The notes under the pieces are model-generated. The model was not told where the DNA came from and did no database searches. It was given only the letters and a program-made list of their open reading frames with translations. Positions 1 to 64,000 of a stretch of 64,000 bases of DNA are shown here, piece after piece (position 1 is the stretch's first letter; each line of letters starts with the position of its first letter). The stretch lies in contig NZ_LGTQ01000009.1 of the NCBI RefSeq assembly GCF_001306455.1, forward strand, positions 62,001 through 126,000, read 5' to 3'. The position numbers and the translations under genes are program-made. The DNA comes from Jiulongibacter sediminis. GTDB taxonomy: Bacteria; Bacteroidota; Bacteroidia; Cytophagales; Spirosomataceae.

Positions 1-707
1 GTATGCTTGTTCCGCTAATTGTGCTCGCTCCTTCCATCAAGGGTATGTTGCCAAAGAAGCTTTTCAGCGATGATGGTGAGACGCATCATACCAAGCAAGA
101 GAAGTATGTGATTTTCTTCACCGGTATCGGTGGCTTGATTTCGGTTCCAATTTTCAAAACGGTTACTCATTTGCCTCCTTTTATGGGAATGCTATTGGCT
201 CTTGGAGTGCTTTGGATGGTGACCGAGCTTCTTTTAAAAGATAAAGAAGAGCATTTCAGAAATAACTATTCAGTGTACAAGGCTCTCGAAAAAGTTGATA
301 TGCCTTCTGTACTTTTCTTTCTGGGTATTCTCCTGGCGGTTTCGGCCTTACAAACCGAAGGTGTTTTAAGAGGTTTAGCCGGTTGGTTATCTGATAATAT
401 CAGCAGCCAAACGGTAATTGTAACGCTGATTGGTTTGCTTTCGTCGGTGGTTGATAACGTTCCTCTAGTAGCAGCCTCAATGGGTATGTATGACCTAAGC
501 CAGTTCCCTACAGACGACCGTTTCTGGGAGCTTCTTGCCTACTGTGCCGGTACGGGTGGATCGGCTCTGATCATTGGCTCGGCTGCGGGAGTTGCTGCTA
601 TGGGTATGGAGAAAATCAACTTCTTCTGGTATGTGAAGAAAATATCCTGGTTGGCCTTGATTGGTTATTTTGCCGGTATTGGGGTATTTCTTTTGTTGTT
701 CCCTTAA
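1..707 (+). CDS. nhaD: NhaD-type Na+/H+ antiporter, C-terminal part
   Basis: Inner-membrane sodium:proton antiporter of the NhaD/ion-transporter superfamily, exporting Na+ in exchange for H+. Only about 234 residues lie in the window, and the reading frame is open to the left edge, so the 5' half is missing. Several hydrophobic membrane segments are visible. The segments SSVVDNVPLVAA and AGTGGSALIIGSAAGVAAMG are the Asn/Asp-rich and Gly-rich stretches typical of NhaD near the transport site. The gene ends at TAA and is followed by a good hairpin terminator, so it closes its transcription unit. Family assignment is firm; the exact ion preference is inferred. Confidence 0.85.
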   Translation, partial: MLVPLIVLAPSIKGMLPKKLFSDDGETHHTKQEKYVIFFTGIGGLISVPIFKTVTHLPPFMGMLLALGVLWMVTELLLKDKEEHFRNNYSVYKALEKVDMPSVLFFLGILLAVSALQTEGVLRGLAGWLSDNISSQTVIVTLIGLLSSVVDNVPLVAASMGMYDLSQFPTDDRFWELLAYCAGTGGSALIIGSAAGVAAMGMEKINFFWYVKKISWLALIGYFAGIGVFLLLFP

Positions 708-733
708 TACGTTTAAGAAATAAATTTGAATTT

Positions 734-761
734 AAATCCCTGACATCGGTTGGGGATTTTT
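734..761 (+). terminator. Rho-independent-type terminator after nhaD
   Basis: Perfect 7-bp inverted repeat AAATCCC / GGGATTT with a 12-base loop, running into a short T stretch, 27 bases after the nhaD stop codon. It separates nhaD from the secreted-protein genes downstream. Confidence 0.6.
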
Positions 762-927
762 AGTTTGTACCCGGACAAAAATGCCCCCTGCGTTTTAAGT
801 CTTTTTCATAAGATCATGGTTTATTCAATCTTCTTGTTGAAGGTATTTTGGGTCTACTCTTACCATGAAATAAAAGTTTTTTCGTTTTAGGACATGCTCT
901 TTGTAACTTTCAAAAAAAGAGATAGCT

Positions 928-1644
928 ATGAAAGGTTTACTGTTAGGCCTAGTCCTGTTTTTTGGTGTACAAATTGCCGAAGCTCAGTCGGGTTTGGTAT
1001 TACCAAATGGTATTAAAGTTCCGGAAGTAGAAAGCCTGGCTGATGTAACTTCTCCTCACGAAGGTATGATCGTTTATGAAACTGATCAGAAGTCTCTTTT
1101 TCTGAGACGAGAGGGCTCATGGGAAGCATTGTCAGAACCGGTACCCAATAATGAGCCTCACATTTTTGTAGAGTTTAGCGGGGCTCCAACCATAGTGCCC
1201 GGCGATGTCGAAAACACGGGAATTCACGGTTCTCAGTCAAGAGTTCTTCATCTGGATTTTAATATTTTCTCAACACTTGGAACCGGGCGTTCTGTTGGTG
1301 TGGCTGAATATGACTTTAAGTTCAAAAAGAAATTAGGGAAGAGTTCTCCGCTTTTGAACAAGGCTCTTTTAAGAAGAGAAAGTTTTACGGATGTCATTTT
1401 TACGTTTTATATTCAGACCACTAAAGATGATGTGCCCTACTACAGTTATCATTTGGAGAATGTCAACTTGCTAAGCATGAGAACTGTGGGACCTCACTCC
1501 GAGCTAACGACACTCCTTGATGCCACGAATAACCTTTCTGCTAAAAGTATGATCGAGGAGATACAGCTTGTTTTTGAGCAGATTACAATAAAAGACCATA
1601 TCCATAATACAGAGGTTACTCATTCTTTCAACACCAATGAGTAA
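928..1644 (+). CDS. Secreted protein of unknown function
   Basis: A 238-residue protein with a clear Sec signal peptide; cleavage is likely after AEA or AQS near residue 20. Residues about 45-65 (GMIVYETDQKSLFLRREGSW) form the short beta hairpin often seen in Bacteroidota surface and cell-wall proteins that carry a label such as 'hypothetical, fibrobacter-type head domain'. The remainder is predicted beta-rich and has no motif I recognise. The gene stands alone, about 70 bases upstream of a sulfatase gene on the same strand. No catalytic residues can be proposed. Confidence 0.6.
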   Translation: MKGLLLGLVLFFGVQIAEAQSGLVLPNGIKVPEVESLADVTSPHEGMIVYETDQKSLFLRREGSWEALSEPVPNNEPHIFVEFSGAPTIVPGDVENTGIHGSQSRVLHLDFNIFSTLGTGRSVGVAEYDFKFKKKLGKSSPLLNKALLRRESFTDVIFTFYIQTTKDDVPYYSYHLENVNLLSMRTVGPHSELTTLLDATNNLSAKSMIEEIQLVFEQITIKDHIHNTEVTHSFNTNE

Positions 1645-1711
1645 CTTTTAAAACATAGTTGGGGTACGGGATTACCATTTTTATCTTAGATTAGAGATAA
1701 AACCTTGCCCT

Positions 1712-3226
1712 ATGAAATCGTTTAAAGTCCCATTTTCTCTGCCTTTGTTTCTTTTGGTGGTTGTTTTCTCCTGTCAAAAGAAAGAAGAGACTAAGCCTAA
1801 CATCATTTACATACTTGCTGATGATCTGGGAATAGGTGACGTTTCGGCATTTAATGATTCCTCACTTATTAAAACAACAAATATTGATCGATTAGCCACC
1901 GAGGGGGTAAGGTTTACAGATGCACACTCGGGCTCTGCTGTTTGTACACCTACCCGATACGGTATTCTGACTGGTCGCTACAGCTGGCGAGGAGTGTTGA
2001 AAAAGGGTGTTACCTGGAGTTATGATACCTGTATTGTGGAGCCGGGCCGTCTTACAGTTGGTACACTTTTGCAAACCGCAGGTTATGAAACGGCCTCCAT
2101 AGGAAAATGGCATTTAGGAATGAACTGGACTAAGGCCGATACCGGAAGTATTCCTGTCGATTTTTCTCAAAAGCTCAATCCTTCGCCTAATTCGTATGGC
2201 TTTGATTACTTTTTCGGGATACCGGCATCATTGGATATCCCGCCTTATGTATATGTTGAGAATGATGAGGTCACGGCTTTACCAAACCGAATGACGCAGG
2301 ATACCTCAGCATTTGGCTGGTGGCGTTTAGGTCCTACAGGTGCGGATTTTACTCATCAGGAAGTCTTACCAACTTTTTTTGAGAAGGCCCGGAGTTTTAT
2401 TTCTCAAAAAAGAGATAAGCCGTTTTTTCTTTATTTGCCACTTTCGGCACCTCATACTCCTATACTACCTGATGAAAATAACAAGGGGCAATCAGGGCTT
2501 AATGAATATGCCGATTTCGTATTAATGATTGATGGCCTGGTTGGCCAATTAATGAATGAACTCGAAAAACAAGGTTTAGACTCAAATACCATGATTGTTT
2601 TTGCTTCAGACAATGGCTGTGCCCCTTATGCTGACGTAGAGGGTCTTGAAGAAAAAGGACACCGACCCAGTATGAATTTCCGTGGCTACAAAGCCGATAT
2701 TTACGAAGGAGGGCATAGAATACCTTTGATTATCAAATGGAAGGGGCATTTTGAGGCGGGTAAAGTTGTGGATGCCACCAATTGCCTTACCGATTTCATG
2801 GCCACTGTAGCTGATCTGAACGGTGTCAAAATTCCTGAAAACACGGCTGAAGACAGCTTTAGTTTGCTTCCATTATTGACTGGTCAGGGCGAGTTTCTTC
2901 GTAAAAATACGATTCACCATTCGGTGGATGGAAACTTTGCCATTCGGCAAGGAGACTGGAAACTAATTATGGCTCCGGGCTCAGGTGGCTGGAGTTATCC
3001 ACGAGCAGGAAAAGAACCAAAGGATGCTCCTAAGGTACAATTGTTCAATTTGAAATCAGATTCGGGAGAGCGTGAAAATCTGGTTGAAAAAGAGAAAGAG
3101 CAGTATGAATTTTTGAGAAGTCAGCTTCAACAGGTGATTAAAAACGGCAGAAGTAACGAGGGACCTGCCCAGGAATATGTCAATGTGGAAAACTGGCCTG
3201 GAATGAATTGGACAATGGAGCTTTGA
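1712..3226 (+). CDS. Arylsulfatase, type I (formylglycine) lipoprotein
   Basis: Periplasmic or surface sulfatase hydrolysing sulfate esters, probably on a glycan. The 504-residue length is normal for the S1 family. The N-terminus is a lipoprotein signal with lipobox Cys21. Metal-binding Asp37-Asp38 lie in ILADDLG. The C-x-P-x-R modification motif is Cys78-Thr-Pro-Thr-Arg82, so Cys78 should become formylglycine through an anaerobic or aerobic maturase that is not in this window. GKWHLG and the late SDNGC segment supply further active-site residues. The next gene, 44 bases on, codes for a VCBS/UnbV lipoprotein, and the two may be co-transcribed. Substrate is unknown; sulfated algal polysaccharide is a guess from the context. 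Confidence 0.9.
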   Translation: MKSFKVPFSLPLFLLVVVFSCQKKEETKPNIIYILADDLGIGDVSAFNDSSLIKTTNIDRLATEGVRFTDAHSGSAVCTPTRYGILTGRYSWRGVLKKGVTWSYDTCIVEPGRLTVGTLLQTAGYETASIGKWHLGMNWTKADTGSIPVDFSQKLNPSPNSYGFDYFFGIPASLDIPPYVYVENDEVTALPNRMTQDTSAFGWWRLGPTGADFTHQEVLPTFFEKARSFISQKRDKPFFLYLPLSAPHTPILPDENNKGQSGLNEYADFVLMIDGLVGQLMNELEKQGLDSNTMIVFASDNGCAPYADVEGLEEKGHRPSMNFRGYKADIYEGGHRIPLIIKWKGHFEAGKVVDATNCLTDFMATVADLNGVKIPENTAEDSFSLLPLLTGQGEFLRKNTIHHSVDGNFAIRQGDWKLIMAPGSGGWSYPRAGKEPKDAPKVQLFNLKSDSGERENLVEKEKEQYEFLRSQLQQVIKNGRSNEGPAQEYVNVENWPGMNWTMEL

Positions 3227-3270
3227 AACAGCTACTGAATAGTCTATTTTAGCATTTCTCAACATTCATC

Positions 3271-6200
3271 ATGCGAAAACTAACTTCCTTACTGGCTATT
3301 TTTTTGCTGCTTTCCTGTTCAAAAAACAAAACACTTTTTGAACGTCTTGACCCCTCGGCCTCGGGTATTGATTTCATTAACCAGATTGAAGAGACAGATG
3401 TGCTCAATGTGCTGGTTTATGAGTATTTCTATAATGGCGGTGGAGTGGCTGCAGCTGATTTTGATAATGATGGACTTATAGACCTCTACTTTTCTGCAAA
3501 CATGGGTTCTGATAAGGTTTTCAAAAACCTCGGGGAGTTAAAGTTTGAAGATAAAACCTCAGGTTCAGGCATTGCTTTCAATGGAGAATGGAAGACAGGA
3601 GTTACTGTAGTAGATATAAACTCGGACGGCCTTAAGGACATTTATGTTTCAGTTTCGGGCAATGAAGGTCACCCGGATTTAAGGAAAAACAAGCTGTATA
3701 TTAACAAAGGAGAATTTGTTTTTGAGGAAAAGGCGGCTGAATATGGCCTTGATCAGGATGGATTCACTACACAGTCGGCCTTTTTTGATTATGATAAAGA
3801 CGGTGATCTGGATGTCTACATCATGAATCATAATGTCAAAGATTTCAAACGTTTTGATGTAGAGGCCATCCATTTTATGCGTGACCAGTACGCCGGGGAT
3901 AGGCTATTGAGAAATGACGACGGCTTTTTTGTGGATGTCAGTAAAGAGGCGGGTATCAAGGGTAACCCCATCGGTTTTGGTCTTGGAATCCATACCGCTG
4001 ACCTCAATGAAGACGGCTGGACTGACCTTTATATTTCTAATGACTATCTGGAAGGCGACTATTTATATATCAATAACGGAGATGGCACCTTTACTGATAA
4101 TATTGCTGAAATGGTAGATCATACGAGCTATTTCAGCATGGGGAATGATATAGCCGACGTCAATAACGATGCTTTGCCCGATATTTTCACGGCTGATATG
4201 CTGCCTGAAGATAATAAAAGACAAAAGCTACTTTTCGGCCCGGACAATTATGAGGCTTATCTGAGTATGCTTCGCAATGGTTTTCATCCTGAAGTCATGC
4301 GAAATATGCTACACGTCAATGAAGGAAACGGCAAATTTTCAGAAGTAGGGCAGCTTGCTGGTATCTCCAATACCGATTGGAGCTGGTCGCCCTTGCTGGC
4401 TGATTTTGATAACGATGGCCTTAAGGATATGTTTATCACTAACGGTTATTTCAGGGATTATACCAATAACGATTTTGTGAAGTTTTATGCTGAGCAACGC
4501 TCTGAAGGTAAAGACAATGTGCTTGAAATAATCAATAAAATGCCTTCAACCAGAACGCCGAACTATATTTTCAAAAACATGGACGGCCTGCAGTTTGAAA
4601 ATCGTCAGAAAGAATGGGGTTTTGAGAATAAGGGAATTGGGAACGGAGCCATTTATGCTGATTTGGATAACGACGGAGATTTGGAAATTATCACCAATAA
4701 TCTCAATGAGCCAGTAGGAATTTTTGAGAATCACTCCAATGAATTAGAAGGAGGGAAAAGCTACCTTAAAATTAACCTGAATGACAAGCCAACTGATCGC
4801 CTGAATACCAAAGTCATTCTGACCTCAAACGGTCAAAAACAATACAGAGAATTTACCCCTAATCATGGCTTTCAAAGCAGTTATGATGGACCGGTACATT
4901 TCGGTTTGGGGAGTTCCGGAGCTGAAAAAATTGAAATAATATACCCTGATGGTACTTATCAGGTCATTACTGATCCGGAAGTGAATACGACCATTGAGGT
5001 TTCAAAAAGGGCTTCTGGTGATATCAATATTGAGTTTCTTCAACCTTATTTTGAGGAAATAACTATGCCAGATATCGTGCATGAACAAATGCCCATCAAT
5101 GATTTTAGCAGGCAGATTTTACTCCCTTGGATGTACTCTTATCAGGGGCCGGGCATGGCTGTTGGTGATATCAACGGAGATGGGCTGGAGGACTTTTATT
5201 TGGGCGGAGGAAAGGGCTCGCCGGGTCAGTTGATGAAAGCCTTGCCAAACGGAAGTTTTGTAAAAACGAATGAAACCCTTCTTAAGCAATGGGAGCTTTG
5301 TACCGATGTGGATGCTGTCTTCTTTGATGCCGATTCTGATGGAGATTTAGATTTATATGTAGTGGGTGGAGGTTATGAATACCTGCCAAACGACTTATTG
5401 CTTCAAAATCGCCTGTACATCAATGACGGGAAAGGTAACTTTACCAAGAATGATACAGCATTTCCTCCACATATTTATTCCGATGCCTGCGTTGAGGTTT
5501 TTGATGCTGACGGTGATGGTGATGAGGACTTATTTGTAGGCGGTTTTGTGCTGCCGGGGAGCTACCCTTCTTATAACCCATCACGATTTTATTTGAATAA
5601 TGGTGGAGTTTTTGAGTATCAGGAGATTTCGGGTTTTGAGCAAGCCGGTCTGATCAAAGATGCTATAGCCACAGACTATAACGGCGACGGCAAAATGGAT
5701 CTTATTCTGGCAGGAGAGTGGACGGATTTGCAGGTTTTCAAAAATGTGGGAGGAAGCTTTGAGCGGGATGAGGCCGCAATTATCAATGACACCGGAATTT
5801 ACCAAAGCCTGCTCGCAGCAGATTTTGATGGTGATGGTGATGATGATTTTATCGTGGGAAATCTAGGACTAAACTCTCAGCTATGTGCCAGTCCTGCTGA
5901 GCCTCTGGAACTCTATACCGCTGATTTTGATGGAAATGGCCGAAAAGACCCGATCCTCAGTTGTTACCTTCAGGGCAAGGCCTATCCTTTTTACAGTCGC
6001 GATGAAATGCTGGATCAGCTCTTTCCATTGAGAAAAGCCTATAATTCATATGAGCTTTACTCGGAGGCTACTACAGCAGATATTCTAAAGAATTTCCCTG
6101 AGGTCACGCCGGAAATTCAAAAAGCGACCACCCTCGAAACTGTGTATTTTAAAAATGAAGGCGGTCGTTTTGTGAGACAGTCTCTACCTGTTCAAATTCA

Positions 6201-6486
6201 GGCCGCTCCGGTTTATGCCTTATTGAGTGCTGATATTGATCAGGATGGAGACCTAGATTTGATTGCCGGGGGTAATAACACCAAAACCCGCGTTCGCCTG
6301 GGTAATATTTCCGCCAATCATGGCCAGGTATTTCTCAATGACGGTAAAGGAAATTTCACTTATGTGCCGCAGTGTAGGAGTGGGTTGAATCTGATAGGGG
6401 ATGTAAGAGGATTAGAAATAGTGAATAATAATTTGATTGTAGGGAGAAATACTTTGCCTGTATTATTTTATTCTCTTGGGAGATAA
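3271..6486 (+). CDS. VCBS/FG-GAP repeat lipoprotein with ASPIC/UnbV domain
   Basis: Large (1071 residues) outer-surface lipoprotein; lipobox Cys near residue 16 (LLLSC). At least 14 calcium-binding DxDxDGxxD-type loops are visible, for example DFDNDGLIDLY, DYDKDGDLDVY, DADGDGDEDLF and DIDQDGDLDLI, spaced through two beta-propeller-like halves. Between the halves, around residues 505-575, lies an ASPIC/UnbV segment (FTPNHGFQSSYDGPVHFGLG...IEIIYPDG). Such CRTAC-like proteins are common in marine Bacteroidota, where they sit beside sulfatases and SusCD systems. The function is not established; calcium-dependent binding to glycan or other cell surfaces is the usual inference. No SusCD pair is adjacent here. 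Confidence 0.85.
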   Translation: MRKLTSLLAIFLLLSCSKNKTLFERLDPSASGIDFINQIEETDVLNVLVYEYFYNGGGVAAADFDNDGLIDLYFSANMGSDKVFKNLGELKFEDKTSGSGIAFNGEWKTGVTVVDINSDGLKDIYVSVSGNEGHPDLRKNKLYINKGEFVFEEKAAEYGLDQDGFTTQSAFFDYDKDGDLDVYIMNHNVKDFKRFDVEAIHFMRDQYAGDRLLRNDDGFFVDVSKEAGIKGNPIGFGLGIHTADLNEDGWTDLYISNDYLEGDYLYINNGDGTFTDNIAEMVDHTSYFSMGNDIADVNNDALPDIFTADMLPEDNKRQKLLFGPDNYEAYLSMLRNGFHPEVMRNMLHVNEGNGKFSEVGQLAGISNTDWSWSPLLADFDNDGLKDMFITNGYFRDYTNNDFVKFYAEQRSEGKDNVLEIINKMPSTRTPNYIFKNMDGLQFENRQKEWGFENKGIGNGAIYADLDNDGDLEIITNNLNEPVGIFENHSNELEGGKSYLKINLNDKPTDRLNTKVILTSNGQKQYREFTPNHGFQSSYDGPVHFGLGSSGAEKIEIIYPDGTYQVITDPEVNTTIEVSKRASGDINIEFLQPYFEEITMPDIVHEQMPINDFSRQILLPWMYSYQGPGMAVGDINGDGLEDFYLGGGKGSPGQLMKALPNGSFVKTNETLLKQWELCTDVDAVFFDADSDGDLDLYVVGGGYEYLPNDLLLQNRLYINDGKGNFTKNDTAFPPHIYSDACVEVFDADGDGDEDLFVGGFVLPGSYPSYNPSRFYLNNGGVFEYQEISGFEQAGLIKDAIATDYNGDGKMDLILAGEWTDLQVFKNVGGSFERDEAAIINDTGIYQSLLAADFDGDGDDDFIVGNLGLNSQLCASPAEPLELYTADFDGNGRKDPILSCYLQGKAYPFYSRDEMLDQLFPLRKAYNSYELYSEATTADILKNFPEVTPEIQKATTLETVYFKNEGGRFVRQSLPVQIQAAPVYALLSADIDQDGDLDLIAGGNNTKTRVRLGNISANHGQVFLNDGKGNFTYVPQCRSGLNLIGDVRGLEIVNNNLIVGRNTLPVLFYSLGR

Positions 6487-6578
6487 GACCAAATATTTTA
6501 AGTATTCATTGACTTGTCTCTCCAACATTATTTAAAGTCTTATTATTTTTAGGACTAAAAAGTGTAACTAATTATTTC

Positions 6579-9500
6579 ATGCCCACAACTAAATGGATAA
6601 TAGGTATAGTTTTTTTTCTGACTATACTCTCTCGCCCAGTATTCTCACAAGCAGTGTCAGATGGAATTTTAAAGGTTTTTGGGGGAAGTTCTACTGAACA
6701 TGTCTTTGATGCCATATTTGATTCAGAGAGAAACTGTTTCTTTATTGTTGGCTCCACCTCTAGTACTGATGGAATATTCGAAGGACATGCCTCTGGTACT
6801 AAAATGTTCCTTATCAAAACTGATACACTTTTTGAGGTGGAATGGGTACAAACAATGCCGGGCTACAGTCGGACAAGTAATATTGCTGAATTTGGTTCGG
6901 AAGAATTAGCCATCGCTGGTCACTCAGATACTTCTTTAAAAATCTTTACTCTAAATAAGGATACCGGGGTTATTGTTAATGAAAGATTTGAGAGTAGAGC
7001 TTCAAGTATTTTTCAAACTTCAAAATTAAGGCTGGTCAGTACTTCAAACAAGACTTTAATACTTTTTAGAAATGTAAGAAAGACCTTCAACAAAGGTGTT
7101 GGAGTTATTGGTTCTGAGCTTAGTGGACTGGCTTTTGATCAAAATCTGTCATTTAAATGGGAAAGGCAATATGGTGGCGGGCTAGGCTCAAATATTTATG
7201 ACGTATTCAGCAATAATGATGGTACAGTAACTTTCTGGGCGTATACGGAGAGTACGGATGGTGATGTTGTTGGAAGTAAGAATTTACAATCAAATGAGTC
7301 TGAAGATGACATCTGGATGGTCAGAATCAATGAAAATTCTGGTCAGATTCAAAATTCAAGAATTATCGGTGGAGCGGGTGAAGACGAGATTTATGGTGTA
7401 TCCAGAGCAGACGATGAAGGTTATATTCTGGCATGTAGAATTGACGGACGCGATGAACAGCTCTTTACGGCAACCGGTAATTATATACTTAAGCTAAACA
7501 AGCTGGGAAATGTAATATGGGAGAGACCACAGCAAGGCTATCTTCCATCAAGTAATCAGATTTCCAGTGTAAATGATGATTTTCTCTATTACACCAATTC
7601 TGGTTTATATTTAATGAGTAGTAATGGGGCTCTTCTTGAAAGTTTTTTGATTGCAAAGTTCAATCCCTTTAATTCAGTTAAATTTATAAATCAGGGTGGT
7701 GGGAATTATGCCATTGTAGAGCTCTATGATTATTATGGGATAAGCTATCCTTCGGGCGATATAAGGGTAAAGACTTTTAAGATTGAACAGGGTTCTTTAC
7801 AACTCAAAGATATCTCGCCAAGCTGGCTTTGTAGCAAAAGGCCAATTCAAATTGAGTTTTCTTCGAATACGCCGATTAATCCTGATAATCGTTTTCAAAT
7901 ATCATTAGTTTCAGGATATGAGGAGTATTACTTGGGTGAAACAAGCGGCTATACTTTCAACTTTAACGCTCCTGTATTATCAAGTCCCAATGTTAATAGC
8001 ACGAAGGAATTTAGGGTAAAAATAAAAAGCACAAGTCCTGAGAATGAAATTATTGCAGGAGTTATCAGAGTTCAGTCTCCATTAAAGTGGGAAGGGAATG
8101 CTTCTTTGGAGCTTGATAATCCCACTCAAGGTTACTTAGGATCAAGCATTACTCTTCCTGCGAATGGACCATTCAAACTGTTTGTAAATCAAGAATCCTT
8201 CAGCACAAGTTTTAGCAACAATATTAATTTCGTTCAAAAATATTTGGAGAAGCCTTCAATATTATACCTGGATAAAGTCCAAAACTTATGTGGTACGTTT
8301 CCAATTGAAAACTCAGTGAGATTTAATATTCAAAAGGACACCCTGGAAATAGAGGAGCAGTTAAATCTGGGGGGATCAATGGAGGATGAGTTGGGTGATT
8401 TAATACTTACAAATTCAGGAGAGTATATTATAGCTATTAATTCAAAATCATCCAATGGAGAATTGTCTGGGAATAGTGGGAGAAGTGATATTTTAATAAT
8501 CAAACTAAACAATGATTTAGATGTTCTTTGGAAATATGAGATTCATGGTGAGTCGAGCGATGAAGTGTTTGATTTGAAAGAGGCACAAAACGGGGATATT
8601 CTTTTTGTTGGTACCACTTTTTCAACGAATCTCAATGGAGTTTATGGAGGTTTGGCAGGACGTCTCTCAGCCACCGGAACTCTCAAGTGGCTCAAGACTT
8701 ATACCACACCGCATGATAATGGATATTATGTTGAAAACATTCCTGATCAATTCAGTCAGTTGCAGGAGTTAGGGAATGGGGATATACTAATCGCGGGTCT
8801 CATAGAAAGTAGAGTGGGGATCAAAAGAGTTAATTCTAATGGAGTTGAAATTCTTCATGAAACATACACAAACAGGGGAGCTAAGGTGTATAATTTAGAA
8901 AAGTACGGGCAAGGAAACTTTATTCTCGGTTTTACCTCAAGAGAGGCGTTCCCAGGTTCAAGGGGTTTTGATGATATTGGACTGTTAAATATTTCGGAAA
9001 CAGGTGATAGTATTTCCTTCTTTAATATTGGAGGAAATTATGATGATGTTTTACATTCAGTTAAAGTAAATAATGGTGAAATATTCTTACATGGATATAC
9101 AGAGTCAACAAACGGAGATTTTAGTTTGAACCCCGGAGGAGGTAAAAGTATGTTTGTTGGTAAGTATTCACCTGAGATTGGTTTATCAAGTACCAGCTAT
9201 ATTAGAAACGCTCCTGATAGTTATTATGATGGAATTCATGATATGCTAATTGATAGTGATAAAGTGATCGTTACTAGCAGATCATGTTGTGGAAGTGAAG
9301 TAAGAGCACCCTTTCACTTTGGTTCACGGTGGTATAACTTGATTGTTTCCTGCTATGACTTAGGATTGAATTTGAATTGGCAAAAAGTGATTCAAAGTGA
9401 AGAGATTGGAAATTCTGCATCAAGAATACTTTCCTTATCAAGTGGGAAATACTTTGTAAGTACCGATGTTGTTGGTCCAAATGCCGACATAAAGTCTACC

Positions 9501-9749
9501 AAAGGCCTAACAGACGTATGGTTGGGTGTTTTGTCGCACGAGCCTAAATGTCAGACATTCGATTCTCCAATAAACGATTCTATCATTACCAACGAATTTT
9601 ATAAATCTGAGGTGGTGATAAATTTTCAAGGAGATATTATTCCAGGGAATGAAGTTATTTTTCAAAGTGGTCGCGAAGTAATTCTGAGTCCAGGTGCCAC
9701 GATTGATAAAGGAAGTGTCTTCAAAGCAATTATCGATGGTTGCCAATAG
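6579..9749 (+). CDS. Large secreted beta-propeller-like protein ending in Gly-Cys-X
   Basis: A 1056-residue exported protein with a Sec signal (to about residue 24). It contains recurring motifs of the form IIGGAGEDEIYGV, GGNYDDVLHSV and LGGSMEDELGDLI followed by 'STNGD' turns, as in secreted Bacteroidota proteins with repeated Gly-Gly-x-x-x-Asp-(D/E) propeller blades; one set lies at about residues 30-380 and one at 590-1000, separated by a beta-sandwich-like middle. The last about 60 residues form a small beta module, and the chain ends exactly at Asp-Gly-Cys-Gln. The protein at 38163-40001 has the same type of ending, suggesting a shared C-terminal sorting or attachment signal. Function unknown. 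Confidence 0.65.
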   Translation: MPTTKWIIGIVFFLTILSRPVFSQAVSDGILKVFGGSSTEHVFDAIFDSERNCFFIVGSTSSTDGIFEGHASGTKMFLIKTDTLFEVEWVQTMPGYSRTSNIAEFGSEELAIAGHSDTSLKIFTLNKDTGVIVNERFESRASSIFQTSKLRLVSTSNKTLILFRNVRKTFNKGVGVIGSELSGLAFDQNLSFKWERQYGGGLGSNIYDVFSNNDGTVTFWAYTESTDGDVVGSKNLQSNESEDDIWMVRINENSGQIQNSRIIGGAGEDEIYGVSRADDEGYILACRIDGRDEQLFTATGNYILKLNKLGNVIWERPQQGYLPSSNQISSVNDDFLYYTNSGLYLMSSNGALLESFLIAKFNPFNSVKFINQGGGNYAIVELYDYYGISYPSGDIRVKTFKIEQGSLQLKDISPSWLCSKRPIQIEFSSNTPINPDNRFQISLVSGYEEYYLGETSGYTFNFNAPVLSSPNVNSTKEFRVKIKSTSPENEIIAGVIRVQSPLKWEGNASLELDNPTQGYLGSSITLPANGPFKLFVNQESFSTSFSNNINFVQKYLEKPSILYLDKVQNLCGTFPIENSVRFNIQKDTLEIEEQLNLGGSMEDELGDLILTNSGEYIIAINSKSSNGELSGNSGRSDILIIKLNNDLDVLWKYEIHGESSDEVFDLKEAQNGDILFVGTTFSTNLNGVYGGLAGRLSATGTLKWLKTYTTPHDNGYYVENIPDQFSQLQELGNGDILIAGLIESRVGIKRVNSNGVEILHETYTNRGAKVYNLEKYGQGNFILGFTSREAFPGSRGFDDIGLLNISETGDSISFFNIGGNYDDVLHSVKVNNGEIFLHGYTESTNGDFSLNPGGGKSMFVGKYSPEIGLSSTSYIRNAPDSYYDGIHDMLIDSDKVIVTSRSCCGSEVRAPFHFGSRWYNLIVSCYDLGLNLNWQKVIQSEEIGNSASRILSLSSGKYFVSTDVVGPNADIKSTKGLTDVWLGVLSHEPKCQTFDSPINDSIITNEFYKSEVVINFQGDIIPGNEVIFQSGREVILSPGATIDKGSVFKAIIDGCQ

Positions 9750-9818
9750 AACATTTTATTGGTTTGCTATCCCATTAAGGAGCTGAAATTTCTTAGAAAT
9801 CAGGGCCACTTTAAACCC

Positions 9819-11291
9819 TTATTTCAACTCCAAAGCCGTGATCATTGACTTCCAATCAAATACATCCATGGCTCCGCTGTCGCCGGTTAGTCTGATTTCG
9901 TATTGATCGTCTCCGTTTTCCAACGTGAGAACGATGGTTCTTTTGCCAAACATATTGGTGTCGGTGTAGGCAATCTCTTCACCCTTATACATTAGAGTAC
10001 CAGCCTCGTTTTCCATGCCGTCCATGGGCTTAATTTGGCTCATTGCTTTACCAAGAAACTCCATAAAATCCACTTTTTGGATTACCTGACCCAGGTATGA
10101 AGGTTCACCATCTTCTTTGGTCATAGGTGGCGGAGAGAGTTTGAAGCCATCACCTTCCTTACTTTCAGGGATTTCCATCGTTGGGGGCTCAGGCTCTTCC
10201 TCATAAACTTCCTCCTCGATAGGTCCGTAATGAGTGATACTCAAATTCAAAACCCCTTTCGAAGTGAAAATTTGACCTCCCTCCAATGTGGCATCATAAT
10301 CGTCAGATTCGTAATAGAAGTCTTTCAATGAGGCCGGTACCTGGAGGCTAATTTTATCATTTTCAAACGATTTCCAGTTTTGAGGAAGCATAAAATCAGA
10401 TCTCACATCCACTTCTCTGACTTGAAATCCGGCATCACGGTATTGCTTTAAAAGTCCGTTTGTTCCTACCAAATGGCCAGTGCCCACAGCGATGAAAACC
10501 GGAGCTGAACTCACTTCAGGAAGTGTTCGTTCAAACATAATATCGTTTCGCTGGACAATGAGTCGGTCATAAATTTTACTGTTCATCGATTGCTGCAGCA
10601 TTTCTTCAATATTCGACAAGGCAAACTGATGATAGGTATCAATAATCCCGGCTTGTCCTTCCAGGTAATTCATCACCGGCTTTTCCAGATCGCCGTTTTT
10701 GAGGAAACTGATGATTTTTTTTGCCGTCTTTTTGGTGAAGAAATTATCAGAAACTTTAATTCCGCCGAGAAGAGCATCCATCTGTTCATTCACATCCTCA
10801 ATGCCCACGATCTTTTTGCCACTGGCCAGAGCATATTGAGTGAGGTACTGATCCATCATTAAAGATCGCTCTCCTTTTTGTTCCATAAACATCGGTAAGG
10901 CTTTCTCCAGCAGGGGCAGCAGATCATTATTGATTCTATCAGCCATTTGTTGCGGAGTAATCTGTTTCTCTATCCCGGGGAAGAGCTGGTCTACAAAAAA
11001 CGATTTTATGCGGCTGCTGTCTAAGGTTGGCAGTATTTCCATCACCGTAGACTTCAAGGCATCTTTTGACAGAGAACCGTCATTCATATCAATCTCAAAA
11101 AAGGCTTTTTCACTCGCATTGATGGCCACATACACGCTGTCATTGAAATTAAAGACCTTGTCATTGGTCATGTGTATAGTGCCAAAAAGATAGCTCTTGT
11201 GCGGCAAACCAGGTTTGGTAAGCTCAAAAAGGGTTGACCGCTGAGCAAAAAGAGATGGGCTAAACAAGAGAAGGAAGATGATTCTTTTCAT
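9819..11291 (-). CDS. TraB/GumN-family protein with extra C-terminal domain
   Basis: Exported protein (signal peptide to about residue 16) of the TraB/PrgY/GumN family, whose members are thought to be metal-dependent proteases related to Tiki. The N-terminal half shows the family motifs: SYLFGTIHM near residue 35, KKIVGIEDVNEQMDAL in the middle, and FIAVGTGHLVG near residue 270, each providing conserved Gly, His or Glu residues. After residue 300 there is an additional domain of about 190 residues interrupted by a Pro/Glu-rich linker (about residues 360-385), which is not part of the usual family length of about 290. The gene is convergent with the large secreted protein upstream. Activity is inferred from the family only. 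Confidence 0.75.
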   Translation of the reverse strand: MKRIIFLLLFSPSLFAQRSTLFELTKPGLPHKSYLFGTIHMTNDKVFNFNDSVYVAINASEKAFFEIDMNDGSLSKDALKSTVMEILPTLDSSRIKSFFVDQLFPGIEKQITPQQMADRINNDLLPLLEKALPMFMEQKGERSLMMDQYLTQYALASGKKIVGIEDVNEQMDALLGGIKVSDNFFTKKTAKKIISFLKNGDLEKPVMNYLEGQAGIIDTYHQFALSNIEEMLQQSMNSKIYDRLIVQRNDIMFERTLPEVSSAPVFIAVGTGHLVGTNGLLKQYRDAGFQVREVDVRSDFMLPQNWKSFENDKISLQVPASLKDFYYESDDYDATLEGGQIFTSKGVLNLSITHYGPIEEEVYEEEPEPPTMEIPESKEGDGFKLSPPPMTKEDGEPSYLGQVIQKVDFMEFLGKAMSQIKPMDGMENEAGTLMYKGEEIAYTDTNMFGKRTIVLTLENGDDQYEIRLTGDSGAMDVFDWKSMITALELK

Positions 11292-11372
11292 GACAAACGG
11301 GTTTGAGACTGGAGTAAATTTAAAACCATTTGACCGCTTAATTGAAGTTTTGGGTCAAAGGCAGCCAGTTTT

Positions 11373-12221
11373 CTATTTTGTGGAGGTTAGTTTCCTGACA
11401 AATTCTCCGGGGTTTTCACCGGACACCTTTTTAAAAACGCGGGTAAAATACGACAGGCTCTCAAAACCACAATTAAAACAGGCGTCTGAAATAGAATGAT
11501 TGTTTTCCAGCATCAGTTTGGCTTGGCTAACCCGGTACCGATTCACAAAATCGGTGAAAGTGGAACCGGTTCTTTTTTTGAAATAGCGACTGAAACCCTC
11601 CCGCGAGAAATGGTGGGCTTCGGCGATTTCTTCCAGTGAAATTTTCTCCTGAAAATGGGTGTCAATGAACGTATAAATGGAGCGGATTCTGTTTTCGTCG
11701 TTTTGATTGATCAAACGAGTGTAGGGTTCATCGTGTAGCAGTTCACTTTCTGTGAACTGACTCAAATCACTCAGAATTTTTAGGATTTCAATGTATCGGT
11801 TAAAAGAGTGAAGGTTTTCCAAATCAAAAAGTCGCTGACCGATTTCCTTTTTCTCCTTACTGCCCAAAGCAATTCCGTATTTGGCCTTTTCAAAAAGTGA
11901 GCCCAAATGTTTTAGTTCAGGTGTTTTGAGCAATTGTTCACTGACGAAGTCTTTGTCAAGATGCAAAACCACCTTTCGATATTCGGTTTTGATACCATGG
12001 TCAAAATTGAGATGCGGAATATTGGAGCCAATCAGCACCAAGTCAGAGCCCGAAAAGTGGGAAATATGATCGCCCACGTGACGTTTCCCCCGTTCGGCTT
12101 CAATGTAAACGAGCTCAAGCTCAGGATGAAAATGCCAGTAGAAGAGATCGCTCAGTCGAGGATTGAACATCAGCTGAAATGATTTGTCTTCTGATTTAAT
12201 CTGCTCCAGCTCAATTTTCAT
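11373..12221 (-). CDS. AraC-family transcriptional regulator, cupin sensor
   Basis: DNA-binding regulator with an N-terminal cupin-type sensor (FYWHFHPELELVYIE) and a C-terminal AraC double helix-turn-helix (ISLEEIAEAHHFSREGFSRYF and CFNCGFESLSYFTRVFKKV). I chose the ATG at 12221, giving MKIELEQIKSEDKSF, because this is where the conserved cupin domain begins; an upstream ATG at 12263 would add 14 unconserved residues. It is divergent from the PhyH-type dioxygenase gene at 12358, so regulation of that gene and of itself from the shared intergenic region is likely. The ligand is unknown; homologs often respond to sugars. Confidence 0.8.
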   Translation of the reverse strand: MKIELEQIKSEDKSFQLMFNPRLSDLFYWHFHPELELVYIEAERGKRHVGDHISHFSGSDLVLIGSNIPHLNFDHGIKTEYRKVVLHLDKDFVSEQLLKTPELKHLGSLFEKAKYGIALGSKEKKEIGQRLFDLENLHSFNRYIEILKILSDLSQFTESELLHDEPYTRLINQNDENRIRSIYTFIDTHFQEKISLEEIAEAHHFSREGFSRYFKKRTGSTFTDFVNRYRVSQAKLMLENNHSISDACFNCGFESLSYFTRVFKKVSGENPGEFVRKLTSTK

Positions 12222-12315
12222 TTCAATGCATTTATTGGGATTAAAAATAAATTGATTGGTCAATATAGTTCAAAAATTGTGTGTTTTTCTGAAAATCTAA
12301 GGGAATTGACATTCT

Positions 12316-12323
12316 TAAATTTG
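12316..12323 (+). promoter_or_regulatory. Possible -7 promoter box for the dioxygenase gene
   Basis: TAAATTTG matches the Bacteroidota -7 consensus TAnnTTTG and lies 34 bases before the ATG at 12358. I see no well-placed TTTG -33 element, so the call is weak and may need an activator such as the divergent AraC protein. Confidence 0.35.
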
Positions 12324-12357
12324 TCTTATTCAATCTTGATAAAGAAATATTACTAAT

Positions 12358-13338
12358 ATGGAGAACAGAACAATGGCGACCATGGCACCCATGCCGGTCA
12401 ATGAGCATACCGATATTCCCGGAAACCCTTCAACAGCCAAAAGCAGCACGCAGAAACTAAGAACCGAAGCGACCGCTGACAGTCTGAGAGTGCTGACAGA
12501 AGAGCAATGGAATTTCTGGTTAGAGAATGGCTATGTGGTCATCAAAAATGCAGTTCCCAGAGAGCAGGCATTAGAAACTGCGACTTTTCTGTGGGAGTTT
12601 GAAGACAAAGACCCGAACGACAAAAGTACGTGGTACACAGCACCAAGAGCCGAAATGCAAATGAAAGAACTCGCCGGTACCGGGATGGTGGAAGTGTATA
12701 ATAACCAGCATCTATGGAATAACCGACAGATGCAAAAAGTGTATGATGCTTTTGTAGATATTTGGGGCACTGAAAAACTTTGGGTAACAATTGATAGGGC
12801 CAATTTGAATTTCCCAATGCGGCCGGGGCATGAGTACAAGGCCTTCATCCACTGGGATTATGACCCTGAGACCAAGCCTCAACAGGTACAGGGGGTGTTA
12901 GCGTTAGCCGATCAAACAGATGAAAATATGGGTGGTTTTCAATGTATCCCGTGGCTTTTTAGAAATTACGATACCTGGAAACTCTCTCAGCCAGAAGATC
13001 GTAATCATTTTCAACCCAATACCACTGGTCTGGAGAATGAAATAGTTAAAGTGCCCTTAGAAGCCGGTGATTTACTTATTTTCAATAGTTCAGAACCTCA
13101 CGGAATCAGAGCTAACCGCTCAGAAGATAAAGTTCGTATAGCCCAATACATCTCTATGATGCCCGCTCAGGAAGAAAACGAGCCGCTAAAAGAATGGCGA
13201 ATTAACTCCTGGAAAAACCGAATTGCCCCTGAAGGTTACGCCTTCCCCGGCGACCCGAGAAATTGGGAGCAAACGAAGTATGGAACGGCTCAATTAACAG
13301 AGTTGGGTGAGAAATTGCTGGGCTTAAGGAAGTGGTAG
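12358..13338 (+). CDS. Phytanoyl-CoA dioxygenase (PhyH) family oxygenase
   Basis: Fe(II)/2-oxoglutarate-dependent oxygenase of the PhyH superfamily, 326 residues, predicted cytoplasmic. The metal facial triad can be read as His165-x-Asp167 in FIHWDYD and His248 in SSEPHGIRANRS, with a downstream Arg suited to bind 2-oxoglutarate. The first 45 residues are low-complexity (Met/Pro/Ser/Thr) and probably flexible. The gene is divergent from an AraC regulator, and a second, distantly related PhyH gene lies at 18212-18991. The substrate is unknown; hydroxylation of a small organic molecule or lipid is the general expectation. Confidence 0.8.
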   Translation: MENRTMATMAPMPVNEHTDIPGNPSTAKSSTQKLRTEATADSLRVLTEEQWNFWLENGYVVIKNAVPREQALETATFLWEFEDKDPNDKSTWYTAPRAEMQMKELAGTGMVEVYNNQHLWNNRQMQKVYDAFVDIWGTEKLWVTIDRANLNFPMRPGHEYKAFIHWDYDPETKPQQVQGVLALADQTDENMGGFQCIPWLFRNYDTWKLSQPEDRNHFQPNTTGLENEIVKVPLEAGDLLIFNSSEPHGIRANRSEDKVRIAQYISMMPAQEENEPLKEWRINSWKNRIAPEGYAFPGDPRNWEQTKYGTAQLTELGEKLLGLRKW

Positions 13339-13447
13339 AATAGTTTGTTAAAAGCATAATTGACTTAAAAAGATTAAAATATGAGGCGAATAGATAACAT
13401 ATTCGGCTCATTAACTTTTATGCCCTGAGATCTTTGAGGAGAACCGA

Positions 13448-13468
13448 TGAGTGAGCTCGTCGAACTCA
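13448..13468. repeat. REP-like hairpin with GAGCTCGTCGA loop
   Basis: Perfect 5-bp arms TGAGT / ACTCA around the 11-base loop GAGCTCGTCGA. The same loop type, with different but self-complementary arms, occurs at 22781-22803. The right arm supplies the TGA stop codon of the GlxA-type regulator gene. Confidence 0.6.
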
Positions 13469-14434
13469 ACCCACCTTTGCATACTTATTCCTATACTCCA
13501 CCGGCGTAAGCCCGGTCACCTTTCTGAAAACTTCACGGAAGGCTTTGTTATCTGAGTAGCCCACTTCGTACATAACTTCGCTAACATTCTTTCTACTGGC
13601 TTCAAATTGCCTTTTAGCAGCCTCTACACGAACCCGCTGAAGGTATTCTACTACGGTATTATTGGTGGCGTTTTTGAAACGGCGTTCAAAAGTCCGGCGG
13701 TTGACGGCGATATAGTCGGCTAGCTCGTCTACCGTTACTTTTTCATTGAATTTTGATTCAATCAGTTCCTGAGCTTTGAGAATTTCAGGGTCATTGTGAT
13801 TTTTCTGGGCACTGAAAATCGTGAAATATCCCTGATCAAATCGATCAATATCAATAGCAAAAAATTTGGCTGCCATGATGGCCGTATTGCGATCGGTATA
13901 TTTTTCAAGCAGGTACAGAAGCAGGTTCCAGATAGAATTGGCACCTCCGCTACTGTATATGCCGTCCTCGTCGGAGATGATGGTTCCATCCAGCAGTTCT
14001 ACTTGTGGAAACATCAACCTGAATTGATCGTAGTACGCCCAATGAGTAGAGCATTTTTTGCCGTTAGCAAGGCCTGTATTGGCCAGTAAAAAAGCTCCAA
14101 TACATAGTGAAGCGATTTCGGAACCGTTTCTATACATTGATTTCAGCCAATCTAAGGCAGGTTCATTCTTTTCCAGAGCTTGCTGCACGTCACCATAAAG
14201 GGCCGGCAAAATCACCAGATCAGTTTTTTTAACCTGATCAATAGTCTTATGCGTTTTGATTTCATATTCACCATCCTGAGCCGCTACCGATTTTGTCATG
14301 CCAACGAATTCAACCTCAAAAAGTGGCTCTTTCCCCTGCCACTGCAAAAACTGATTGGCCGAAGTAAAAAGACGGTATGGTGGTGAGATAGCTTCCATTA
14401 CGGCCTGCTCGGGAACAAATACGGTGACGTGCAT
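13466..14434 (-). CDS. GlxA-type regulator (DJ-1/PfpI domain plus AraC HTH)
   Basis: A 322-residue transcription factor with an N-terminal DJ-1/PfpI (glutamine-amidotransferase-like) sensor and a C-terminal AraC-type HTH. In the sensor, SLCIGAFLLANTGLANGKKC contains the nucleophile-elbow Cys followed by the usual His in STHWAYYDQF. The HTH half reads VTVDELADYIAVNRRTFERRF and VMYEVGYSDNKAFREVFRKV. It is divergent from the SRPBCC gene that opens the cluster of small-molecule-binding proteins at 14563-18175, and it is the obvious candidate regulator of that cluster. Its stop codon lies within a REP-like hairpin. Ligand unknown. Confidence 0.85.
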   Translation of the reverse strand: MHVTVFVPEQAVMEAISPPYRLFTSANQFLQWQGKEPLFEVEFVGMTKSVAAQDGEYEIKTHKTIDQVKKTDLVILPALYGDVQQALEKNEPALDWLKSMYRNGSEIASLCIGAFLLANTGLANGKKCSTHWAYYDQFRLMFPQVELLDGTIISDEDGIYSSGGANSIWNLLLYLLEKYTDRNTAIMAAKFFAIDIDRFDQGYFTIFSAQKNHNDPEILKAQELIESKFNEKVTVDELADYIAVNRRTFERRFKNATNNTVVEYLQRVRVEAAKRQFEASRKNVSEVMYEVGYSDNKAFREVFRKVTGLTPVEYRNKYAKVG

Positions 14435-14562
14435 AGATGATTTTTTTGTTAAAGTTAGCTTTTTCTTTTGTCGTATACCACCCCTTTAGTAGTCGGGATT
14501 GCACACTTTTTTTGCAGATATTTAGAGCCAACTTTGTAAAAAACAAAATCAAGATCAGCGAA

Positions 14563-14973
14563 ATGGAAAAGATTAAAATAGAAGCTGAAGTAAACGCACC
14601 CGTATCCAAAGTATGGGAATACTGGACTGCCCCGGAGCACATTGTGAACTGGAATTTCGCTAGTGACGACTGGTGCTGTCCTTCAGCCAGCAATGATTTA
14701 AAAGCGGGAGGGAAATATTCAGCCCGAATGGAAGCCAAGGATGGTAGTTTTGGTTTTGACTTTACGGCTGTCTATGACAAAGTGGTTCAAAATAGTCTTA
14801 TTCAGTACACCATGGAAGATGGACGTGTAGCTCTCACAGATTTTGAGGATTTAGGAGATAGTACCAAAGTGACCACTCATTTTGATGCCGAAGATCAAAA
14901 CCCGGTCGAAATGCAACAGCAAGGTTGGCAGGCTATTTTGAATAATTTTAAGACCTATATAGAGAAGAATTAA
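14563..14973 (+). CDS. SRPBCC (AHSA1-type) domain protein
   Basis: A 136-residue START/Bet v1-like protein with a deep hydrophobic pocket. The start MEKIKIEAEVNAPVSKVWEYW is the standard beginning of AHSA1-like domains, so I use the ATG at 14563; the longer reading frame from 14437 would add 42 residues of unconserved hydrophobic sequence that overlaps the promoter region of the divergent regulator. Motifs include WTAPEHIVNWNFASDDWCCP and the C-terminal amphipathic helix QQQGWQAILNNFKTYIE. First of seven closely spaced plus-strand genes encoding small binding folds. Ligand unknown. Confidence 0.8.
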   Translation: MEKIKIEAEVNAPVSKVWEYWTAPEHIVNWNFASDDWCCPSASNDLKAGGKYSARMEAKDGSFGFDFTAVYDKVVQNSLIQYTMEDGRVALTDFEDLGDSTKVTTHFDAEDQNPVEMQQQGWQAILNNFKTYIEKN

Positions 14974-15019
14974 TTGCCACACTTTTAACCAGAAACTTTC
15001 AACTTTTAACCATCAAAAA

Positions 15020-15457
15020 ATGGCATCAGTAAGTATATATCTCAATTTCCCGAACAGAACTGAAGAAGCGTTCAATTTCTATAAAGAAGTATTTCAAACC
15101 GAATTTATTGGGCCCATCAGCCGGTTTAGCGATGTGCCTCCCGAAGTGGGTAGTCCTTCGCTTCCTGAAGAAGCCTTGAATGGGGTTATGCACGTAGAAT
15201 TGCCCATTACAGCCGGCTTTAAACTCATGGGAACCGATGCACCCGAATGTATGGGATTTAATGTTATTCAAGGAAATAATGTAAATATTAATCTCATGCC
15301 AGATACTCGGAAAGAAACTGAACGGCTTTTTAAGGAATTAAGCACTGGTGGAGTAATAAGGCAGGAGCTTCAGGACATGTTCTGGGGTGATTACTACGGA
15401 AGCTTAACCGATAAATTTGGTATTCAATGGATGTTTAATTGCTCTGAGAAGAAGTGA
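15020..15457 (+). CDS. VOC/PhnB-like glyoxalase-fold protein
   Basis: A 145-residue protein of the vicinal-oxygen-chelate fold, PhnB/demethylubiquinone-methyltransferase-like subgroup. The N-terminal SIYLNFPNRTEEAFNFYKEVF and C-terminal WGDYYGSLTDKFGIQWMFNC are the signature strands. The usual metal-binding His/Glu set is not clearly retained, so it may bind a ligand without metal catalysis. It follows the SRPBCC gene by 46 bases and is one of three VOC genes in this cluster (others at 15969 and 17347). Function unknown; antibiotic sequestration or stress-metabolite handling are family-level possibilities only. Confidence 0.75.
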   Translation: MASVSIYLNFPNRTEEAFNFYKEVFQTEFIGPISRFSDVPPEVGSPSLPEEALNGVMHVELPITAGFKLMGTDAPECMGFNVIQGNNVNINLMPDTRKETERLFKELSTGGVIRQELQDMFWGDYYGSLTDKFGIQWMFNCSEKK

Positions 15458-15560
15458 TTTTAAGACTTAAGACAAAAGACTCAACAAGAATCCGGGTCAA
15501 TCAGTAGAATCTGTGGAATTCGTGTTGCTCTAAAACAAAACTCTAAACCCTTTTACAATA
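15458..15560. repeat. Word-like repetitive spacer
   Basis: The 103-base gap between two co-directional genes contains reiterated short words (TTAAGACTTAAGACAAAAGAC, then GAATCTGTGGAATTCGTG). Similar repetitive spacer text occurs at 21668-21770, 24480-24678 and 25786-25909. It looks like a dispersed intergenic repeat rather than a regulatory site. Confidence 0.4.
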
Positions 15561-15953
15561 ATGGAAAACATATCTAAAACCAGACTCTGGATCAGTCGGA
15601 TCATGAGCGGCTTTGTAGTATTATTTTTAACCTTTGATATCGTGATGAAATTCATGAAACCCGAGGAGGTGATTACCACAACGGTGAATGAGCTTGGCTA
15701 TCAGGAACATCATATTGCAACCATGGGAATCCTGTTATTGATTTCTACTATCCTATATGTTATTCCCAAGACGTCGATTCTTGGTGCTGTTTTACTGACT
15801 GGCTATTTGGGTGGAGCTATCGCTACGCATTTGCGGGTAGATAATCCACTATTTAGTCACTTGCTGTTTCCTGTATATTTTGGAATTCTTCTTTGGGGCG
15901 GTCTTTGGCTCAGAAATGAAAAATTACGGTCCATTTTTCCCTTGATCAGCTAA
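15561..15953 (+). CDS. DoxX-like membrane protein
   Basis: A 130-residue integral membrane protein with four predicted membrane segments: IMSGFVVLFLTFDIVMKFM, IATMGILLLISTILYVI, ILGAVLLTGYLGGAIATHL and LLFPVYFGILLWGGLWL. This arrangement and the GYLGGAIATHLR motif match the DoxX-like family that is common in Bacteroidota next to SRPBCC, VOC and GyrI-like genes. DoxX family members are loosely tied to redox stress, but no activity is established for this subgroup. Sixteen bases separate it from the next VOC gene. Confidence 0.75.
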   Translation: MENISKTRLWISRIMSGFVVLFLTFDIVMKFMKPEEVITTTVNELGYQEHHIATMGILLLISTILYVIPKTSILGAVLLTGYLGGAIATHLRVDNPLFSHLLFPVYFGILLWGGLWLRNEKLRSIFPLIS

Positions 15954-15968
15954 ATCTTTAAATAAGAA

Positions 15969-16829
15969 ATGAAAAGTCCGAAAATCTACCCGGCCATATG
16001 GTTTAACAATAATGGTACAGAGGCTGCAAAGTTTTATTGCTCACTTTTTGAGAATTCCATTATTATCAATGAATTTCAAACCGCAGTTACTTTTGAACTG
16101 GATGGCTATTACATGATGGGAATCAATGGTGGCCCCATGTTTAAGCCAAACCCGTCCATTTCCTTTTATGTGGAATGTGATTCGGTGGAAGAGATTGATG
16201 AAAAATTTAAGAAACTCTCGGAGGATGGAATGGTGATGATGCCGCTGGATGCATATCCATGGACGGCACGTTATGCATTCCTCGAAGATCGATTTGGGGT
16301 TTCGTGGCAGTTAAACCTTCGGGCAGAAGGCAATACCAATCAAAAAATCACTCCGAGTTTACTCTTTGTTAACCAGAAAAATGGAAAGGCAGCTGATGCG
16401 GTAAAGCTTTATACCTCAGTGTTTAATAAGGGGCGAAACTTAGAAATGTCTCATTATGGATCGGGCCAGGGCAATACGGAAGGCCATGTACTTTTTTCAA
16501 GATCAGAGATTGATGGATTTCAATTCATAGCTATGGATGGCCCCGGAGAACATCAGTTTGATTTCAATGAAGGCGTATCAATTTTAGTTTCAACTGAAGA
16601 TCAGAAGGAAACTGATTATTTCTGGGAAAAGCTAACGGCTAACGGAGGTGAGGAGGTGCAGTGCGGTTGGCTGAAAGATCCGTTTGGGGTAACCTGGCAA
16701 ATTGTTCCAAAACGATTTATGGAATTGATCAGCTCAGGAAATCCCGAACAAACCAAACGTGTTTTCGATGCCATGATGCCCATGAAAAAACTCATCATCG
16801 CGGACTTGGAGAAGGCGGCGGAAAGTTGA
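15969..16829 (+). CDS. Two-domain VOC/PhnB-like protein
   Basis: A 286-residue protein made of two tandem PhnB-type vicinal-oxygen-chelate domains: residues about 3-118 (PAIWFNNNGTEAAKFYCSLF to DRFGVSWQLNL) and about 125-258 (PSLLFVNQKNGKAADAVKLY to DPFGVTWQIVP). The conserved 'FG(V/I)xWQ' ending appears in both halves. A C-terminal helix follows (ISSGNPEQTKRVFDAMMPMKKLIIADLEKA), typical of this family. The single-domain VOC neighbours at 15020 and 17347 correspond to each half. No substrate can be named. Confidence 0.8.
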   Translation: MKSPKIYPAIWFNNNGTEAAKFYCSLFENSIIINEFQTAVTFELDGYYMMGINGGPMFKPNPSISFYVECDSVEEIDEKFKKLSEDGMVMMPLDAYPWTARYAFLEDRFGVSWQLNLRAEGNTNQKITPSLLFVNQKNGKAADAVKLYTSVFNKGRNLEMSHYGSGQGNTEGHVLFSRSEIDGFQFIAMDGPGEHQFDFNEGVSILVSTEDQKETDYFWEKLTANGGEEVQCGWLKDPFGVTWQIVPKRFMELISSGNPEQTKRVFDAMMPMKKLIIADLEKAAES

Positions 16830-16892
16830 CGGATACCAGTCTAAAAAAACACACACTCGACATCGGACTTCAAACATCTGACATTCAAAACG

Positions 16893-17306
16893 ATGGAAAT
16901 AAAAACTCATCATTTCGCACAGGATCTTACTGTCTATTGCAAAAAAGCCGAAAGCTTTCCCATGGGTGTGAAGGCGGCTTTTCAATACATGCATTCTCTG
17001 GTAGAGTTTGATCCGGACCGTATGCAATTAGGTCTTTCCAAAATATTGCCGGATGGTGGCATGGATTATTGGGCCGGAAGTCAGGAACTTCGTGAAGGAG
17101 AGTTTCAAAGACATAATTTAGAAACATTAACCGTTCCAGCGGGTGATTATCAATATGTTTCGGTAAAAGGATATATGGAGAACATCCCGTCAATAGGAGA
17201 GGCCTTTACCTATTTACTGAAGCATGTTCATCACAAAGAGCACCCTTTGGGGATAGAATGGTATGTGAGCATGGAGGAGGTTTGGTGTATGCTCAGGCTG
17301 GCTTGA
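16893..17306 (+). CDS. GyrI-like small-molecule-binding protein
   Basis: A 137-residue stand-alone GyrI-like (AraC effector-binding, SHV-fold) domain. The pattern of an N-terminal FPMGVKAAFQYMHSLV helix, the strand ETLTVPAGDYQYVSVKGYMENIP and the final GIEWYVSMEEVW, with the conserved Glu near the C-terminus, matches the family. Such domains bind or hydrolyse small hydrophobic or cationic molecules. It sits in the small-fold cluster between two VOC genes; a second GyrI-like protein is at 29264-29749. Confidence 0.65.
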   Translation: MEIKTHHFAQDLTVYCKKAESFPMGVKAAFQYMHSLVEFDPDRMQLGLSKILPDGGMDYWAGSQELREGEFQRHNLETLTVPAGDYQYVSVKGYMENIPSIGEAFTYLLKHVHHKEHPLGIEWYVSMEEVWCMLRLA

Positions 17307-17346
17307 GCCTGGTTTTTCGGGATTTATTAAAATGAAAGGATAAAAA

Positions 17347-17775
17347 ATGGCAAGTATCAACCCCTACATCCATTTCAACGGCAACTGCGAAGAGGCTTTC
17401 AATCTCTATAAAGCGGCCTTTGGCGGCGAGTTTTCAAAACTGGTGCGTTACAAAGAATTTCCAATGAACCCTGATTTTCCTATCACCGAAGAGGAGGCCA
17501 ATAAGATCTTCCAAATCGCTCTGCCAATAGGTAAGAACAATGTGCTTATGGGCAATGACACCCCAAAGTTCATGGGAAGGCATAACGAGAGCGAGACCCG
17601 AAGTAAAATCCATGTGAGTGCTAAGAGCAAAGAGAAAGCAGAATATATCTTCAAAGCCCTCTCAGAAGGCGGAGAAATAGAAATGCCCTTTAATGAGACC
17701 GCTCCGGGCTCATTCTTTGGTATGTTCAGAGATAAATTTGGGATAGAGTGGATGGTGGAGTTTAATGTAGATTAG
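17347..17775 (+). CDS. VOC/PhnB-like glyoxalase-fold protein
   Basis: A 142-residue single-domain PhnB-type VOC protein: SINPYIHFNGNCEEAFNLYKAAFGGEF at the start, NVLMGNDTPKFMG in the middle and GSFFGMFRDKFGIEWMVEF at the end. This is the most typical member of the three in the cluster. The next gene starts 22 bases after its stop codon. The family assignment is clear from these signature strands; substrate unknown. Confidence 0.8.
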   Translation: MASINPYIHFNGNCEEAFNLYKAAFGGEFSKLVRYKEFPMNPDFPITEEEANKIFQIALPIGKNNVLMGNDTPKFMGRHNESETRSKIHVSAKSKEKAEYIFKALSEGGEIEMPFNETAPGSFFGMFRDKFGIEWMVEFNVD

Positions 17776-17797
17776 TTTTTTCAAACAGAAACATAAA

Positions 17798-18175
17798 ATG
17801 AAATTTATTGTACCCGATAACTGCGATAACTCCCCCAAAGCTCAGTTGCTCATTACTTTCAATGAAGCCTTCACGAAAAATGATATTTCGGCTATTCTTG
17901 ACGTGGTGGAGGATGACATTCAATGGACGCTGGTCGGTGACAAAGAAATTAAAGGCAAAGAAGCTTTTGAGAAAGAGCTGAAAATCATGGTTGATTTCTC
18001 CATGAATTCTATGGAAATCTTCAATGTCATCACCCATGGGAAGGCCGCTGCGGTTAATGGCCTGATCATTGGGGCTGATGATAAAGTCTACGAATTCTGT
18101 GATATCTATACGTTTAAAAGTGCCGGGGCGAATAAGATAAAAGAGATTAGATCATTCATTATACTGAAGAAATAA
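17798..18175 (+). CDS. SnoaL-like (NTF2 fold) protein
   Basis: A 125-residue cone-shaped alpha+beta barrel protein of the SnoaL/NTF2 superfamily. The segment AFTKNDISAILDVVEDDIQWTLVGDKEIKGKEAFEKEL is the characteristic helix-strand start, followed by HGKAAAVNGLIIGADDKVYEFCDIYTFKSAG and IKEIRSFIILK. The usual catalytic Asp/His pair is not obvious. Last gene of the seven-gene small-fold run; it is convergent with the PhyH gene, 36 bases away. Confidence 0.75.
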   Translation: MKFIVPDNCDNSPKAQLLITFNEAFTKNDISAILDVVEDDIQWTLVGDKEIKGKEAFEKELKIMVDFSMNSMEIFNVITHGKAAAVNGLIIGADDKVYEFCDIYTFKSAGANKIKEIRSFIILKK

Positions 18176-18211
18176 GATTAGATAAAAAAGATTAAGAATC
18201 GCCTTTCCTAA

Positions 18212-18991
18212 TCAAACCTTCAAAGCCCTCCTAATCGCCATCTCCACCGCCGGATATTCTTCTTTTTCAACTAAAGGGCTCAAGTCATTCTTGGTAAAAA
18301 GAGGTGGCTGGGCCATGAATTTCGGGTATTGCCCCAGATGCTTTTGAGCGGCATGAACTAAAAAAGGATGGCATAAATAGACGGTACCTACCTCACCGGT
18401 AGCAAATATCTCTTTTCGGTTGCTCGTGCTGCCTAGCTTATCTGACAGCTCCGTAAAGGACAGCCCCTCTTTGCCGAAAGGCTTTAAAATTCTGGCCACA
18501 TCCAGATGAGAACCCACGCGTATTCGGGTCGGGGCATCGGCTGCTGTGACATCAGAAAACAGGAAAAGCATTAATAGACCACGGTTTTTTGAGCAGATAT
18601 TGATTCGCCATTTCATATAATCACCGGGCTCATCGCCGGGAAAACTTGCATCTACATGCCAGCCGGTGTCTCCTGGTTCTTTCAAAGACGGAAACCGGAT
18701 AGGGAAACTACCGAGACTCATGCGGGGAATCCAGTTTTGCTGTCCTACCAATTGATCAAAGGCTACAGCAAGTCTTTCTGAATTCGCAGCTTCACGAAAA
18801 GGCTTTTGAGCAAAATCTCCGAGGTAAATCACCGGTTCTTTCCAGTAAACTCCTGTGGCTTCCTGCACACCCATGGCTTCCCAGAGGATTTTCCGGGCTT
18901 CTTCGGCAGTTTGCTGATCAAACACCCCGTCAAGTCTCAGGTATCCCTGATCAATAAAATCATTGAGCTGCTTCTCACTAAGTTTAGACAT
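18212..18991 (-). CDS. Phytanoyl-CoA dioxygenase (PhyH) family protein
   Basis: Fe(II)/2-oxoglutarate oxygenase of the PhyH family, about 259 residues from the ATG at 18991 (MSKLSEKQLNDFIDQGYLRL), which is the usual start of the domain. A longer frame to 19057 would add 22 residues and overlap the neighbour's promoter region. The metal ligands are His-x-Asp in GWHVDASF and a distal His in YLCHPFLVHAAQ, followed by the region carrying the 2-oxoglutarate Arg. Only distantly similar to the PhyH protein at 12358. Substrate unknown. Confidence 0.75.
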   Translation of the reverse strand: MSKLSEKQLNDFIDQGYLRLDGVFDQQTAEEARKILWEAMGVQEATGVYWKEPVIYLGDFAQKPFREAANSERLAVAFDQLVGQQNWIPRMSLGSFPIRFPSLKEPGDTGWHVDASFPGDEPGDYMKWRINICSKNRGLLMLFLFSDVTAADAPTRIRVGSHLDVARILKPFGKEGLSFTELSDKLGSTSNRKEIFATGEVGTVYLCHPFLVHAAQKHLGQYPKFMAQPPLFTKNDLSPLVEKEEYPAVEMAIRRALKV

Positions 18992-19069
18992 GAACTGGTT
19001 TTGAGATTCAAAAGATACACATAAAGCTTTAGTATTAGGAGCTTTAGGCACTGTCACATCAGATAAATA

Positions 19070-19600
19070 CTACTTTACCGTGAAAATTTTATCAAAATCC
19101 ACCTGCCAGGTCACCGGATCAGTAAAGTTTTCGGCAGGCTTGAAAATAAAGTCAACATCGGCCACGACCTGGTAGCTTTCAGCCGATAGGCGGGTAATGC
19201 TTATGGTACCTTTGGTTTCTTTAAGTTCGCCTACTGGAATACAGTAACACAAATAGCGATAAATAGCTTTTTGTTTCATAATCTCTCCGTCTTTGAAGGT
19301 CTTATTGGTAATGTTGGTATCGGTTTCAAAAACCAGCGTTTCGGTAAACTCATCGTCTGCAATATTTGGATTGGCTTCTTTGACGAAAATGTATTCAAAC
19401 ACCAGTTTATCGCCTTTCATGATCTCATATTGACCTGACAGACCAAAAGTTGGAGCGTCTTTCTTTTGATTCAGCCGGGCATTTTCATAAACCGTATTAG
19501 CAGATTTACCGAATCTTTCGGGATTAACCTCGTAGGGTAAGATTTCAGCCGTTTTACAAGCGGTAAAAATGAAGGCAAATACGAATATGATCAATTTCAT
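19070..19600 (-). CDS. Lipoprotein of unknown function
   Basis: About 176 residues with a lipoprotein signal (KLIIFVFAFIFTAC, lipobox Cys near residue 15). I prefer the ATG at 19600 (MKLIIFVF); an ATG at 19609 adds only three residues. The mature part looks beta-rich, with GQYEIMKGDKLVFEYIFVKE and VVADVDFIFKP strands, and has no recognised domain. It is upstream of, and divergent from, the TetR efflux operon, so it may share control from the 19601-19796 region, but nothing in the sequence proves that. Confidence 0.6.
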   Translation of the reverse strand: MKLIIFVFAFIFTACKTAEILPYEVNPERFGKSANTVYENARLNQKKDAPTFGLSGQYEIMKGDKLVFEYIFVKEANPNIADDEFTETLVFETDTNITNKTFKDGEIMKQKAIYRYLCYCIPVGELKETKGTISITRLSAESYQVVADVDFIFKPAENFTDPVTWQVDFDKIFTVK

Positions 19601-19711
19601 ACAATTCACGTTTTATGCTTCTCAAATGCCTGATAGAGACTTTTCGTTGTACTGACCGCTCTAAAAGCCTTATTCTTAGAGAGCTTCACCAGTAAAAAAA
19701 GATAGAAAAGG

Positions 19712-19743
19712 TTTGAATCTGAATATTTCTATTTCTATGTTTG
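19712..19743 (+). promoter_or_regulatory. Bacteroidota-type promoter of the efflux operon
   Basis: TTTG at 19712-19715 and TATGTTTG at 19736-19743, separated by 20 bases, match the Bacteroidota primary-sigma consensus TTTG/TAnnTTTG in both boxes and in spacing. Transcription would start near 19750, directly at the palindromic operator, 47 bases before the TetR start codon. Confidence 0.75.
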
Positions 19744-19750
19744 TTACGAA

Positions 19751-19766
19751 TTAACCAAATGGTTAA
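19751..19766. promoter_or_regulatory. TetR-type operator palindrome
   Basis: TTAACCA AA TGGTTAA: perfect 7-bp arms with a 2-base centre, placed at the predicted transcription start. This is the size and position expected for an operator bound by the TetR protein encoded immediately downstream, giving autorepression of the whole efflux operon. Confidence 0.7.
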
Positions 19767-19796
19767 ACCAATTAGATAAACCATAAAGTTAGAGTA

Positions 19797-20408
19797 GTGT
19801 CTGAGCAAGAGCAATCAACGGAAGAAAAAATTCTGGCCGCGGCCGAGGAGACCTTTGTAAAAGATGGTTTTGAGGGAGCACGCATGCAAAACATTGCTAA
19901 CAAAGCGGGGATTAACAAGGCCATGCTGCATTACTATTTCAGGTCAAAAGAGATGCTCTTTGAGAAGATTTTTGAGATGAAATCAAAATTCTTTTTTCCT
20001 GCGGTGAAGGATATGATGAAAAGAGAGGACACCACTTTCATTGAGAAAATGGAGGAGTTCGTTGAGGGCTATATCAACTTTCTAACCCGCTATCCTTTCA
20101 TTCCGTTTTTTGTGGTTCGTACGGTGAACTCATCAGGTACTCAGGGTTTTATTGAAAAATTGCCTTTTAAGGCACAACTGGCCGAAAGTGTTTTTATCAG
20201 TTATCAAAAAGACAGGGAACAAGGTGTGGTGGCGGAGATTGACCCGAACCAATTTCTGATTTCGGTGATTGGGATGTGTGTTTTTCCTTTTTTAGGTAAG
20301 CCTATTTTGAAAGTCGTTTTTGAGATGGAAGAAAGCAATTTTGAGAGCATGATGAGGTCTAGAATACCTGAATTGAAACTTTATATCAGAAAAATTTTAA
20401 CACCATGA
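19797..20408 (+). CDS. TetR-family repressor of the efflux operon
   Basis: A 203-residue TetR/AcrR regulator; the HTH reads MQNIANKAGINKAMLHYYFRSKEMLFEKIF at residues about 28-57. Translation starts with GTG at 19797. The C-terminal ligand domain resembles those of CecR-type regulators that carry a C-terminal TetR_C extension. Its gene overlaps the TolC gene by four bases (ATGA), so the two are translationally coupled. A consensus promoter and a palindrome lie just upstream, so the protein probably represses itself and the six genes that follow. The E. coli parallel is CecR (YbiH) with ybhGFSR. The inducer is unknown. Confidence 0.85.
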   Translation: MSEQEQSTEEKILAAAEETFVKDGFEGARMQNIANKAGINKAMLHYYFRSKEMLFEKIFEMKSKFFFPAVKDMMKREDTTFIEKMEEFVEGYINFLTRYPFIPFFVVRTVNSSGTQGFIEKLPFKAQLAESVFISYQKDREQGVVAEIDPNQFLISVIGMCVFPFLGKPILKVVFEMEESNFESMMRSRIPELKLYIRKILTP

Positions 20409-21667
20409 GAAAGGTATTGAAAGCCTTGATTTTGAGTTTGTTGGCTTCGCCAATGCTTATTGCTCAGCATTCGTTGGATGAGCTTATCAATGCTGCACGC
20501 AATCATCATCCTCAGCAGGCACAAATGGCACTAATCAAGGAGTCAACAGAGCTAAAACTTAAAGAAATCTCCGGAGCTTATCTACCTCAATCTACCCTTG
20601 GTGGTCAGGCTACCTGGCAGTCGGAGGTGACTTCCATTTCAATTCCTTTGCCTGGAATTGACATTCAGCCGCCCCCTCAGGATCAGTATAAGCTAACGCT
20701 GGATCTGCAGCAAAATATATGGGATGGTGGCTTGACTGCGGCCAGAAAAGCTCAGGCGAAAACAGATCAGGCGGTACAGGAAAATAGCATTGCTACAGAA
20801 CTGATTAAAGTTGAAGAACAAGTAAGTCAGTTGTTTTTCGGAGCGATCATTGCCGATAAGCAAAGGACGAATGCAAATCTATTATTGGATGATTTACAGG
20901 CCAGAATGAAGGTTGCAAAAGCAGCTGTAGAAAATGGAGTTGCCACTCGATCTTCTTTACTTGATTTAAGAGCCAAAGAACTGGAACTGAACCAAAAAAT
21001 GGCAGAGATAGATCAAATAAAAAAATCGGTCATGGAAAGTTTGAGTTTACTTACCGGGAAAACGTTAGACTCCAATGCCACCTTTTCAGAGGATGTTTTT
21101 ACATCCGGTTCGGAAGATCAGAACAATCGCCCCGAGTTGGCTTTTTTATCGGCTAAACAGACGTCTCTTCGGGTAGGTGAGCAATTGATCAAAGCAAAAA
21201 ATGCTCCCAAGCTTGCTCTTTTTGCTACAGGTGGCTATGGTAGGCCGGGATTAAACTTTCTGGCTCGTGATTTTTCACCCTACTTCATTGGAGGTGTTTC
21301 CTTAAAAATCCCGATTAGTCATTTATACACCGGAGGTCAAAAGACAGAAATACAGCAGCTGCAGGTAGTCCAAAAGCAACTGGATGCTCAGAAAGAAGGC
21401 TTTTTATTGGCCACGGAAATTCAAAAAAGTAAACAAGAAAACGAATTGGAGCGTTTGAAGCAGTTAATTTCTGGTGATGATGAATTGATAGATATCAGAG
21501 AGCAATTGATTCGGACGGCGGAGACTCAGCTGGATAATGGTGTCATTACTTCTGCAGATTATCTGGTCGAATTAAATAAACTGGATCAGGCTCGTCAAAA
21601 CAAGGCTATCCATGAAGTACAGCTTTTGCAGACGAGACAGAATATCCGGCTTTTGCTGGGGCAGTAG
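20405..21667 (+). CDS. TolC-family outer-membrane efflux protein
   Basis: A 420-residue outer-membrane channel component with a Sec signal peptide (cleaved near AQH, residue 21). It has the two long coiled-coil/beta repeats of the OEP family: DELINAARNHHPQQAQMALI opens the first and the NRPELAFLSAKQTSLRVGEQLIKAK segment opens the second. The C-terminus AIHEVQLLQTRQNIRLLLGQ is typical. It would accept substrate from the HlyD adaptor and ABC-2 permease encoded downstream. Bacterial YbhGFSR-type operons usually borrow a distant TolC; here the gene is within the operon. Confidence 0.9.
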   Translation: MRKVLKALILSLLASPMLIAQHSLDELINAARNHHPQQAQMALIKESTELKLKEISGAYLPQSTLGGQATWQSEVTSISIPLPGIDIQPPPQDQYKLTLDLQQNIWDGGLTAARKAQAKTDQAVQENSIATELIKVEEQVSQLFFGAIIADKQRTNANLLLDDLQARMKVAKAAVENGVATRSSLLDLRAKELELNQKMAEIDQIKKSVMESLSLLTGKTLDSNATFSEDVFTSGSEDQNNRPELAFLSAKQTSLRVGEQLIKAKNAPKLALFATGGYGRPGLNFLARDFSPYFIGGVSLKIPISHLYTGGQKTEIQQLQVVQKQLDAQKEGFLLATEIQKSKQENELERLKQLISGDDELIDIREQLIRTAETQLDNGVITSADYLVELNKLDQARQNKAIHEVQLLQTRQNIRLLLGQ

Positions 21668-21770
21668 GTTAATGAAAACACAAAGGCACACGAAGAGAAA
21701 GCCTTAGTTCACCTCCGTGACTTCGTGACTTGGTGGCAAAAAAGAAACAAAGAATAAAAATTCATAAAAA
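21668..21770. repeat. Word-like repetitive spacer
   Basis: The gap between the TolC and HlyD genes contains AACACAAAGGCACACGAAG followed by CTCCGTGACTTCGTGACTTGG, an imperfectly inverted pair of the same word family. Part of a set of similar spacers inside this operon. Confidence 0.4.
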
Positions 21771-22748
21771 ATGAAAAGCATATACAGTATTGGATCGCTT
21801 TTATTGCTGGGATTGATTTCCTGTGATAAGGATAAAAATGAATTTGATGCCACGGGCGTTTTTGAAGCGAAAGAAATCATCGTTTCGGCGGAAACCTCCG
21901 GTCAGATATTACAGCTCAATCTGGAAGAAGGAACGCAATTGACCGCCGGTCAGTCGGTGGGTCTCATCGATTGCGAAAACCTGAACCTCCAGAAATCTCA
22001 ACTGGAAGCAAGTCTGGAAGCTCTTGGAGCCAAACGCACTTCAGCCGGTCCGCAAGTGGAAGTTTTAAAAGCTCAGCTGGCCTCTCAGGAAAAGGCACTT
22101 TCGGCTCAAGAAGAACAGCTTCAGGTACTTGAAAGAGAACAAAACAGAGTTCAAAACCTGGCCAAATCAGATGCAGTGCCTACCAAACAATTGGATGACA
22201 TCAACGGGCAAGTGGCTGTTTTGACCAAACAAATAGCCGCAGCGGAAAGCCAATTGGCCATAACGCGACAGCAAATGAAAGCCCAGCAAGATCAGATTAC
22301 CATTGCCAACCGGGCGGTGATGAGTGAGAGTAAGCCGATGCAGGAACGCATCGCTCAGGTAGAAAATATGATGGACAAATGTGCTATTGAGAACCCGGTA
22401 AACGGAACTGTTCTGGTCAAATATGCGGAAGAAAACGAGGTGGCCGCTCCGGGCAAAGCTCTTTACAAACTGGCGGATCTATCGGAACTGAAATTGAGAG
22501 CCTATATCACCAATGATCAGCTGGCGACATTGAAACTCGGGCAAGCCGTTACCGTGATGGTGGATAACGGGGAGGAAGGTTACAAAGAATTACCCGGCAC
22601 CGTGGAATGGATTTCGGACAAGGCTGAGTTTACGCCCAAAACCATCCAAACCAAAGACGAACGATCAAATCTGGTATACGCCATCAAAGTGGCAGTCAAA
22701 AACGACGGCTACCTTAAACTGGGCATGTACGGAGAAGTAAAATTTTAA
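21771..22748 (+). CDS. HlyD/MFP periplasmic adaptor lipoprotein (YbhG-like)
   Basis: Membrane-fusion protein of 325 residues linking the inner-membrane ABC transporter to the TolC channel. Lipoprotein signal with lipobox Cys18 (GLISC). The biotinyl-lipoyl half-motif is GQILQLNLEEGTQLTAGQSVGLIDCENL (about residues 44-70), then a long helical hairpin rich in Gln/Ala/Glu (about 75-195), then the second lipoyl half VNGTVLVKYAEENEVAAPGKALYKLADL and a beta-barrel. Sequence style and operon order match YbhG/YhiI-type adaptors that serve ABC-2 exporters rather than RND pumps. Confidence 0.88.
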   Translation: MKSIYSIGSLLLLGLISCDKDKNEFDATGVFEAKEIIVSAETSGQILQLNLEEGTQLTAGQSVGLIDCENLNLQKSQLEASLEALGAKRTSAGPQVEVLKAQLASQEKALSAQEEQLQVLEREQNRVQNLAKSDAVPTKQLDDINGQVAVLTKQIAAAESQLAITRQQMKAQQDQITIANRAVMSESKPMQERIAQVENMMDKCAIENPVNGTVLVKYAEENEVAAPGKALYKLADLSELKLRAYITNDQLATLKLGQAVTVMVDNGEEGYKELPGTVEWISDKAEFTPKTIQTKDERSNLVYAIKVAVKNDGYLKLGMYGEVKF

Positions 22749-22762
22749 AATAAAGAAAGTCC

Positions 22763-22776
22763 CCTCTCTGGAGAGG
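22763..22776. repeat. Short palindrome CCTCTCTGGAGAGG
   Basis: Six-bp arms CCTCTC / GAGAGG around TG, directly preceding the REP-like hairpin. The two together fill the HlyD-ATPase gap. Confidence 0.4.
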
Positions 22777-22780
22777 AGCG

Positions 22781-22803
22781 GTGGCTGAGCCTGTCGAAGC
22801 CAC
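22781..22803. repeat. REP-like hairpin with GAGCCTGTCGA loop
   Basis: Perfect 6-bp arms GTGGCT / AGCCAC enclose the 11-base loop GAGCCTGTCGA. The hairpin at 13448-13468 has a loop that differs at only two positions and arms of a different sequence, so the arms covary while the loop is kept. It lies between hlyD and the first ATPase gene. Confidence 0.65.
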
Positions 22804-22819
22804 AAGTGAAGTCGAAGAC

Positions 22820-23746
22820 ATGAGTCGCGTTTCAATTCAAAATATCACCAAAACCTATGAAAAGGGTACCGTTACCGCTTTGGATGACGTGAGTCTGGAA
22901 GTGGAAAGTGGAGAGCTTTTTGGCTTGATTGGTCCTGACGGTGCGGGTAAAACCACCCTGTTCAGGATTCTCACCACGCTGTTAAAACCTGACGAAGGAA
23001 AGGCGGAAGTGAATGGTTTTGATGTGGTGGATGATTTCTGGGAGATACGGAAGATTGTTGGTTATATGCCGGGTAAATTTTCACTGTATCAGGATTTGAG
23101 CATCATTGAAAACCTGAACTTTTTTGCTACCGTTTTTGAAACAACCGTTGAGGAAAATTATCATTTGATTAAGGATATCTATGTTCAGATAGAACCTTTC
23201 AAAGACCGTCTGGCCGGAGCACTATCGGGAGGGATGAAACAAAAGCTGGCCCTTTGCTGTGCTTTGATTCACGAACCCAAAGTGCTGTTTCTGGATGAAC
23301 CAACAACAGGTGTTGATCCCGTTTCCCGGAAAGAATTCTGGGATATGCTGGACCTGCTGAAAGCCCGCGGTATAACAATTATTGTTTCCACGCCATACAT
23401 GGATGAAGCCTCCCGCTGTGACAGGATCGCTTTGATGCAAGACGGCAAAATCATGGAAATTGACCGGCTGGAAAATATCCTGGAAAAGCATCGTCAGCCC
23501 ACGTATTCAGTCAAAGGAACAGACCGGCATCGGCTTATTCAGGATATCAGATCATTTGACCAAACCGATAGTTGTTTTGCTTTTGGAGAAGACAATCACG
23601 TCGTTTTCAAGGATAGTCCGGCTACGGATTCCCTTTTACATTTTCTCGGAGAAAAGGGACATATGAATCTGACCGTACACGAGGTGATGCCCGATATTGA
23701 AGATGTATTTATCAAACTAATGCTGGAGCAGGAAAATCATGGCTGA
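22820..23746 (+). CDS. ABC exporter ATPase 1 (YbhF N-half-like)
   Basis: Cytoplasmic ABC ATPase of about 308 residues, driving drug/antibiotic efflux with its partner at 23739. Walker A is GPDGAGKTT, signature is LSGGMKQKL (intact), Walker B is VLFLDEPTTG. The switch (H-loop) position reads STPYMDEA, with Pro where His is usual. A C-terminal extension of about 80 residues follows. I use the ATG at 22820 (MSRVSIQNITKTYEKG); a GTG at 22781 lies inside a REP-like repeat and would add unconserved residues. The stop overlaps the start of the second ATPase gene by 8 bases. In E. coli YbhF the two ATPase halves are fused in one chain. Confidence 0.88.
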   Translation: MSRVSIQNITKTYEKGTVTALDDVSLEVESGELFGLIGPDGAGKTTLFRILTTLLKPDEGKAEVNGFDVVDDFWEIRKIVGYMPGKFSLYQDLSIIENLNFFATVFETTVEENYHLIKDIYVQIEPFKDRLAGALSGGMKQKLALCCALIHEPKVLFLDEPTTGVDPVSRKEFWDMLDLLKARGITIIVSTPYMDEASRCDRIALMQDGKIMEIDRLENILEKHRQPTYSVKGTDRHRLIQDIRSFDQTDSCFAFGEDNHVVFKDSPATDSLLHFLGEKGHMNLTVHEVMPDIEDVFIKLMLEQENHG

Positions 23747-24479
23747 AACGGTAATACATACAGAGAACCTGACCCGGAAATTCGGAAATTTCACGGCTGT
23801 GGATGCCATTAGTTTTGAAGTTTCAAAAGGTGAAATTTTTGGATTCCTGGGAGCGAATGGTGCCGGTAAAACCACCGCCATGCGAATCTTATGCGGTTTA
23901 CTGGCTCCAACCTCTGGTGTGGCCAAGGTGGCCGGTTATGATGTTTATACGGAAACAGAAAACATCAAAAAGCACATTGGTTATATGAGTCAGAAATTCT
24001 CGCTTTATAATAACCTGACGGTGCGTGAAAACATCCACTTTTTTGGAGGAATTTATGGCATTCCGAAAAGGGAACTCAAAGAAAAATCGGAAGAATTGAT
24101 AAGTCGACTGGGACTGACTCAGGAGGCGGATAAGTTGGTGGGTTCGTTGCCATTGGGCTGGAAACAAAAGATTTCTTTTTCCACGGCCATTTTGCATGAA
24201 CCTAAAATTGTGTTTTTAGACGAGCCAACTGGTGGTGTTGACCCCATCACCCGACGACAATTCTGGGATATGATTTACGAAGCCGCTCATCGGGGTATAA
24301 CCGTTTTTGTGACAACGCATTACATGGATGAGGCAGAATATTGCGACCGGGTAAGTATCATGGTTGACGGAGCTATTGCCGCACTGGATACGCCGGAGGA
24401 ATTGCGGAATCAGTTTGAGGCCAAAGATATGGATGAGGTGTTTTTGCGACTGGCCCGTGGGGCGAAGAGAGGGGAGTAG
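23739..24479 (+). CDS. ABC exporter ATPase 2 (YbhF C-half-like)
   Basis: A 246-residue ABC ATPase that pairs with ATPase 1. Walker A GANGAGKTT, Walker B IVFLDEPTGG and H-loop TTHYMDEA are all intact, but the signature is degenerate: LPLGWKQK instead of LSGGQ-type. In a head-to-tail heterodimer this would leave one canonical site (this protein's Walker A/B/His plus ATPase 1's signature) and one degenerate site. Begins within the last codons of the upstream gene, so translation is coupled. Confidence 0.88.
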   Translation: MAETVIHTENLTRKFGNFTAVDAISFEVSKGEIFGFLGANGAGKTTAMRILCGLLAPTSGVAKVAGYDVYTETENIKKHIGYMSQKFSLYNNLTVRENIHFFGGIYGIPKRELKEKSEELISRLGLTQEADKLVGSLPLGWKQKISFSTAILHEPKIVFLDEPTGGVDPITRRQFWDMIYEAAHRGITVFVTTHYMDEAEYCDRVSIMVDGAIAALDTPEELRNQFEAKDMDEVFLRLARGAKRGE

Positions 24480-24512
24480 GGTGGTGTTGGTGATGTATGT
24501 TTGATGTTTTTT

Positions 24513-24542
24513 GACGGAAGACGGACGACCGGGGACCGAAGT
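24513..24542. repeat. GACGGAAGAC-type repeat, copy 1
   Basis: Reiterated GACGGAAGAC / GACGACC / GGGGACCG words in the 199-base gap before the first permease gene. A second version is at 25790-25836. The rest of the gap has no coding potential and no clear regulatory signal. Confidence 0.45.
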
Positions 24543-24678
24543 TGCCTACATCTTACTCAGTCCCCTTAAACCTACGAGTTGAGGCGGTTTTTTATCGGGG
24601 GTGGATGACCCAAATTAAGGGAATTAGACTTTGCGAACTTGCGGCTTCGCGGTAGAGTAGAAAATAACATTAAGAGCA

Positions 24679-25785
24679 ATGAAACTGTTTTTAGCTTTTG
24701 TCAAAAAGGAATTTCAGCACCTGCTGCGGGACAGGCGGAGTATGATGATTCTCATCGGGTTACCCGTGATGATGATGCTTTTGTTTGGTTTTGCTCTTTC
24801 TTCCGAGGTGAAGAATTCATCCATTGGTATTTTGGATAATGCCAAAGATGAGAGTAGTCGCATGCTCATTGATCGGTTGGATCACAGTCAATATTTCAGC
24901 GTGGTTAAATTTCTGGATCGGGAGCAGGAAATTGATCAGACTTTCCGCCGTGGCGAAGTTCGGATAGTGGTGATTTTTCCTCCAAATTTTGATCATGATT
25001 TACGACATTCCAACAGTGCTCAGATCCGTTTTGTGGGCGATGCTTCTGATCCGAATACGTCGAATATCGTTATCAATTATGCCTCAGCAGTAGTACGTGA
25101 CTTTCAAAATGAGTTATTCGGTACCATGAAAATGCCTTACCAAATCACCACTGAAACCCGGATGCTTTATAACCCTCAGCTCAAAAGTTCCTACAATTTT
25201 GTGCCGGGTGTAATGACACTAATTCTCATGTTGCTAGGAGCAATGATGACTTCCGTTTCCATTGTGAAAGAAAAGGAAATGGGTACAATGGAGATTTTAT
25301 TGGTATCGCCCATGAAGCCACTTCTGGTGGTTTTAAGTAAAGCGGTTCCTTATCTGGCTCTGTGTTTTGTAGATGTGATTCTCATTTTACTCATGGCTGT
25401 CTTTATTTTGGATATGCCAATCGCTGGGTCATTACCCTTGTTACTGGCCGAGTCGCTGCTTTTCATACTCACTACGCTGGCCCTGGGGTTACTCATTTCA
25501 GCGAATGTGGAGTCGCAGCAGGTGGCCATGTTTATCTCATTGGTGGGTTTTTTGATGCCGGCTCTGGTCTTCAGCGGCTTTATGTTTCCCATTGAAAATA
25601 TGCCGAAACCCATGCAAATCATCAGCAATATCGTGCCTACCAAATGGTATTACAGCATCGTAAGAGCCATCATGGTCAAAGGCTTAGGTTTCAGTTACGT
25701 AGCCAAACAGACTGGTATTTTGGTGGTTATGACTGTGATATTTTTCGTCGCCGCGATTAAGAAATTTAAGGTGAGGCTGGAGTAG
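24679..25785 (+). CDS. ABC-2 type permease (YbhS-like)
   Basis: A 368-residue inner-membrane permease. One N-terminal membrane helix (SMMILIGLPVMMMLLFGFAL) is followed by an extracytoplasmic domain of about 140 residues (residues 42-175) and five C-terminal membrane segments, including VMTLILMLLGAMMTSVSIVKEKEMGT and PMKPLLVVLSKAVPYLALC. The EKEMGTMEILLVSPM motif is the conserved cytoplasmic coupling segment of ABC-2 exporters. It is presumed to form a heterodimer with the product of the next gene and to be energised by the two ATPases. Confidence 0.88.
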   Translation: MKLFLAFVKKEFQHLLRDRRSMMILIGLPVMMMLLFGFALSSEVKNSSIGILDNAKDESSRMLIDRLDHSQYFSVVKFLDREQEIDQTFRRGEVRIVVIFPPNFDHDLRHSNSAQIRFVGDASDPNTSNIVINYASAVVRDFQNELFGTMKMPYQITTETRMLYNPQLKSSYNFVPGVMTLILMLLGAMMTSVSIVKEKEMGTMEILLVSPMKPLLVVLSKAVPYLALCFVDVILILLMAVFILDMPIAGSLPLLLAESLLFILTTLALGLLISANVESQQVAMFISLVGFLMPALVFSGFMFPIENMPKPMQIISNIVPTKWYYSIVRAIMVKGLGFSYVAKQTGILVVMTVIFFVAAIKKFKVRLE

Positions 25786-25789
25786 AGGA

Positions 25790-25836
25790 GACGGAAGACC
25801 GAAGACCGGTGACCGGAGTATCCTCGGTCATCCGTC
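25790..25836. repeat. GACGGAAGACCG inverted repeat, copy 2
   Basis: GACGGAAGACCG at 25790-25801 faces CGGTCATCCGTC at 25825-25836, complementary at 11 of 12 positions. The left arm repeats the word family seen at 24513. CTTCCAACTTCCAACTCC follows, another reiterated word. Confidence 0.5.
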
Positions 25837-25909
25837 AAAACTTCCAACTTCCAACTCCGAGCTTCCAACCAGTAACGAAAGTTATAACCTCGGCACAAAA
25901 TCAAACATA

Positions 25910-27031
25910 ATGAACACCCTCAAATATCTACTTCAGAAGGAATTCAAACAGATCTTCCGGAATCCGACGATTCTGCGGCTGATCTTTATGATGCCTGTTA
26001 TTCAGTTGATTTTGATTCCGCTGGCGGCAGATTACGAGATCAAACAGATCAATATTTCGGTGGTGGATCAAGATCATTCGCCTTACTCAAACCGTCTGAC
26101 TCAAAAGCTATTGTCCACAGGATATTTTCAGTTGGCCGAATACGGCAATTCCTATCAGGAATCGCTTAAAGCGGTTGGAGAAGGTGATTCCGACATTATT
26201 CTAACGATTCCACCCGATTTTGAAAAACAGTTGATCAAAGAAGATGGAGCTAAACTGCATCTGGCTGCCGACGCCGTGAATGGAATTAAAGCTGGTCTGG
26301 GTACGGCCTACGCTTCTCAAATCATAGCTGACTTTAATCGGGAAGTCAGAGAAGAATGGGTTCAGTTTCCACGGTTTTCGCCGCTTCCGCTGGTGGAAAT
26401 AACTTCAGCAGGATGGTATAACCCGCATATCAGTTATTATTTATTTATGGTTCCTGGGATTCTGGCCATTCTGGTGACTATGGTGGGAAGTTTTTTGGCG
26501 GCCTTAAATATAGTGGCGGAAAAGGAAGCCGGAACCATCGAACAAATCAACGTGACTCCGGTCAAAAAATGGCAGTTTATCCTCGGGAAATTGCTGCCAT
26601 TTTGGGTCTTAGGTATGGTTTCAATAACCTTAGGCATGGTGGTTTCGTTTATAGTATACAGCATTTTGCCAGTGGGTTCTTTCTTCACTATTTATGTTTT
26701 CTCGGCAGTGTATTTGTTAGGAGTTCTGGGTATTGGCTTGTTGGTGAGCACCTTCGCCGATACACAGCAGCAGGCGACGCTATTCGCCTTCTTTTTTATG
26801 ATGATCTTCATTTTGCTGGGTGGACTTTACACACCCATTGAAAGTATGCCAAATTGGGCTCAATGGCTGACCAAAATCAATCCGCCGGCCTATTTTATTG
26901 AGGTGATCCGTGCAGTGTATATAAAAGGTAGCACCTTCAAAGATTTACTACCCGATTTTGGTATGATGATCGCTTTTGCCATTGGTTTTAACTGGTTAGC
27001 GGTTAGGAATTACCGGAAGCGGTCGGCGTAG
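25910..27031 (+). CDS. ABC-2 type permease (YbhR-like)
   Basis: A 373-residue ABC-2 permease, same topology as its upstream neighbour: N-terminal helix, large periplasmic domain (about residues 45-165), then five membrane segments. The coupling motif is EKEAGTIEQINVTPVKKWQF. Last gene of the efflux operon; no clear terminator is visible in the 171 bases before the next gene. Together with ATPases, adaptor and TolC it forms a complete tripartite exporter. The substrate is unknown; E. coli homologs affect cefoperazone, chloramphenicol and tetracycline sensitivity. Confidence 0.88.
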   Translation: MNTLKYLLQKEFKQIFRNPTILRLIFMMPVIQLILIPLAADYEIKQINISVVDQDHSPYSNRLTQKLLSTGYFQLAEYGNSYQESLKAVGEGDSDIILTIPPDFEKQLIKEDGAKLHLAADAVNGIKAGLGTAYASQIIADFNREVREEWVQFPRFSPLPLVEITSAGWYNPHISYYLFMVPGILAILVTMVGSFLAALNIVAEKEAGTIEQINVTPVKKWQFILGKLLPFWVLGMVSITLGMVVSFIVYSILPVGSFFTIYVFSAVYLLGVLGIGLLVSTFADTQQQATLFAFFFMMIFILLGGLYTPIESMPNWAQWLTKINPPAYFIEVIRAVYIKGSTFKDLLPDFGMMIAFAIGFNWLAVRNYRKRSA

Positions 27032-27202
27032 GAAATGTTGAATTGGAAAAGTAGAGTTTCAGGGTGCTGACTTGGTTGAATTCACAATTCTCCTACAAAC
27101 CCATTCAAGGGGCAATAGTTTTTTAAGGGGTTTTTAAAATTTTTTAAAAAATAAAATTAATTTGCTCATTCAATATTGACCAAATTACAACCCTTCTAAC
27201 CT

Positions 27203-28798
27203 ATGTCTGATAATAAATCAAACATGCCCGCTCTGTACACCCTTATGACGGTGTGGTTTTTCTGGAGCTTTGTGGCAGCCTCAAATGGTATTCTGATTCC
27301 ACTTTTTAAAGAGAAGTTTGAGTTAACTCAAACGCAGGCTCAGCTCGTTGACTTTGCCTTTTATGCGGCCTACTTCGTGGGTTCTTGGCTCTACCTTATG
27401 TTCTCGAAATTCACTAAAACCGATATTCTCAATAAGATCGGATATAAAAACGGGATCATTATCGGTCTTGTTCTCTCAGCTTTAGGAACCCTACTGTTTT
27501 ACCCGGCTGCAGAAGCCCGTTCGTACGGTTTGCTGCTTTCAGGTTTATTTATCGTTGGCTTGGGTTTCAGTCTTCAGCAAACAGCTACTCAACCCTTTAT
27601 GATTGCTTTGGGGCCTCCGGAAACCGGAGCCTTGCGTATCAACATGGGTGGGGCCGTCAATAATTTTGGGGGTACTATCGGTCCGGCTCTGGTGAGTTAC
27701 GCCATTTTTGGCTCTATATCGGCAGAGGCTGCTGAGAATGCTTCCATTCAGGATGTGAAAATTCCTTACTTGATTCTGGGAGTCCTTTTTGTGACGGTGG
27801 CTCTTTTCTTTTGGATATCAAAACTACCCCGTATCAAGAACGACGAGGAGGTAGAAGTAGGTAATGCTCTTACTTTTGGTCCACTCATCCTTATTGCCAT
27901 TTTTGTTATTTCTTCATTGGTAGCTTCTATTGAAACTGCTATTATGGTTTCATTCGGAGTTATGTGTTTGTTCCTGATTTATGCTATGTATCGCGGGCTT
28001 AATTCGGGACCTCTGACAGGGAATGAAAGTAAAGTATTTGATTATCCACAGGCCTTATTAGGGATGGCAGCCATTTTCGTTTACGTGGGAGTGGAAGTGA
28101 CTGTTGGCTCAAATCTCGGCGAGTATTTGAAAGAAACACAAAATCTGGATTCATCCCAAATATCAAAATATGTATCTCTTTTTTGGGGCTCTATGATGAT
28201 TGGCCGATGGACGGCCGCCATGCCGGCTTTTAATCCTTCGGCAACCTTGAAAAAGATTTTGACATGGGTGGTGCCATTTGTGGCTTTTGGTATCGTACTC
28301 TTTGCTAACTCACTTTATAGCGGAGATGTTTCAGATCTTTACCCTTACGCCCTTTGTGTGGTGGTGATGATTCTTGCTTTTATTGCCAGTAAAGAAAAAC
28401 CGGTACTTATTCTTTTGATTTTTACCGCTTTGGGAGCCTTAATGACACTTATTGGAGTATTGACAACCGGTAAACTGGCTCTCTTCAGTCTGATTTCGGG
28501 TGGTTTGTTCTGCTCGGTTCTTTGGCCAAGTATCTTCTCTTTGGGAACTGCTGGTCTTGGTAAATTTACCAATCAGGGCTCAGCATTGCTCATAATGATG
28601 ATTTTGGGTGGTTCTATTTTGCCTGTGATGCAGGGCAAGTTTTCCGATGTGATGGGAATCCAGACCTCATATTTACTGGCGACAGGCTGTTTTGTATATT
28701 TGTTTGTTTTCGGGATCGTGGCCCAGCGAACTCTTCGCAAGCAGGGAATCGATTTTGATGCCGAAGTAGCCAAAAAATCAATTAAAGGAGGACACTAG
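27203..28798 (+). CDS. FHS-type sugar:H+ symporter (MFS)
   Basis: A 531-residue major-facilitator permease of the fucose-galactose-glucose:H+ symporter (FHS) type, probably importing a monosaccharide or short sugar across the inner membrane. The N-terminal FVAASNGILIPLFKEKFELTQTQAQLVDFAFYAAYFVGS and FSLQQTATQPFMIALGPPETGALRINMGGAVNNFGGTIGPAL are hallmark FHS segments. The chain is longer than the usual 410-440 residues, with extra hydrophobic segments around residues 370-440. Downstream genes include an esterase and a GH32 enzyme, so fructose or another hydrolysis product is a plausible cargo, by inference only. Confidence 0.85.
   Translation: MSDNKSNMPALYTLMTVWFFWSFVAASNGILIPLFKEKFELTQTQAQLVDFAFYAAYFVGSWLYLMFSKFTKTDILNKIGYKNGIIIGLVLSALGTLLFYPAAEARSYGLLLSGLFIVGLGFSLQQTATQPFMIALGPPETGALRINMGGAVNNFGGTIGPALVSYAIFGSISAEAAENASIQDVKIPYLILGVLFVTVALFFWISKLPRIKNDEEVEVGNALTFGPLILIAIFVISSLVASIETAIMVSFGVMCLFLIYAMYRGLNSGPLTGNESKVFDYPQALLGMAAIFVYVGVEVTVGSNLGEYLKETQNLDSSQISKYVSLFWGSMMIGRWTAAMPAFNPSATLKKILTWVVPFVAFGIVLFANSLYSGDVSDLYPYALCVVVMILAFIASKEKPVLILLIFTALGALMTLIGVLTTGKLALFSLISGGLFCSVLWPSIFSLGTAGLGKFTNQGSALLIMMILGGSILPVMQGKFSDVMGIQTSYLLATGCFVYLFVFGIVAQRTLRKQGIDFDAEVAKKSIKGGH
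28784..28791 (+). promoter_or_regulatory. Strong Shine-Dalgarno for a TTG start
   Basis: AAAGGAGG, unusually strong for this genome type, ends 10 bases before the TTG at 28802. It lies inside the last codons of the permease gene and supports the rare TTG start of the acetyltransferase. Confidence 0.6.
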
Positions 28799-28801
28799 CA
28801 A

Positions 28802-29251
28802 TTGAATTCCAATATCAATATCAGAGAGATTACAAAGAGCGACCTACCGTCGCTCTTTGCTTTATTTAAGGAGTTTACCGTTTTTGAAAAAAGGCCTGAA
28901 GCCCTCAAAAATTCCATTGAAAGAATGGAAAAAGAGCAAGACCTTCTCAAAGGTTTTGTGGTGGAAAATGACGCAAAGGAGCTGGTCGGCTATGTTACCT
29001 GGTACCCGGCTTATCATACCTGGACCGGCAAAGCCTTACACCTCGATGATCTCTATCTGCAACCAGACTATCGTGGAATAGGTTTGGGGACAAAGTTGAT
29101 TCAAAAAGTGATCGACCTTGCCAAAGAACAAAACTGCTATAAAGTTAAATGGCAGGTCTCCCATTGGAATGAGTCAGCCAAAGCTTTCTACCGCGGATTG
29201 GGAGCCGAGATCAGCAATATTGAGGAGAGCTGTGATTTGATTATTGAGTAA
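28802..29251 (+). CDS. GNAT-family N-acetyltransferase
   Basis: A 149-residue acetyl-CoA-dependent acyltransferase. The acetyl-CoA loop is QPDYRGIGLGTKLIQKVIDLAKEQNC (residues about 80-105, R-G-x-G-x-G), preceded by LHLDDLYL and followed by WNESAKAFYRGLGAE; this pattern matches the diamine acetyltransferase/SAT-like subgroup. Starts with TTG at 28802, three bases after the permease stop codon. Polyamine or amino-sugar N-acetylation is possible; the substrate is not evident. Confidence 0.82.
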   Translation: MNSNINIREITKSDLPSLFALFKEFTVFEKRPEALKNSIERMEKEQDLLKGFVVENDAKELVGYVTWYPAYHTWTGKALHLDDLYLQPDYRGIGLGTKLIQKVIDLAKEQNCYKVKWQVSHWNESAKAFYRGLGAEISNIEESCDLIIE

Positions 29252-29263
29252 ATCATTTGAGAA

Positions 29264-29749
29264 ATGCAGAACCCAAGAATTGAAAATATTTCTCCCAAAA
29301 AGCTCGTAGGCATGATGATGCCCATGAGCTTTCAAAACCATAATCCAGGGCCATTGTGGTCGAAATTTATGCCTTTGAGAAATACGATTCAACATCGTAT
29401 TGACCATCGTTTTGTTTCGTTGCAAAGGTCTCCCGAAGGGCTTCTGATGTCAGAGTATACACCCTCTACTATATTTGAAAAGTGGGCATTGGTTGAAGTT
29501 TCGGCATTTGAAAATATTCCGGAGGGAATGAAGTCATTTGAATTAACCGAAGGATATTATGCGGTCTTCAGGCATGTGGGTAATACGCCACAGGGCTTTA
29601 TGAAATCAATAGGTTATATCTTAAATGAATGGCTACCTTCATCAGGTTTTCACTTGGACAATCGTCCACATTTTGAGGTATTGGATGAAAAGTATGATCG
29701 TTTGAATCCAGCCTCTGAGGAGGATATTTGGATTCCGATAAAGAAATAG
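29264..29749 (+). CDS. GyrI-like domain protein
   Basis: A 161-residue protein resembling the AraC effector-binding/GyrI-like fold: IENISPKKLVGMMMPMSF at the start, SAFENIPEGMKSFELTEGYYAVFRHVGNTPQGFMKSIGYILNEWLPSSG in the middle, and HFEVLDEKYD near the end, where the family Glu lies. It starts 12 bases after the acetyltransferase gene. Binds an unknown small molecule by family inference. Confidence 0.65.
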   Translation: MQNPRIENISPKKLVGMMMPMSFQNHNPGPLWSKFMPLRNTIQHRIDHRFVSLQRSPEGLLMSEYTPSTIFEKWALVEVSAFENIPEGMKSFELTEGYYAVFRHVGNTPQGFMKSIGYILNEWLPSSGFHLDNRPHFEVLDEKYDRLNPASEEDIWIPIKK

Positions 29750-29831
29750 ATTGTTTCTTTTGAACTCAGGGCTGATTGATCGGGGAGAATAATTCATATT
29801 TTCGTTGATCGATAAACCCTAATTAAGCTCA

Positions 29832-31142
29832 ATGCAAAGGCTCTTTTTATTCCTTTTTACTTTTTCCGGCTTTCTTTCAATCGCCCAGCCTCCACCTGAT
29901 CATCAGTGGATTGAGATCATCGTAACGCCGAATCATGCCGACTGGACATACAAAATTGGTGAAGATGCTGATTTTCAGGTGACGGTTTTGAAAAGTAATG
30001 TACCCTTGCCTAATGTGACAATTCATTATGTACTTGGTGAGGAACAAATGAAGCCTGAAGTAGAACAGGATGTTTTTCTTGAAAACGGTTCTATCCTTAT
30101 TAAAGGTGGAAGTATGGAGAAACCGGGCTTCAAACGTTGTCAGGTTTCGGTTGAGCTTAATGGCAAAACCTACTCTGCATGGGCTACGGCGGGTTTTGAG
30201 CCTGAGAAAATTGAGCCAACAGTTAAACTGCCTTTTGATTTTCAAACCTTCTGGTCAAATGCCGTCAAAGAAAACCGGGAGTTGCCAATGGATACCCGTA
30301 TGATTTTGTTACCCGAACGCTGCACTGAAAAAGTCAATGTTTACGAAGTGAGTTTGCAAAACTGGAAGAAGGGAGCCAGGCTTTATGGCATTCTTTCGTT
30401 ACCCAAAAAAGCAGGTAAATACCCTGCTGTTCTCAAAGTGCCTGGTGCGGGAATACGGCCTTACTACGGCGATGTCCAGTTTGCTGAAGATGGTATTATC
30501 AGTTTTGAGATAGGTATTCATGGCATTTCCGTCACCATGCCACAGAAAAACTATGACGATTTGCTGGCTGGCTGGAATAATCATTATTGGGAAGATGGGA
30601 TTCATGATAAGGACGAATATTTCTACAAACGCGTTTATTTGGGCTGCATCAAAGCCAACGATTTTCTAAGCTCTTTGCCTCAATGGGATGGCAAAAACCT
30701 GGGAGTAATGGGCAGCTCGCAAGGTGGAGCATTAAGTCTTGTTACAGCGGGAATAGATGCCAGAGTCACAGCCGTGGCCCCTGTCCACCCTGCCATGTGT
30801 GATATGACCGGTTATCTGGAAGGACGAGCCGGTGGATGGCCGCATTACCTCAAAGATCAAACGAAATGGGAGTGGGGCTCTCACAAGCAAATTGTGGAAA
30901 CCATCAGTTATTATGATGCCCTGAACTTTGCCCGTAGCATTCAGGCACCGGTGTGGTTTTCTTTTGGGTATAATGATAATGTGGTACCGCCTACCTCCAT
31001 TTTTGCGGCTTATAACGTCATCAAAAGCAAGAAAGAAAAGTTTTTAGCTCTGGAGTCTGCTCATTGGGTTTACCCCGAGCAACAAAAAGCTCAAAGAGAC
31101 TGGATGACGAAAATGTTGAAAAAGAAAAACCCTTCAGAATGA
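29832..31142 (+). CDS. Secreted acetyl-xylan-esterase-like hydrolase (AXE1 family)
   Basis: Exported alpha/beta hydrolase of the acetyl xylan esterase/cephalosporin-C deacetylase family, 436 residues with a signal peptide to about residue 19. The nucleophile is Ser296 in GSSQGG, followed by the acid in FGYNDNVVPP and a likely catalytic His in SAHWVYPE. An N-terminal beta-sandwich of about 140 residues precedes the hydrolase domain. It probably removes acetyl groups from a glycan in the periplasm. Its TGA overlaps the ATG of the GH32 gene (ATGA), so both enzymes are likely made together. Confidence 0.85.
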   Translation: MQRLFLFLFTFSGFLSIAQPPPDHQWIEIIVTPNHADWTYKIGEDADFQVTVLKSNVPLPNVTIHYVLGEEQMKPEVEQDVFLENGSILIKGGSMEKPGFKRCQVSVELNGKTYSAWATAGFEPEKIEPTVKLPFDFQTFWSNAVKENRELPMDTRMILLPERCTEKVNVYEVSLQNWKKGARLYGILSLPKKAGKYPAVLKVPGAGIRPYYGDVQFAEDGIISFEIGIHGISVTMPQKNYDDLLAGWNNHYWEDGIHDKDEYFYKRVYLGCIKANDFLSSLPQWDGKNLGVMGSSQGGALSLVTAGIDARVTAVAPVHPAMCDMTGYLEGRAGGWPHYLKDQTKWEWGSHKQIVETISYYDALNFARSIQAPVWFSFGYNDNVVPPTSIFAAYNVIKSKKEKFLALESAHWVYPEQQKAQRDWMTKMLKKKNPSE

Positions 31143-32572
31143 AAAATAGTAAACTACTTTATGTTGTCCTGTTTATTGTAACAATCTGGTCTTGTCAGCA
31201 GAAAGAAATACAGGAAATGACTTGCCGCCCTGAATACCATCTCACCCCACCCCAAAACTGGACCAATGATCCCAATGGACTGATTTTTCTGGACGCTGAA
31301 TATCATGTCTTCTATCAACATAATCCCTTTGGCGATAAATGGGGGCATATGAGCTGGGGCCATGCTATCAGCAAAGATTTAGTAACATGGGAGCACCTTC
31401 CTGTGGCCATTCCTGAGTTTGACAACGGTGATGGTAGCACTTCTATGATTTTCAGCGGCTCGGCTGTGATAGACTCTACCAATACTTCCGGCTTTTTTGA
31501 GGACGGGTTTACCAAAGGCATGGTGGCTATTTTTACGGTACATGTAGATAGTAGTGGCAAAGGAATGGGGCAATACCAGAGTATTGCCTACAGCTCGGAT
31601 AAGGGAAGAACCTGGACGCATTATGAGGAAAATCCGGTGCTGGATTTGGGTATGAAGGATTTCCGTGACCCCAATGTGATCTGGAATAATCAACGTAACA
31701 GCTGGCTGATGACCGTGGTCAAACCTCAGGAATATACAGCCCAGTTTTATGAGTCGCATGATCTCAAAAAATGGGAACTGCTAAGTGAATTTGGCAAACA
31801 GGGAGACACCACCAAAATATGGGAATGCCCCGCCCTTTTTGAGGTGCCTGTTGAGAATTCGAAGGAAACAAAATGGGTACTGCTGATCTCATCTGGCCAC
31901 AAGACTCCGGGATTCATTGGTATGCAGTATTTTGTGGGTGATTTCGATGGAAAATCGTTTACGCCACAAGTACAGAATGATGTTTTTCAGCTAGATGCCG
32001 GTAAGGATTTTTATGCAGCTATTCCTTTCAATAACCTACCGACGCACCATCAGAAGCCTGTCATTCTGGGATGGACTACCAATTGGGCTTATGCCAATGA
32101 CACTCCAAACAAGGGTTTCAGAGGTGGCTTTTCTTTTCCAAGGGAACTGTCTCTTTACAATGAAAATGGCACGTATCGACTAATGAACTCTCCGATTGTT
32201 TCAAAGGATATTCAGACGGTTGAGCTAAGTAAGAAGAATCCGGAGGCTGATTTTGAAAATCCGGTCTTTCATATTCGTTTGGGTCAAATTGAAGGTTCTT
32301 TTGAGCTGAAACTTGAACAATCTGAATCGGAATTCACCCTTATTTCCGTTTCAAACGGAGTACTCACTTTTGATCGTACTCAAAGTGGAAAAGTTGACTT
32401 CAATTCTTCTTTTGCCAGTAAAGACCAAATGGAAATAGGAAATTTTGAATCTCTGGATTTATACATGGATCAATCCGTGATTGAGCTTTTTGCGAATGAC
32501 GGAAAAAAGGTGATGACTCAGCAGGTTTTCCCTACTCAGAAGCCTTTAAAGGCTATTTTGCAATTTCCCTAG
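31139..32572 (+). CDS. GH32 beta-fructosidase lipoprotein (levanase/inulinase-type)
   Basis: Five-bladed beta-propeller glycoside hydrolase plus C-terminal beta-sandwich, 477 residues from the ATG at 31139. Lipoprotein signal with lipobox Cys19 (IWSC). The three family motifs are present: nucleophile Asp44 in WTNDPNG, RDP in FRDPNVIW and the acid/base Glu in WECPALF. Cleaves beta-fructosidic bonds in fructans or sucrose. A longer frame from 31064 would only overlap the esterase gene, and the ATGA overlap plus a good signal peptide support 31139. The 114-residue gene follows after 8 bases. Confidence 0.92.
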   Translation: MKNSKLLYVVLFIVTIWSCQQKEIQEMTCRPEYHLTPPQNWTNDPNGLIFLDAEYHVFYQHNPFGDKWGHMSWGHAISKDLVTWEHLPVAIPEFDNGDGSTSMIFSGSAVIDSTNTSGFFEDGFTKGMVAIFTVHVDSSGKGMGQYQSIAYSSDKGRTWTHYEENPVLDLGMKDFRDPNVIWNNQRNSWLMTVVKPQEYTAQFYESHDLKKWELLSEFGKQGDTTKIWECPALFEVPVENSKETKWVLLISSGHKTPGFIGMQYFVGDFDGKSFTPQVQNDVFQLDAGKDFYAAIPFNNLPTHHQKPVILGWTTNWAYANDTPNKGFRGGFSFPRELSLYNENGTYRLMNSPIVSKDIQTVELSKKNPEADFENPVFHIRLGQIEGSFELKLEQSESEFTLISVSNGVLTFDRTQSGKVDFNSSFASKDQMEIGNFESLDLYMDQSVIELFANDGKKVMTQQVFPTQKPLKAILQFP

Positions 32573-32580
32573 ATTACCAA

Positions 32581-32925
32581 ATGAAAATCAATTACCACAA
32601 TCGCCGATTCCGACCGGTCCAAAACACTGAAAATGGTGAGACATCTGCTGAAACGATTTTCCATTACAAGCAGGAAGGGAATATTTTGACATCAGAATAC
32701 GCTGGAGGACAGATTGCCAAAGGAAGTCTTATTGCTCTGGTTTCTGAAAACGGAGAGTTGGACATGCGGTATCAGCAGATAAATACAAACGGAGAACTGA
32801 TGACGGGAGTCTGTCACTCTACTCCAGAAGTTTTACCAGATGGGCGTATTCGTCTACATGAAAAATGGAGATGGACAAGTGGAGATAAATCTGAGGGTAA
32901 AAGTATTATTGAAGAATTCCAATAA
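32581..32925 (+). CDS. Small protein of unknown function
   Basis: A 114-residue soluble beta-rich protein, MKINYHNRRFRPVQNTENGETSAETIFHYKQ at its start and RLHEKWRWTSGDKSEGKSIIEEF at its end. This small family is often labelled 'n-acetylglutamate synthase' in databases, a name for which the sequence gives no support (too short, no GNAT motif). It begins 8 bases after the GH32 stop, so it is probably in the same operon. Confidence 0.6.
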   Translation: MKINYHNRRFRPVQNTENGETSAETIFHYKQEGNILTSEYAGGQIAKGSLIALVSENGELDMRYQQINTNGELMTGVCHSTPEVLPDGRIRLHEKWRWTSGDKSEGKSIIEEFQ

Positions 32926-32945
32926 ATAGAAATATCCAAATTGTG

Positions 32946-32966
32946 GAACGGATTTGCTTTCCGTTC
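32946..32966. terminator. Hairpin after the GH32 operon
   Basis: Perfect 7-bp arms GAACGGA / TCCGTTC with a 7-base loop, 20 bases after the small-protein stop codon. There is no following T run, so termination is uncertain. Confidence 0.3.
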
Positions 32967-33061
32967 TTCGAAAAATAACGCTTCTTTATGCCCTATTGGC
33001 ATTTTTGGAGGATTGGCCTCTAAATTGAAATGAACGAAACACAAACATTAAACAATATCAC

Positions 33062-33577
33062 ATGAATTTGCAATTTGGAAAGAATGCTGAAAGGCCCGAA
33101 GTTTTCTCAAGTGTTCAATCTTTTTTAGATGAGAAAGGCTTTCAGGTAACTGCCACTGACCATGCCCGCCCATGGGGAGGTTTTTTTGTATTAGACGAAA
33201 GTCAGGCTCCGGAATTTATTCAGGCCTTCTTTCCGCATTTATCTTTAGAAGATTTCGCAGGCTTTGAGAAGCTTAGCCCTAAGATTCTTGTTGTGGCTCC
33301 GGATCAGCGACTAAGCTGGCAGTACCACCATCGTCGTGCAGAAATCTGGAAATTAATTGGTGGTGTAGCCGGAGTTGTGATCTCAGATACCGATGAACAG
33401 ACTGAGCTTCAGACACTGTCAATTGGTGATATTGTTAATCTGAAATGTGGCGAGCGTCACCGTTTAGTGGGTACTGATGGTTATGGGATTGTGGCCGAAA
33501 TCTGGCAGCACGTTGATAAAGAAAACCCTTCTGATGAAGAGGATATCGTGCGGGTCCAAGATGATTTCGGACGTTAA
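33062..33577 (+). CDS. Cupin-fold protein, mannose-6-phosphate isomerase-like
   Basis: A 171-residue cupin whose second half follows the type II phosphomannose isomerase/GDP-mannose pyrophosphorylase C-terminal pattern: SWQYHHRRAEIWKLIGGVAGVVISD, then IGDIVNLKCGERHRLVG. The metal-binding His pair lies in YHHRRAE, with Glu and a further His in GERHRL. The N-terminal 60 residues are an unusual extension with HARPWGGFFVLDE. Substrate likely a sugar phosphate; database names such as 'phosphoheptose isomerase' are not supported. Convergent with MerR. Confidence 0.65.
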   Translation: MNLQFGKNAERPEVFSSVQSFLDEKGFQVTATDHARPWGGFFVLDESQAPEFIQAFFPHLSLEDFAGFEKLSPKILVVAPDQRLSWQYHHRRAEIWKLIGGVAGVVISDTDEQTELQTLSIGDIVNLKCGERHRLVGTDGYGIVAEIWQHVDKENPSDEEDIVRVQDDFGR

Positions 33578-33582
33578 AAGCT

Positions 33583-33975
33583 TCAAGCCGCTGATTTTTT
33601 TAGCGTTTGTTGATAAGGCAACTGATTTTCCAGACTAAGTTTTTCAATAGCTTCCTCAATTTGATGAAGCCTTTTTTCTTGTTCTCTGAACTGATGAATG
33701 AGAAGTTCTTTTTGATTTCTCAAGGCCTTAAGTCTTTGCCAGTCGGTAGTAAAGAGCATCTCTTTGATTTCATCCAGAGAGAACCCGAGGTTTTTGTAAA
33801 ACAGAATCTTCTGGAGTCGCTTAAACTCAAGTCGACCGTAAATGCGATGTCCCGATTTACTTCTTTCAGACGGTTTGAGCAGACCTTTTTCGTCATAGAT
33901 ATGTAGAGTTCTGACGCTTACTCCTGCCAGATCAGAGAGCTTTTTGACCGAATATTTTGTGATTTTATTTTGCAT
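33583..33975 (-). CDS. MerR-family transcriptional regulator
   Basis: A 130-residue regulator with the winged HTH YSVKKLSDLAGVSVRTLHIYDEKGLL at residues 8-33, the RIYGRLEFKRLQKILFYKNLGFSLDEIKEML dimer-adjacent segment, and a C-terminal coiled coil (residues 85-115). There is no Cys-rich metal site, so it is closer to drug/stress MerR proteins such as TipA-type HTH with a truncated sensor. Located 62 bases downstream of the response regulator on the same strand; possible read-through. Target unknown. Confidence 0.8.
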   Translation of the reverse strand: MQNKITKYSVKKLSDLAGVSVRTLHIYDEKGLLKPSERSKSGHRIYGRLEFKRLQKILFYKNLGFSLDEIKEMLFTTDWQRLKALRNQKELLIHQFREQEKRLHQIEEAIEKLSLENQLPYQQTLKKSAA

Positions 33976-34037
33976 AGCAATTCCATGATCTCTTTTTCAG
34001 AGAACCATTTGTTATTTATTAATACTCAGGATTTATT

Positions 34038-34694
34038 TTAAACCCAGCGGTTTCTGCGGGCCAGACTTACTGCTTCCAGCTTTGAGTGTACATGCAGTTT
34101 TTGATAAATATTTTCAATATGCTTTCTTGCCGTTTTGGCCGAGATAAAGAGCTCTTCAGCGATTTGATTATAGGTAAGACCATCGGCTACCTTTTCTAAA
34201 ATCTCTATTTCACGTTTGGTTAGGTTGAAATCTTCCGGTGACTGAGTTGACTCAATTTCTTTCCCTGCAATCTCCTGTTTGCGTAATATTTGCAAGGTTT
34301 TCATGGCTACTGTTGGCGACATAGGAGCCCCACCTTCCATCATTTCTTCTATGGCCGCGATGATTTTAGAAGGCCGTTCATCTTTCATAAGATAGCCTGA
34401 AGCCCCGGCTTTTATAGCCTCAAAAATTTTGTCCTCACGATCCATTACGGTAAGCATCATGATTTTTACCTCGGGATGTTCTTCTTTAATTTTTTGAGTA
34501 GCCTCAATACCATCCATCACCGGCATTTCAATATCCATAAGCAATACTTCTGCCGGAGTATTATTCATTTTAGAAACAGCATCAAGGCCCGAGTTAGCAC
34601 TGAAAATCACTTCAACCTCCTCAAAAATGCTTAGGTTTTGCCTGAGATTTCTGAGTAGTGTGGGGTTGTCGTCTATGATGCCAATTCTTATCAT
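34038..34694 (-). CDS. NarL/LuxR-type response regulator
   Basis: A 218-residue response regulator from ATG 34694 (MIRIGIIDDNP); a frame to 34730 adds 12 unconserved residues. Receiver: Asp8-Asp9 acidic pair, phosphoacceptor Asp54 in LLMDIEMPVMDG, Lys near 105 in YLMKDE. C-terminal LuxR-type HTH: LTKREIEILEKVADGLTYNQIAEELFISAKTARKHIENIYQKL. Cognate kinase is encoded immediately upstream. A dyad with 7-2-7 geometry lies 35 bases before its start codon, and a second nearly identical copy precedes the kinase gene, suggesting autoregulation. Confidence 0.9.
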   Translation of the reverse strand: MIRIGIIDDNPTLLRNLRQNLSIFEEVEVIFSANSGLDAVSKMNNTPAEVLLMDIEMPVMDGIEATQKIKEEHPEVKIMMLTVMDREDKIFEAIKAGASGYLMKDERPSKIIAAIEEMMEGGAPMSPTVAMKTLQILRKQEIAGKEIESTQSPEDFNLTKREIEILEKVADGLTYNQIAEELFISAKTARKHIENIYQKLHVHSKLEAVSLARRNRWV

Positions 34695-34728
34695 GTGTCC
34701 AAAATTGAGATTTTGTAAGCAAGGGTTC

Positions 34729-34748
34729 AATAAGGCAAATGCCCTATT
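34729..34748. promoter_or_regulatory. Dyad 2, kinase-regulator junction (putative operator)
   Basis: AATAAGGCA AA TGCCCTATT, 9-bp arms with one mismatch and a 2-base spacer; the last base overlaps the kinase stop codon. Read on the minus strand it is identical to dyad 1 at 36626-36645 at 18 of 20 positions (only the central pair differs). Geometry fits a NarL-type 7-2-7 site. Confidence 0.55.
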
Positions 34749-36535
34749 TATGTTTTTAAGTTCAAATGTAAAATCACCTCTGTTCCTTGACCTGTTTCAG
34801 ATTTGATAGAAAAATTGCACGGCAATTGGCTGGCTCTTGCCTTCATATTTTCCAGCCCGAAGTGGTTGTCACCATCAATCGATAGAGGGTCAAAGCCGTT
34901 TCCGGTATCCTTGAGATATATACTCAAGCCATCTAAGTTCTCTTTGAAAGTCAGGAATATTTCAGCGGGGCCGGCATGCTTAATGACGTTTTGGGCAGCT
35001 TCCTGAAAAATACGATAGATATCTAAGGCATGAGAGGCATCAATTTCTTTATCCGAAAACTGCCCGTTTATGGTTACCTGATCCGAAAGCTTCAAAAGGT
35101 AATTTTTGATTCTTAAGGCCAGATCATTCGCTGTAATTTTTTCAGAATGGGTAGCCCAGATGGAGTCTCGCAAGCTTTGAATAGCAGACCTTACATTTTC
35201 GCCTAGTTGTTCCAGATTACTTTTTTTAAAGCCCTCTTTTTCTGAAAGATATAATGCTCTGTCAATGCCGGTAGAAACTACGGTCAGTTGTGAGCCTACA
35301 TTATCATGGAGGTCCCGGCTAATTCTTTCTTTCTCTTTATATAGTTGGAGCTCGGCTTCTAAAGCCAAGCGGGTTTGTCTGAGTTTTTCTTTTGACAAAC
35401 GTCTGATTTGTAGAGCAATACCAATAAAAATAAAGAGCACATCAAAAAGAATGCAGGCTAACCGGGTTTTGTAAGATAGCCACTCATAATCGGGTATGAC
35501 GCCTATATTTCTCATGGGAGATAGGAATGAATAGATCAGTAGCGGCGTAAAACCAATCAAAAATATTTTGGCTGAAAAGGGCTGTACTTTAAAGATCAGG
35601 CTGTAGGCTACCAAAGCAAAACAAAAGAAGGTGCCTACCGTAAAACCGCTGTACGGGTAAAACTTTAATATGGCTGGCAGGTCTTTCAGATGGTCGATAT
35701 ATAAATGCTCAAAAGGCAAAAGAGCAAGTGGTACCAAGATCCCAATCAAAGAAAGAGCAATGAGTGTTTTTAGGAATCGTGTTTTTTTTGCCCCTGCCAG
35801 GATAAAGGTATTCACAAAACCAAAAAGCCATAAGACTACCAGATTGTTAAGCATGTTTCGCCAGTTATACGACGAAAAGAGAAGATTATACCGGTGAAAG
35901 TATTCAACTACTGAGCCCTCCGCCAGCAAAGTAGACAGCCAGATGTGAAAAGTGTATAGACTGTAAAAGAGGTAGTACCACTTTCTGTTTATACCAAAGA
36001 GGATTAACGAAAAAAGGATGACACAGGCAAAAATGCCGGTAAAGCCAGCGTAAACTTTATTTTTTGAGGAGACTTCGTTTCTAAACTCTTGAGCCGTGTA
36101 GATTTTAAACGGAGCAGCTAGTTTAAGAAATTTACGATATACCCTCAGGTAGTATGTTCCACCCGATTTTGGTACAGGATACCCGAACTGATAGTGATCT
36201 ATAGGCCTCTCTGAAACCGGTGTGCCATAAAACATTTCCCCAAAATCAATAAGTGTGTCCGGGCCTTTGAAATAGCAATGAATTTCATCGAGAAATGAAT
36301 TCTCAATCAAAATTACCCGATCATCATGGCTGGGGGGAACATCAATTTTTAACCAGTGCCAAACATTATCAAGTCCAAAATCACCATCTGTTTGTTCCTC
36401 AAAATGGCCATTATTTAGAATTTCCGGAAATGAAATCTGACCGGTAGTGTCTCTCAAAAAAAAAGCTTTTTCCTGAGCTTGAGTTTTGAGCAGGCACAAA
36501 ACCGAAAGGGCCAATATGGTTAGAATTTGCCTCAT
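34748..36535 (-). CDS. 7TMR-DISM sensor histidine kinase
   Basis: A 595-residue membrane kinase. Order: signal peptide, periplasmic 7TMR-DISMED2 beta-sandwich (about 25-160), seven membrane helices (about 170-375), HisKA_3 dimerisation domain with phospho-His410 in ERISRDLHDNVGSQL, and a HATPase_c domain ending in FGLENMKARASQLPCNFSIKSETGQGTEV. The periplasmic domain probably binds a carbohydrate or other ligand. It pairs with the NarL-type regulator downstream and is divergent from the LytTR operon. NB: the kinase stop codon sits inside dyad 2. Confidence 0.9.
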   Translation of the reverse strand: MRQILTILALSVLCLLKTQAQEKAFFLRDTTGQISFPEILNNGHFEEQTDGDFGLDNVWHWLKIDVPPSHDDRVILIENSFLDEIHCYFKGPDTLIDFGEMFYGTPVSERPIDHYQFGYPVPKSGGTYYLRVYRKFLKLAAPFKIYTAQEFRNEVSSKNKVYAGFTGIFACVILFSLILFGINRKWYYLFYSLYTFHIWLSTLLAEGSVVEYFHRYNLLFSSYNWRNMLNNLVVLWLFGFVNTFILAGAKKTRFLKTLIALSLIGILVPLALLPFEHLYIDHLKDLPAILKFYPYSGFTVGTFFCFALVAYSLIFKVQPFSAKIFLIGFTPLLIYSFLSPMRNIGVIPDYEWLSYKTRLACILFDVLFIFIGIALQIRRLSKEKLRQTRLALEAELQLYKEKERISRDLHDNVGSQLTVVSTGIDRALYLSEKEGFKKSNLEQLGENVRSAIQSLRDSIWATHSEKITANDLALRIKNYLLKLSDQVTINGQFSDKEIDASHALDIYRIFQEAAQNVIKHAGPAEIFLTFKENLDGLSIYLKDTGNGFDPLSIDGDNHFGLENMKARASQLPCNFSIKSETGQGTEVILHLNLKT

Positions 36536-36625
36536 TATTGTTTACAGAGCGACCTGTTTTGACAGGCTTTTGGGGCTTAATATTTCAAATATAATCAGAA
36601 TATGCTGAGCAGGGCCACGTGCGTA

Positions 36626-36645
36626 AATAGGGCAAATGCCTTATT
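36626..36645. promoter_or_regulatory. Dyad 1, kinase/LytTR divergent region (putative operator)
   Basis: AATAGGGCA AA TGCCTTATT, 9-bp arms with one mismatch, 2-base spacer. It lies 91 bases before the kinase start and 49 bases before the preferred LytTR start. Counterpart of dyad 2; only these two copies were noticed in the window. Confidence 0.6.
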
Positions 36646-36693
36646 GCCACCGGCTTAATTATGAGACAGTTTTGTGGAGTAAACTTTACAGCC

Positions 36694-37035
36694 ATGAAAC
36701 TCAACACCATAAAGTTTGTACGAAATGTAGAATTGCCTCCTTCCGAGGTCATGCTCATCCAGTCGGATGTCAATTACTCAAGGCTTTGGCTGAAGGGCGG
36801 TCGCAAAATCCTGATTGCCAAAACTTTAAAGCAGATGTCGGAGCTGGTGAAAAACGCTCCTTTTGTTCGGGTCAATAAACAGGTGATTCTCAATATCGAG
36901 CATATTGTGGAATACTATCCTGATTTTCCGCATCCCGAGGCTGAACTCAGCAATGGCTTCAGAGTAGAATTTTCACGAAGAAGAGCCCTGTTGGCTCATC
37001 GAAAAATTTCTCTTTTCAATTGCCCAAACCTTTAA
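36694..37035 (+). CDS. Receiver-less LytTR DNA-binding protein
   Basis: A 113-residue protein from ATG 36694 (MKLNTIKFVRNVELPPSE); an upstream ATG at 36661 would add 11 residues and lies only 16 bases from dyad 1. It is essentially a single LytTR DNA-binding domain: IQSDVNYSRLWLKGGRKILIAKTLKQMSELVKNAPFVRVNKQVILNIEHIVEY. No receiver, membrane or sensor part is attached. It begins an operon with two secreted proteins (gap to the next gene only 4 bases). Likely DNA-binding regulator of unknown target. Confidence 0.75.
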   Translation: MKLNTIKFVRNVELPPSEVMLIQSDVNYSRLWLKGGRKILIAKTLKQMSELVKNAPFVRVNKQVILNIEHIVEYYPDFPHPEAELSNGFRVEFSRRRALLAHRKISLFNCPNL

Positions 37036-37039
37036 AACT

Positions 37040-38140
37040 ATGAAAACAAGACTACTTTTTCTTTCGATCATATTATTCATAATTTCCCGGGGACACCTTA
37101 AAGCCGAAACCATTTCTGTGGTCAATGGTGATGACCTTCAGGCTAAAGTAGACAGTGCCTCAGCAGGTGACATTCTGGTGATAAGTGCCGGGCAGTACCT
37201 TCAAACCGTAAAAATTGACAAAAAACTCACACTAATAGGCCCGGGTTATTTCAAGTTGCAGGGTGGTACTGCTTATATAAATTCCATCTGGCTTGATGTT
37301 GGATCTGATGGCTCCATGCTTACAGGTTTGGTGGTTTCCGGTAACCTGAATATTGCCAGTAGTAATAATCTGGTTTCTCGTAATAAAATTGATGGAACTC
37401 TTTATTTGGGATACACAACTATCAATTACGCAACCTCCAACAATAAGGTGGTACAAAATTATTTTGGCTCTCAAAATTCATCCATACCAGGTATTAAAGT
37501 AGGCAGTAGTTCAATTGTCATTCAAACGAATTATCAGATATCTAATAATGTAGTGATGAACAGCATTGGCTTTGCCCATTCCATGTATTCTACGGGTTTA
37601 GTGGTGAATAATATTTTTGACCCAGACAGCACAAACATTGGTAACAGTGCGGGACAATACATCTCCGTTAGTGGTGGAATCAGCAGTGTTTCATTTTATA
37701 ATAACATTTTCAAGGGAGGTTTTTGTCATTCGACCACGACTACGGGTTCTACCATTTTTTCTACCTCTAACCCGCTATATCATCCTTTGAATTTTAAGTA
37801 CAATATCATTGATACCGTTTATGCTGGATACACCATTCCTGTTGATAATTTGGTGACCACCGAACGCATTTTTGCCGGTTACCCGACTATCATCAATGGA
37901 ATGAATAATGCGGATGCAAGAATTCTACTTGACCCCACAGGCCCTGCCGTAGGTTTTGGTCGAAGTTACCCGTACAGTGGCTCTGATCCTACGACCGACG
38001 CTGGGGTTTTTGGAGGCTCCTTGCCATATGTCCTAAGCGGAATACCTATTGGCCCTCAGGTTTATGAAATGGTAGTCCCACCTCTGGCAGCTACCAATAG
38101 CACGATTACTGTCAAAGTAAAAGCCAGATCAAATAACTAG
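37040..38140 (+). CDS. Secreted right-handed beta-helix-like protein
   Basis: A 366-residue exported protein (signal peptide to about residue 22). VNGDDLQAKVDSASAGDILVISAGQYLQTVKIDKKLTLIGPGYF is the standard beginning of pectin-lyase-like right-handed beta-helix proteins, followed by repeats such as SNNLVSRNKIDGTLYLGYTT and NNKVVQNYFGS. No lyase catalytic residues are obvious. It ends in a C-terminal strand region without a recognised sorting signal. Encoded between a LytTR gene and a GCX-ending secreted protein; likely cell-surface adhesion or glycan binding. Confidence 0.7.
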   Translation: MKTRLLFLSIILFIISRGHLKAETISVVNGDDLQAKVDSASAGDILVISAGQYLQTVKIDKKLTLIGPGYFKLQGGTAYINSIWLDVGSDGSMLTGLVVSGNLNIASSNNLVSRNKIDGTLYLGYTTINYATSNNKVVQNYFGSQNSSIPGIKVGSSSIVIQTNYQISNNVVMNSIGFAHSMYSTGLVVNNIFDPDSTNIGNSAGQYISVSGGISSVSFYNNIFKGGFCHSTTTTGSTIFSTSNPLYHPLNFKYNIIDTVYAGYTIPVDNLVTTERIFAGYPTIINGMNNADARILLDPTGPAVGFGRSYPYSGSDPTTDAGVFGGSLPYVLSGIPIGPQVYEMVVPPLAATNSTITVKVKARSNN

Positions 38141-38162
38141 GCCCTTTTAAAACCTTTCACTT

Positions 38163-40001
38163 ATGAAAAAGGGACTAGTACTATTGGTTTTATGGATGGT
38201 CTTTGCCCAATCTGCAAAGGGACAAATAACGGCTGGAGAATACTTTTGGGATACTGATCCCGGAGTGGGGCAGGGAACAGCCTTGTCTGGTTCTGATCTA
38301 CTTACCGGACAAGCTGATGAAAGTTATGATATCGAAGTAGATGTACCGCTGAGTCCCGGGCTACATCGGGTATATGTCCGCTTTATGGAATCTGATTCTT
38401 CATGGTCTCCTGTTGAAAGTCATGAGATTTTGATAGGGCCTGAGAATCATTTGGCCACATCGGGTTCCGGTATTGATTCGGCTCAGGTGAGGCAATTGGT
38501 TTATTATTGGGATACTCTTCGTACCTCATTATTTACCATTGATATAAACAGCCCTTCCGCCAGTTTTGAGAGTCAAATGGCATTGTCATTAGGCCCACAG
38601 TCCGGTGGTTTGCATACACTTAATTTGGCCGTGAAGGATAAATATGGTCTGTATTCTTCTTTTGAACAATTCCTGATTTTTGTTTCGCCTGAAAATCACC
38701 TTGCAGGTGTAAGCTCTCAAAAAGACTCTATGGAAGTTCGCCAGCTACAGTACTTCTGGAATCAGGACAGTCTCAACGTACAAACTGTAGCATTACCCTC
38801 TTCGGATTCAGGCTTTCGGTTTACCTATCAGTTAGCTCTAAACCTGGCTGCAGAGGGATATAACCAATGGCATTATCGTGTTTCTGACAAACGGGGGATG
38901 TATTCTTCCTGGAGTTCTCAATCTATTTTAGTGATAGGTGCCGTGCCCCAAATTGATAGTGTAAAATATGCTCTTAAGCCCACTCAATATGGCTATGTCA
39001 CACCAGAGAACCTCCTTAGTGTTGATTTTACAACTAATAGTCCGATAGAGTTTGAGTTGATTACAGATTCAACTCATATACAAGCGGAAAACGAAATTGG
39101 AACGGACAGCCTCTCTCATGGCTTTAATGTATTTACACTTCAAGTCAACACCAAACAGCCCGTAGTTTCTTCAATTTCTGATTCTCGAAATTCTGCCTAT
39201 TATCAGGCAATTATAAAGGTGGATAGTACGATAAAATTGGAAACCGGCGAGCCGAGAAATATAGCAGGAGACCTTTCAAATATCTTTTGCCCAGGAGAAC
39301 TCATCAAAATACCTGTCGACACAACGGGTAACTGGCCGGATAGTTCAGAATATGGCATTGCCACGCATTTTTTGGTCAAACTCAAAGATGCGAGCGGATC
39401 AGGGTTTACTGAGATTTTATCTCAGATGAACAATACCGGAGATACTTTAATAGTGACCATTCCGGGTGGTACTTCTACCGGTACGGGATATCAGGTTATA
39501 GTTGAATCAACTTTTCCTTTATTACGGGATACCGTGACTTCAACATTTCAAGTCGGTGCGATTTTGGTCTTGAGCGATCAGCAAGCTCCATCCGGATCTT
39601 CTGTTGACCTTACCGCCTCTGCAGTAACGGTCGGGAGCTCATTGCCAAGCGGAACCACTTTTAGTTATTTTTCAGATTCGTCGGCAACTATACCGGTTTC
39701 AAATCCTACCAGTATTTTGGAGAGCGGGACTTATTATATCAAAGCGACTAGTTCAGCGGGTTGTGAGGTGATTGAATCTGTCAAAGTGATTATTTGTGGA
39801 GGTGTCTTTGACCCAATAACGGCTCCGATAAATTCTGGAATCGTGTCAAACGGTTCTGATCAAAAGATTACGGCAACGAATATTATCAGCGGTAGTGGAA
39901 CAAAAGTAACCTATAACTCTGGTCTTTCGGTGCAGCTGAACCCCGGTTTTAAAGCTGATTCGGGCACAGTATTTCAGGCAGAAATAGGTGGATGTAACTA
40001 G
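38163..40001 (+). CDS. Secreted protein with tandem repeats ending in Gly-Cys-X
   Basis: A 612-residue exported protein; signal peptide to about residue 21. Three tandem copies of a roughly 95-residue module are visible, starting with [14 protein letters not shown], then [15 protein letters not shown] and [15 protein letters not shown], each ending in a [19 protein letters not shown]-like strand and linked by GPENHLA / SPENHLA. A longer Ser/Thr-rich beta region follows. The last 60 residues resemble those of the 1056-residue protein at 6579-9749, and the chain ends at Gly-Gly-Cys-Asn. Secreted and probably anchored or sorted through this ending. Its stop codon overlaps the selD stop. Confidence 0.7.
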
Positions 40002-41056
40002 GCAACCACCTCTACTATTTTATCTCCCTGACTTTTCAAAACACCTATGGGCTCAATAGACTCCTCTAAACCGGCAGCTTTGAGAACATTGATAACCTCT
40101 TCCACTTTTTCAGGATTTACAGAAATTAATAACCCGCCACTGGTTTGCGGATCGGCGAGAACGGCCCATTTCTCATCTGAAATGTCGGCTATTTTATGAC
40201 CATAGCTGGCCCTGTTTCTGTGGGTACCGCCGGGCACAGATTTTTGTGCAATGTAGTCGTGAATGTCGGGTGAGATTAAAGGCACTTTGTTAAAATGAAT
40301 TTCAGCTGAGAGACCAGATCCTTCGGCCATTTCAGTGAGATGGCCTAAAAGACCAAAACCAGTGACATCAGTCATGGCGTGTACGGCGTCCATTTTACCC
40401 AGTTCCTCTCCAACTTTATTGAGAACCATCATTTGGTTGGCAGCCAGGTTTTTATGTTCATGTTTAAGAAGGCCTTTTTTCTCTGCTGTGGTTAGAATGC
40501 CAACTCCCAGGGGTTTTGTCAGAAAAAGGAAGTCCCCGGCCTTTGCATTATTGTTTTGTTTGACATTTTCAATCGGTACAATGCCGTTAACGGCTAACCC
40601 AAAAATGGGTTCGGGTGAGTCAATACTATGCCCTCCCGCCAATGAAATACCTGCTTCAAGACAAATGCTTCTGCTACCGTCAATTACTTTTTGAGCTACT
40701 TCAGGAGCCAGCTTATCAATGGGCCAACCCAATATTGCGATGGCCAGCACAGGCTTTCCACCCATGGCATAAACATCGCTTATAGCATTGCAGGAAGCAA
40801 TTCTTCCAAAATTGAAAGGGTCATCCACAATAGGCATAAAGAAATCGGTGGTTGAGATGAGAGCAGTTCCATTGCCAAGGTCTAAAACGGCGGCATCATC
40901 CCGGGAGTGGTTTCCTACTATCAGGTTTTCATTATTTGGCAGGGCTATATTGCCCTGTAAAATAACATCGAGCACTTTTGGTGAAATTTTGCAGCCACAT
41001 CCTGCCCCATGTGAATATTGAGTGAGTTTAATTTCTTCCATTTTTTGGTTTGTCAT
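39998..41056 (-). CDS. selD: Selenide, water dikinase
   Basis: SelD makes selenophosphate from selenide and ATP. 352 residues, near full-length similarity to the E. coli enzyme. The active-site segment is [14 protein letters not shown] with Cys20 (E. coli Cys17), Cys22 and Lys23, so this is a Cys form and not selenocysteine. Mg/ATP motifs include [29 protein letters not shown] and [13 protein letters not shown]. The ATG at 41056 overlaps the SelU stop (ATGA), which supports that start. The product supplies SelU; no SelA, SelB or SelC is in this window. Confidence 0.95.
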
Positions 41057-42066
41057 TTTAAAAGAAGGTTGGTGTTTTTTTGCATATCCAGCTCTTCTGC
41101 CACAATTTTTACCACCTGGCCTTCATGTTTGTCAAGTGCCTTATCATAGGCTTTGTCATAATAGCTGAGAAGAATGGCGAAGCTCTTATCGATTTCTCCC
41201 TCTACCAGATAATTGATGGCATTTTTGGTATTAAGGCCACCAAGTCTTTTTTTGATTCTCAAAATAGCGTTGACAATCTTTTCGGCAGGTAGTTTTCCAT
41301 AATTATCGACCAAATAAGTTAACCTTTTCTGAAAAGGAACATCCAGAAAATACAGCTTGGCTTGCCTCATTTTTTCTATGAAGTCATTCGGAATATTGCG
41401 GTTGCCAATACGTTGACTCTCGTCTTCAATCCAGATAGGTTTGGTTTTATCCAGCTTTGATAGTTCAAAGGCCAGGAGGTTTTCAAACATTTCCTGGGAT
41501 GGCTGCGGCGGCATATTGATACCTCCAAGTGCTGAACCTTTGTGATTGGCCAGACCTTCAATATCAATCATTTGCTCAGCTCTTGATTGTAGCATTTTCA
41601 GGATTTCTGTTTTACCGCTCCCTGTATAACCACCGACCATTTTTAGCGGATAATCTTGAGTGAATTGTTTCAAAACCCAATTTCGGAAGGCTTTATAACC
41701 TCCATCAAGAGTAACTACCTCAAAGCCATACAGATCAAGAAGCCAGGCAACTCCTCCACTTCGCATTCCACCTCGCCAGCAATGTACCAGCACTTTTTTG
41801 GGTTGGCCTTCCAGTAATTTTTCCACTTCTTCTACCATCTTTCTCATTTTAGGACCGAAATAATCAAGACCAATTTTAATGGCGGTTTCGCGACTTTGCT
41901 GTTTGTAGGCGGTACCTACAACTTTGCGTTCTTCGTCAGAAAAAAGAGGGAAAGTAATGGCTCCCGGGATATGGGCATGGTTATATTCTGAAGGGCTTCG
42001 GACATCAAGTACCAAAGCATTGGGCACGTCTTTCAGAAATTCTTCAACCTGTTTTCGTTCAATCAT
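41053..42066 (-). CDS. mnmH: tRNA 2-selenouridine synthase
   Basis: SelU/MnmH replaces the 2-thio group of wobble uridine in tRNAs with selenium, through a geranylated intermediate. 337 residues: an N-terminal rhodanese domain with catalytic Cys96 in [14 protein letters not shown] and a C-terminal P-loop domain with [11 protein letters not shown] (Walker A, residues 145-153). Start ATG at 42066. Overlaps selD by four bases in the order mnmH-selD, a typical pair when selenium is used for tRNA rather than selenoprotein synthesis. Confidence 0.95.
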
Positions 42067-42155
42067 ATATGTGTGGGCTTTTCAAAACCCTAATCTGACG
42101 CAATTTAGAGGTTTTATGAAGATCAAATAGGATTAAGTTTACATTGAAAAGAGAG

Positions 42156-42824
42156 TCACGGCTGATCGGCAAGAATAAACTCACCTTTTACAATCCAACT
42201 GATGCCGAAGGCGGCCAAAGCAATCCATTCCAAGACAAAAACCCAGGGAAAGACCGGGAAATATTGTTCAAAGAGGAGGTAAAGACCGATTAGAACAATG
42301 CTCGCTAACATCACAATTCCGCAGACGAGATACACGGTGTTTCGGTAGCTCTTCTGTTCTCCGAGTAATTTCTTGTCAGATTTGCGAAACTGCACAAGGG
42401 CAAAATAGGTAAGTATCAGAAAGAAGGAGACTGCGGAAATCATATGCAATTCATGACGGACGGGAACTTCGTATACCAGACAAGTGGGGTCAAAACTCTC
42501 AATTTCGGTAGGAAAGAAGGCAACGCCCAAAGCGAACAGAGTGGCAAGTTTGGCTAAAACGAAATCCGTGAAGTCGTAACCGTCATACACAAAAAGAAAA
42601 ATGGAGATGGTTACCATCACAGCCACAAAAACCTGCCGCATATCGGTATGATAATAACCACTGACTGATTGTAAAATCATTGGGCAATCATGAATCCAGT
42701 TTCCTCCCACAATCAAAATAAACGGAAAAAATAAACCTAGAAAGCCGATAGCCTGCCTTAAAACTTTAAAAGAGATCAGCTGTTCCTGCCCTTCGCGGTG
42801 CTCTTTGGTGTCAAATGAATTCAT
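42156..42824 (-). CDS. Integral membrane protein of unknown function
   Basis: About 222 residues from ATG 42824 (MNSFDTKEHREGQEQLISFKV); a longer frame to 42947 would overlap the divergent glycerate kinase gene. Six predicted membrane segments; ILQSVSGYYHTDMRQVFVAVMVTISIFLFVYDGYDFTDFVLAKLATLFALGVAFFPT is a recognisable conserved core (its Tyr-His-Thr-(D/G)-Met-Arg and Tyr-x-Gly-Tyr-Asp motifs) in proteins of unknown function. No enzymatic motif. It lies 70 bases from glycerate kinase in divergent orientation. Confidence 0.65.
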   Translation of the reverse strand: MNSFDTKEHREGQEQLISFKVLRQAIGFLGLFFPFILIVGGNWIHDCPMILQSVSGYYHTDMRQVFVAVMVTISIFLFVYDGYDFTDFVLAKLATLFALGVAFFPTEIESFDPTCLVYEVPVRHELHMISAVSFFLILTYFALVQFRKSDKKLLGEQKSYRNTVYLVCGIVMLASIVLIGLYLLFEQYFPVFPWVFVLEWIALAAFGISWIVKGEFILADQP

Positions 42825-42894
42825 GGCCGATGGGGTTTGTTCTATTAAAGTTACATCAAGAGGATGTTGATTAAAAAAGGTTTTATTTCGCGGT

Positions 42895-43986
42895 ATGAAG
42901 AAGATTTTACTTGCCCCTGATTCTTTTAAAGGTTCCCTTTCTGCCATACAGGTTTGTGATGCTTTAGAAAAAGGAATTCCTGAAGGTATTGAAATTATAA
43001 AAGTGCCCCTGGCAGATGGAGGTGAGGGCTCGCTGGAAGCAATTCAGCAAAGTTTAGAGGCCGAGGAGGTCAAACAGTTTTTGAAAGATCCGTTCTGGCG
43101 GCCTACTGATGGGTTTTACCTTAAGAAAGAAGGTACGGCGTTTATTGAAATGGCTGTAGCCAGTGGTTTGAACCTGATCAAAAAGAATCAGAGAGATCCT
43201 GAGCTGGCAACTACCTACGGTACAGGGCAACAGTTAAAACATGCAATGAAAAACGGCTGCACCAAGGTTTACCTTTTTGTCGGCGGCTCTGCTACGAATG
43301 ATGCCGGTTTGGGAATTGCTTATGCTTTGGGATATCGGTTTTTAGATGAAAGTGGAGAAGAATTACTGCCTAGTGGAGAGGCTTTAAGTCAGATGAAGTC
43401 TGTCACAAAGCCTGCGGAATTACCTGATTTTGAACTCAAAGTTGTCTGTGATGTTCAAAACCCGCTTTATGGTGAAAATGGAGCAGCTTATGTGTATGCT
43501 CCTCAAAAAGGTGCAGACGAAGCGATGGTCAAACGACTGGATGAGGGATTGAGAAACTTTGCGGAGGTTGTTAAGAAAGACCTGAATAAAGTTGTTGCTC
43601 ATATTCCCGGAGCCGGAGCTGCCGGAGGTGTGCCCGCTGGCATGATCGCTTTTTTCAATGCTGAAATTCTACCCGGCGTTCAGACCATCATGCAAATTCT
43701 GGAATTAGAAAAACAGCTAAAAGATGTTGATCTCATTATTACTGGAGAAGGAAAATTGGATACGCAAACCTTATCAGGTAAGCTGATTGCGGGAATTGCT
43801 GACTTGGGTAAAAAACATGAAATTCCCGTCAGTGCGGTATGCGGTAAAAATGAATTGACGACTGAGCAATTAAAAGATTTGGGTATTCATAAAGCGGTTT
43901 CGTTGGTCAATGCCGAAACTTCAGTAGAGGAGGCCATTGAGAATGCTGCGGAATTATTGGCCAAAAGAGTTGAAGAGCTATTGTAA
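42895..43986 (+). CDS. Glycerate kinase (GK-I type)
   Basis: Cytoplasmic kinase of the GlxK/GarK family, phosphorylating D-glycerate to 2-phosphoglycerate. 363 residues; MKKILLAPDSFKGSLSAIQVCDALEKGIPEG (residues 1-32) is the signature beginning, followed by KVPLADGGEGSLEA, GGSATNDAGLGIAYALG and the LIITGEGKLDTQTLSGK nucleotide-binding region. Links glyoxylate or tartronate metabolism to glycolysis. Monocistronic, divergent from a membrane protein. Confidence 0.92.
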   Translation: MKKILLAPDSFKGSLSAIQVCDALEKGIPEGIEIIKVPLADGGEGSLEAIQQSLEAEEVKQFLKDPFWRPTDGFYLKKEGTAFIEMAVASGLNLIKKNQRDPELATTYGTGQQLKHAMKNGCTKVYLFVGGSATNDAGLGIAYALGYRFLDESGEELLPSGEALSQMKSVTKPAELPDFELKVVCDVQNPLYGENGAAYVYAPQKGADEAMVKRLDEGLRNFAEVVKKDLNKVVAHIPGAGAAGGVPAGMIAFFNAEILPGVQTIMQILELEKQLKDVDLIITGEGKLDTQTLSGKLIAGIADLGKKHEIPVSAVCGKNELTTEQLKDLGIHKAVSLVNAETSVEEAIENAAELLAKRVEELL

Positions 43987-44096
43987 AGCTTTCTGACTTC
44001 TGTTTCCGGCTTTCAGCTGCTTTGTAAGAACTATGTAACCTCATGAGCCTATGTGGTGAAAGAAAACCGCAAAGAATCATAGGAAGCATAAAAACG

Positions 44097-44846
44097 TTAT
44101 TCTTTCTTTTTTAGGTAGGCTTCTCTATAATCTGACCAGATTTCATAAATAGGAGCTCCGCGAGAGCTAAGTCCGCTGTGATGCCATTCGTCATCAATCA
44201 CTTCAAAATCGAAAGACAATTCGGCTCCAACCCGGCCATCATCTCTGCTAAAGAAGTCAATAGTTTCAATGTATTTGCCATCTTTGGCAGTGTACGTACC
44301 GCCGCCGGTTCCACTTAACTCTTTGGTCTCGCTATTAAAAGCAATCCACTGAAAACGGCCACCACCCAATATTTTGACCGTTCTTCGGGCTCCCGGGGTC
44401 ATCTGACTTAAGTTGCCATCTCTTTTTCTGCCTGTGATCACCCAAGTACCATTAAGGTCATTTTCTTCGTCGCTTATTCTTTGCCAGGTTTCTTTTCTCA
44501 AACCATCTGGAGTGGAGTAAGAAAAGGTAAGTTCATTGTTATTTTTGAAATCGATGTCACATTTAACGGTTGTCCCTACTTTCTCGCTGTTGTAAGTATT
44601 GAAGTCAAAGGTCTCTTCATAAACTCCGTTGTCCATTGTGTAAATACCCCCTCCCGTTCCCAGAAAGTGGTTTGAGCCGGTATCCTTACTGGCAAAAACA
44701 AAATAGCCTTCCTGATAAATCATCACGGTTTCTTCATTGTTTTGGGCTTGACCATTGATCTCAGTAACTCTCCATGAGCCGTCGAGAGATTGAGCATTGC
44801 TGAAAAATGAAATAAGTACGAGTGAAAGACTGGCGAGAAGTTTCAT
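44097..44846 (-). CDS. Secreted protein with duplicated lipocalin-like domain
   Basis: A 249-residue exported protein from ATG 44846 (MKLLASLSLVLISFFSNAQ), signal peptide to about residue 19; a frame to 44924 would overlap the kinase gene upstream. Two tandem domains of about 110 residues each: LDGSWRVTEINGQ...LGTGGGIYTMDNGVYEETFDFNTY and LNGTWVITGRKRDGN...LSGTGGGTYTAKDGKYIETIDFFSR. Both carry the same GTGGGxYT / Y(E)ETxDF core, so this is an internal duplication of a beta-barrel-like unit. Ligand and role unknown. Confidence 0.65.
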   Translation of the reverse strand: MKLLASLSLVLISFFSNAQSLDGSWRVTEINGQAQNNEETVMIYQEGYFVFASKDTGSNHFLGTGGGIYTMDNGVYEETFDFNTYNSEKVGTTVKCDIDFKNNNELTFSYSTPDGLRKETWQRISDEENDLNGTWVITGRKRDGNLSQMTPGARRTVKILGGGRFQWIAFNSETKELSGTGGGTYTAKDGKYIETIDFFSRDDGRVGAELSFDFEVIDDEWHHSGLSSRGAPIYEIWSDYREAYLKKKE

Positions 44847-44895
44847 ATCAATAAGGTTTGCGATATTAAATTTAGTAAAACTACCGGATACCAAA

Positions 44896-45960
44896 TCAGT
44901 CTTTCTTTTGTAGAATTTCCTCAAAAAAGTTTCTGGAATATCCTTCCTGATAATTCTGAAGTAAAATCATCTGATTTTTGGCCCTGTCATAATTATGCTG
45001 TTCATATTTAACAGGGTAGTAAATATCGCCATTGAGATAGTCGGATAAAAAACGCAGACCCTGCATATATATCATAAATTCTCCGGCGTAAGAGAGATAG
45101 TATCTTTCATCGGTGGTAAGTACATTCTCCATTTCACTCAAATACCCTTGTAATAGAGCCTCCAAAAAGGGTGTTCGTATTTTGACCTCATTCCAGCGAG
45201 TACTGTCCTCATTTTCGGCAGAAGTGTAGGTTCTGATCATGTCGCCTAAATCAGAAATGAAATAACCGGGCATCAGGGTGTCTAAATCACAAACAGCCAG
45301 AGCTTTATGGGTTTTGTTGTCAAAGAGAACATTATTGATCTTGGTATCATGATGTTGAATCCGCGGGGGTAAGAGATTGTCAGAGTTGATTTTATCAAAA
45401 ACATCTACCAGTGTTTTCTGGTCCTTGTAAAATTCAACCAGTTCTTCGGCCTTTTTCAGTCTTTGAGAAGAAGTATTTACTATAGCCTGCTCAAATTGAA
45501 AATACCGAAAATGCAGGTTATGAAAATCAGGTATAGTTTCTTGGAATCCATCCATCGGTATCCCGTGAAGTAGGCGGCTGAGTTTTCCAAAAGCTTTCGC
45601 TGCCTCAAAAGCCTGTTGAGGACTCTCAAGCACATCCGGGCTATAAGAATTTTCAATGAAACGACTAAGTCGCCAGTGCTCTCCATTTTCTATTAACAAA
45701 GGCTCCCCACTTCGAGTAAGTTCAGCCCCGGGAAAGCGGTAATCCGGGTCTTTTTTTGACAGAAAATCAGAGGCTAACTCAATGTTTTTTGAAATAACTT
45801 CAGGAAGCCCGAAAATGCTGGTATTCAGTTTTTGAAGAATATAAGAAGGCTTATTTCTTATTTTGACCAGAAATGTTTGATGAATATGGCCTGATCCAAA
45901 GCGTTTTAGCTCAATTTCTTCGGAAACATCAATCCAGTTGTCAAGAATTCCAGCCTTCAT
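44896..45960 (-). CDS. NahK-like aminoglycoside-phosphotransferase-fold sugar kinase
   Basis: A 354-residue kinase of the APH/choline-kinase fold. FGSGHIHQTFLVKIRNKPSYILQKLNTSIFG (residues 18-48) and the catalytic stretch IQHHDTKINNVLFD plus AVCDLDTLMPGYFISDLGDMIR follow the pattern of bifidobacterial N-acetylhexosamine 1-kinase (NahK), including the HxDxxxxN loop and the DLDTxMPG motif. It would phosphorylate an N-acetylhexosamine or related sugar. Upstream of the duplicated-domain protein (50-base gap), and probably co-transcribed with it. The exact sugar is inferred from family resemblance. Confidence 0.8.
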   Translation of the reverse strand: MKAGILDNWIDVSEEIELKRFGSGHIHQTFLVKIRNKPSYILQKLNTSIFGLPEVISKNIELASDFLSKKDPDYRFPGAELTRSGEPLLIENGEHWRLSRFIENSYSPDVLESPQQAFEAAKAFGKLSRLLHGIPMDGFQETIPDFHNLHFRYFQFEQAIVNTSSQRLKKAEELVEFYKDQKTLVDVFDKINSDNLLPPRIQHHDTKINNVLFDNKTHKALAVCDLDTLMPGYFISDLGDMIRTYTSAENEDSTRWNEVKIRTPFLEALLQGYLSEMENVLTTDERYYLSYAGEFMIYMQGLRFLSDYLNGDIYYPVKYEQHNYDRAKNQMILLQNYQEGYSRNFFEEILQKKD

Positions 45961-46112
45961 TTTATAGGGTTATTAGAAGAAAAAATTGTACTCAGGTAAT
46001 TGGAAGATCAAATATTTTTCGTAATATAAGACTGATATGTGTTGAAAAGAAACGCCTCCGCATGGCTCCGGCACTTTATTTCAAACTTTTCACCATAAAT
46101 AACATTTCAATT

Positions 46113-46652
46113 ATGAGAACACATATCAAACATCTGACTTATTTAGCCGGCAGCCTATTCTTGTGCCTTTCCTGTGGCACACCCTTCAATGAAGAAGATG
46201 AAACCACCGCCATTATGGATGTAATTGAAGGAGAGACCGAATGTTTTTTCCTGCGGGATTACGATTGCTGGGCCGATAAATTTACGCATACCGAGTACTC
46301 ATATCAGGCCTGGAGTAATGCTGATGGTACTTTTGATGCCTCGGTGGGTTGGGAAAACATTGAGAAGAATCTGGGTAAGTATATCAAAGAAAATCCCTCT
46401 GAACCTGAGGAGGCCGGCTCTAGTCACCCGGTAGTTCTGCGTAAAAACCTCAGGGTGAAATTCTATGGAAAAGAAGCCGCCCACCTTACCTGGGATCAGT
46501 ATAACAGCGACCGCAATCAGGAGTATTTTCTTCACTCCAAAGAGGTACGACTGATGGAAAAGGTGGACGGCCAATGGAAAATTGTCAATGTCTCAGCCTT
46601 TTGGAATTATGCTGACCGTATTCCGATTGCCGAGATGACTGCAAATTCTTAA
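46113..46652 (+). CDS. SnoaL/NTF2-like lipoprotein
   Basis: A 179-residue lipoprotein from ATG 46113 (MRTHIKHLTYLAGSLFLCLSC), lipobox Cys at about residue 21; the longer frame from 45873 would run through the kinase's promoter region. The mature part has an NTF2-fold pattern: helix EEDETTAIMDVIEGETECFFLRDYDCWADKFTHT at the start and GQWKIVNVSAFWNY at the end. Its stop codon overlaps the fucosidase stop (TTAA). Function unknown. Confidence 0.65.
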   Translation: MRTHIKHLTYLAGSLFLCLSCGTPFNEEDETTAIMDVIEGETECFFLRDYDCWADKFTHTEYSYQAWSNADGTFDASVGWENIEKNLGKYIKENPSEPEEAGSSHPVVLRKNLRVKFYGKEAAHLTWDQYNSDRNQEYFLHSKEVRLMEKVDGQWKIVNVSAFWNYADRIPIAEMTANS

Positions 46653-48076
46653 AATAAACCTATCTCGCTGAGTACTATTGGTGCGTCGGCAATTAGGCTT
46701 ATTCGTACATTTTTGGTGCTGACAGTTTCATTAATCGACATGATTCTGTTGGCACCAATGCTTTTTACTTCATTTATTACGGACCATTCACCGTTTATCA
46801 GAGCTTCAACTTTGCAGTTTGTTATTCGCTGGCCTAAAGGGATATACTCCCTCAGCTGAACATATTTTATGTTCTTCTCTTCATTGAGCTCAATATCAAT
46901 TACAGCTTCGTTTTCACCGGGAGTCCAGTACGTGGTTTTATCATTGTCTGTTAAAAGAGAGCCAGCATTTTCATTCCCGATTTGAGCGTCGTCGGCCAGA
47001 TTATCAGCAAAAGTTTCTTTCACCATTTCTCCAAATTTCTTCAGGATAGCTACATCGTTTTCATGTAGTTTACCTTCCGTAGTGGGAGCCAGGCCGAGGT
47101 CAAGGCCAGCACCTCTACCTACACTTTTGAGATAAAGTTCAAAAACATCTTCTGCTGATTTTTCTTTGCCATCTTCTTCAGGGTGATAAAACCAACCTGG
47201 TCTAAGTGGTACATCGCATTCAGCCGGCATCCAGTATTTACCTCCACGTGTTCCGGTGCTACTAACCATCGTGTTTACATTGCCCGGTACAGGTTTATCG
47301 CCCGTATTTGGCTCCGGGGTAAAGGTAGCCCAGTGGGTTTCTGCCGCATAGCCGTGCTCGCCACCAACCCAGCGAACATCTAAACCGATATCTGAGAAAA
47401 TATTGGCTCCGGGCTGCAATTCTCGGGTAATATTGTTCCAGGTTTCGTCCCAGTGATAATAGGTGGTGTTGTCAATTTTACGCATTTCGTTTGCTCCTCC
47501 ATAGTAACCATCCCCGCCATTTGCTCCATCGTGCCAGCTAATGAAGAGGTCGCCGTAATTGGTGTAAAGTTCCCGAAGTTGCTCCCGGTAAATCTCCAGA
47601 TACTTGTCAGTACCATAATACTCACTGTTACGGTCCCATGGGCTGCAATAAACGCCAAATTGTAAACCAGCTTTCCGGCAGGCCTGCTCCATTTCTTTCA
47701 CTAAATCACCGTTTCCATCTCGCCAGGGGCTTTTTGTGATATTGTATTCAGTGGTTTTGGTAGGCCAAAGGCAAAAGCCATCATGATGTTTGGCCACCAG
47801 AATCAGGGCCTTCAGCCCTCCTGCTTTGGCAGCTTCCACGATCTGATCCGCATCAAAGTCTGTTGGATTAAAGATGGAGGGGTCAGCATCACCAAAGCCC
47901 CACTCTTTATTCTCAAAAGTTGTTGGGGTAAAGTGAATGAGTCCGTAAATCTCGATATCGTGCCAGTTGAGCTGGCGTTCAGAAGGTACCGCCCCGTAAG
48001 GCTCCAGTTCTGCCTGTTTGTTTTCAGAGGTGCAGGAAAAGGCAAAAAATAGAAAAAGAAAATAGAGTTTGTTCAT
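46649..48076 (-). CDS. GH29 alpha-L-fucosidase lipoprotein
   Basis: Exo-alpha-L-fucosidase releasing fucose from glycans, 475 residues from ATG 48076 (MNKLYFLFLFFAFSC, lipobox Cys15). A longer frame to 48133 would overlap the cytochrome gene. TIM-barrel motifs are clear: GLIHFTPTTFENKEWGFG, LILVAKHHDGFCLWPTKTTEYNITKSPWRDGNGD, and LFISWHDGANGG with the likely catalytic Asp. A C-terminal discoidin-like beta-sandwich follows (about residues 370-475). Last gene of a tight four-gene minus-strand operon. Confidence 0.92.
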   Translation of the reverse strand: MNKLYFLFLFFAFSCTSENKQAELEPYGAVPSERQLNWHDIEIYGLIHFTPTTFENKEWGFGDADPSIFNPTDFDADQIVEAAKAGGLKALILVAKHHDGFCLWPTKTTEYNITKSPWRDGNGDLVKEMEQACRKAGLQFGVYCSPWDRNSEYYGTDKYLEIYREQLRELYTNYGDLFISWHDGANGGDGYYGGANEMRKIDNTTYYHWDETWNNITRELQPGANIFSDIGLDVRWVGGEHGYAAETHWATFTPEPNTGDKPVPGNVNTMVSSTGTRGGKYWMPAECDVPLRPGWFYHPEEDGKEKSAEDVFELYLKSVGRGAGLDLGLAPTTEGKLHENDVAILKKFGEMVKETFADNLADDAQIGNENAGSLLTDNDKTTYWTPGENEAVIDIELNEEKNIKYVQLREYIPLGQRITNCKVEALINGEWSVINEVKSIGANRIMSINETVSTKNVRISLIADAPIVLSEIGLF

Positions 48077-48077
48077 G

Positions 48078-50204
48078 TTACCAAAGATAGATTTCATCAA
48101 TGAAGACCCAGCCTTTCTGGCCACTGCCAGCATGCCATGAGGGCAGTTTGGCTATAGGGCGGGCAATTAGTTTTATATATTTATTTTTTTCGGTCAATTC
48201 GAAACTAAGGCCATCAACACGTTTTTGTACATAGCCTTTGAGTTGATCCGGGCTCTTTTTACCCAATAATTTCATCGAATTGGGACTTGGACCAGCCCAA
48301 AGTTCAACAGAGACGGGAGGCATAATATAACTACCGGCATCGACAAGAAAAGAAACCGTAAGTCCATTAGGCTCTTTTTGCGATTCTATAAGTATTTCAG
48401 CGTGGGTATCCTTGTAACCTAACCAGCTGCGGTCTTTGAAATTGTCAATATCACCTGCGGCAAGGTCAATCACTGTCTTAGCTCCGTTTCCCGGGTATTG
48501 GGCATTTTTTTTTGTGATTAAAACGGCCGTATCTGCCTTTATTTCGGAGAAAAAGAAAGGAAAGGAAACGGTTTCACTGGCAAGCCAGCCTTCTTTTACA
48601 GCCTTGGCTTTAATTGCTCCGAATCCTTTGAAGGTTAAAGGACTTTGGTAAACGTCACCCTTTAGGGTGTCGGGTTCGTTCAGGTCTGTTGTGTATACAA
48701 TTTTCACTCCTGGGAGGGTGTGTTTTAGTTCTATTTTTTCGCCTCTTTTCAGCACCCTGTTTTTATTTACCACAGTAGGCGGATTCAACTTTATTTTCTC
48801 TTCAGGGTCGGGTTGATAGCCTTCAATTAATTTCAAGCCAGCCAGTTCAGATTGCCATTTTTGAGTATCTACTCCGGTATCCCAGAGGTATACTTCTTTT
48901 AATTGAGTTAGCTTTTTGATTTGTTCCAGAGCAATAGGTTCCAAATCGCAACCGGAAAGGCTAAGTTTTTCAAGTTTTGTTAAATCTATCAGGTGACTTA
49001 AACCTGCTCCCTTTATTTCAGTTTGATTGAGGTAAAGTTCTTCAAGATTTTCAAAAGAACTCAAAAGCTGCAAATCTTCATCCTTCACCGGCATCTTATT
49101 GAGTTTTAGGCTGACTAGCTGCGGTGCAACTTTCTCTAAGTTTTGAAGGCTTTTTCGGTCAAATCTTTGACTAACAAAAAAGGAGGCCTCCAAAGCAGGT
49201 GAGTTTAAAGAAAGCGGTTCTAATTTACAAAATGGAGTATTTAATTCCTCGATAAGGTCGGTAGAAGCAGCTTCAAAAGCATATTTTTTTTCATCGGTAT
49301 TTTGATACAAGCCAGTGATCATCTGTCGTAAAGTATCATTTTCAGGTAGCCCTGCCGTACTTATTTCCAGGTTAGCTCCGCTATGAATCCACTGCGTTAT
49401 CAGGGCAATTTCCTGAGTAGTTAACTGAGGTTTGCCTTTGGGTGGCATATGTTCTTTCTCTTCCAGAGGTAGATTTATCCTTTCAGTCAAATGACTGTTC
49501 AAAGCATCTCCTGCTAACCAAAGAGGACCGTTTTTTCCTCCTTTTAAAAGCTGATCAATACTGGCCATATTTAGCTGGCCTTTCATTTTCTGATCATTAT
49601 GGCAGGAAATGCATTTCTTTTCCAAAATTGGAAAGATGGCTTGAGTATAAACCGGCTGCTCCGGATCAAAAGGCTTGGTTTCTTTTGAACTCCATGCTTC
49701 CAAAAGGTAGTTTTCGCCATGGGTAATCTCTGCTCCCAGGTGGCCGGCAATAATCAATATCAGAGCCGTAAAGCTCAATCCCAATTGATAAAGCCTGTGA
49801 GAAAAACTGGAGTAGAAGAAATACAAAATCACAGCTGATAAAGCAAAAATTGCCCCTGTCCACTTATGCCAATTGAGAGTGTCAGGTTCGTAACCGGATT
49901 CATTGCTCAGAAGTATGCCAAAAAGTGCTGTAAAAACGGCTAGAAGAGCATTGAGAAGACTCAAGAATCCAAAACTCTTTTGAAAAGTATCCTCAGGAAA
50001 CTCCTTTTTAAAAACAAGGAGTAAAAGAAGAACCAGGAAAAAACCAATGGGCAAATGAAGCAAAAGAGGATGCATTCTGCCAAGGGGCTTGAGGAGGTCT
50101 GGCACTACAATAGAATCAGAAAAAATAAGAAATATGACCAGCAGGCCCAATGTGCCCAAAAGTAGGTACTCAAAAATACTTTGCCATTTTTTCATGGAAT
50201 TCAA
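48078..50204 (-). CDS. Membrane-anchored cytochrome c with LRR and chitobiase-like domains
   Basis: A 708-residue fusion. N-terminal DUF2231-like membrane part with about six hydrophobic segments (residues 10-160); a planctomycete-type cytochrome c (PSCyt1) with heme motif CISCH near residue 198; leucine-rich repeats (LVSLKLNKMPVKDEDLQLLSSFENLEELYLNQTEIKG onwards, residues about 375-465); a C-terminal chitobiase/beta-hexosaminidase-type domain (residues about 490-560) and a final discoidin-like beta-sandwich. Probably shuttles electrons or binds glycan at the periplasmic face of the inner membrane. One base separates its stop from the fucosidase start. Confidence 0.82.
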   Translation of the reverse strand: MNSMKKWQSIFEYLLLGTLGLLVIFLIFSDSIVVPDLLKPLGRMHPLLLHLPIGFFLVLLLLLVFKKEFPEDTFQKSFGFLSLLNALLAVFTALFGILLSNESGYEPDTLNWHKWTGAIFALSAVILYFFYSSFSHRLYQLGLSFTALILIIAGHLGAEITHGENYLLEAWSSKETKPFDPEQPVYTQAIFPILEKKCISCHNDQKMKGQLNMASIDQLLKGGKNGPLWLAGDALNSHLTERINLPLEEKEHMPPKGKPQLTTQEIALITQWIHSGANLEISTAGLPENDTLRQMITGLYQNTDEKKYAFEAASTDLIEELNTPFCKLEPLSLNSPALEASFFVSQRFDRKSLQNLEKVAPQLVSLKLNKMPVKDEDLQLLSSFENLEELYLNQTEIKGAGLSHLIDLTKLEKLSLSGCDLEPIALEQIKKLTQLKEVYLWDTGVDTQKWQSELAGLKLIEGYQPDPEEKIKLNPPTVVNKNRVLKRGEKIELKHTLPGVKIVYTTDLNEPDTLKGDVYQSPLTFKGFGAIKAKAVKEGWLASETVSFPFFFSEIKADTAVLITKKNAQYPGNGAKTVIDLAAGDIDNFKDRSWLGYKDTHAEILIESQKEPNGLTVSFLVDAGSYIMPPVSVELWAGPSPNSMKLLGKKSPDQLKGYVQKRVDGLSFELTEKNKYIKLIARPIAKLPSWHAGSGQKGWVFIDEIYLW

Positions 50205-50225
50205 AATCGCTTGAACGTAGGTGAT

Positions 50226-51680
50226 TTAGGCCATTATACCAGGGATAACCTTCCCGGCTACATCGGTGAGTCGGTATCTTCGGCCTAAATGTTTATAGGT
50301 TAGTTTTTCATGATCAAGCCCCATCAGGTGGAGAATGCTGGCATGGAAATCATTGACATGCACGGGATCCCGGGTAATATTATAGCCAAACTCATCGGTC
50401 TCACCGTAGACGATTCCGGGCTTTACCCCTCCGCCTGCCATCCAGATACTGTATGCTCTTGGGTGGTGATCTCTACCGTAATTATCGGCTGTTAAATTTC
50501 CCTGACAATAATTAGTGCGTCCAAACTCGCCTCCCCAGATGACCAATGTCTCATCCAATAATCCTCGCTGTTTAAGGTCCGTTATCAAGGCGGCAGATGC
50601 CCGATCAGTTTCTTCAGCCTGCAGCGGCATTTGGCCCGGAAGATTATCATGCTGATCCCATCCTTGATGATAAAGCTGTACGAACCGAACTCCTGATTCA
50701 GAAAGCTTTCTGGCCAGAAGTACATTGGCTGCGTAGCTACCTGGTACAAGACATTCAGGGCCATACATTTTAATGATTGAATCCGGTTCTTTGGAAAGGT
50801 CAGTAAGTTCAGGAACGGCCGTTTGCATTCGGTACGCCATTTCATACTGTTGAATTTTAGCCAGAACCTCAGGGTCCTGATTACCATCGAATCCGAGCTG
50901 GTTCAGCTCAGCCATTTTATCCAGCATTCGTCGGCGTTCTGTTCTTTCAAGTGCGTCAGGGTCATTGAGATATAAAATTGGATCTTCCCCACTACTAAAG
51001 GTTACACCCTGATGCGTTGAGTCCAGAAATCCATTGGTCCATAATTTTGAGTAAACACCCTGACCGTTTCCTCGTCCCCGCGAGAGCAAAACACAAAAGG
51101 CAGGCAGATTTTCATTTTCACTTCCCAGACCATAACTTAACCAGGCACCCATGCTGGGGCGATTTCCTACTTGAGCTCCGGTTTGCATAAAGGTAAGAGC
51201 GGGGTCATGATTGATGGCCTCGGTGTGCATTGATTTAATGATACAGAGGTCGTCCACAATTTTCGCGGTATGTGGGAAAAGCTCACTCACCCAGGTACCG
51301 TTACTGCCGTATTGTTTGAAATCAAACGCAGATCCTACCAGCGGGAAGCGATCCTGTCCGCTGGTCATGCCTGTTAAACGCTGCCCTTGACGGATAGACT
51401 CCGGCAGATCTTTGCCATGCATTTTACTCAAAAGCGGCTTGTAATCAAAAGACTCCAATTGACTGGGAGCCCCGTTTTGAAAAAGGTAAATGATTCGTTT
51501 AGCTTTCGGAGCAAAATGAGTGATTCTTGTGGGCAAGGCTTCTGAGTTGTCAGCCTGGCCTTTGAAAAGATCAGGTATCAGCAATGACCCCAAAGCTGCT
51601 CCGCCAAGACCGACAGCCGTTTTTGCCAAAAAATGCCGGCGGTTTATATTAAAACGATGTTCTAAATATTCCTTACTCAT
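50226..51680 (-). CDS. DUF1501 (sulfatase-superfamily) protein, Tat-exported
   Basis: A 484-residue DUF1501 protein, related to the alkaline phosphatase/sulfatase superfamily. The N-terminus shows a twin-arginine signal: INRRHFLAKTAVGLGGAALGSLL (Arg14-Arg15), so it is folded with a cofactor before export. AKRIIYLFQNGAPSQLESFDYKP and VIWGGEFGRTNYCQG are hallmark segments. Members are always found beside DUF1549/DUF1553 cytochrome proteins; the function of the pair is not established. Two bases after the PSD1 gene. Confidence 0.88.
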   Translation of the reverse strand: MSKEYLEHRFNINRRHFLAKTAVGLGGAALGSLLIPDLFKGQADNSEALPTRITHFAPKAKRIIYLFQNGAPSQLESFDYKPLLSKMHGKDLPESIRQGQRLTGMTSGQDRFPLVGSAFDFKQYGSNGTWVSELFPHTAKIVDDLCIIKSMHTEAINHDPALTFMQTGAQVGNRPSMGAWLSYGLGSENENLPAFCVLLSRGRGNGQGVYSKLWTNGFLDSTHQGVTFSSGEDPILYLNDPDALERTERRRMLDKMAELNQLGFDGNQDPEVLAKIQQYEMAYRMQTAVPELTDLSKEPDSIIKMYGPECLVPGSYAANVLLARKLSESGVRFVQLYHQGWDQHDNLPGQMPLQAEETDRASAALITDLKQRGLLDETLVIWGGEFGRTNYCQGNLTADNYGRDHHPRAYSIWMAGGGVKPGIVYGETDEFGYNITRDPVHVNDFHASILHLMGLDHEKLTYKHLGRRYRLTDVAGKVIPGIMA

Positions 51681-51682
51681 GA

Positions 51683-53992
51683 CTATACTCTCATTAGTGC
51701 TTCCTCTAAATTATAAATCAATTGCACGCAGTGCATCATTGCGGCTGTTTCACTAATCGACTTCGCCGTTTTTGAAGGGTATTCTCCTACATTTAACAAT
51801 TCCTCCGCTTTGTCTTTATGTTCATTAAAATAGGTCAGTTCTTCCTCAAAATAGGTGTTCAGCACCTTCAGTTCTTTGGCTTCCGGCCTACGGCAAATGA
51901 TTGTTCTGAAAGCTTTTTCCAGTTTACTTTCAATATCCTGTTTTTCAAGGGTCAATTCCTCGGCTATAACCCTTGCAGCCTCTTGCACAGTGGGGTCGTT
52001 TAGCATACTAAGAGCCTGGAGAGGTGTATTCGTTCTTAGCCTCCTTACCTCGCATTGGTCTCTGTTACTTGCATCAAAAATGAGCATTGATGGCGGCGGC
52101 ACAGTACGCTTGATAAACACGTACATTCCTCTTCGGTATAAATCTGCCTCATGATCTTGTTTGTACTTAGCCAATAGACCACGTCCGGAGGTGGCAACTT
52201 CCCACAATCCCTCCGGTTGATAAGGTTTGATACTTGGGCCGCCAATTTCCGTGTTTAATAATCCGCTGCTTTGCAAAACCAAATCGCGGACATGCTCAGC
52301 GGCAACTCTGATTCGGCTGCCCCTGGCGAGCCAAAGGTTTTCGGGATCTGTTTTCAAATGGTCTTTGTTTAAGTCGGAGGCCTGGCGATAAGTGGCAGAC
52401 ATCACCATTTTTTTGATCAAGTATTTGATATCCCAATCATTCTCCTGAAAATCAACAGCCAGCCAGTCGAGTAATTCAGGATGAGTGGGTAAATCGCCCT
52501 GCATCCCGAAATCACCAGTGGTTTTTACAATCCCTTGACCGAAAAACTGCTCCCACAGGCGGTTGACATAAACTCTTGAAGTCAAAGGGTTTTCTTTGTC
52601 AAAAAGCCATTGACTAAGACCCAGGCGGTTTTTCTCAAATTTTGAACTGTCAAAAGCCAGAATGCTTTCGGGCAATGCAAAACCGACAATTTCGCCTTGA
52701 GCGTCGTAATTGCCACGCTCCAGAAGGTAGGTTGGGCGTACTTTTGAGGAGTCTTTCATGACCATCACAGAGACATCCGAAGTATCTTTCTTATTGATGA
52801 ACTTCAAAATAGACTTCACATCCTCGCTACTGATTTTCATGTTTGGCGGGTCAGCAAAAGAGGCATCAATGGTTCCAAAAATCCCTTTTTCCGGCACCTG
52901 ATTAAAGAAAGCAAAAGTGCTGTAATAGTCTTTCTGAGAAATAGGGTCATACTTATGATCATGACAATGAGCACACTCAAAAGTCAGAGCCAGAAGGCCT
53001 TTCCCGAAAGTGTTCGTTCGGTCAGTAACATACTCAATTCGATATTCTTCATCGATAACCCCACCTTCTTGCGTTATCTTATGATTTCGATTAAAACCCG
53101 TGGCCAAAAGACTTTCTTTATTTGGTTTTGCAATCAAATCACCGGCCAGCTGCCAAGTCACAAATTTCTCATAAGAGTAATTTTCGTTGAAGGCATGAAT
53201 AACCCAGTCACGCCATGGCCACATGGTTCGGAGCCCGTCGTCCTGATAACCGTGTGAATCGGCATAGCGGGCAAGGTCAAGCCAGGGCAAAGCCATTTTT
53301 TCTCCATAGTGCGGACTTTCCAGTAGGCGATCAACTACCTTTTCGTATGCATTTTCTGAATTATCGTTAAGGAAACTCTCCTGTTCTTCAAGGGTCGGTA
53401 AAAGTCCGGTGAGGTCAAGAGTAACTCTCTTGAGAAGGGCTTCTTTTGAGGCTTCTTCATTCGGCTTTAAACCTTTTTTTCTGGCTTTAGAATAAACAAA
53501 ATAGTCAATTTCATTTTTGACCCAATCTTCATCAGCCTTCGGTAATTCTGTTTTCTCCGGTTTTATAAAAGCCCAGTGAGGCTTGTACTCTGCACCTTGC
53601 TCTATCCACTTTTTGATGAGACTGATTTCTTGCTCATTAAGACTTAGGTTAGACTCCGGTGGAGGCATTCGGAGAGTGCTGTCTTCGGAAGTTATTCTTA
53701 AGAAAACTTCAGAAAGCATAGGTTTGCCTTTAACCAGAGCATGAGCTTCCGGGTTTTCTTTTAAAGCTGCGTAAGCTCCTTCAGGAGTATCGAGACGAAG
53801 ATCAGCCTCTCTTTTATTGGCATCAGGTCCATGGCATTTAAAACAACGGTCAGAAAGTATAGGCCTGATTTGAAAATTATAATCGACGAGGTCACTGTCC
53901 TTGGTGTCGGTTGTTGTATTACAACTATTTAAAGAAACGACGACTGCCAGTAAGCTGGCCGATAAAGCCATCAGTAGTTTCCGTGTAATCAT
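51683..53992 (-). CDS. PSD1 cytochrome c lipoprotein (PSCyt1-DUF1549-DUF1553)
   Basis: A 769-residue lipoprotein (lipobox Cys24 in VVSLNSC). An N-terminal planctomycete-type cytochrome with heme motif CFKCH (DRCFKCHGPDANKREADLRLD, residues about 50-70), then DUF1549 with a second CxxCH, CAHCH in FECAHCHDHKYDPISQKDYYS (residues about 335-345), then DUF1553 with VNRLWEQFFGQGIVKTTGDFG. It forms the first gene of a four-gene operon with the DUF1501 protein, cytochrome fusion and fucosidase. Redox role is inferred; the family's function is unknown. Confidence 0.88.
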   Translation of the reverse strand: MITRKLLMALSASLLAVVVSLNSCNTTTDTKDSDLVDYNFQIRPILSDRCFKCHGPDANKREADLRLDTPEGAYAALKENPEAHALVKGKPMLSEVFLRITSEDSTLRMPPPESNLSLNEQEISLIKKWIEQGAEYKPHWAFIKPEKTELPKADEDWVKNEIDYFVYSKARKKGLKPNEEASKEALLKRVTLDLTGLLPTLEEQESFLNDNSENAYEKVVDRLLESPHYGEKMALPWLDLARYADSHGYQDDGLRTMWPWRDWVIHAFNENYSYEKFVTWQLAGDLIAKPNKESLLATGFNRNHKITQEGGVIDEEYRIEYVTDRTNTFGKGLLALTFECAHCHDHKYDPISQKDYYSTFAFFNQVPEKGIFGTIDASFADPPNMKISSEDVKSILKFINKKDTSDVSVMVMKDSSKVRPTYLLERGNYDAQGEIVGFALPESILAFDSSKFEKNRLGLSQWLFDKENPLTSRVYVNRLWEQFFGQGIVKTTGDFGMQGDLPTHPELLDWLAVDFQENDWDIKYLIKKMVMSATYRQASDLNKDHLKTDPENLWLARGSRIRVAAEHVRDLVLQSSGLLNTEIGGPSIKPYQPEGLWEVATSGRGLLAKYKQDHEADLYRRGMYVFIKRTVPPPSMLIFDASNRDQCEVRRLRTNTPLQALSMLNDPTVQEAARVIAEELTLEKQDIESKLEKAFRTIICRRPEAKELKVLNTYFEEELTYFNEHKDKAEELLNVGEYPSKTAKSISETAAMMHCVQLIYNLEEALMRV

Positions 53993-54079
53993 AGGTTAGT
54001 TTGTCAAGATCAGAAGTCGTGACACTAAGCTAATGATTTAGATGGCAAAATCCTATCAGGAGTAGATGAGAGGCCTGTT

Positions 54080-55432
54080 TTACAGGGCTTCCACCTCTAA
54101 TGTTTCGGCCGAGATCGGCGTAGGGTTCCAAGAGTTGGCAATGCTGATGGCTGCTCCAATTGATGCTGTGTTCCGGAAATTGACCTTATAAATAATGCGA
54201 TCAAAGAAAGCCTCTGACAATAAACTCATGAAGACCTGATTTTTCGCCAGGCCACCTTCAACATAAATTTTACGATTGATCTGATGGTCAATGGTTAGTC
54301 TTATAGAGGCAATTTGCTGTGCCACTAAATCCATGACAAACTGGTGATAGGCATCTTCAATACAGCCGAAAGAATTGAGGTTTCGTTCCATAAAGGGGCT
54401 GTCGAGCATTGAGCCTAATTCTGTTCCCTGAGGTCTTACCTGGTCTACGGTCTGCCGAAGTTTTTTAACAATCCGATAATCAAATTTGATGTTAAGGCAA
54501 TGACTTTCATCATGCCCGAAATGCCTGGCCAGATGCTGTATTTGTCTGGAGTGCTCATTTCCACTAAAAAGGCGGGCCATTCTCACTATTCTGCCATCGC
54601 TATTCAGCAAACTGAAACAATTATTGGTTAGATCACTCTCTCGGACAAGATCCGAATTGAAAGGGTTGAGGCAGGCTGTCCAAGCTCCAGTACTCAACAA
54701 GATAAACTGGTCTTTCTCTATGGCCATGAAAGTCTGCAGCTCGGCAATTTTAGAGTACATGCCAGCTCCGATATATATTCCATCCGCTAAAACAGTCTCA
54801 TTTGAGTTTTTAAGAGGGAGCAAAATGGAGTTCAGTCCTTGCTCTTTCAGCCACGGATGATACTCCTGTTTCTCAAAACTCCAGCAAGCAGAATGACAGC
54901 CGATGGTACTGAAGTCATGGAAATATTGTTTGGAGAATATACTTTGCAAATACTGGGCAATAGACAGACTTTTCTTAACCCGAACAAACAAGTCTGGCTT
55001 AGTTATTTTCAACCACAACAACTGAAAACCAACAGTCTGGAAACTGTTCTCGGCAACCTGCAGGTCGGTTCGCCATCCGGGATAATTCTCCAAGGCCTGA
55101 TCAATACTTTTATTGATTTTATACCCAAGGTTTCGGCGGATATCATAAACAGGCATCACCGGCTGATGATTGGAGTCGAGGTGAACGAGAGCTCCGATGT
55201 AAGAGGTGAAATTGATAGCTGTTATTTTAAAGTCTTTAGAAGACTTTAGTGATTCTATTTCAGCAATGATCCACGCGACCAATCCAGGAAGGTCTTCGCA
55301 TTCAATACCATCTTCATCAAAGCTGTAAGTTTTTGGTTCTACTTTTTTATAAAGGACCTGATAGCTCTGGTCGAAGACCGTCACGAATTTGAGGTGGTGC
55401 AGTACATCAAAAACCAGACAGGCTTCTTTCAT
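54080..55432 (-). CDS. FGGY-family sugar kinase with degenerate phosphate motif
   Basis: About 450 residues from ATG 55432 (MKEACLVFDVLHHLKFVTVFD). The FGGY N-terminal and C-terminal halves are readable, for example YVEGGLAKNQVFMSLLSEAFFD and NTASIGAAISIANSW near the end. The N-terminal phosphate motif in Bacteroidota homologs reads roughly DIGKTNKK; here it is DVLHHLKF, with the Gly and Thr lost. The protein may therefore be a weak kinase or a sugar-binding pseudokinase. Upstream of, and on the same strand as, the PSD1-DUF1501-fucosidase operon (87-base gap), so a link to fucose or rhamnose use is suggested. Confidence 0.7.
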   Translation of the reverse strand: MKEACLVFDVLHHLKFVTVFDQSYQVLYKKVEPKTYSFDEDGIECEDLPGLVAWIIAEIESLKSSKDFKITAINFTSYIGALVHLDSNHQPVMPVYDIRRNLGYKINKSIDQALENYPGWRTDLQVAENSFQTVGFQLLWLKITKPDLFVRVKKSLSIAQYLQSIFSKQYFHDFSTIGCHSACWSFEKQEYHPWLKEQGLNSILLPLKNSNETVLADGIYIGAGMYSKIAELQTFMAIEKDQFILLSTGAWTACLNPFNSDLVRESDLTNNCFSLLNSDGRIVRMARLFSGNEHSRQIQHLARHFGHDESHCLNIKFDYRIVKKLRQTVDQVRPQGTELGSMLDSPFMERNLNSFGCIEDAYHQFVMDLVAQQIASIRLTIDHQINRKIYVEGGLAKNQVFMSLLSEAFFDRIIYKVNFRNTASIGAAISIANSWNPTPISAETLEVEAL

Positions 55433-55619
55433 CAGTTCGGAGCGTTTGAATTTCTTCTTCAAAATAACACCCTTCGCTGATTGTATCAAACAAAATCAAA
55501 AGCAAATCCTGTTTTCCAGAGTATTTGAGAAGGAGAAATAGAAATTCTCCTTTAAACTTCTTATAAAGTACAATGTTAACGATCTTTGCCCCCTTTCTTT
55601 TGAACTGAAATCTGAATTA

Positions 55620-56909
55620 ATGAATATTCTGGTAATAGGCTCCGGTGGGAGAGAACATACCCTGACCTGGAAACTGGCACAATCAAAACAATGTAGTAAG
55701 CTTTTTGTGGCTCCCGGAAATGCCGGAACTGACGAGATAGCACTTAATGTAGATATTTCTGTTACCGATTTTGAAGCGATAAAAAAACTCGTTCTTGATG
55801 AAAAAATTGATCTCGTTGTTGTTGGTCCTGAAGCTCCTTTGGTCGCGGGTATTGTTGATTTCTTTAAGGCAGATGCAGATCTGAAAAATATAAATATCGT
55901 TGGTCCTGATGCGGCCGGGGCTCAGCTGGAAGGCAGCAAAGACTTCTCTAAAGATTTCATGGTGAAATACGGAGTGCCTACGGCTTTTTCAAAAACGTTT
56001 AACAAAGATTCGCTGGAAGAAGGTAAGGCTTACATAGATGCCAACGAAGGTCCGTATGTTCTCAAAGCTGACGGTCTTGCTGCTGGAAAAGGTGTAATCA
56101 TCACCGAAAATGCTGATGAAGCAAAGCAGTCTTTGCACGAAATGCTGGCTGAGGCTAAGTTTGGTGATGCCAGCTCAAAAGTATTGATCGAGCAGTTTTT
56201 GACTGGAATTGAGCTTTCCGTTTTCGTATTGACCGATGGAAAAAATTATGTGATTTTGCCAGAGGCCAAAGATTATAAAAGAATTGGTGAAGGAGATACC
56301 GGGCTTAATACCGGTGGTATGGGTGCTGTTTCTCCTGTTCCATTTGCTACTGAAGATTTTCTTTCAAAAGTAGAAGAAAAGGTGGTGAAGCCCACTCTCG
56401 AAGGCCTTCAAAAAGAGGGAATTCATTACGTTGGATTCATTTTTATCGGCCTTATGAATCAAGGTGGTGAGCCACAGGTGATTGAGTACAACGTAAGAAT
56501 GGGTGACCCGGAAACTCAGGTGGTTTTCCCGAGGATTCAAACTGATGTAGCTAAACTTTTCAAAGCTGCAGCAGAGGGAACTCTGAATAAAATCAAATTG
56601 AAAGTAACGCCGAAAACAGCGGTAACTTCGGTGGTGGTAGCCGGTGGATATCCGGAAACTTACAAGAAAGGCGATAAAATGGATTTGCCTGAAGGCGATA
56701 AGGATAAATTGATTTTCCATGCAGGTACGGCACTGCAGGATGGCAAAGTTGTGACAAATGGTGGTAGAGTTATGGCCCTTACAGGCATGGCAAAGACACT
56801 GAATGCCGCCGTGAAAAAATCTCAGAGTATGGCACGGAAAGTGAAATACAAAGGGAAGTATTACAGAAAGGATATCGGCCAGGATTTACTGGCTTTAATC
56901 CAAAAATAA
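55620..56909 (+). CDS. purD: Phosphoribosylamine-glycine ligase
   Basis: Second enzyme of de novo purine synthesis: joins 5-phosphoribosylamine to glycine with ATP. 429 residues, standard for GARS. MNILVIGSGGREHTLTWKLAQS opens the N-domain; the ATP-grasp part contains GPYVLKADGLAAGKGVI, the DYKRIGEGDTGLNTGGMGAVSPVP substrate loop and EYNVRMGDPETQVVFPR metal ligands. Starts at ATG 55620; 3' end followed by a symmetric hairpin. Confidence 0.95.
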   Translation: MNILVIGSGGREHTLTWKLAQSKQCSKLFVAPGNAGTDEIALNVDISVTDFEAIKKLVLDEKIDLVVVGPEAPLVAGIVDFFKADADLKNINIVGPDAAGAQLEGSKDFSKDFMVKYGVPTAFSKTFNKDSLEEGKAYIDANEGPYVLKADGLAAGKGVIITENADEAKQSLHEMLAEAKFGDASSKVLIEQFLTGIELSVFVLTDGKNYVILPEAKDYKRIGEGDTGLNTGGMGAVSPVPFATEDFLSKVEEKVVKPTLEGLQKEGIHYVGFIFIGLMNQGGEPQVIEYNVRMGDPETQVVFPRIQTDVAKLFKAAAEGTLNKIKLKVTPKTAVTSVVVAGGYPETYKKGDKMDLPEGDKDKLIFHAGTALQDGKVVTNGGRVMALTGMAKTLNAAVKKSQSMARKVKYKGKYYRKDIGQDLLALIQK

Positions 56910-56921
56910 GTTAATTTTGAT

Positions 56922-56941
56922 TTGAGCCTTTAGAGGCTCAA
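56922..56941. terminator. Hairpin after purD
   Basis: Perfect 7-bp arms TTGAGCC / GGCTCAA with a 6-base loop, 12 bases after the purD stop codon. No T run follows, so it may be an attenuating or stabilising hairpin rather than a full terminator. Confidence 0.4.
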
Positions 56942-57005
56942 TTGAAATGCCAGGCACCTTGAAGTGAAGGATGGCAGTGTTGAAAAAAGGTGCTGCTTTA
57001 ACGAT

Positions 57006-57022
57006 CCTCCCCGAAGTGGAGG
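57006..57022 (+). promoter_or_regulatory. Leader hairpin before the PSP1/RicT gene
   Basis: CCTCC / GGAGG arms with a 7-base loop, 16 bases before the preferred start ATG 57039; the GGAGG looks like a ribosome-binding sequence held in a stem. A wider pair, GCACCTT / AAGGTGC, lies upstream between 56953 and 56994. Leader structure is suggested but not proven. Confidence 0.3.
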
Positions 57023-57038
57023 TGATGAATATATATTT

Positions 57039-58436
57039 ATGGGATGTGGACAATGCTCCTCTGGCGGATGCGGTAGTATTAGGCCGGTAGCCGAAGAGGG
57101 TAAGACAAATCATATAACAGCCAAAGGCTGTGGTAGCAGCGGAGGCTGTAGTACCGGATGCACGAAATTAAACTCTTTTGACTGGCTTTCTGACATGGAA
57201 TTGCCTGCTGCCATGCGATATAACGTGGTGGAGGTCAAATTCAAAGGTGGCCGAAAAGAGTACTTCAGAAATACAAAAAAACTCAATTTACACACCGGTG
57301 ATTTTGTGGTTTGTGATATGCCCACTGGCTATCACATCGGTTCGGTGTCTTTACAGGGTGAGCTGGTCAGGCTTCAGTTGATCAAAAAAGGAATTTCGGA
57401 TAATGACGAAATTCAGCAGATACTTCGGGTGGCAACGGAGAAAGACATGGAGAAACATGAGCAGGCCATTAATCGTGACCTCAGCACCATGTACCGAACC
57501 CGGGAACTCATTCATGAATATGGTCTTAAAATGAAGCTTTCTGATGTGGAGTTTCAGTCAGACAACAGTAAGGCTACTTTCTATTATTCGGCCGATGATC
57601 GGGTAGATTTCAGAGAGCTGATTAAGGCCTTGGCAGGTGAATTCAGAATAAGAGTAGAGATGCGTCAGATTAGCCTAAGACAGGAGGCGTCGCGTCTTGG
57701 TGGAATAGGCTCTTGTGGTCGCGAACTCTGCTGCTCTACCTGGCTGACAAGCTTCAAATCAATACCGACGGCTGCCGCAAGATATCAGAATCTTTCACTC
57801 AATCCGGCGAAATTATCGGGTCAGTGCGGACGATTGAAATGTTGCCTGAATTATGAGCTTGAAACTTACGTAGATGCTTTACAAGGCATACCTAAAGTCT
57901 CGAAGCCACTGTTTACTGAGAAAGGAGAAGCATACCTTCAGAAGACTGATATCTTCAGGAGGTTAATGTGGTTTAGTTTTAAAAATGATTCTAACTGGTA
58001 CTCTATTCCTTGTTCTCAGGTAACTGAGATTCTGGAGTTGAATAAGGCTGGCAAGAAACCAATGACACTTGAAAATCTGAGTTTAATCGAAGATTTTGAG
58101 AAGCAAAAACCAGCATCAATCAATAATGAGCTGGAGCGATTAGACAAGAAGCTTTCTAAAGGCAAAAGTTCTTCAAAGAAGAAGAAAAGGCCTAATCGTA
58201 AGCCGAGGGGTGATTCAGGACAAGGTCAGCCTGAAAATAAGGCAACCAATAACAATCAGGAAAACCAAAACCCACGCAAACAGAATAGAAGAAAGCCAAA
58301 TCCTCAAGCTCAGAATAACACGGGAGAGCAGGCAACACCAACTGCCGAGGGTAAGAAAAAGCCAAATAACCGAAACAGGAACAAGCGTAGAAATAACAGA
58401 AACAGACCGAATAAGAGTGAAAACAAAGGTGAATAA
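57039..58436 (+). CDS. PSP1-domain protein (RicT/YaaT-like)
   Basis: A 465-residue cytoplasmic protein from ATG 57039 (MGCGQCSSGGCGS); a frame from 56964 would add 25 unconserved residues. Order: a Cys-rich N-terminal motif (about eight Cys in residues 3-45), a PSP1 core (residues about 60-270) with GSCGRELCCSTWLTSF and CGRLKCCLNYELETY, and a C-terminal 100-residue Lys/Arg/Asn/Gln-rich tail suited to RNA binding. PSP1/RicT proteins act with RicAF to support mRNA processing and may carry an iron-sulfur cluster. Overlaps gldH by 8 bases. Confidence 0.85.
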   Translation: MGCGQCSSGGCGSIRPVAEEGKTNHITAKGCGSSGGCSTGCTKLNSFDWLSDMELPAAMRYNVVEVKFKGGRKEYFRNTKKLNLHTGDFVVCDMPTGYHIGSVSLQGELVRLQLIKKGISDNDEIQQILRVATEKDMEKHEQAINRDLSTMYRTRELIHEYGLKMKLSDVEFQSDNSKATFYYSADDRVDFRELIKALAGEFRIRVEMRQISLRQEASRLGGIGSCGRELCCSTWLTSFKSIPTAAARYQNLSLNPAKLSGQCGRLKCCLNYELETYVDALQGIPKVSKPLFTEKGEAYLQKTDIFRRLMWFSFKNDSNWYSIPCSQVTEILELNKAGKKPMTLENLSLIEDFEKQKPASINNELERLDKKLSKGKSSSKKKKRPNRKPRGDSGQGQPENKATNNNQENQNPRKQNRRKPNPQAQNNTGEQATPTAEGKKKPNNRNRNKRRNNRNRPNKSENKGE

Positions 58437-58911
58437 GATTATCATTTTGCTGTTTGCGGCCAGTGCTTTGTGGGCCTGTAATGACGCGGCTATTCATAAA
58501 GAAATAGTCGATTTTAAAGATGCGGAATGGGCTGTGGATGATATCCAAAAATTTACTTTTGAAGTAAAAGATAATACTAAGTCATACAGTATCAATTATA
58601 TGCTGAGAAATGCGGCTCAATACCCTTTTTATAATATTTATCTCAAAAGCTGGCTGAAAGACAGCACCGGTGCCAGCCTGGAGTCAGGTATGGAAGAGTT
58701 GATGCTTTTTGATGAGAAAAGTGGTAAACCTTTGGGCGACGGACTCGGTGATCTTTTTGATCATAAAATTGGTGCTGCTCAGTATCGCGACATCAAGTTT
58801 CCTTATAATGGAACCTATACTTTTGAGCTTCAGCAAAACATGCGACCTGACCCACTTTTGGGTATCATGTCGGTCGGTTTTGAAGTTGTAGACAATACGG
58901 CTGAAAAATAA
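58429..58911 (+). CDS. gldH: Gliding motility lipoprotein GldH
   Basis: A 160-residue lipoprotein from GTG 58429 (VNKIIILLFAASALWAC), lipobox Cys17. The longer frame from 58210 is ruled out because the extra part lies within the PSP1 gene. EWAVDDIQKFTFEVKDNTKSYSINYMLRNAAQYPFYNIYLK is the GldH-family beginning, and DLFDHKIGAAQYRDIKFPYNGTYTFELQQNMRPDPLLGIMSVGFEV its end. Required, with GldI and GldJ, for gliding and the type IX secretion machinery. Indicates a gliding organism. The 8-base overlap with the PSP1 gene suggests coupled translation. Confidence 0.88.
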   Translation: MNKIIILLFAASALWACNDAAIHKEIVDFKDAEWAVDDIQKFTFEVKDNTKSYSINYMLRNAAQYPFYNIYLKSWLKDSTGASLESGMEELMLFDEKSGKPLGDGLGDLFDHKIGAAQYRDIKFPYNGTYTFELQQNMRPDPLLGIMSVGFEVVDNTAEK

Positions 58912-58934
58912 AAAAGCCCGCCTTTCGGCGAGCT
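58904..58934 (-). terminator. Strong terminator of the thioredoxin gene
   Basis: On the minus strand the transcript forms an 8-bp stem AGCUCGCC / GGCGGGCU (one G-U pair) capped by a GAAA tetraloop, followed by UUUUUAUUUUU. It lies 28 bases after the thioredoxin gene stop codon. Read on the plus strand one pair is a C-A mismatch and the T run is lost, so it serves the minus strand. Confidence 0.75.
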
Positions 58935-58962
58935 GTCTGATCTATTTCTTTATCGAAATTTC

Positions 58963-60207
58963 TTAATTCAAGCTGTCAATCAGCTCCTGGAATTTCTCCG
59001 GCTTTCCGCCTATTTTCCTAGTTAACTCCATGGCTGTAGCAGCATCTGCTTTTGCGGCAGTAAGATCTCCGGCTTTCTGATGAATACGGGCCATTTCATA
59101 ATGATACTCGGCTTTCACGTTATCCTGATTGATAGTCGGCAATGCAGTGGCCATCCATTTTTTAGCTGTTGGGATAAACGAGTTATCCTTAAAGTTATCA
59201 ACGAATACACGGGTTATATAAACCAATGCAGAGCCGTTGGTTTTTAGCTTATCAACCATTTTTTGACCTACACTTAAAGCCTGTGCACCTTTGCCGTCTC
59301 TGATCAGAGCTTTGGATTCCAATTCCCAGGTGGCTCCGTCAACATATTGTCCGGCTCCGGTACTGGTCATGTATTGTTTGATACGATTGATCTTTTCAAT
59401 GCTGTAGTCTTTTGCTTTTGAACTATATAATGAGTTTTGAATAATACCCTGTAAAGTATTTTGTTCGGTACCCGGGTGCCCGTTTTCGGCTTCAATAGCT
59501 GCTGCTTTTGAGACATTTTTTAACCAATATTCTGCAAATCCGTTGTCAACGTCATTTACAGCTTTCTTTGTCAACTCCCAGCTTTCTTTGGTTCCTAATT
59601 TATCTTTTGGATAGATTTTGAAAAGCTCTTCAGCAGCAGTTGTGGTGGCAGCAGTGTCTTTAATAACCTTAGCGTAGTTAGCATAATCAGTCAGAAACTC
59701 AATTGAACGCTCTCCCGCTGCAAACCTTTTTGGGTAACTATCTGCCCTGGTATCTTCATCCAAAGCATCGTCAGCATTTCCGTTGATTGATTCCACATTG
59801 GGGTCAGCACCAGATTGGTGAACCAAATTGCCATCGCCGTCAAAATACAGAAACATTGGGAAGCTTGGTAACCAGATATTTCGGGCATTGAGGAATTTTA
59901 CCTGTTCGGCCTCTCCCACATCAAGTTTATAATTGATAAAATTGGTATTGTATTTAGTGGCTACTTCAGTGTTTTTAAAGAACGGTTCCAACGCCTGGCA
60001 GTAAGGACAAGTAGGAGAGTAGCATTCTACAAAAAGGAGTTTACCCTGAGCCTTGGCATCAGCCAGAGCCTGAGTGATATCCGGCTGCCATGTGATTTCA
60101 GAAGTATTTATGGGAGCCTGAGCTTTTTCGGCCTGCTGTGAGTTAGATTTGCACCCAAAGGCCAGAAGAACCACGAGTAAAGAAATAGTTTTTGTAAAAT
60201 GCTTCAT
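58963..60207 (-). CDS. Thioredoxin-fold lipoprotein
   Basis: A 414-residue exported lipoprotein (lipobox Cys19, LLAFGC). The N-terminal thioredoxin domain (residues 40-165) has the active-site motif Cys-Pro-Tyr-Cys in CYSPTCPYCQALEPFF, followed by PSFPMFLYFDGDGNLVHQSGA. The remaining 250 residues are helical repeats (TPR-like: EYHYEMARIHQKAGDLTAAKADAATAME). Likely a periplasmic disulfide reductase or chaperone. Separate transcription unit, convergent with gldH and closed by a strong terminator. Confidence 0.82.
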   Translation of the reverse strand: MKHFTKTISLLVVLLAFGCKSNSQQAEKAQAPINTSEITWQPDITQALADAKAQGKLLFVECYSPTCPYCQALEPFFKNTEVATKYNTNFINYKLDVGEAEQVKFLNARNIWLPSFPMFLYFDGDGNLVHQSGADPNVESINGNADDALDEDTRADSYPKRFAAGERSIEFLTDYANYAKVIKDTAATTTAAEELFKIYPKDKLGTKESWELTKKAVNDVDNGFAEYWLKNVSKAAAIEAENGHPGTEQNTLQGIIQNSLYSSKAKDYSIEKINRIKQYMTSTGAGQYVDGATWELESKALIRDGKGAQALSVGQKMVDKLKTNGSALVYITRVFVDNFKDNSFIPTAKKWMATALPTINQDNVKAEYHYEMARIHQKAGDLTAAKADAATAMELTRKIGGKPEKFQELIDSLN

Positions 60208-60316
60208 TTGAATTGCTTGTTATGCTGGCGAAATTAATGACATAAAAGGAAACGACAAGTTCTGAGGGCTTGTTGTACCTGTTAAATCCTTGTTAAACAA
60301 AAAGTAAACCAAAACC

Positions 60317-60670
60317 ATGTCAATCTCTGTATACGGAATCAAAAACTGCAATACCATGAAAAAGGCCTTTGACTGGCTGGCAGCCAAAGGGCTGAGCTAC
60401 GATTTTCATGACTACAAAAAAGCAGGAATCTCCGATGAAAAAATTGCCGAATGGATGGAGCAGGTAGAACCAGCTAAGCTGATCAATAACCGTGGAACCA
60501 CTTTTAGAAAGTTCTCAGATGAAATGAAAGCCAATTTCAAAGATGCAGCCGTGGCCAAAGAGATGATGCTGGAAAATCAATCAGTAATCAAACGCCCGAT
60601 CATTGAAAAGGATGGCAAAGTAGTGGTGATGGGTTTTGATGATGAGGAGTATTCAAAAGTATTCGCTTGA
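60317..60670 (+). CDS. ArsC/Spx-family protein (YffB-like)
   Basis: A 117-residue thioredoxin-fold protein of the ArsC/Spx/MgsR superfamily. YGIKNCNTMKKAFDWLAAKG contains a single active-site Cys (residue 11), as in YffB rather than the CxxC of Spx; KRPIIEKDGKVVVMGFDDEEY is the conserved C-terminal ending. Arsenate reductase activity is possible but not implied; YffB-type proteins are poorly understood. Isolated gene between convergent neighbours. Confidence 0.82.
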   Translation: MSISVYGIKNCNTMKKAFDWLAAKGLSYDFHDYKKAGISDEKIAEWMEQVEPAKLINNRGTTFRKFSDEMKANFKDAAVAKEMMLENQSVIKRPIIEKDGKVVVMGFDDEEYSKVFA

Positions 60671-60674
60671 GTTT

Positions 60675-60695
60675 TTCAAAGTCTTTGACTTTGAA
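60675..60695. terminator. Near-perfect hairpin between convergent genes
   Basis: TTCAAAGTC / GACTTTGAA, 9-bp perfect arms around a 3-base loop, 5 bases after the ArsC-like stop codon and 81 bases before the GH13 stop. No T run on either strand. It probably marks the end of two convergent transcripts. Confidence 0.35.
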
Positions 60696-60776
60696 GGTGA
60701 GAATATCGGTCTCTGACTTATTTTATAATTTGAGGTTTACAGTTCGTTTTTCAGTGATCGGTAATTTTGGGAAGGA

Positions 60777-62510
60777 CTAGCTCCAAAAACATTCGGTACT
60801 TCCTTCAGAATACCGAATCTCAAAACTCAGACTTTTCAAATCAGCGGAAAGGTGAGCGTAGTCATCCCCATTTGTCCACGAGATTTTTAACTGGTTTTCA
60901 CTCGTTTCAGGGAAGGAGACCGTTCCAGCAAAAGCTTGATGTGTATTTCTTAGACGGATGAGCTCCAGCTGGGCTGAAACCACCTTTTGAGATAGTCTCT
61001 GCTCAATTTCTTCGAGACTCAGGTTGGTTCGGTTGATTTCTTTATGACCTCCTTCACCGGCCTTGTCAGCAGCTTCGTAGTCATTGGCTCCGGCGAAAAC
61101 ATCCAGATACCAGATTTGAGGAATACCGGGCATAAAGAGTTGAATAGCTCTGGCCAACAGCATTTTCTGATCGTTTTCACCCAAAGCACTGAAATACGTA
61201 GCATTTACCTGATAGTAAGATAACTTTTTACCATCTGCTCCGTAAAGGTTTTTAACTCGCCCGCCCCGCTGCATCACAATTTCCATGATGTCGTCTATTT
61301 CTTCATCACTCAACAGTCCTCTTTGATAAACCCCGTTCACCTCTTTGCCTTTGAGATCAAGCACCGGAATACCATCATGGCAGCCCAGCATGTTTACGGT
61401 TTTGAAGCCTCTCTCAATAATCTCTTTGGCCCAGCCTAAAAGGGCTTTGTTAGAGCCTTTTTCCAATGTGTGAATCAGCAAGCCCGGCAAGAAGAAGTCG
61501 TAAATCATATAGCCTTCAGCGGCTACTTCATCATGTAGGTGCACGCCATATTCGGCATGAATTTCAGGTAGCAGCTGAAGATTATTTTTCTGAGCGATTC
61601 CATTGATTCGCTCCAGATAATCCCAAGTGCCGGGTTTATTGAAAAAGTTAGATTGACCTACTTCTTTGTGCAGGTAAGCGAAGGCGTCCAGCCTCAAAAT
61701 TTTACAGCCGTAGCTGCCAACTTTTGAGAGTACTTCCTCGTAAAAATCCCAAACCAGTGGTGATTTTCCGTTGACATCCATCTGACCCAAGAAACTCTTT
61801 TTTCGATTGACTACCTGCAGAATTGCTTCCTTTTTGTCCTGATCAGCTCCGAAATTGACTTGACTCAAATCCTCGGAATTATGGATGGCCACATTCACCT
61901 GTGAGCATACTTCAGCTTTCTTGACAAGTTGAAGATTATCGAGGTCTTTTTCTTCAATTTCTTCGAGGGTCACCTTTTGATAAAACGTGTTCCAATAAGG
62001 TTGTTCACTTCCATCCGGGAAAGGAACATTGAGAATGGGCAGACCTGATTTTCGCATGAAGAGCTTATCGAGATGCTCTTTTTTCGGGATCATCAAACCG
62101 TTTTCATCGGGCTCGCCTTCGCCTTTCCAGAATTCATTCCAGTTGATAAAAAAGTCTTTATAAGCCGATTTTTCGCCCTTTGCCAGCAAATCTTTGAATT
62201 GAGGAGAAGCCACAGAAAGGTGGTTCAGTACAATATCAAATTTGAGTTCAATATTCAGGTTTTTCAGTGCCTCAATATCCTTCTCTGAGACAAGTTCCTC
62301 ATTATGGTTATAGTCAATGATGGAGAAGCCTCGATCAAGATCACTATTAAAAAAAGTGGGCAGAACGTAAAAAAGAGAAAAGGTGTCCTTAAACTCAGGT
62401 TTTTGCAATATAGCTACAAGGTCGCTGAGTTTTTGGCCAATACTGTTTGGGTAAGCATTGAGCATCACACCGTTACGTATACCGCCGGTGCCTGAATTTG
62501 CTGTTGTCAT
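60777..62510 (-). CDS. GH13 sugar phosphorylase (sucrose-phosphorylase-like)
   Basis: A 577-residue glycoside hydrolase family 13 enzyme of the phosphorylase type from ATG 62510 (MTTANSGTGGIRNGVMLNAYPNS); a longer frame to 62603 would add 31 residues upstream of a possible promoter box. Catalytic residues are visible: nucleophile Asp in ILRLDAFAYLHKE, acid/base Glu in LLPEIHAEYG, and GCHDGIPVLDLKG with the third acidic residue. FDIVLNHLSVASPQF is the barrel's second strand region. Likely breaks a disaccharide, sucrose or glucosylglycerate-type, with phosphate. Confidence 0.82.
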   Translation of the reverse strand: MTTANSGTGGIRNGVMLNAYPNSIGQKLSDLVAILQKPEFKDTFSLFYVLPTFFNSDLDRGFSIIDYNHNEELVSEKDIEALKNLNIELKFDIVLNHLSVASPQFKDLLAKGEKSAYKDFFINWNEFWKGEGEPDENGLMIPKKEHLDKLFMRKSGLPILNVPFPDGSEQPYWNTFYQKVTLEEIEEKDLDNLQLVKKAEVCSQVNVAIHNSEDLSQVNFGADQDKKEAILQVVNRKKSFLGQMDVNGKSPLVWDFYEEVLSKVGSYGCKILRLDAFAYLHKEVGQSNFFNKPGTWDYLERINGIAQKNNLQLLPEIHAEYGVHLHDEVAAEGYMIYDFFLPGLLIHTLEKGSNKALLGWAKEIIERGFKTVNMLGCHDGIPVLDLKGKEVNGVYQRGLLSDEEIDDIMEIVMQRGGRVKNLYGADGKKLSYYQVNATYFSALGENDQKMLLARAIQLFMPGIPQIWYLDVFAGANDYEAADKAGEGGHKEINRTNLSLEEIEQRLSQKVVSAQLELIRLRNTHQAFAGTVSFPETSENQLKISWTNGDDYAHLSADLKSLSFEIRYSEGSTECFWS

Positions 62511-62574
62511 AGCAAGCAGGAGTGTAAGTTTTTTAAGTATTCTGCGGCTGTTCAGCCGTTTTTCGTCTTGCGGG

Positions 62575-62582
62575 CAAAGATA
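62575..62582 (-). promoter_or_regulatory. Possible -7 box of the GH13 gene
   Basis: TATCTTTG on the minus strand matches TAnnTTTG and places transcription start about 58 bases upstream of the preferred start codon 62510. No good TTTG -33 element is seen at the right distance. Confidence 0.35.
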
Positions 62583-62778
62583 AATGATTTTTAATCTTGC
62601 CATTTAATTTTATCAAAATGACTGCTCCTTGGGATTTATTGATTTGCTAAAATTTGGATCATCTATAATTCATTGATTTTCTATATTTTAGATGAAAAAT
62701 GGAGCGGTAACCAATTACAAAAACGGGAGGAGTCGAAAATCCAAAAGAGTAGAAAACTAACCCTTTAACCCAAATGGT

Positions 62779-63207
62779 ATGGAAATTCAAATCAACTGGC
62801 TTGCTATCCTGGTAGCCGTGGTAGCAAACTTTATTCTCGGTTTTCTCTGGTATACGCCTCTTTTTGGCAAAGTCTGGGGGAAAGAAATGGGTATGGATAT
62901 GACTCAAAAGCCCGACCCTAAGGTGATGATGAAAGGTATGGCTTTTATGGTGATTGGCAACTTCTTACTGGCTTATGTACTATCTCACAATATCGTCGCG
63001 TGGAGCTATGTACCCGGTATGGATGAAATGAGTAAAATAAGCAATGTATTCAGTACCGCCTTTTTCACATGGCTCGGCTTTTACGTTCCATATCATTTGG
63101 GAGCCATAGTTTGGGAGAGCCGTTCATGGAAATTGTTTTTTATTAATACCGGATATGCCTTGGTTTCCTTAGTGCTTGTTGCTTCAATAATCATTTTCAT
63201 GAACTAA
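62779..63207 (+). CDS. DUF1761-type small membrane protein
   Basis: A 142-residue protein with four membrane segments, LAILVAVVANFILGFLWYTPLFGKVWGKEMGM being the DUF1761 hallmark, followed by KGMAFMVIGNFLLAYVLSHNI, FSTAFFTWLGFYVPYHLGAIVWE and a C-terminal helix. Function unknown. It stands alone between divergent GH13 and convergent LysR genes. Confidence 0.82.
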   Translation: MEIQINWLAILVAVVANFILGFLWYTPLFGKVWGKEMGMDMTQKPDPKVMMKGMAFMVIGNFLLAYVLSHNIVAWSYVPGMDEMSKISNVFSTAFFTWLGFYVPYHLGAIVWESRSWKLFFINTGYALVSLVLVASIIIFMN

Positions 63208-63217
63208 CCCTTCTTAA

Positions 63218-63256
63218 TATCAACTGCCTTGAAAACTGGTTTCCTGGCAGTTGATA
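63218..63256. terminator. Long perfect hairpin between convergent genes
   Basis: TATCAACTGCC / GGCAGTTGATA, perfect 11-bp arms with a 17-base loop that itself holds GAAA / TTTC. It lies between the DUF1761 stop and the LysR stop. No T run follows on either strand, but such symmetric structures between convergent genes often terminate both. Confidence 0.45.
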
Positions 63257-63302
63257 GAATGGCTTTCTAAGCGGACTATTTATGACGATTAGCAAATCAG
63301 AA

Positions 63303-64000
63303 TCAGCCATAATTCTGATACCATTTGAAGTGCTCTTCAATAATATTTTCCTTCTCGTTCCTGATATAGTCTAAAAGAGCCTGGCTGGCGGGTAACAACT
63401 TTTTCCCCTTTAACCAAACAAGTCTCCATTGGGTGGTAATGGGTAGACGAGGATAATTTAGAACGTGCAAATCACCGTTTTGCAGCTCATTATGCATACC
63501 TATTACGGGCATGATAGAATTACCGATTCCGGCTAAAACGGCCTGCTTAACGGCTTCATTAGAAGTGAGTTCCAGGCGTTTTCGTTGGTTCTTTTCTTTG
63601 GTATTGAAATATTCTTCCATTGCAGATCTGGTGGCCGAGCCCTCTTCTCTGTAAATCAGAGGACGGGACTCATCCCTATGAGGTTTATTTCCTACCATCA
63701 GGAGTCTGTTTTCTATGAGTATTTCTTCTTCTACCTCAATGTTTTCAGGAAGAACCGAGATGAGTGCGAAGTCAATTTCATTTTGTTTCAGGCTTTCCAC
63801 CACCCTCGTTTTGTTAGTCACGTCAAGAATGAGATCGAGACTTCTGTGCTGTTCAAAAAACCCGCCAATGAAATAAGGGATTACATATTTACCGGTAGAG
63901 GCGGAGGAAATCTTGATTCGGCCTGTCAGATGACCTTTGAACGACTGTGTTTTCATGTTAATATTCTCCATTTCCTGCACAACCCGCTCGGCAATAACTG
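63303..64000 (-). CDS. LysR-family transcriptional regulator, C-terminal part
   Basis: The reading frame is open to the right edge of the window, so the N-terminal helix-turn-helix is missing. Visible are the linker helix (AERVVQEMENINMKTQSFKG) and the full effector domain of about 200 residues, beginning LTGRIKISSASTGKYVIPYFIGGFFEQH and containing LTSNEAVKQAVLAGIGNSIMPVIG, the family's inducer-cleft segment. Resembles CbbR/CysB-like subgroups. The target is not in the window. Convergent with the DUF1761 gene. Confidence 0.85.
   Translation of the reverse strand, partial: VIAERVVQEMENINMKTQSFKGHLTGRIKISSASTGKYVIPYFIGGFFEQHRSLDLILDVTNKTRVVESLKQNEIDFALISVLPENIEVEEEILIENRLLMVGNKPHRDESRPLIYREEGSATRSAMEEYFNTKEKNQRKRLELTSNEAVKQAVLAGIGNSIMPVIGMHNELQNGDLHVLNYPRLPITTQWRLVWLKGKKLLPASQALLDYIRNEKENIIEEHFKWYQNYG

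Follow-up and report, generated by a model that had tools for sequence, protein, structure and literature searches.

Predicted operator and promoter module of a NarL-type response regulator in Jiulongibacter sediminis and its relatives

A 64,000-nucleotide stretch of the Jiulongibacter sediminis genome (the window) contains a histidine kinase gene flanked by two 20-base dyads, which raises the question of which protein, if any, acts at these dyads and which genes they serve. To our knowledge, operators have been described for only a few of the two-component regulators of Bacteroidota, and Bacteroidota promoters are unlike those of model bacteria. A search of the literature retrieved no description of this operator, of its promoter module or of its targets, although the kind of system is already known.

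Genes and dyads of the window

The response regulator gene (34038-34694, minus strand) encodes a NarL/FixJ-type protein of 218 amino acids, in which a receiver domain (Response_reg, 91.1 bits) precedes a GerE helix-turn-helix domain (70.1 bits), both over cut-off, with a canonical putative phosphoacceptor aspartate in the motif DIEMP at residue 54 and the recognition helix TARKHIENIY. Its best NCBIfam match was the NarL equivalog NF007935, at 133.1 bits still below the cut-off of 250; the regulator would work like NarL, yet is not NarL proper. The 595-residue histidine kinase (34748-36535, minus strand) combines 7TMR-DISMED2, 7TMR-DISM_7TM, HisKA_3 (40 bits) and HATPase_c (35.5 bits) domains with the H-box RDLHDNVG at residue 407 and the motifs NVIKHA, DTGNGF and GLEN, and both kinase and receiver thereby carry the motifs expected of active forms. 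A gene for a MerR-family regulator (33583-33975) lies directly downstream of the response regulator on the same strand.

On the plus strand, a LytTR-domain transcription factor without a receiver (36694-37035; 113 amino acids) is followed by genes for proteins of 366 (37040-38140) and 612 (38163-40001) amino acids, the N-termini of which look secreted by eye; the former, a conserved partner of LytTR, has a weak NosD-like match far under cut-off, whilst the latter ends in a GCX_COOH (3-coathanger stack) domain. The minus-strand pair after this operon (39998-42066) presumably encodes proteins resembling selenophosphate synthase and tRNA 2-selenouridine synthase. The gene content was as originally described, with starts corrected: the response regulator begins at ATG 34694 rather than at a longer TTG start. 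The LytTR gene most likely begins at ATG 36694 and not at ATG 36661, because the predicted promoter falls downstream of the latter; its relatives are of 108-111 amino acids.

Both dyads were found at the positions originally given. Dyad 1 (34729-34748, minus strand), the predicted operator of the regulator promoter, is AATAAGGCAAATGCCCTATT on the plus and AATAGGGCATTTGCCTTATT on the minus strand; it reads AATAGGGCA-TT-TGCCTTATT towards the regulator gene, which it precedes as had been claimed, and overlaps the stop codon of the kinase (TAA, 34750-34748) by a single base. Dyad 2 (36626-36645, plus strand), the predicted operator of the LytTR operon, is AATAGGGCAAATGCCTTATT and reads AATAGGGCA-AA-TGCCTTATT towards LytTR, within what is also the upstream region of the kinase. 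Each consists of two inverted heptamers with a two-base spacer (7-2-7). The mirrored arrangement that had drawn attention to them carries no meaning of its own: each site reads identically towards its own promoter, and they look mirrored because the target promoters and genes are divergent.

Perfect matches to the core TANGGCANNTGCCNTA number just two in the whole genome (4,474,039 bases), both of them in the window; the reversed control has none. An intergenic inverted repeat may be a terminator, and the dyads might on that account be a transcription terminator, an RNA hairpin or a repeat element rather than a protein site. We regard this as a negligible prospect: two exact copies do not make a repeat family, the third arm position is non-complementary in the window (TAA against TAG halves) and in several orthologues, and the sites precede promoters at a fixed distance, often in tandem.

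Relaxed searches of this genome added little. With up to two mismatches, the window alone gave three matches against a chance mean of 1.85, which is about chance, and the wider core TANGKCANNTGMCNTA gave one additional exact genome match, within a long open frame. Relaxed whole-genome searches produced no excess over the reversed control (31 versus 28; 24 versus 34), so a larger regulon cannot be claimed for the J. sediminis genome and, the relaxed matches being close to chance, only the exact form is informative within a single genome. We inspected 18 of 22 further relaxed sites, and one from another relaxed search. All but one of these 19 fall within stop-to-stop frames that are 150 or more codons long, and show no -7 box at the usual distance (see below). 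The exception (L231 1491-1506, C26, in this genome) is a degenerate, poor dyad with TAGTTTTG at the usual distance, preceding a gene that by eye is TonB-dependent-receptor-like; it is a weak lead to a third target, as one such case is about chance by rough estimate. It is conservation among relatives that lifts the dyads above chance.

Conservation among response regulator orthologues

Orthologues of the response regulator (E at most 1e-45) were found in 40 of 222 family genomes. The search motif, the 18-mer ATANGKCANNTGMCNTAT, had been widened from the first orthologues, some of them among the genomes later counted, which makes its counts circular to some extent; this affects the reversed control, the spacing of promoters and the held-out set to a lesser degree. 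This 18-mer was present at 97 places in 51 of the 222 genomes, versus 14 for the reversed control (totals summed from the per-genome table). It occurred in 29 of the 40 genomes with an orthologue, compared to 22 of the 182 others (Fisher p 5e-14, kinship ignored); conversely, 11 orthologue-bearing genomes are without an exact 18-mer and the 22 carry one whilst falling below the orthologue cut-off. These sequences are related, and the genome and site counts are not independent events.

Of the 23 genomes with a regulator at least 51% identical to that of the window, 19 contain the 18-mer, mostly directly upstream of the regulator gene. In G107, no 18-mer was detected within 1.5 kb of the regulator, and its sites are elsewhere. 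Three of the four genomes without the 18-mer (G136, G235 and G153) have degraded versions upstream of the regulator; in the fourth, G177, no version of the dyad was found in a 2.2-kb piece. The 7-2-7 geometry is kept in the listed exact and near sites upstream of the orthologues, with the proviso that all site searches used this geometry and cover that spacing alone. Absence of the dyads from orthologous loci had been named beforehand as what would count against an operator, and the operator idea survived this comparison.

Outside the family, 62 of 80 loci were examined, three of them duplicating family genomes. Of the 48 loci with a regulator at least 43% identical, 11 have a site in the 300 bases upstream that departs from the motif at no more than one position, and 37 have none; no such site was found at any of the 11 loci with a regulator at most 38% identical. 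Among the held-out gene-facing flanks (L153-L229), TTTG was exactly at offset 26 from the site, as in the family (see below), in 10 of 28; by eye, two more have TTTG one base nearer and six have TTTA at offset 26. Box-bearing loci include Ignavibacteria and Flavobacteriales, with Balneolaceae one base nearer, and several of the held-out targets are T9SS-sorted proteins. Conservation outside the family is thus patchy, with what looks like the same architecture where it is present. A contig filed under Candidatus Competibacteraceae (Pseudomonadota; L159) harbours a Bacteroidota-like regulator and an operator-like site, and is perhaps mis-binned.

Promoter geometry and half-site specificity

Fifty-two distinct sites were followed outwards wherever a gene starts within 300 bases, giving 76 flanks; six loci in which the sites were chance-like or had no regulator nearby (L142-L146, L148) were dropped beforehand, and the counts are confined to sites that match the 18-mer perfectly and to flanks in which a gene starts in that range. 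TTTG was situated exactly at offset 26 after the 20-mer in 34 of the 76 flanks, against a maximum of 6 at any offset in 300 shuffles, and the element at offset 22-29 fits TAnnTTTG. Under a relaxed definition (TTTG starting anywhere from offset 25 to 27, or a different base followed by TTG at 26), 51 of the 58 outer flanks whose gene is no more than 90 bases away have the box and seven lack it; 12 of 15 target-gene families contain one or more members with it. Flanks with a gene more than 90 bases away had the box in three of seven cases and lacked it in four, and it was found in none of the 11 flanks facing a second dyad. Such tandem dyads, 34-65 bases apart between divergent regulator and target genes (L113, L114, L115, L039, L119, L120), apparently supply one dyad per promoter.

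Both window sites conform to this layout: AATAGGGCA-WW-TGCCTTATTG, then 20 bases, then CARTTTTG, directed towards the regulator and LytTR genes, respectively. From the fixed spacing, the predicted -7 elements are CAATTTTG for the regulator promoter (34700-34707, minus strand) and CAGTTTTG for the LytTR-operon promoter (36667-36674, plus strand), both at offset 22-29 after the dyad. The regulator transcript is predicted to begin about one base before the ATG (34694-34700) and would be nearly leaderless. The Bacteroidota primary-sigma promoter has TAnnTTTG at -7, a box that spans -12 to -5 (PMC9723704; PMC7366714), and TTTG at about -33. The window boxes match this -7 box at a fixed distance, except that its first T is missing, and, unlike the TTTG of the Bacteroidota promoter, the -33 element is at best a TTG contributed by the dyad end (TATTG); a missing first T and a poor -33 element would suit activator-dependent promoters.

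On the kinase-facing side of dyad 2 there is no box at the usual distance. A perfect box, TATATTTG (36586-36593, minus strand; offset 33), is a candidate -7 element for a kinase promoter, positioned 11 bases, about one helical turn, past the usual place, and control of the kinase by dyad 2 is for that reason doubtful, if possible. A box-like match at offset 32-34 was seen in four other flanks, all of which contain a second one at 22.

An operator at a fixed distance from the -7 box, overlapping the presumed -33 region, is the arrangement expected of a class II activator promoter, which these promoters would thus appear to be. With the -7 box at -12 to -5, as given for Flavobacterium psychrophilum in a passage of PMC9723704, arithmetic places the dyad centre near -43.5. 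This would be a position from which NarL can activate: in Escherichia coli, passages of PMC4549865 and PMC9314961 place 7-2-7 NarL sites at -40 to -49 (napF), -38 to -47 (yeaR) and, with activation, -44.5 (ogt1052). A position of the activator type is compatible with repression too, and the same regulator at the same operator may mainly repress, or activate only with a partner. A protein bound over the presumed -33 region could block polymerase, and NarL itself represses frdA via a 7-2-7 site (PMC4549865). Repression would not, however, require the dyad and the -7 box to keep a distance that, in 51 of 58 flanks, varies by no more than one base, and at ogt1052 NarL activates from a similarly located site, 32 bp in front of the -10 box (PMC9314961); we consider a chiefly repressing or partner-dependent regulator improbable, and activation by the response regulator the better reading.

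The identity of the binding protein is addressed by the recognition helix, which is T.RKH.ENIY in the window group and T.RKHLEHIY in a branch with TACGTCA sites (seven regulators). Regulators with His in place of Asn go with TACGTCA instead of TACGGCA half-sites in two lineages; in one instance, the relatives of G136 have Asn and GGCA, but G136 itself pairs His with a single TACGTCA half-site. On a tree of 74 regulators the His/Asn label requires three changes, and His together with GTCA arose at least twice. The helix of G015 is cut by the contig end. No clear site was found at the regulator of the third His lineage (G032), and the Asn regulators of genera g22 and g15 have mixed GG and GT half-sites, so the rule relating residue to half-site is one-sided.

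It could also be supposed that the LytTR-domain protein binds the dyads and controls both operons, as one dyad stands directly before its gene and control of the operon that encodes them is common among LytTR proteins. Relatives of the LytTR and secreted-protein operon were found, in the fetched stretches, in five genomes besides the window (G016, G167, G171, G140 and G023), with the dyad before LytTR in each, whilst sites at the regulator promoter occur in many more. The variation of a half-site letter with a response regulator residue also argues against binding by LytTR, and LytTR proteins are known for direct-repeat sites. Binding by LytTR is accordingly very unlikely in our estimation. 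That the NarL-type response regulator is the binder of the 7-2-7 dyads, as first proposed, is favoured by conservation, by co-occurrence of site and regulator and by covariation of residue and half-site; from the latter two we infer that a dimer of the regulator binds each dyad.

Compared with E. coli NarL, the regulator likewise consists of a receiver and a GerE domain and its inverted heptamers, two bases apart, likewise start with TA; its heptamer TA[ACG]G[GT]CA is unlike that of NarL, which is TACYYMT. The window promoter is of the Bacteroidota type (TAnnTTTG), whereas NarL promoters have -35 and -10 elements; its kinase is of the 7TMR-DISM type, whereas the partners of NarL are NarX and NarQ. 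Solved relatives of the regulator by sequence include VraR (5hev, the best) and DevR (3c3w), and the dyad, as a palindrome of 20 bases centred on A/T, is similar to the DosR box. The arm sequence differs from the sites of DosR/DevR-type and VraR/LiaR-type regulators, and the kinases and targets are, as far as known, unlike theirs.

Targets and proposed mechanism

In the window, the targets supported by these comparisons are the regulator gene itself and the LytTR and secreted-protein operon. Control of both had been part of the original prediction and is favoured by conservation, by co-occurrence with the regulator and by the operon site of G023, where the LytTR operon lies 11 kb from the regulator and has retained its dyad. 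The autoregulated two-component circuit that had been proposed stands in part, for the regulator and the LytTR operon, control of the kinase being the doubtful element.

Elsewhere, the site precedes genes resembling, by eye, those of lipoproteins or collagen-like proteins, or genes of large T9SS-sorted proteins; many target genes have no domain match at all. A denitrification regulon, suggested by the likeness to NarL and the NosD-like match, was considered and rejected, as the targets with recognisable domains are mostly secreted proteins and type VI secretion genes, in contrast to the nitrate respiration genes of NarL.

In a branch of the Spirosomataceae, the site stands before FHA-domain and ClpV-like genes, with TssB beside ClpV. 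The TACGTCA version of the operator was seen before type VI secretion genes at L133, L135, L136, L139, L045 and L047 (genomes G085, G114, G119, G122, G005 and G015, respectively), with TssB and TssC close by, and the regulator with this operator is a candidate regulator of the type VI secretion locus. Nine genomes (G005, G015, G085, G090, G094, G107, G114, G119 and G122) have TssC no further than about 5 kb from a listed site; in G181 and G182 it is some 20-50 kb from the site, on the same contig. A search of the 222 family genomes for TssC detected it in 81, mostly without this operator, and did not find it in the J. sediminis genome.

At a probability of roughly 0.87, our reading of the locus is that the dyads serve as operator for the NarL-type response regulator encoded beside them, which would activate its own gene and the LytTR operon via a -7 box. 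The 7TMR-DISM kinase would phosphorylate the adjacent regulator, a dimer of which would bind the 7-2-7 site TA[AG]GGCA-WW-TGCC[TC]TA, overlapping the -33 region and centred near -43.5. So placed, it may aid RNA polymerase with the Bacteroidota primary sigma factor at the CARTTTTG -7 box, the last base of which is 29 beyond the dyad. From dyad 1 the regulator would drive its own gene, a positive feedback whose transcript is predicted to have a leader of about 1 nt; from dyad 2 it would drive the LytTR and secreted-protein operon.

More broadly, we lean, by a small degree, towards regarding dyad and -7 box together as one promoter module, used by an as yet unnamed NarL-type regulator that occurs in Bacteroidota, Ignavibacteriota and Balneolota. 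The module would typically serve the regulator and a few nearby surface-protein or contractile-weapon genes, and in the Spirosomataceae branch with the Asn-to-His change and matching G-to-T sites it may have taken over the TssB/TssC/ClpV locus. Sequence comparison thus leads to proposals for the operator of one regulator family, its promoter geometry, the residue that sets its specificity and its targets. It also provides a specific hypothesis on what may turn on a Spirosomataceae type VI secretion locus, and one on how the operator of a regulator may persist as the genes under its control are replaced.
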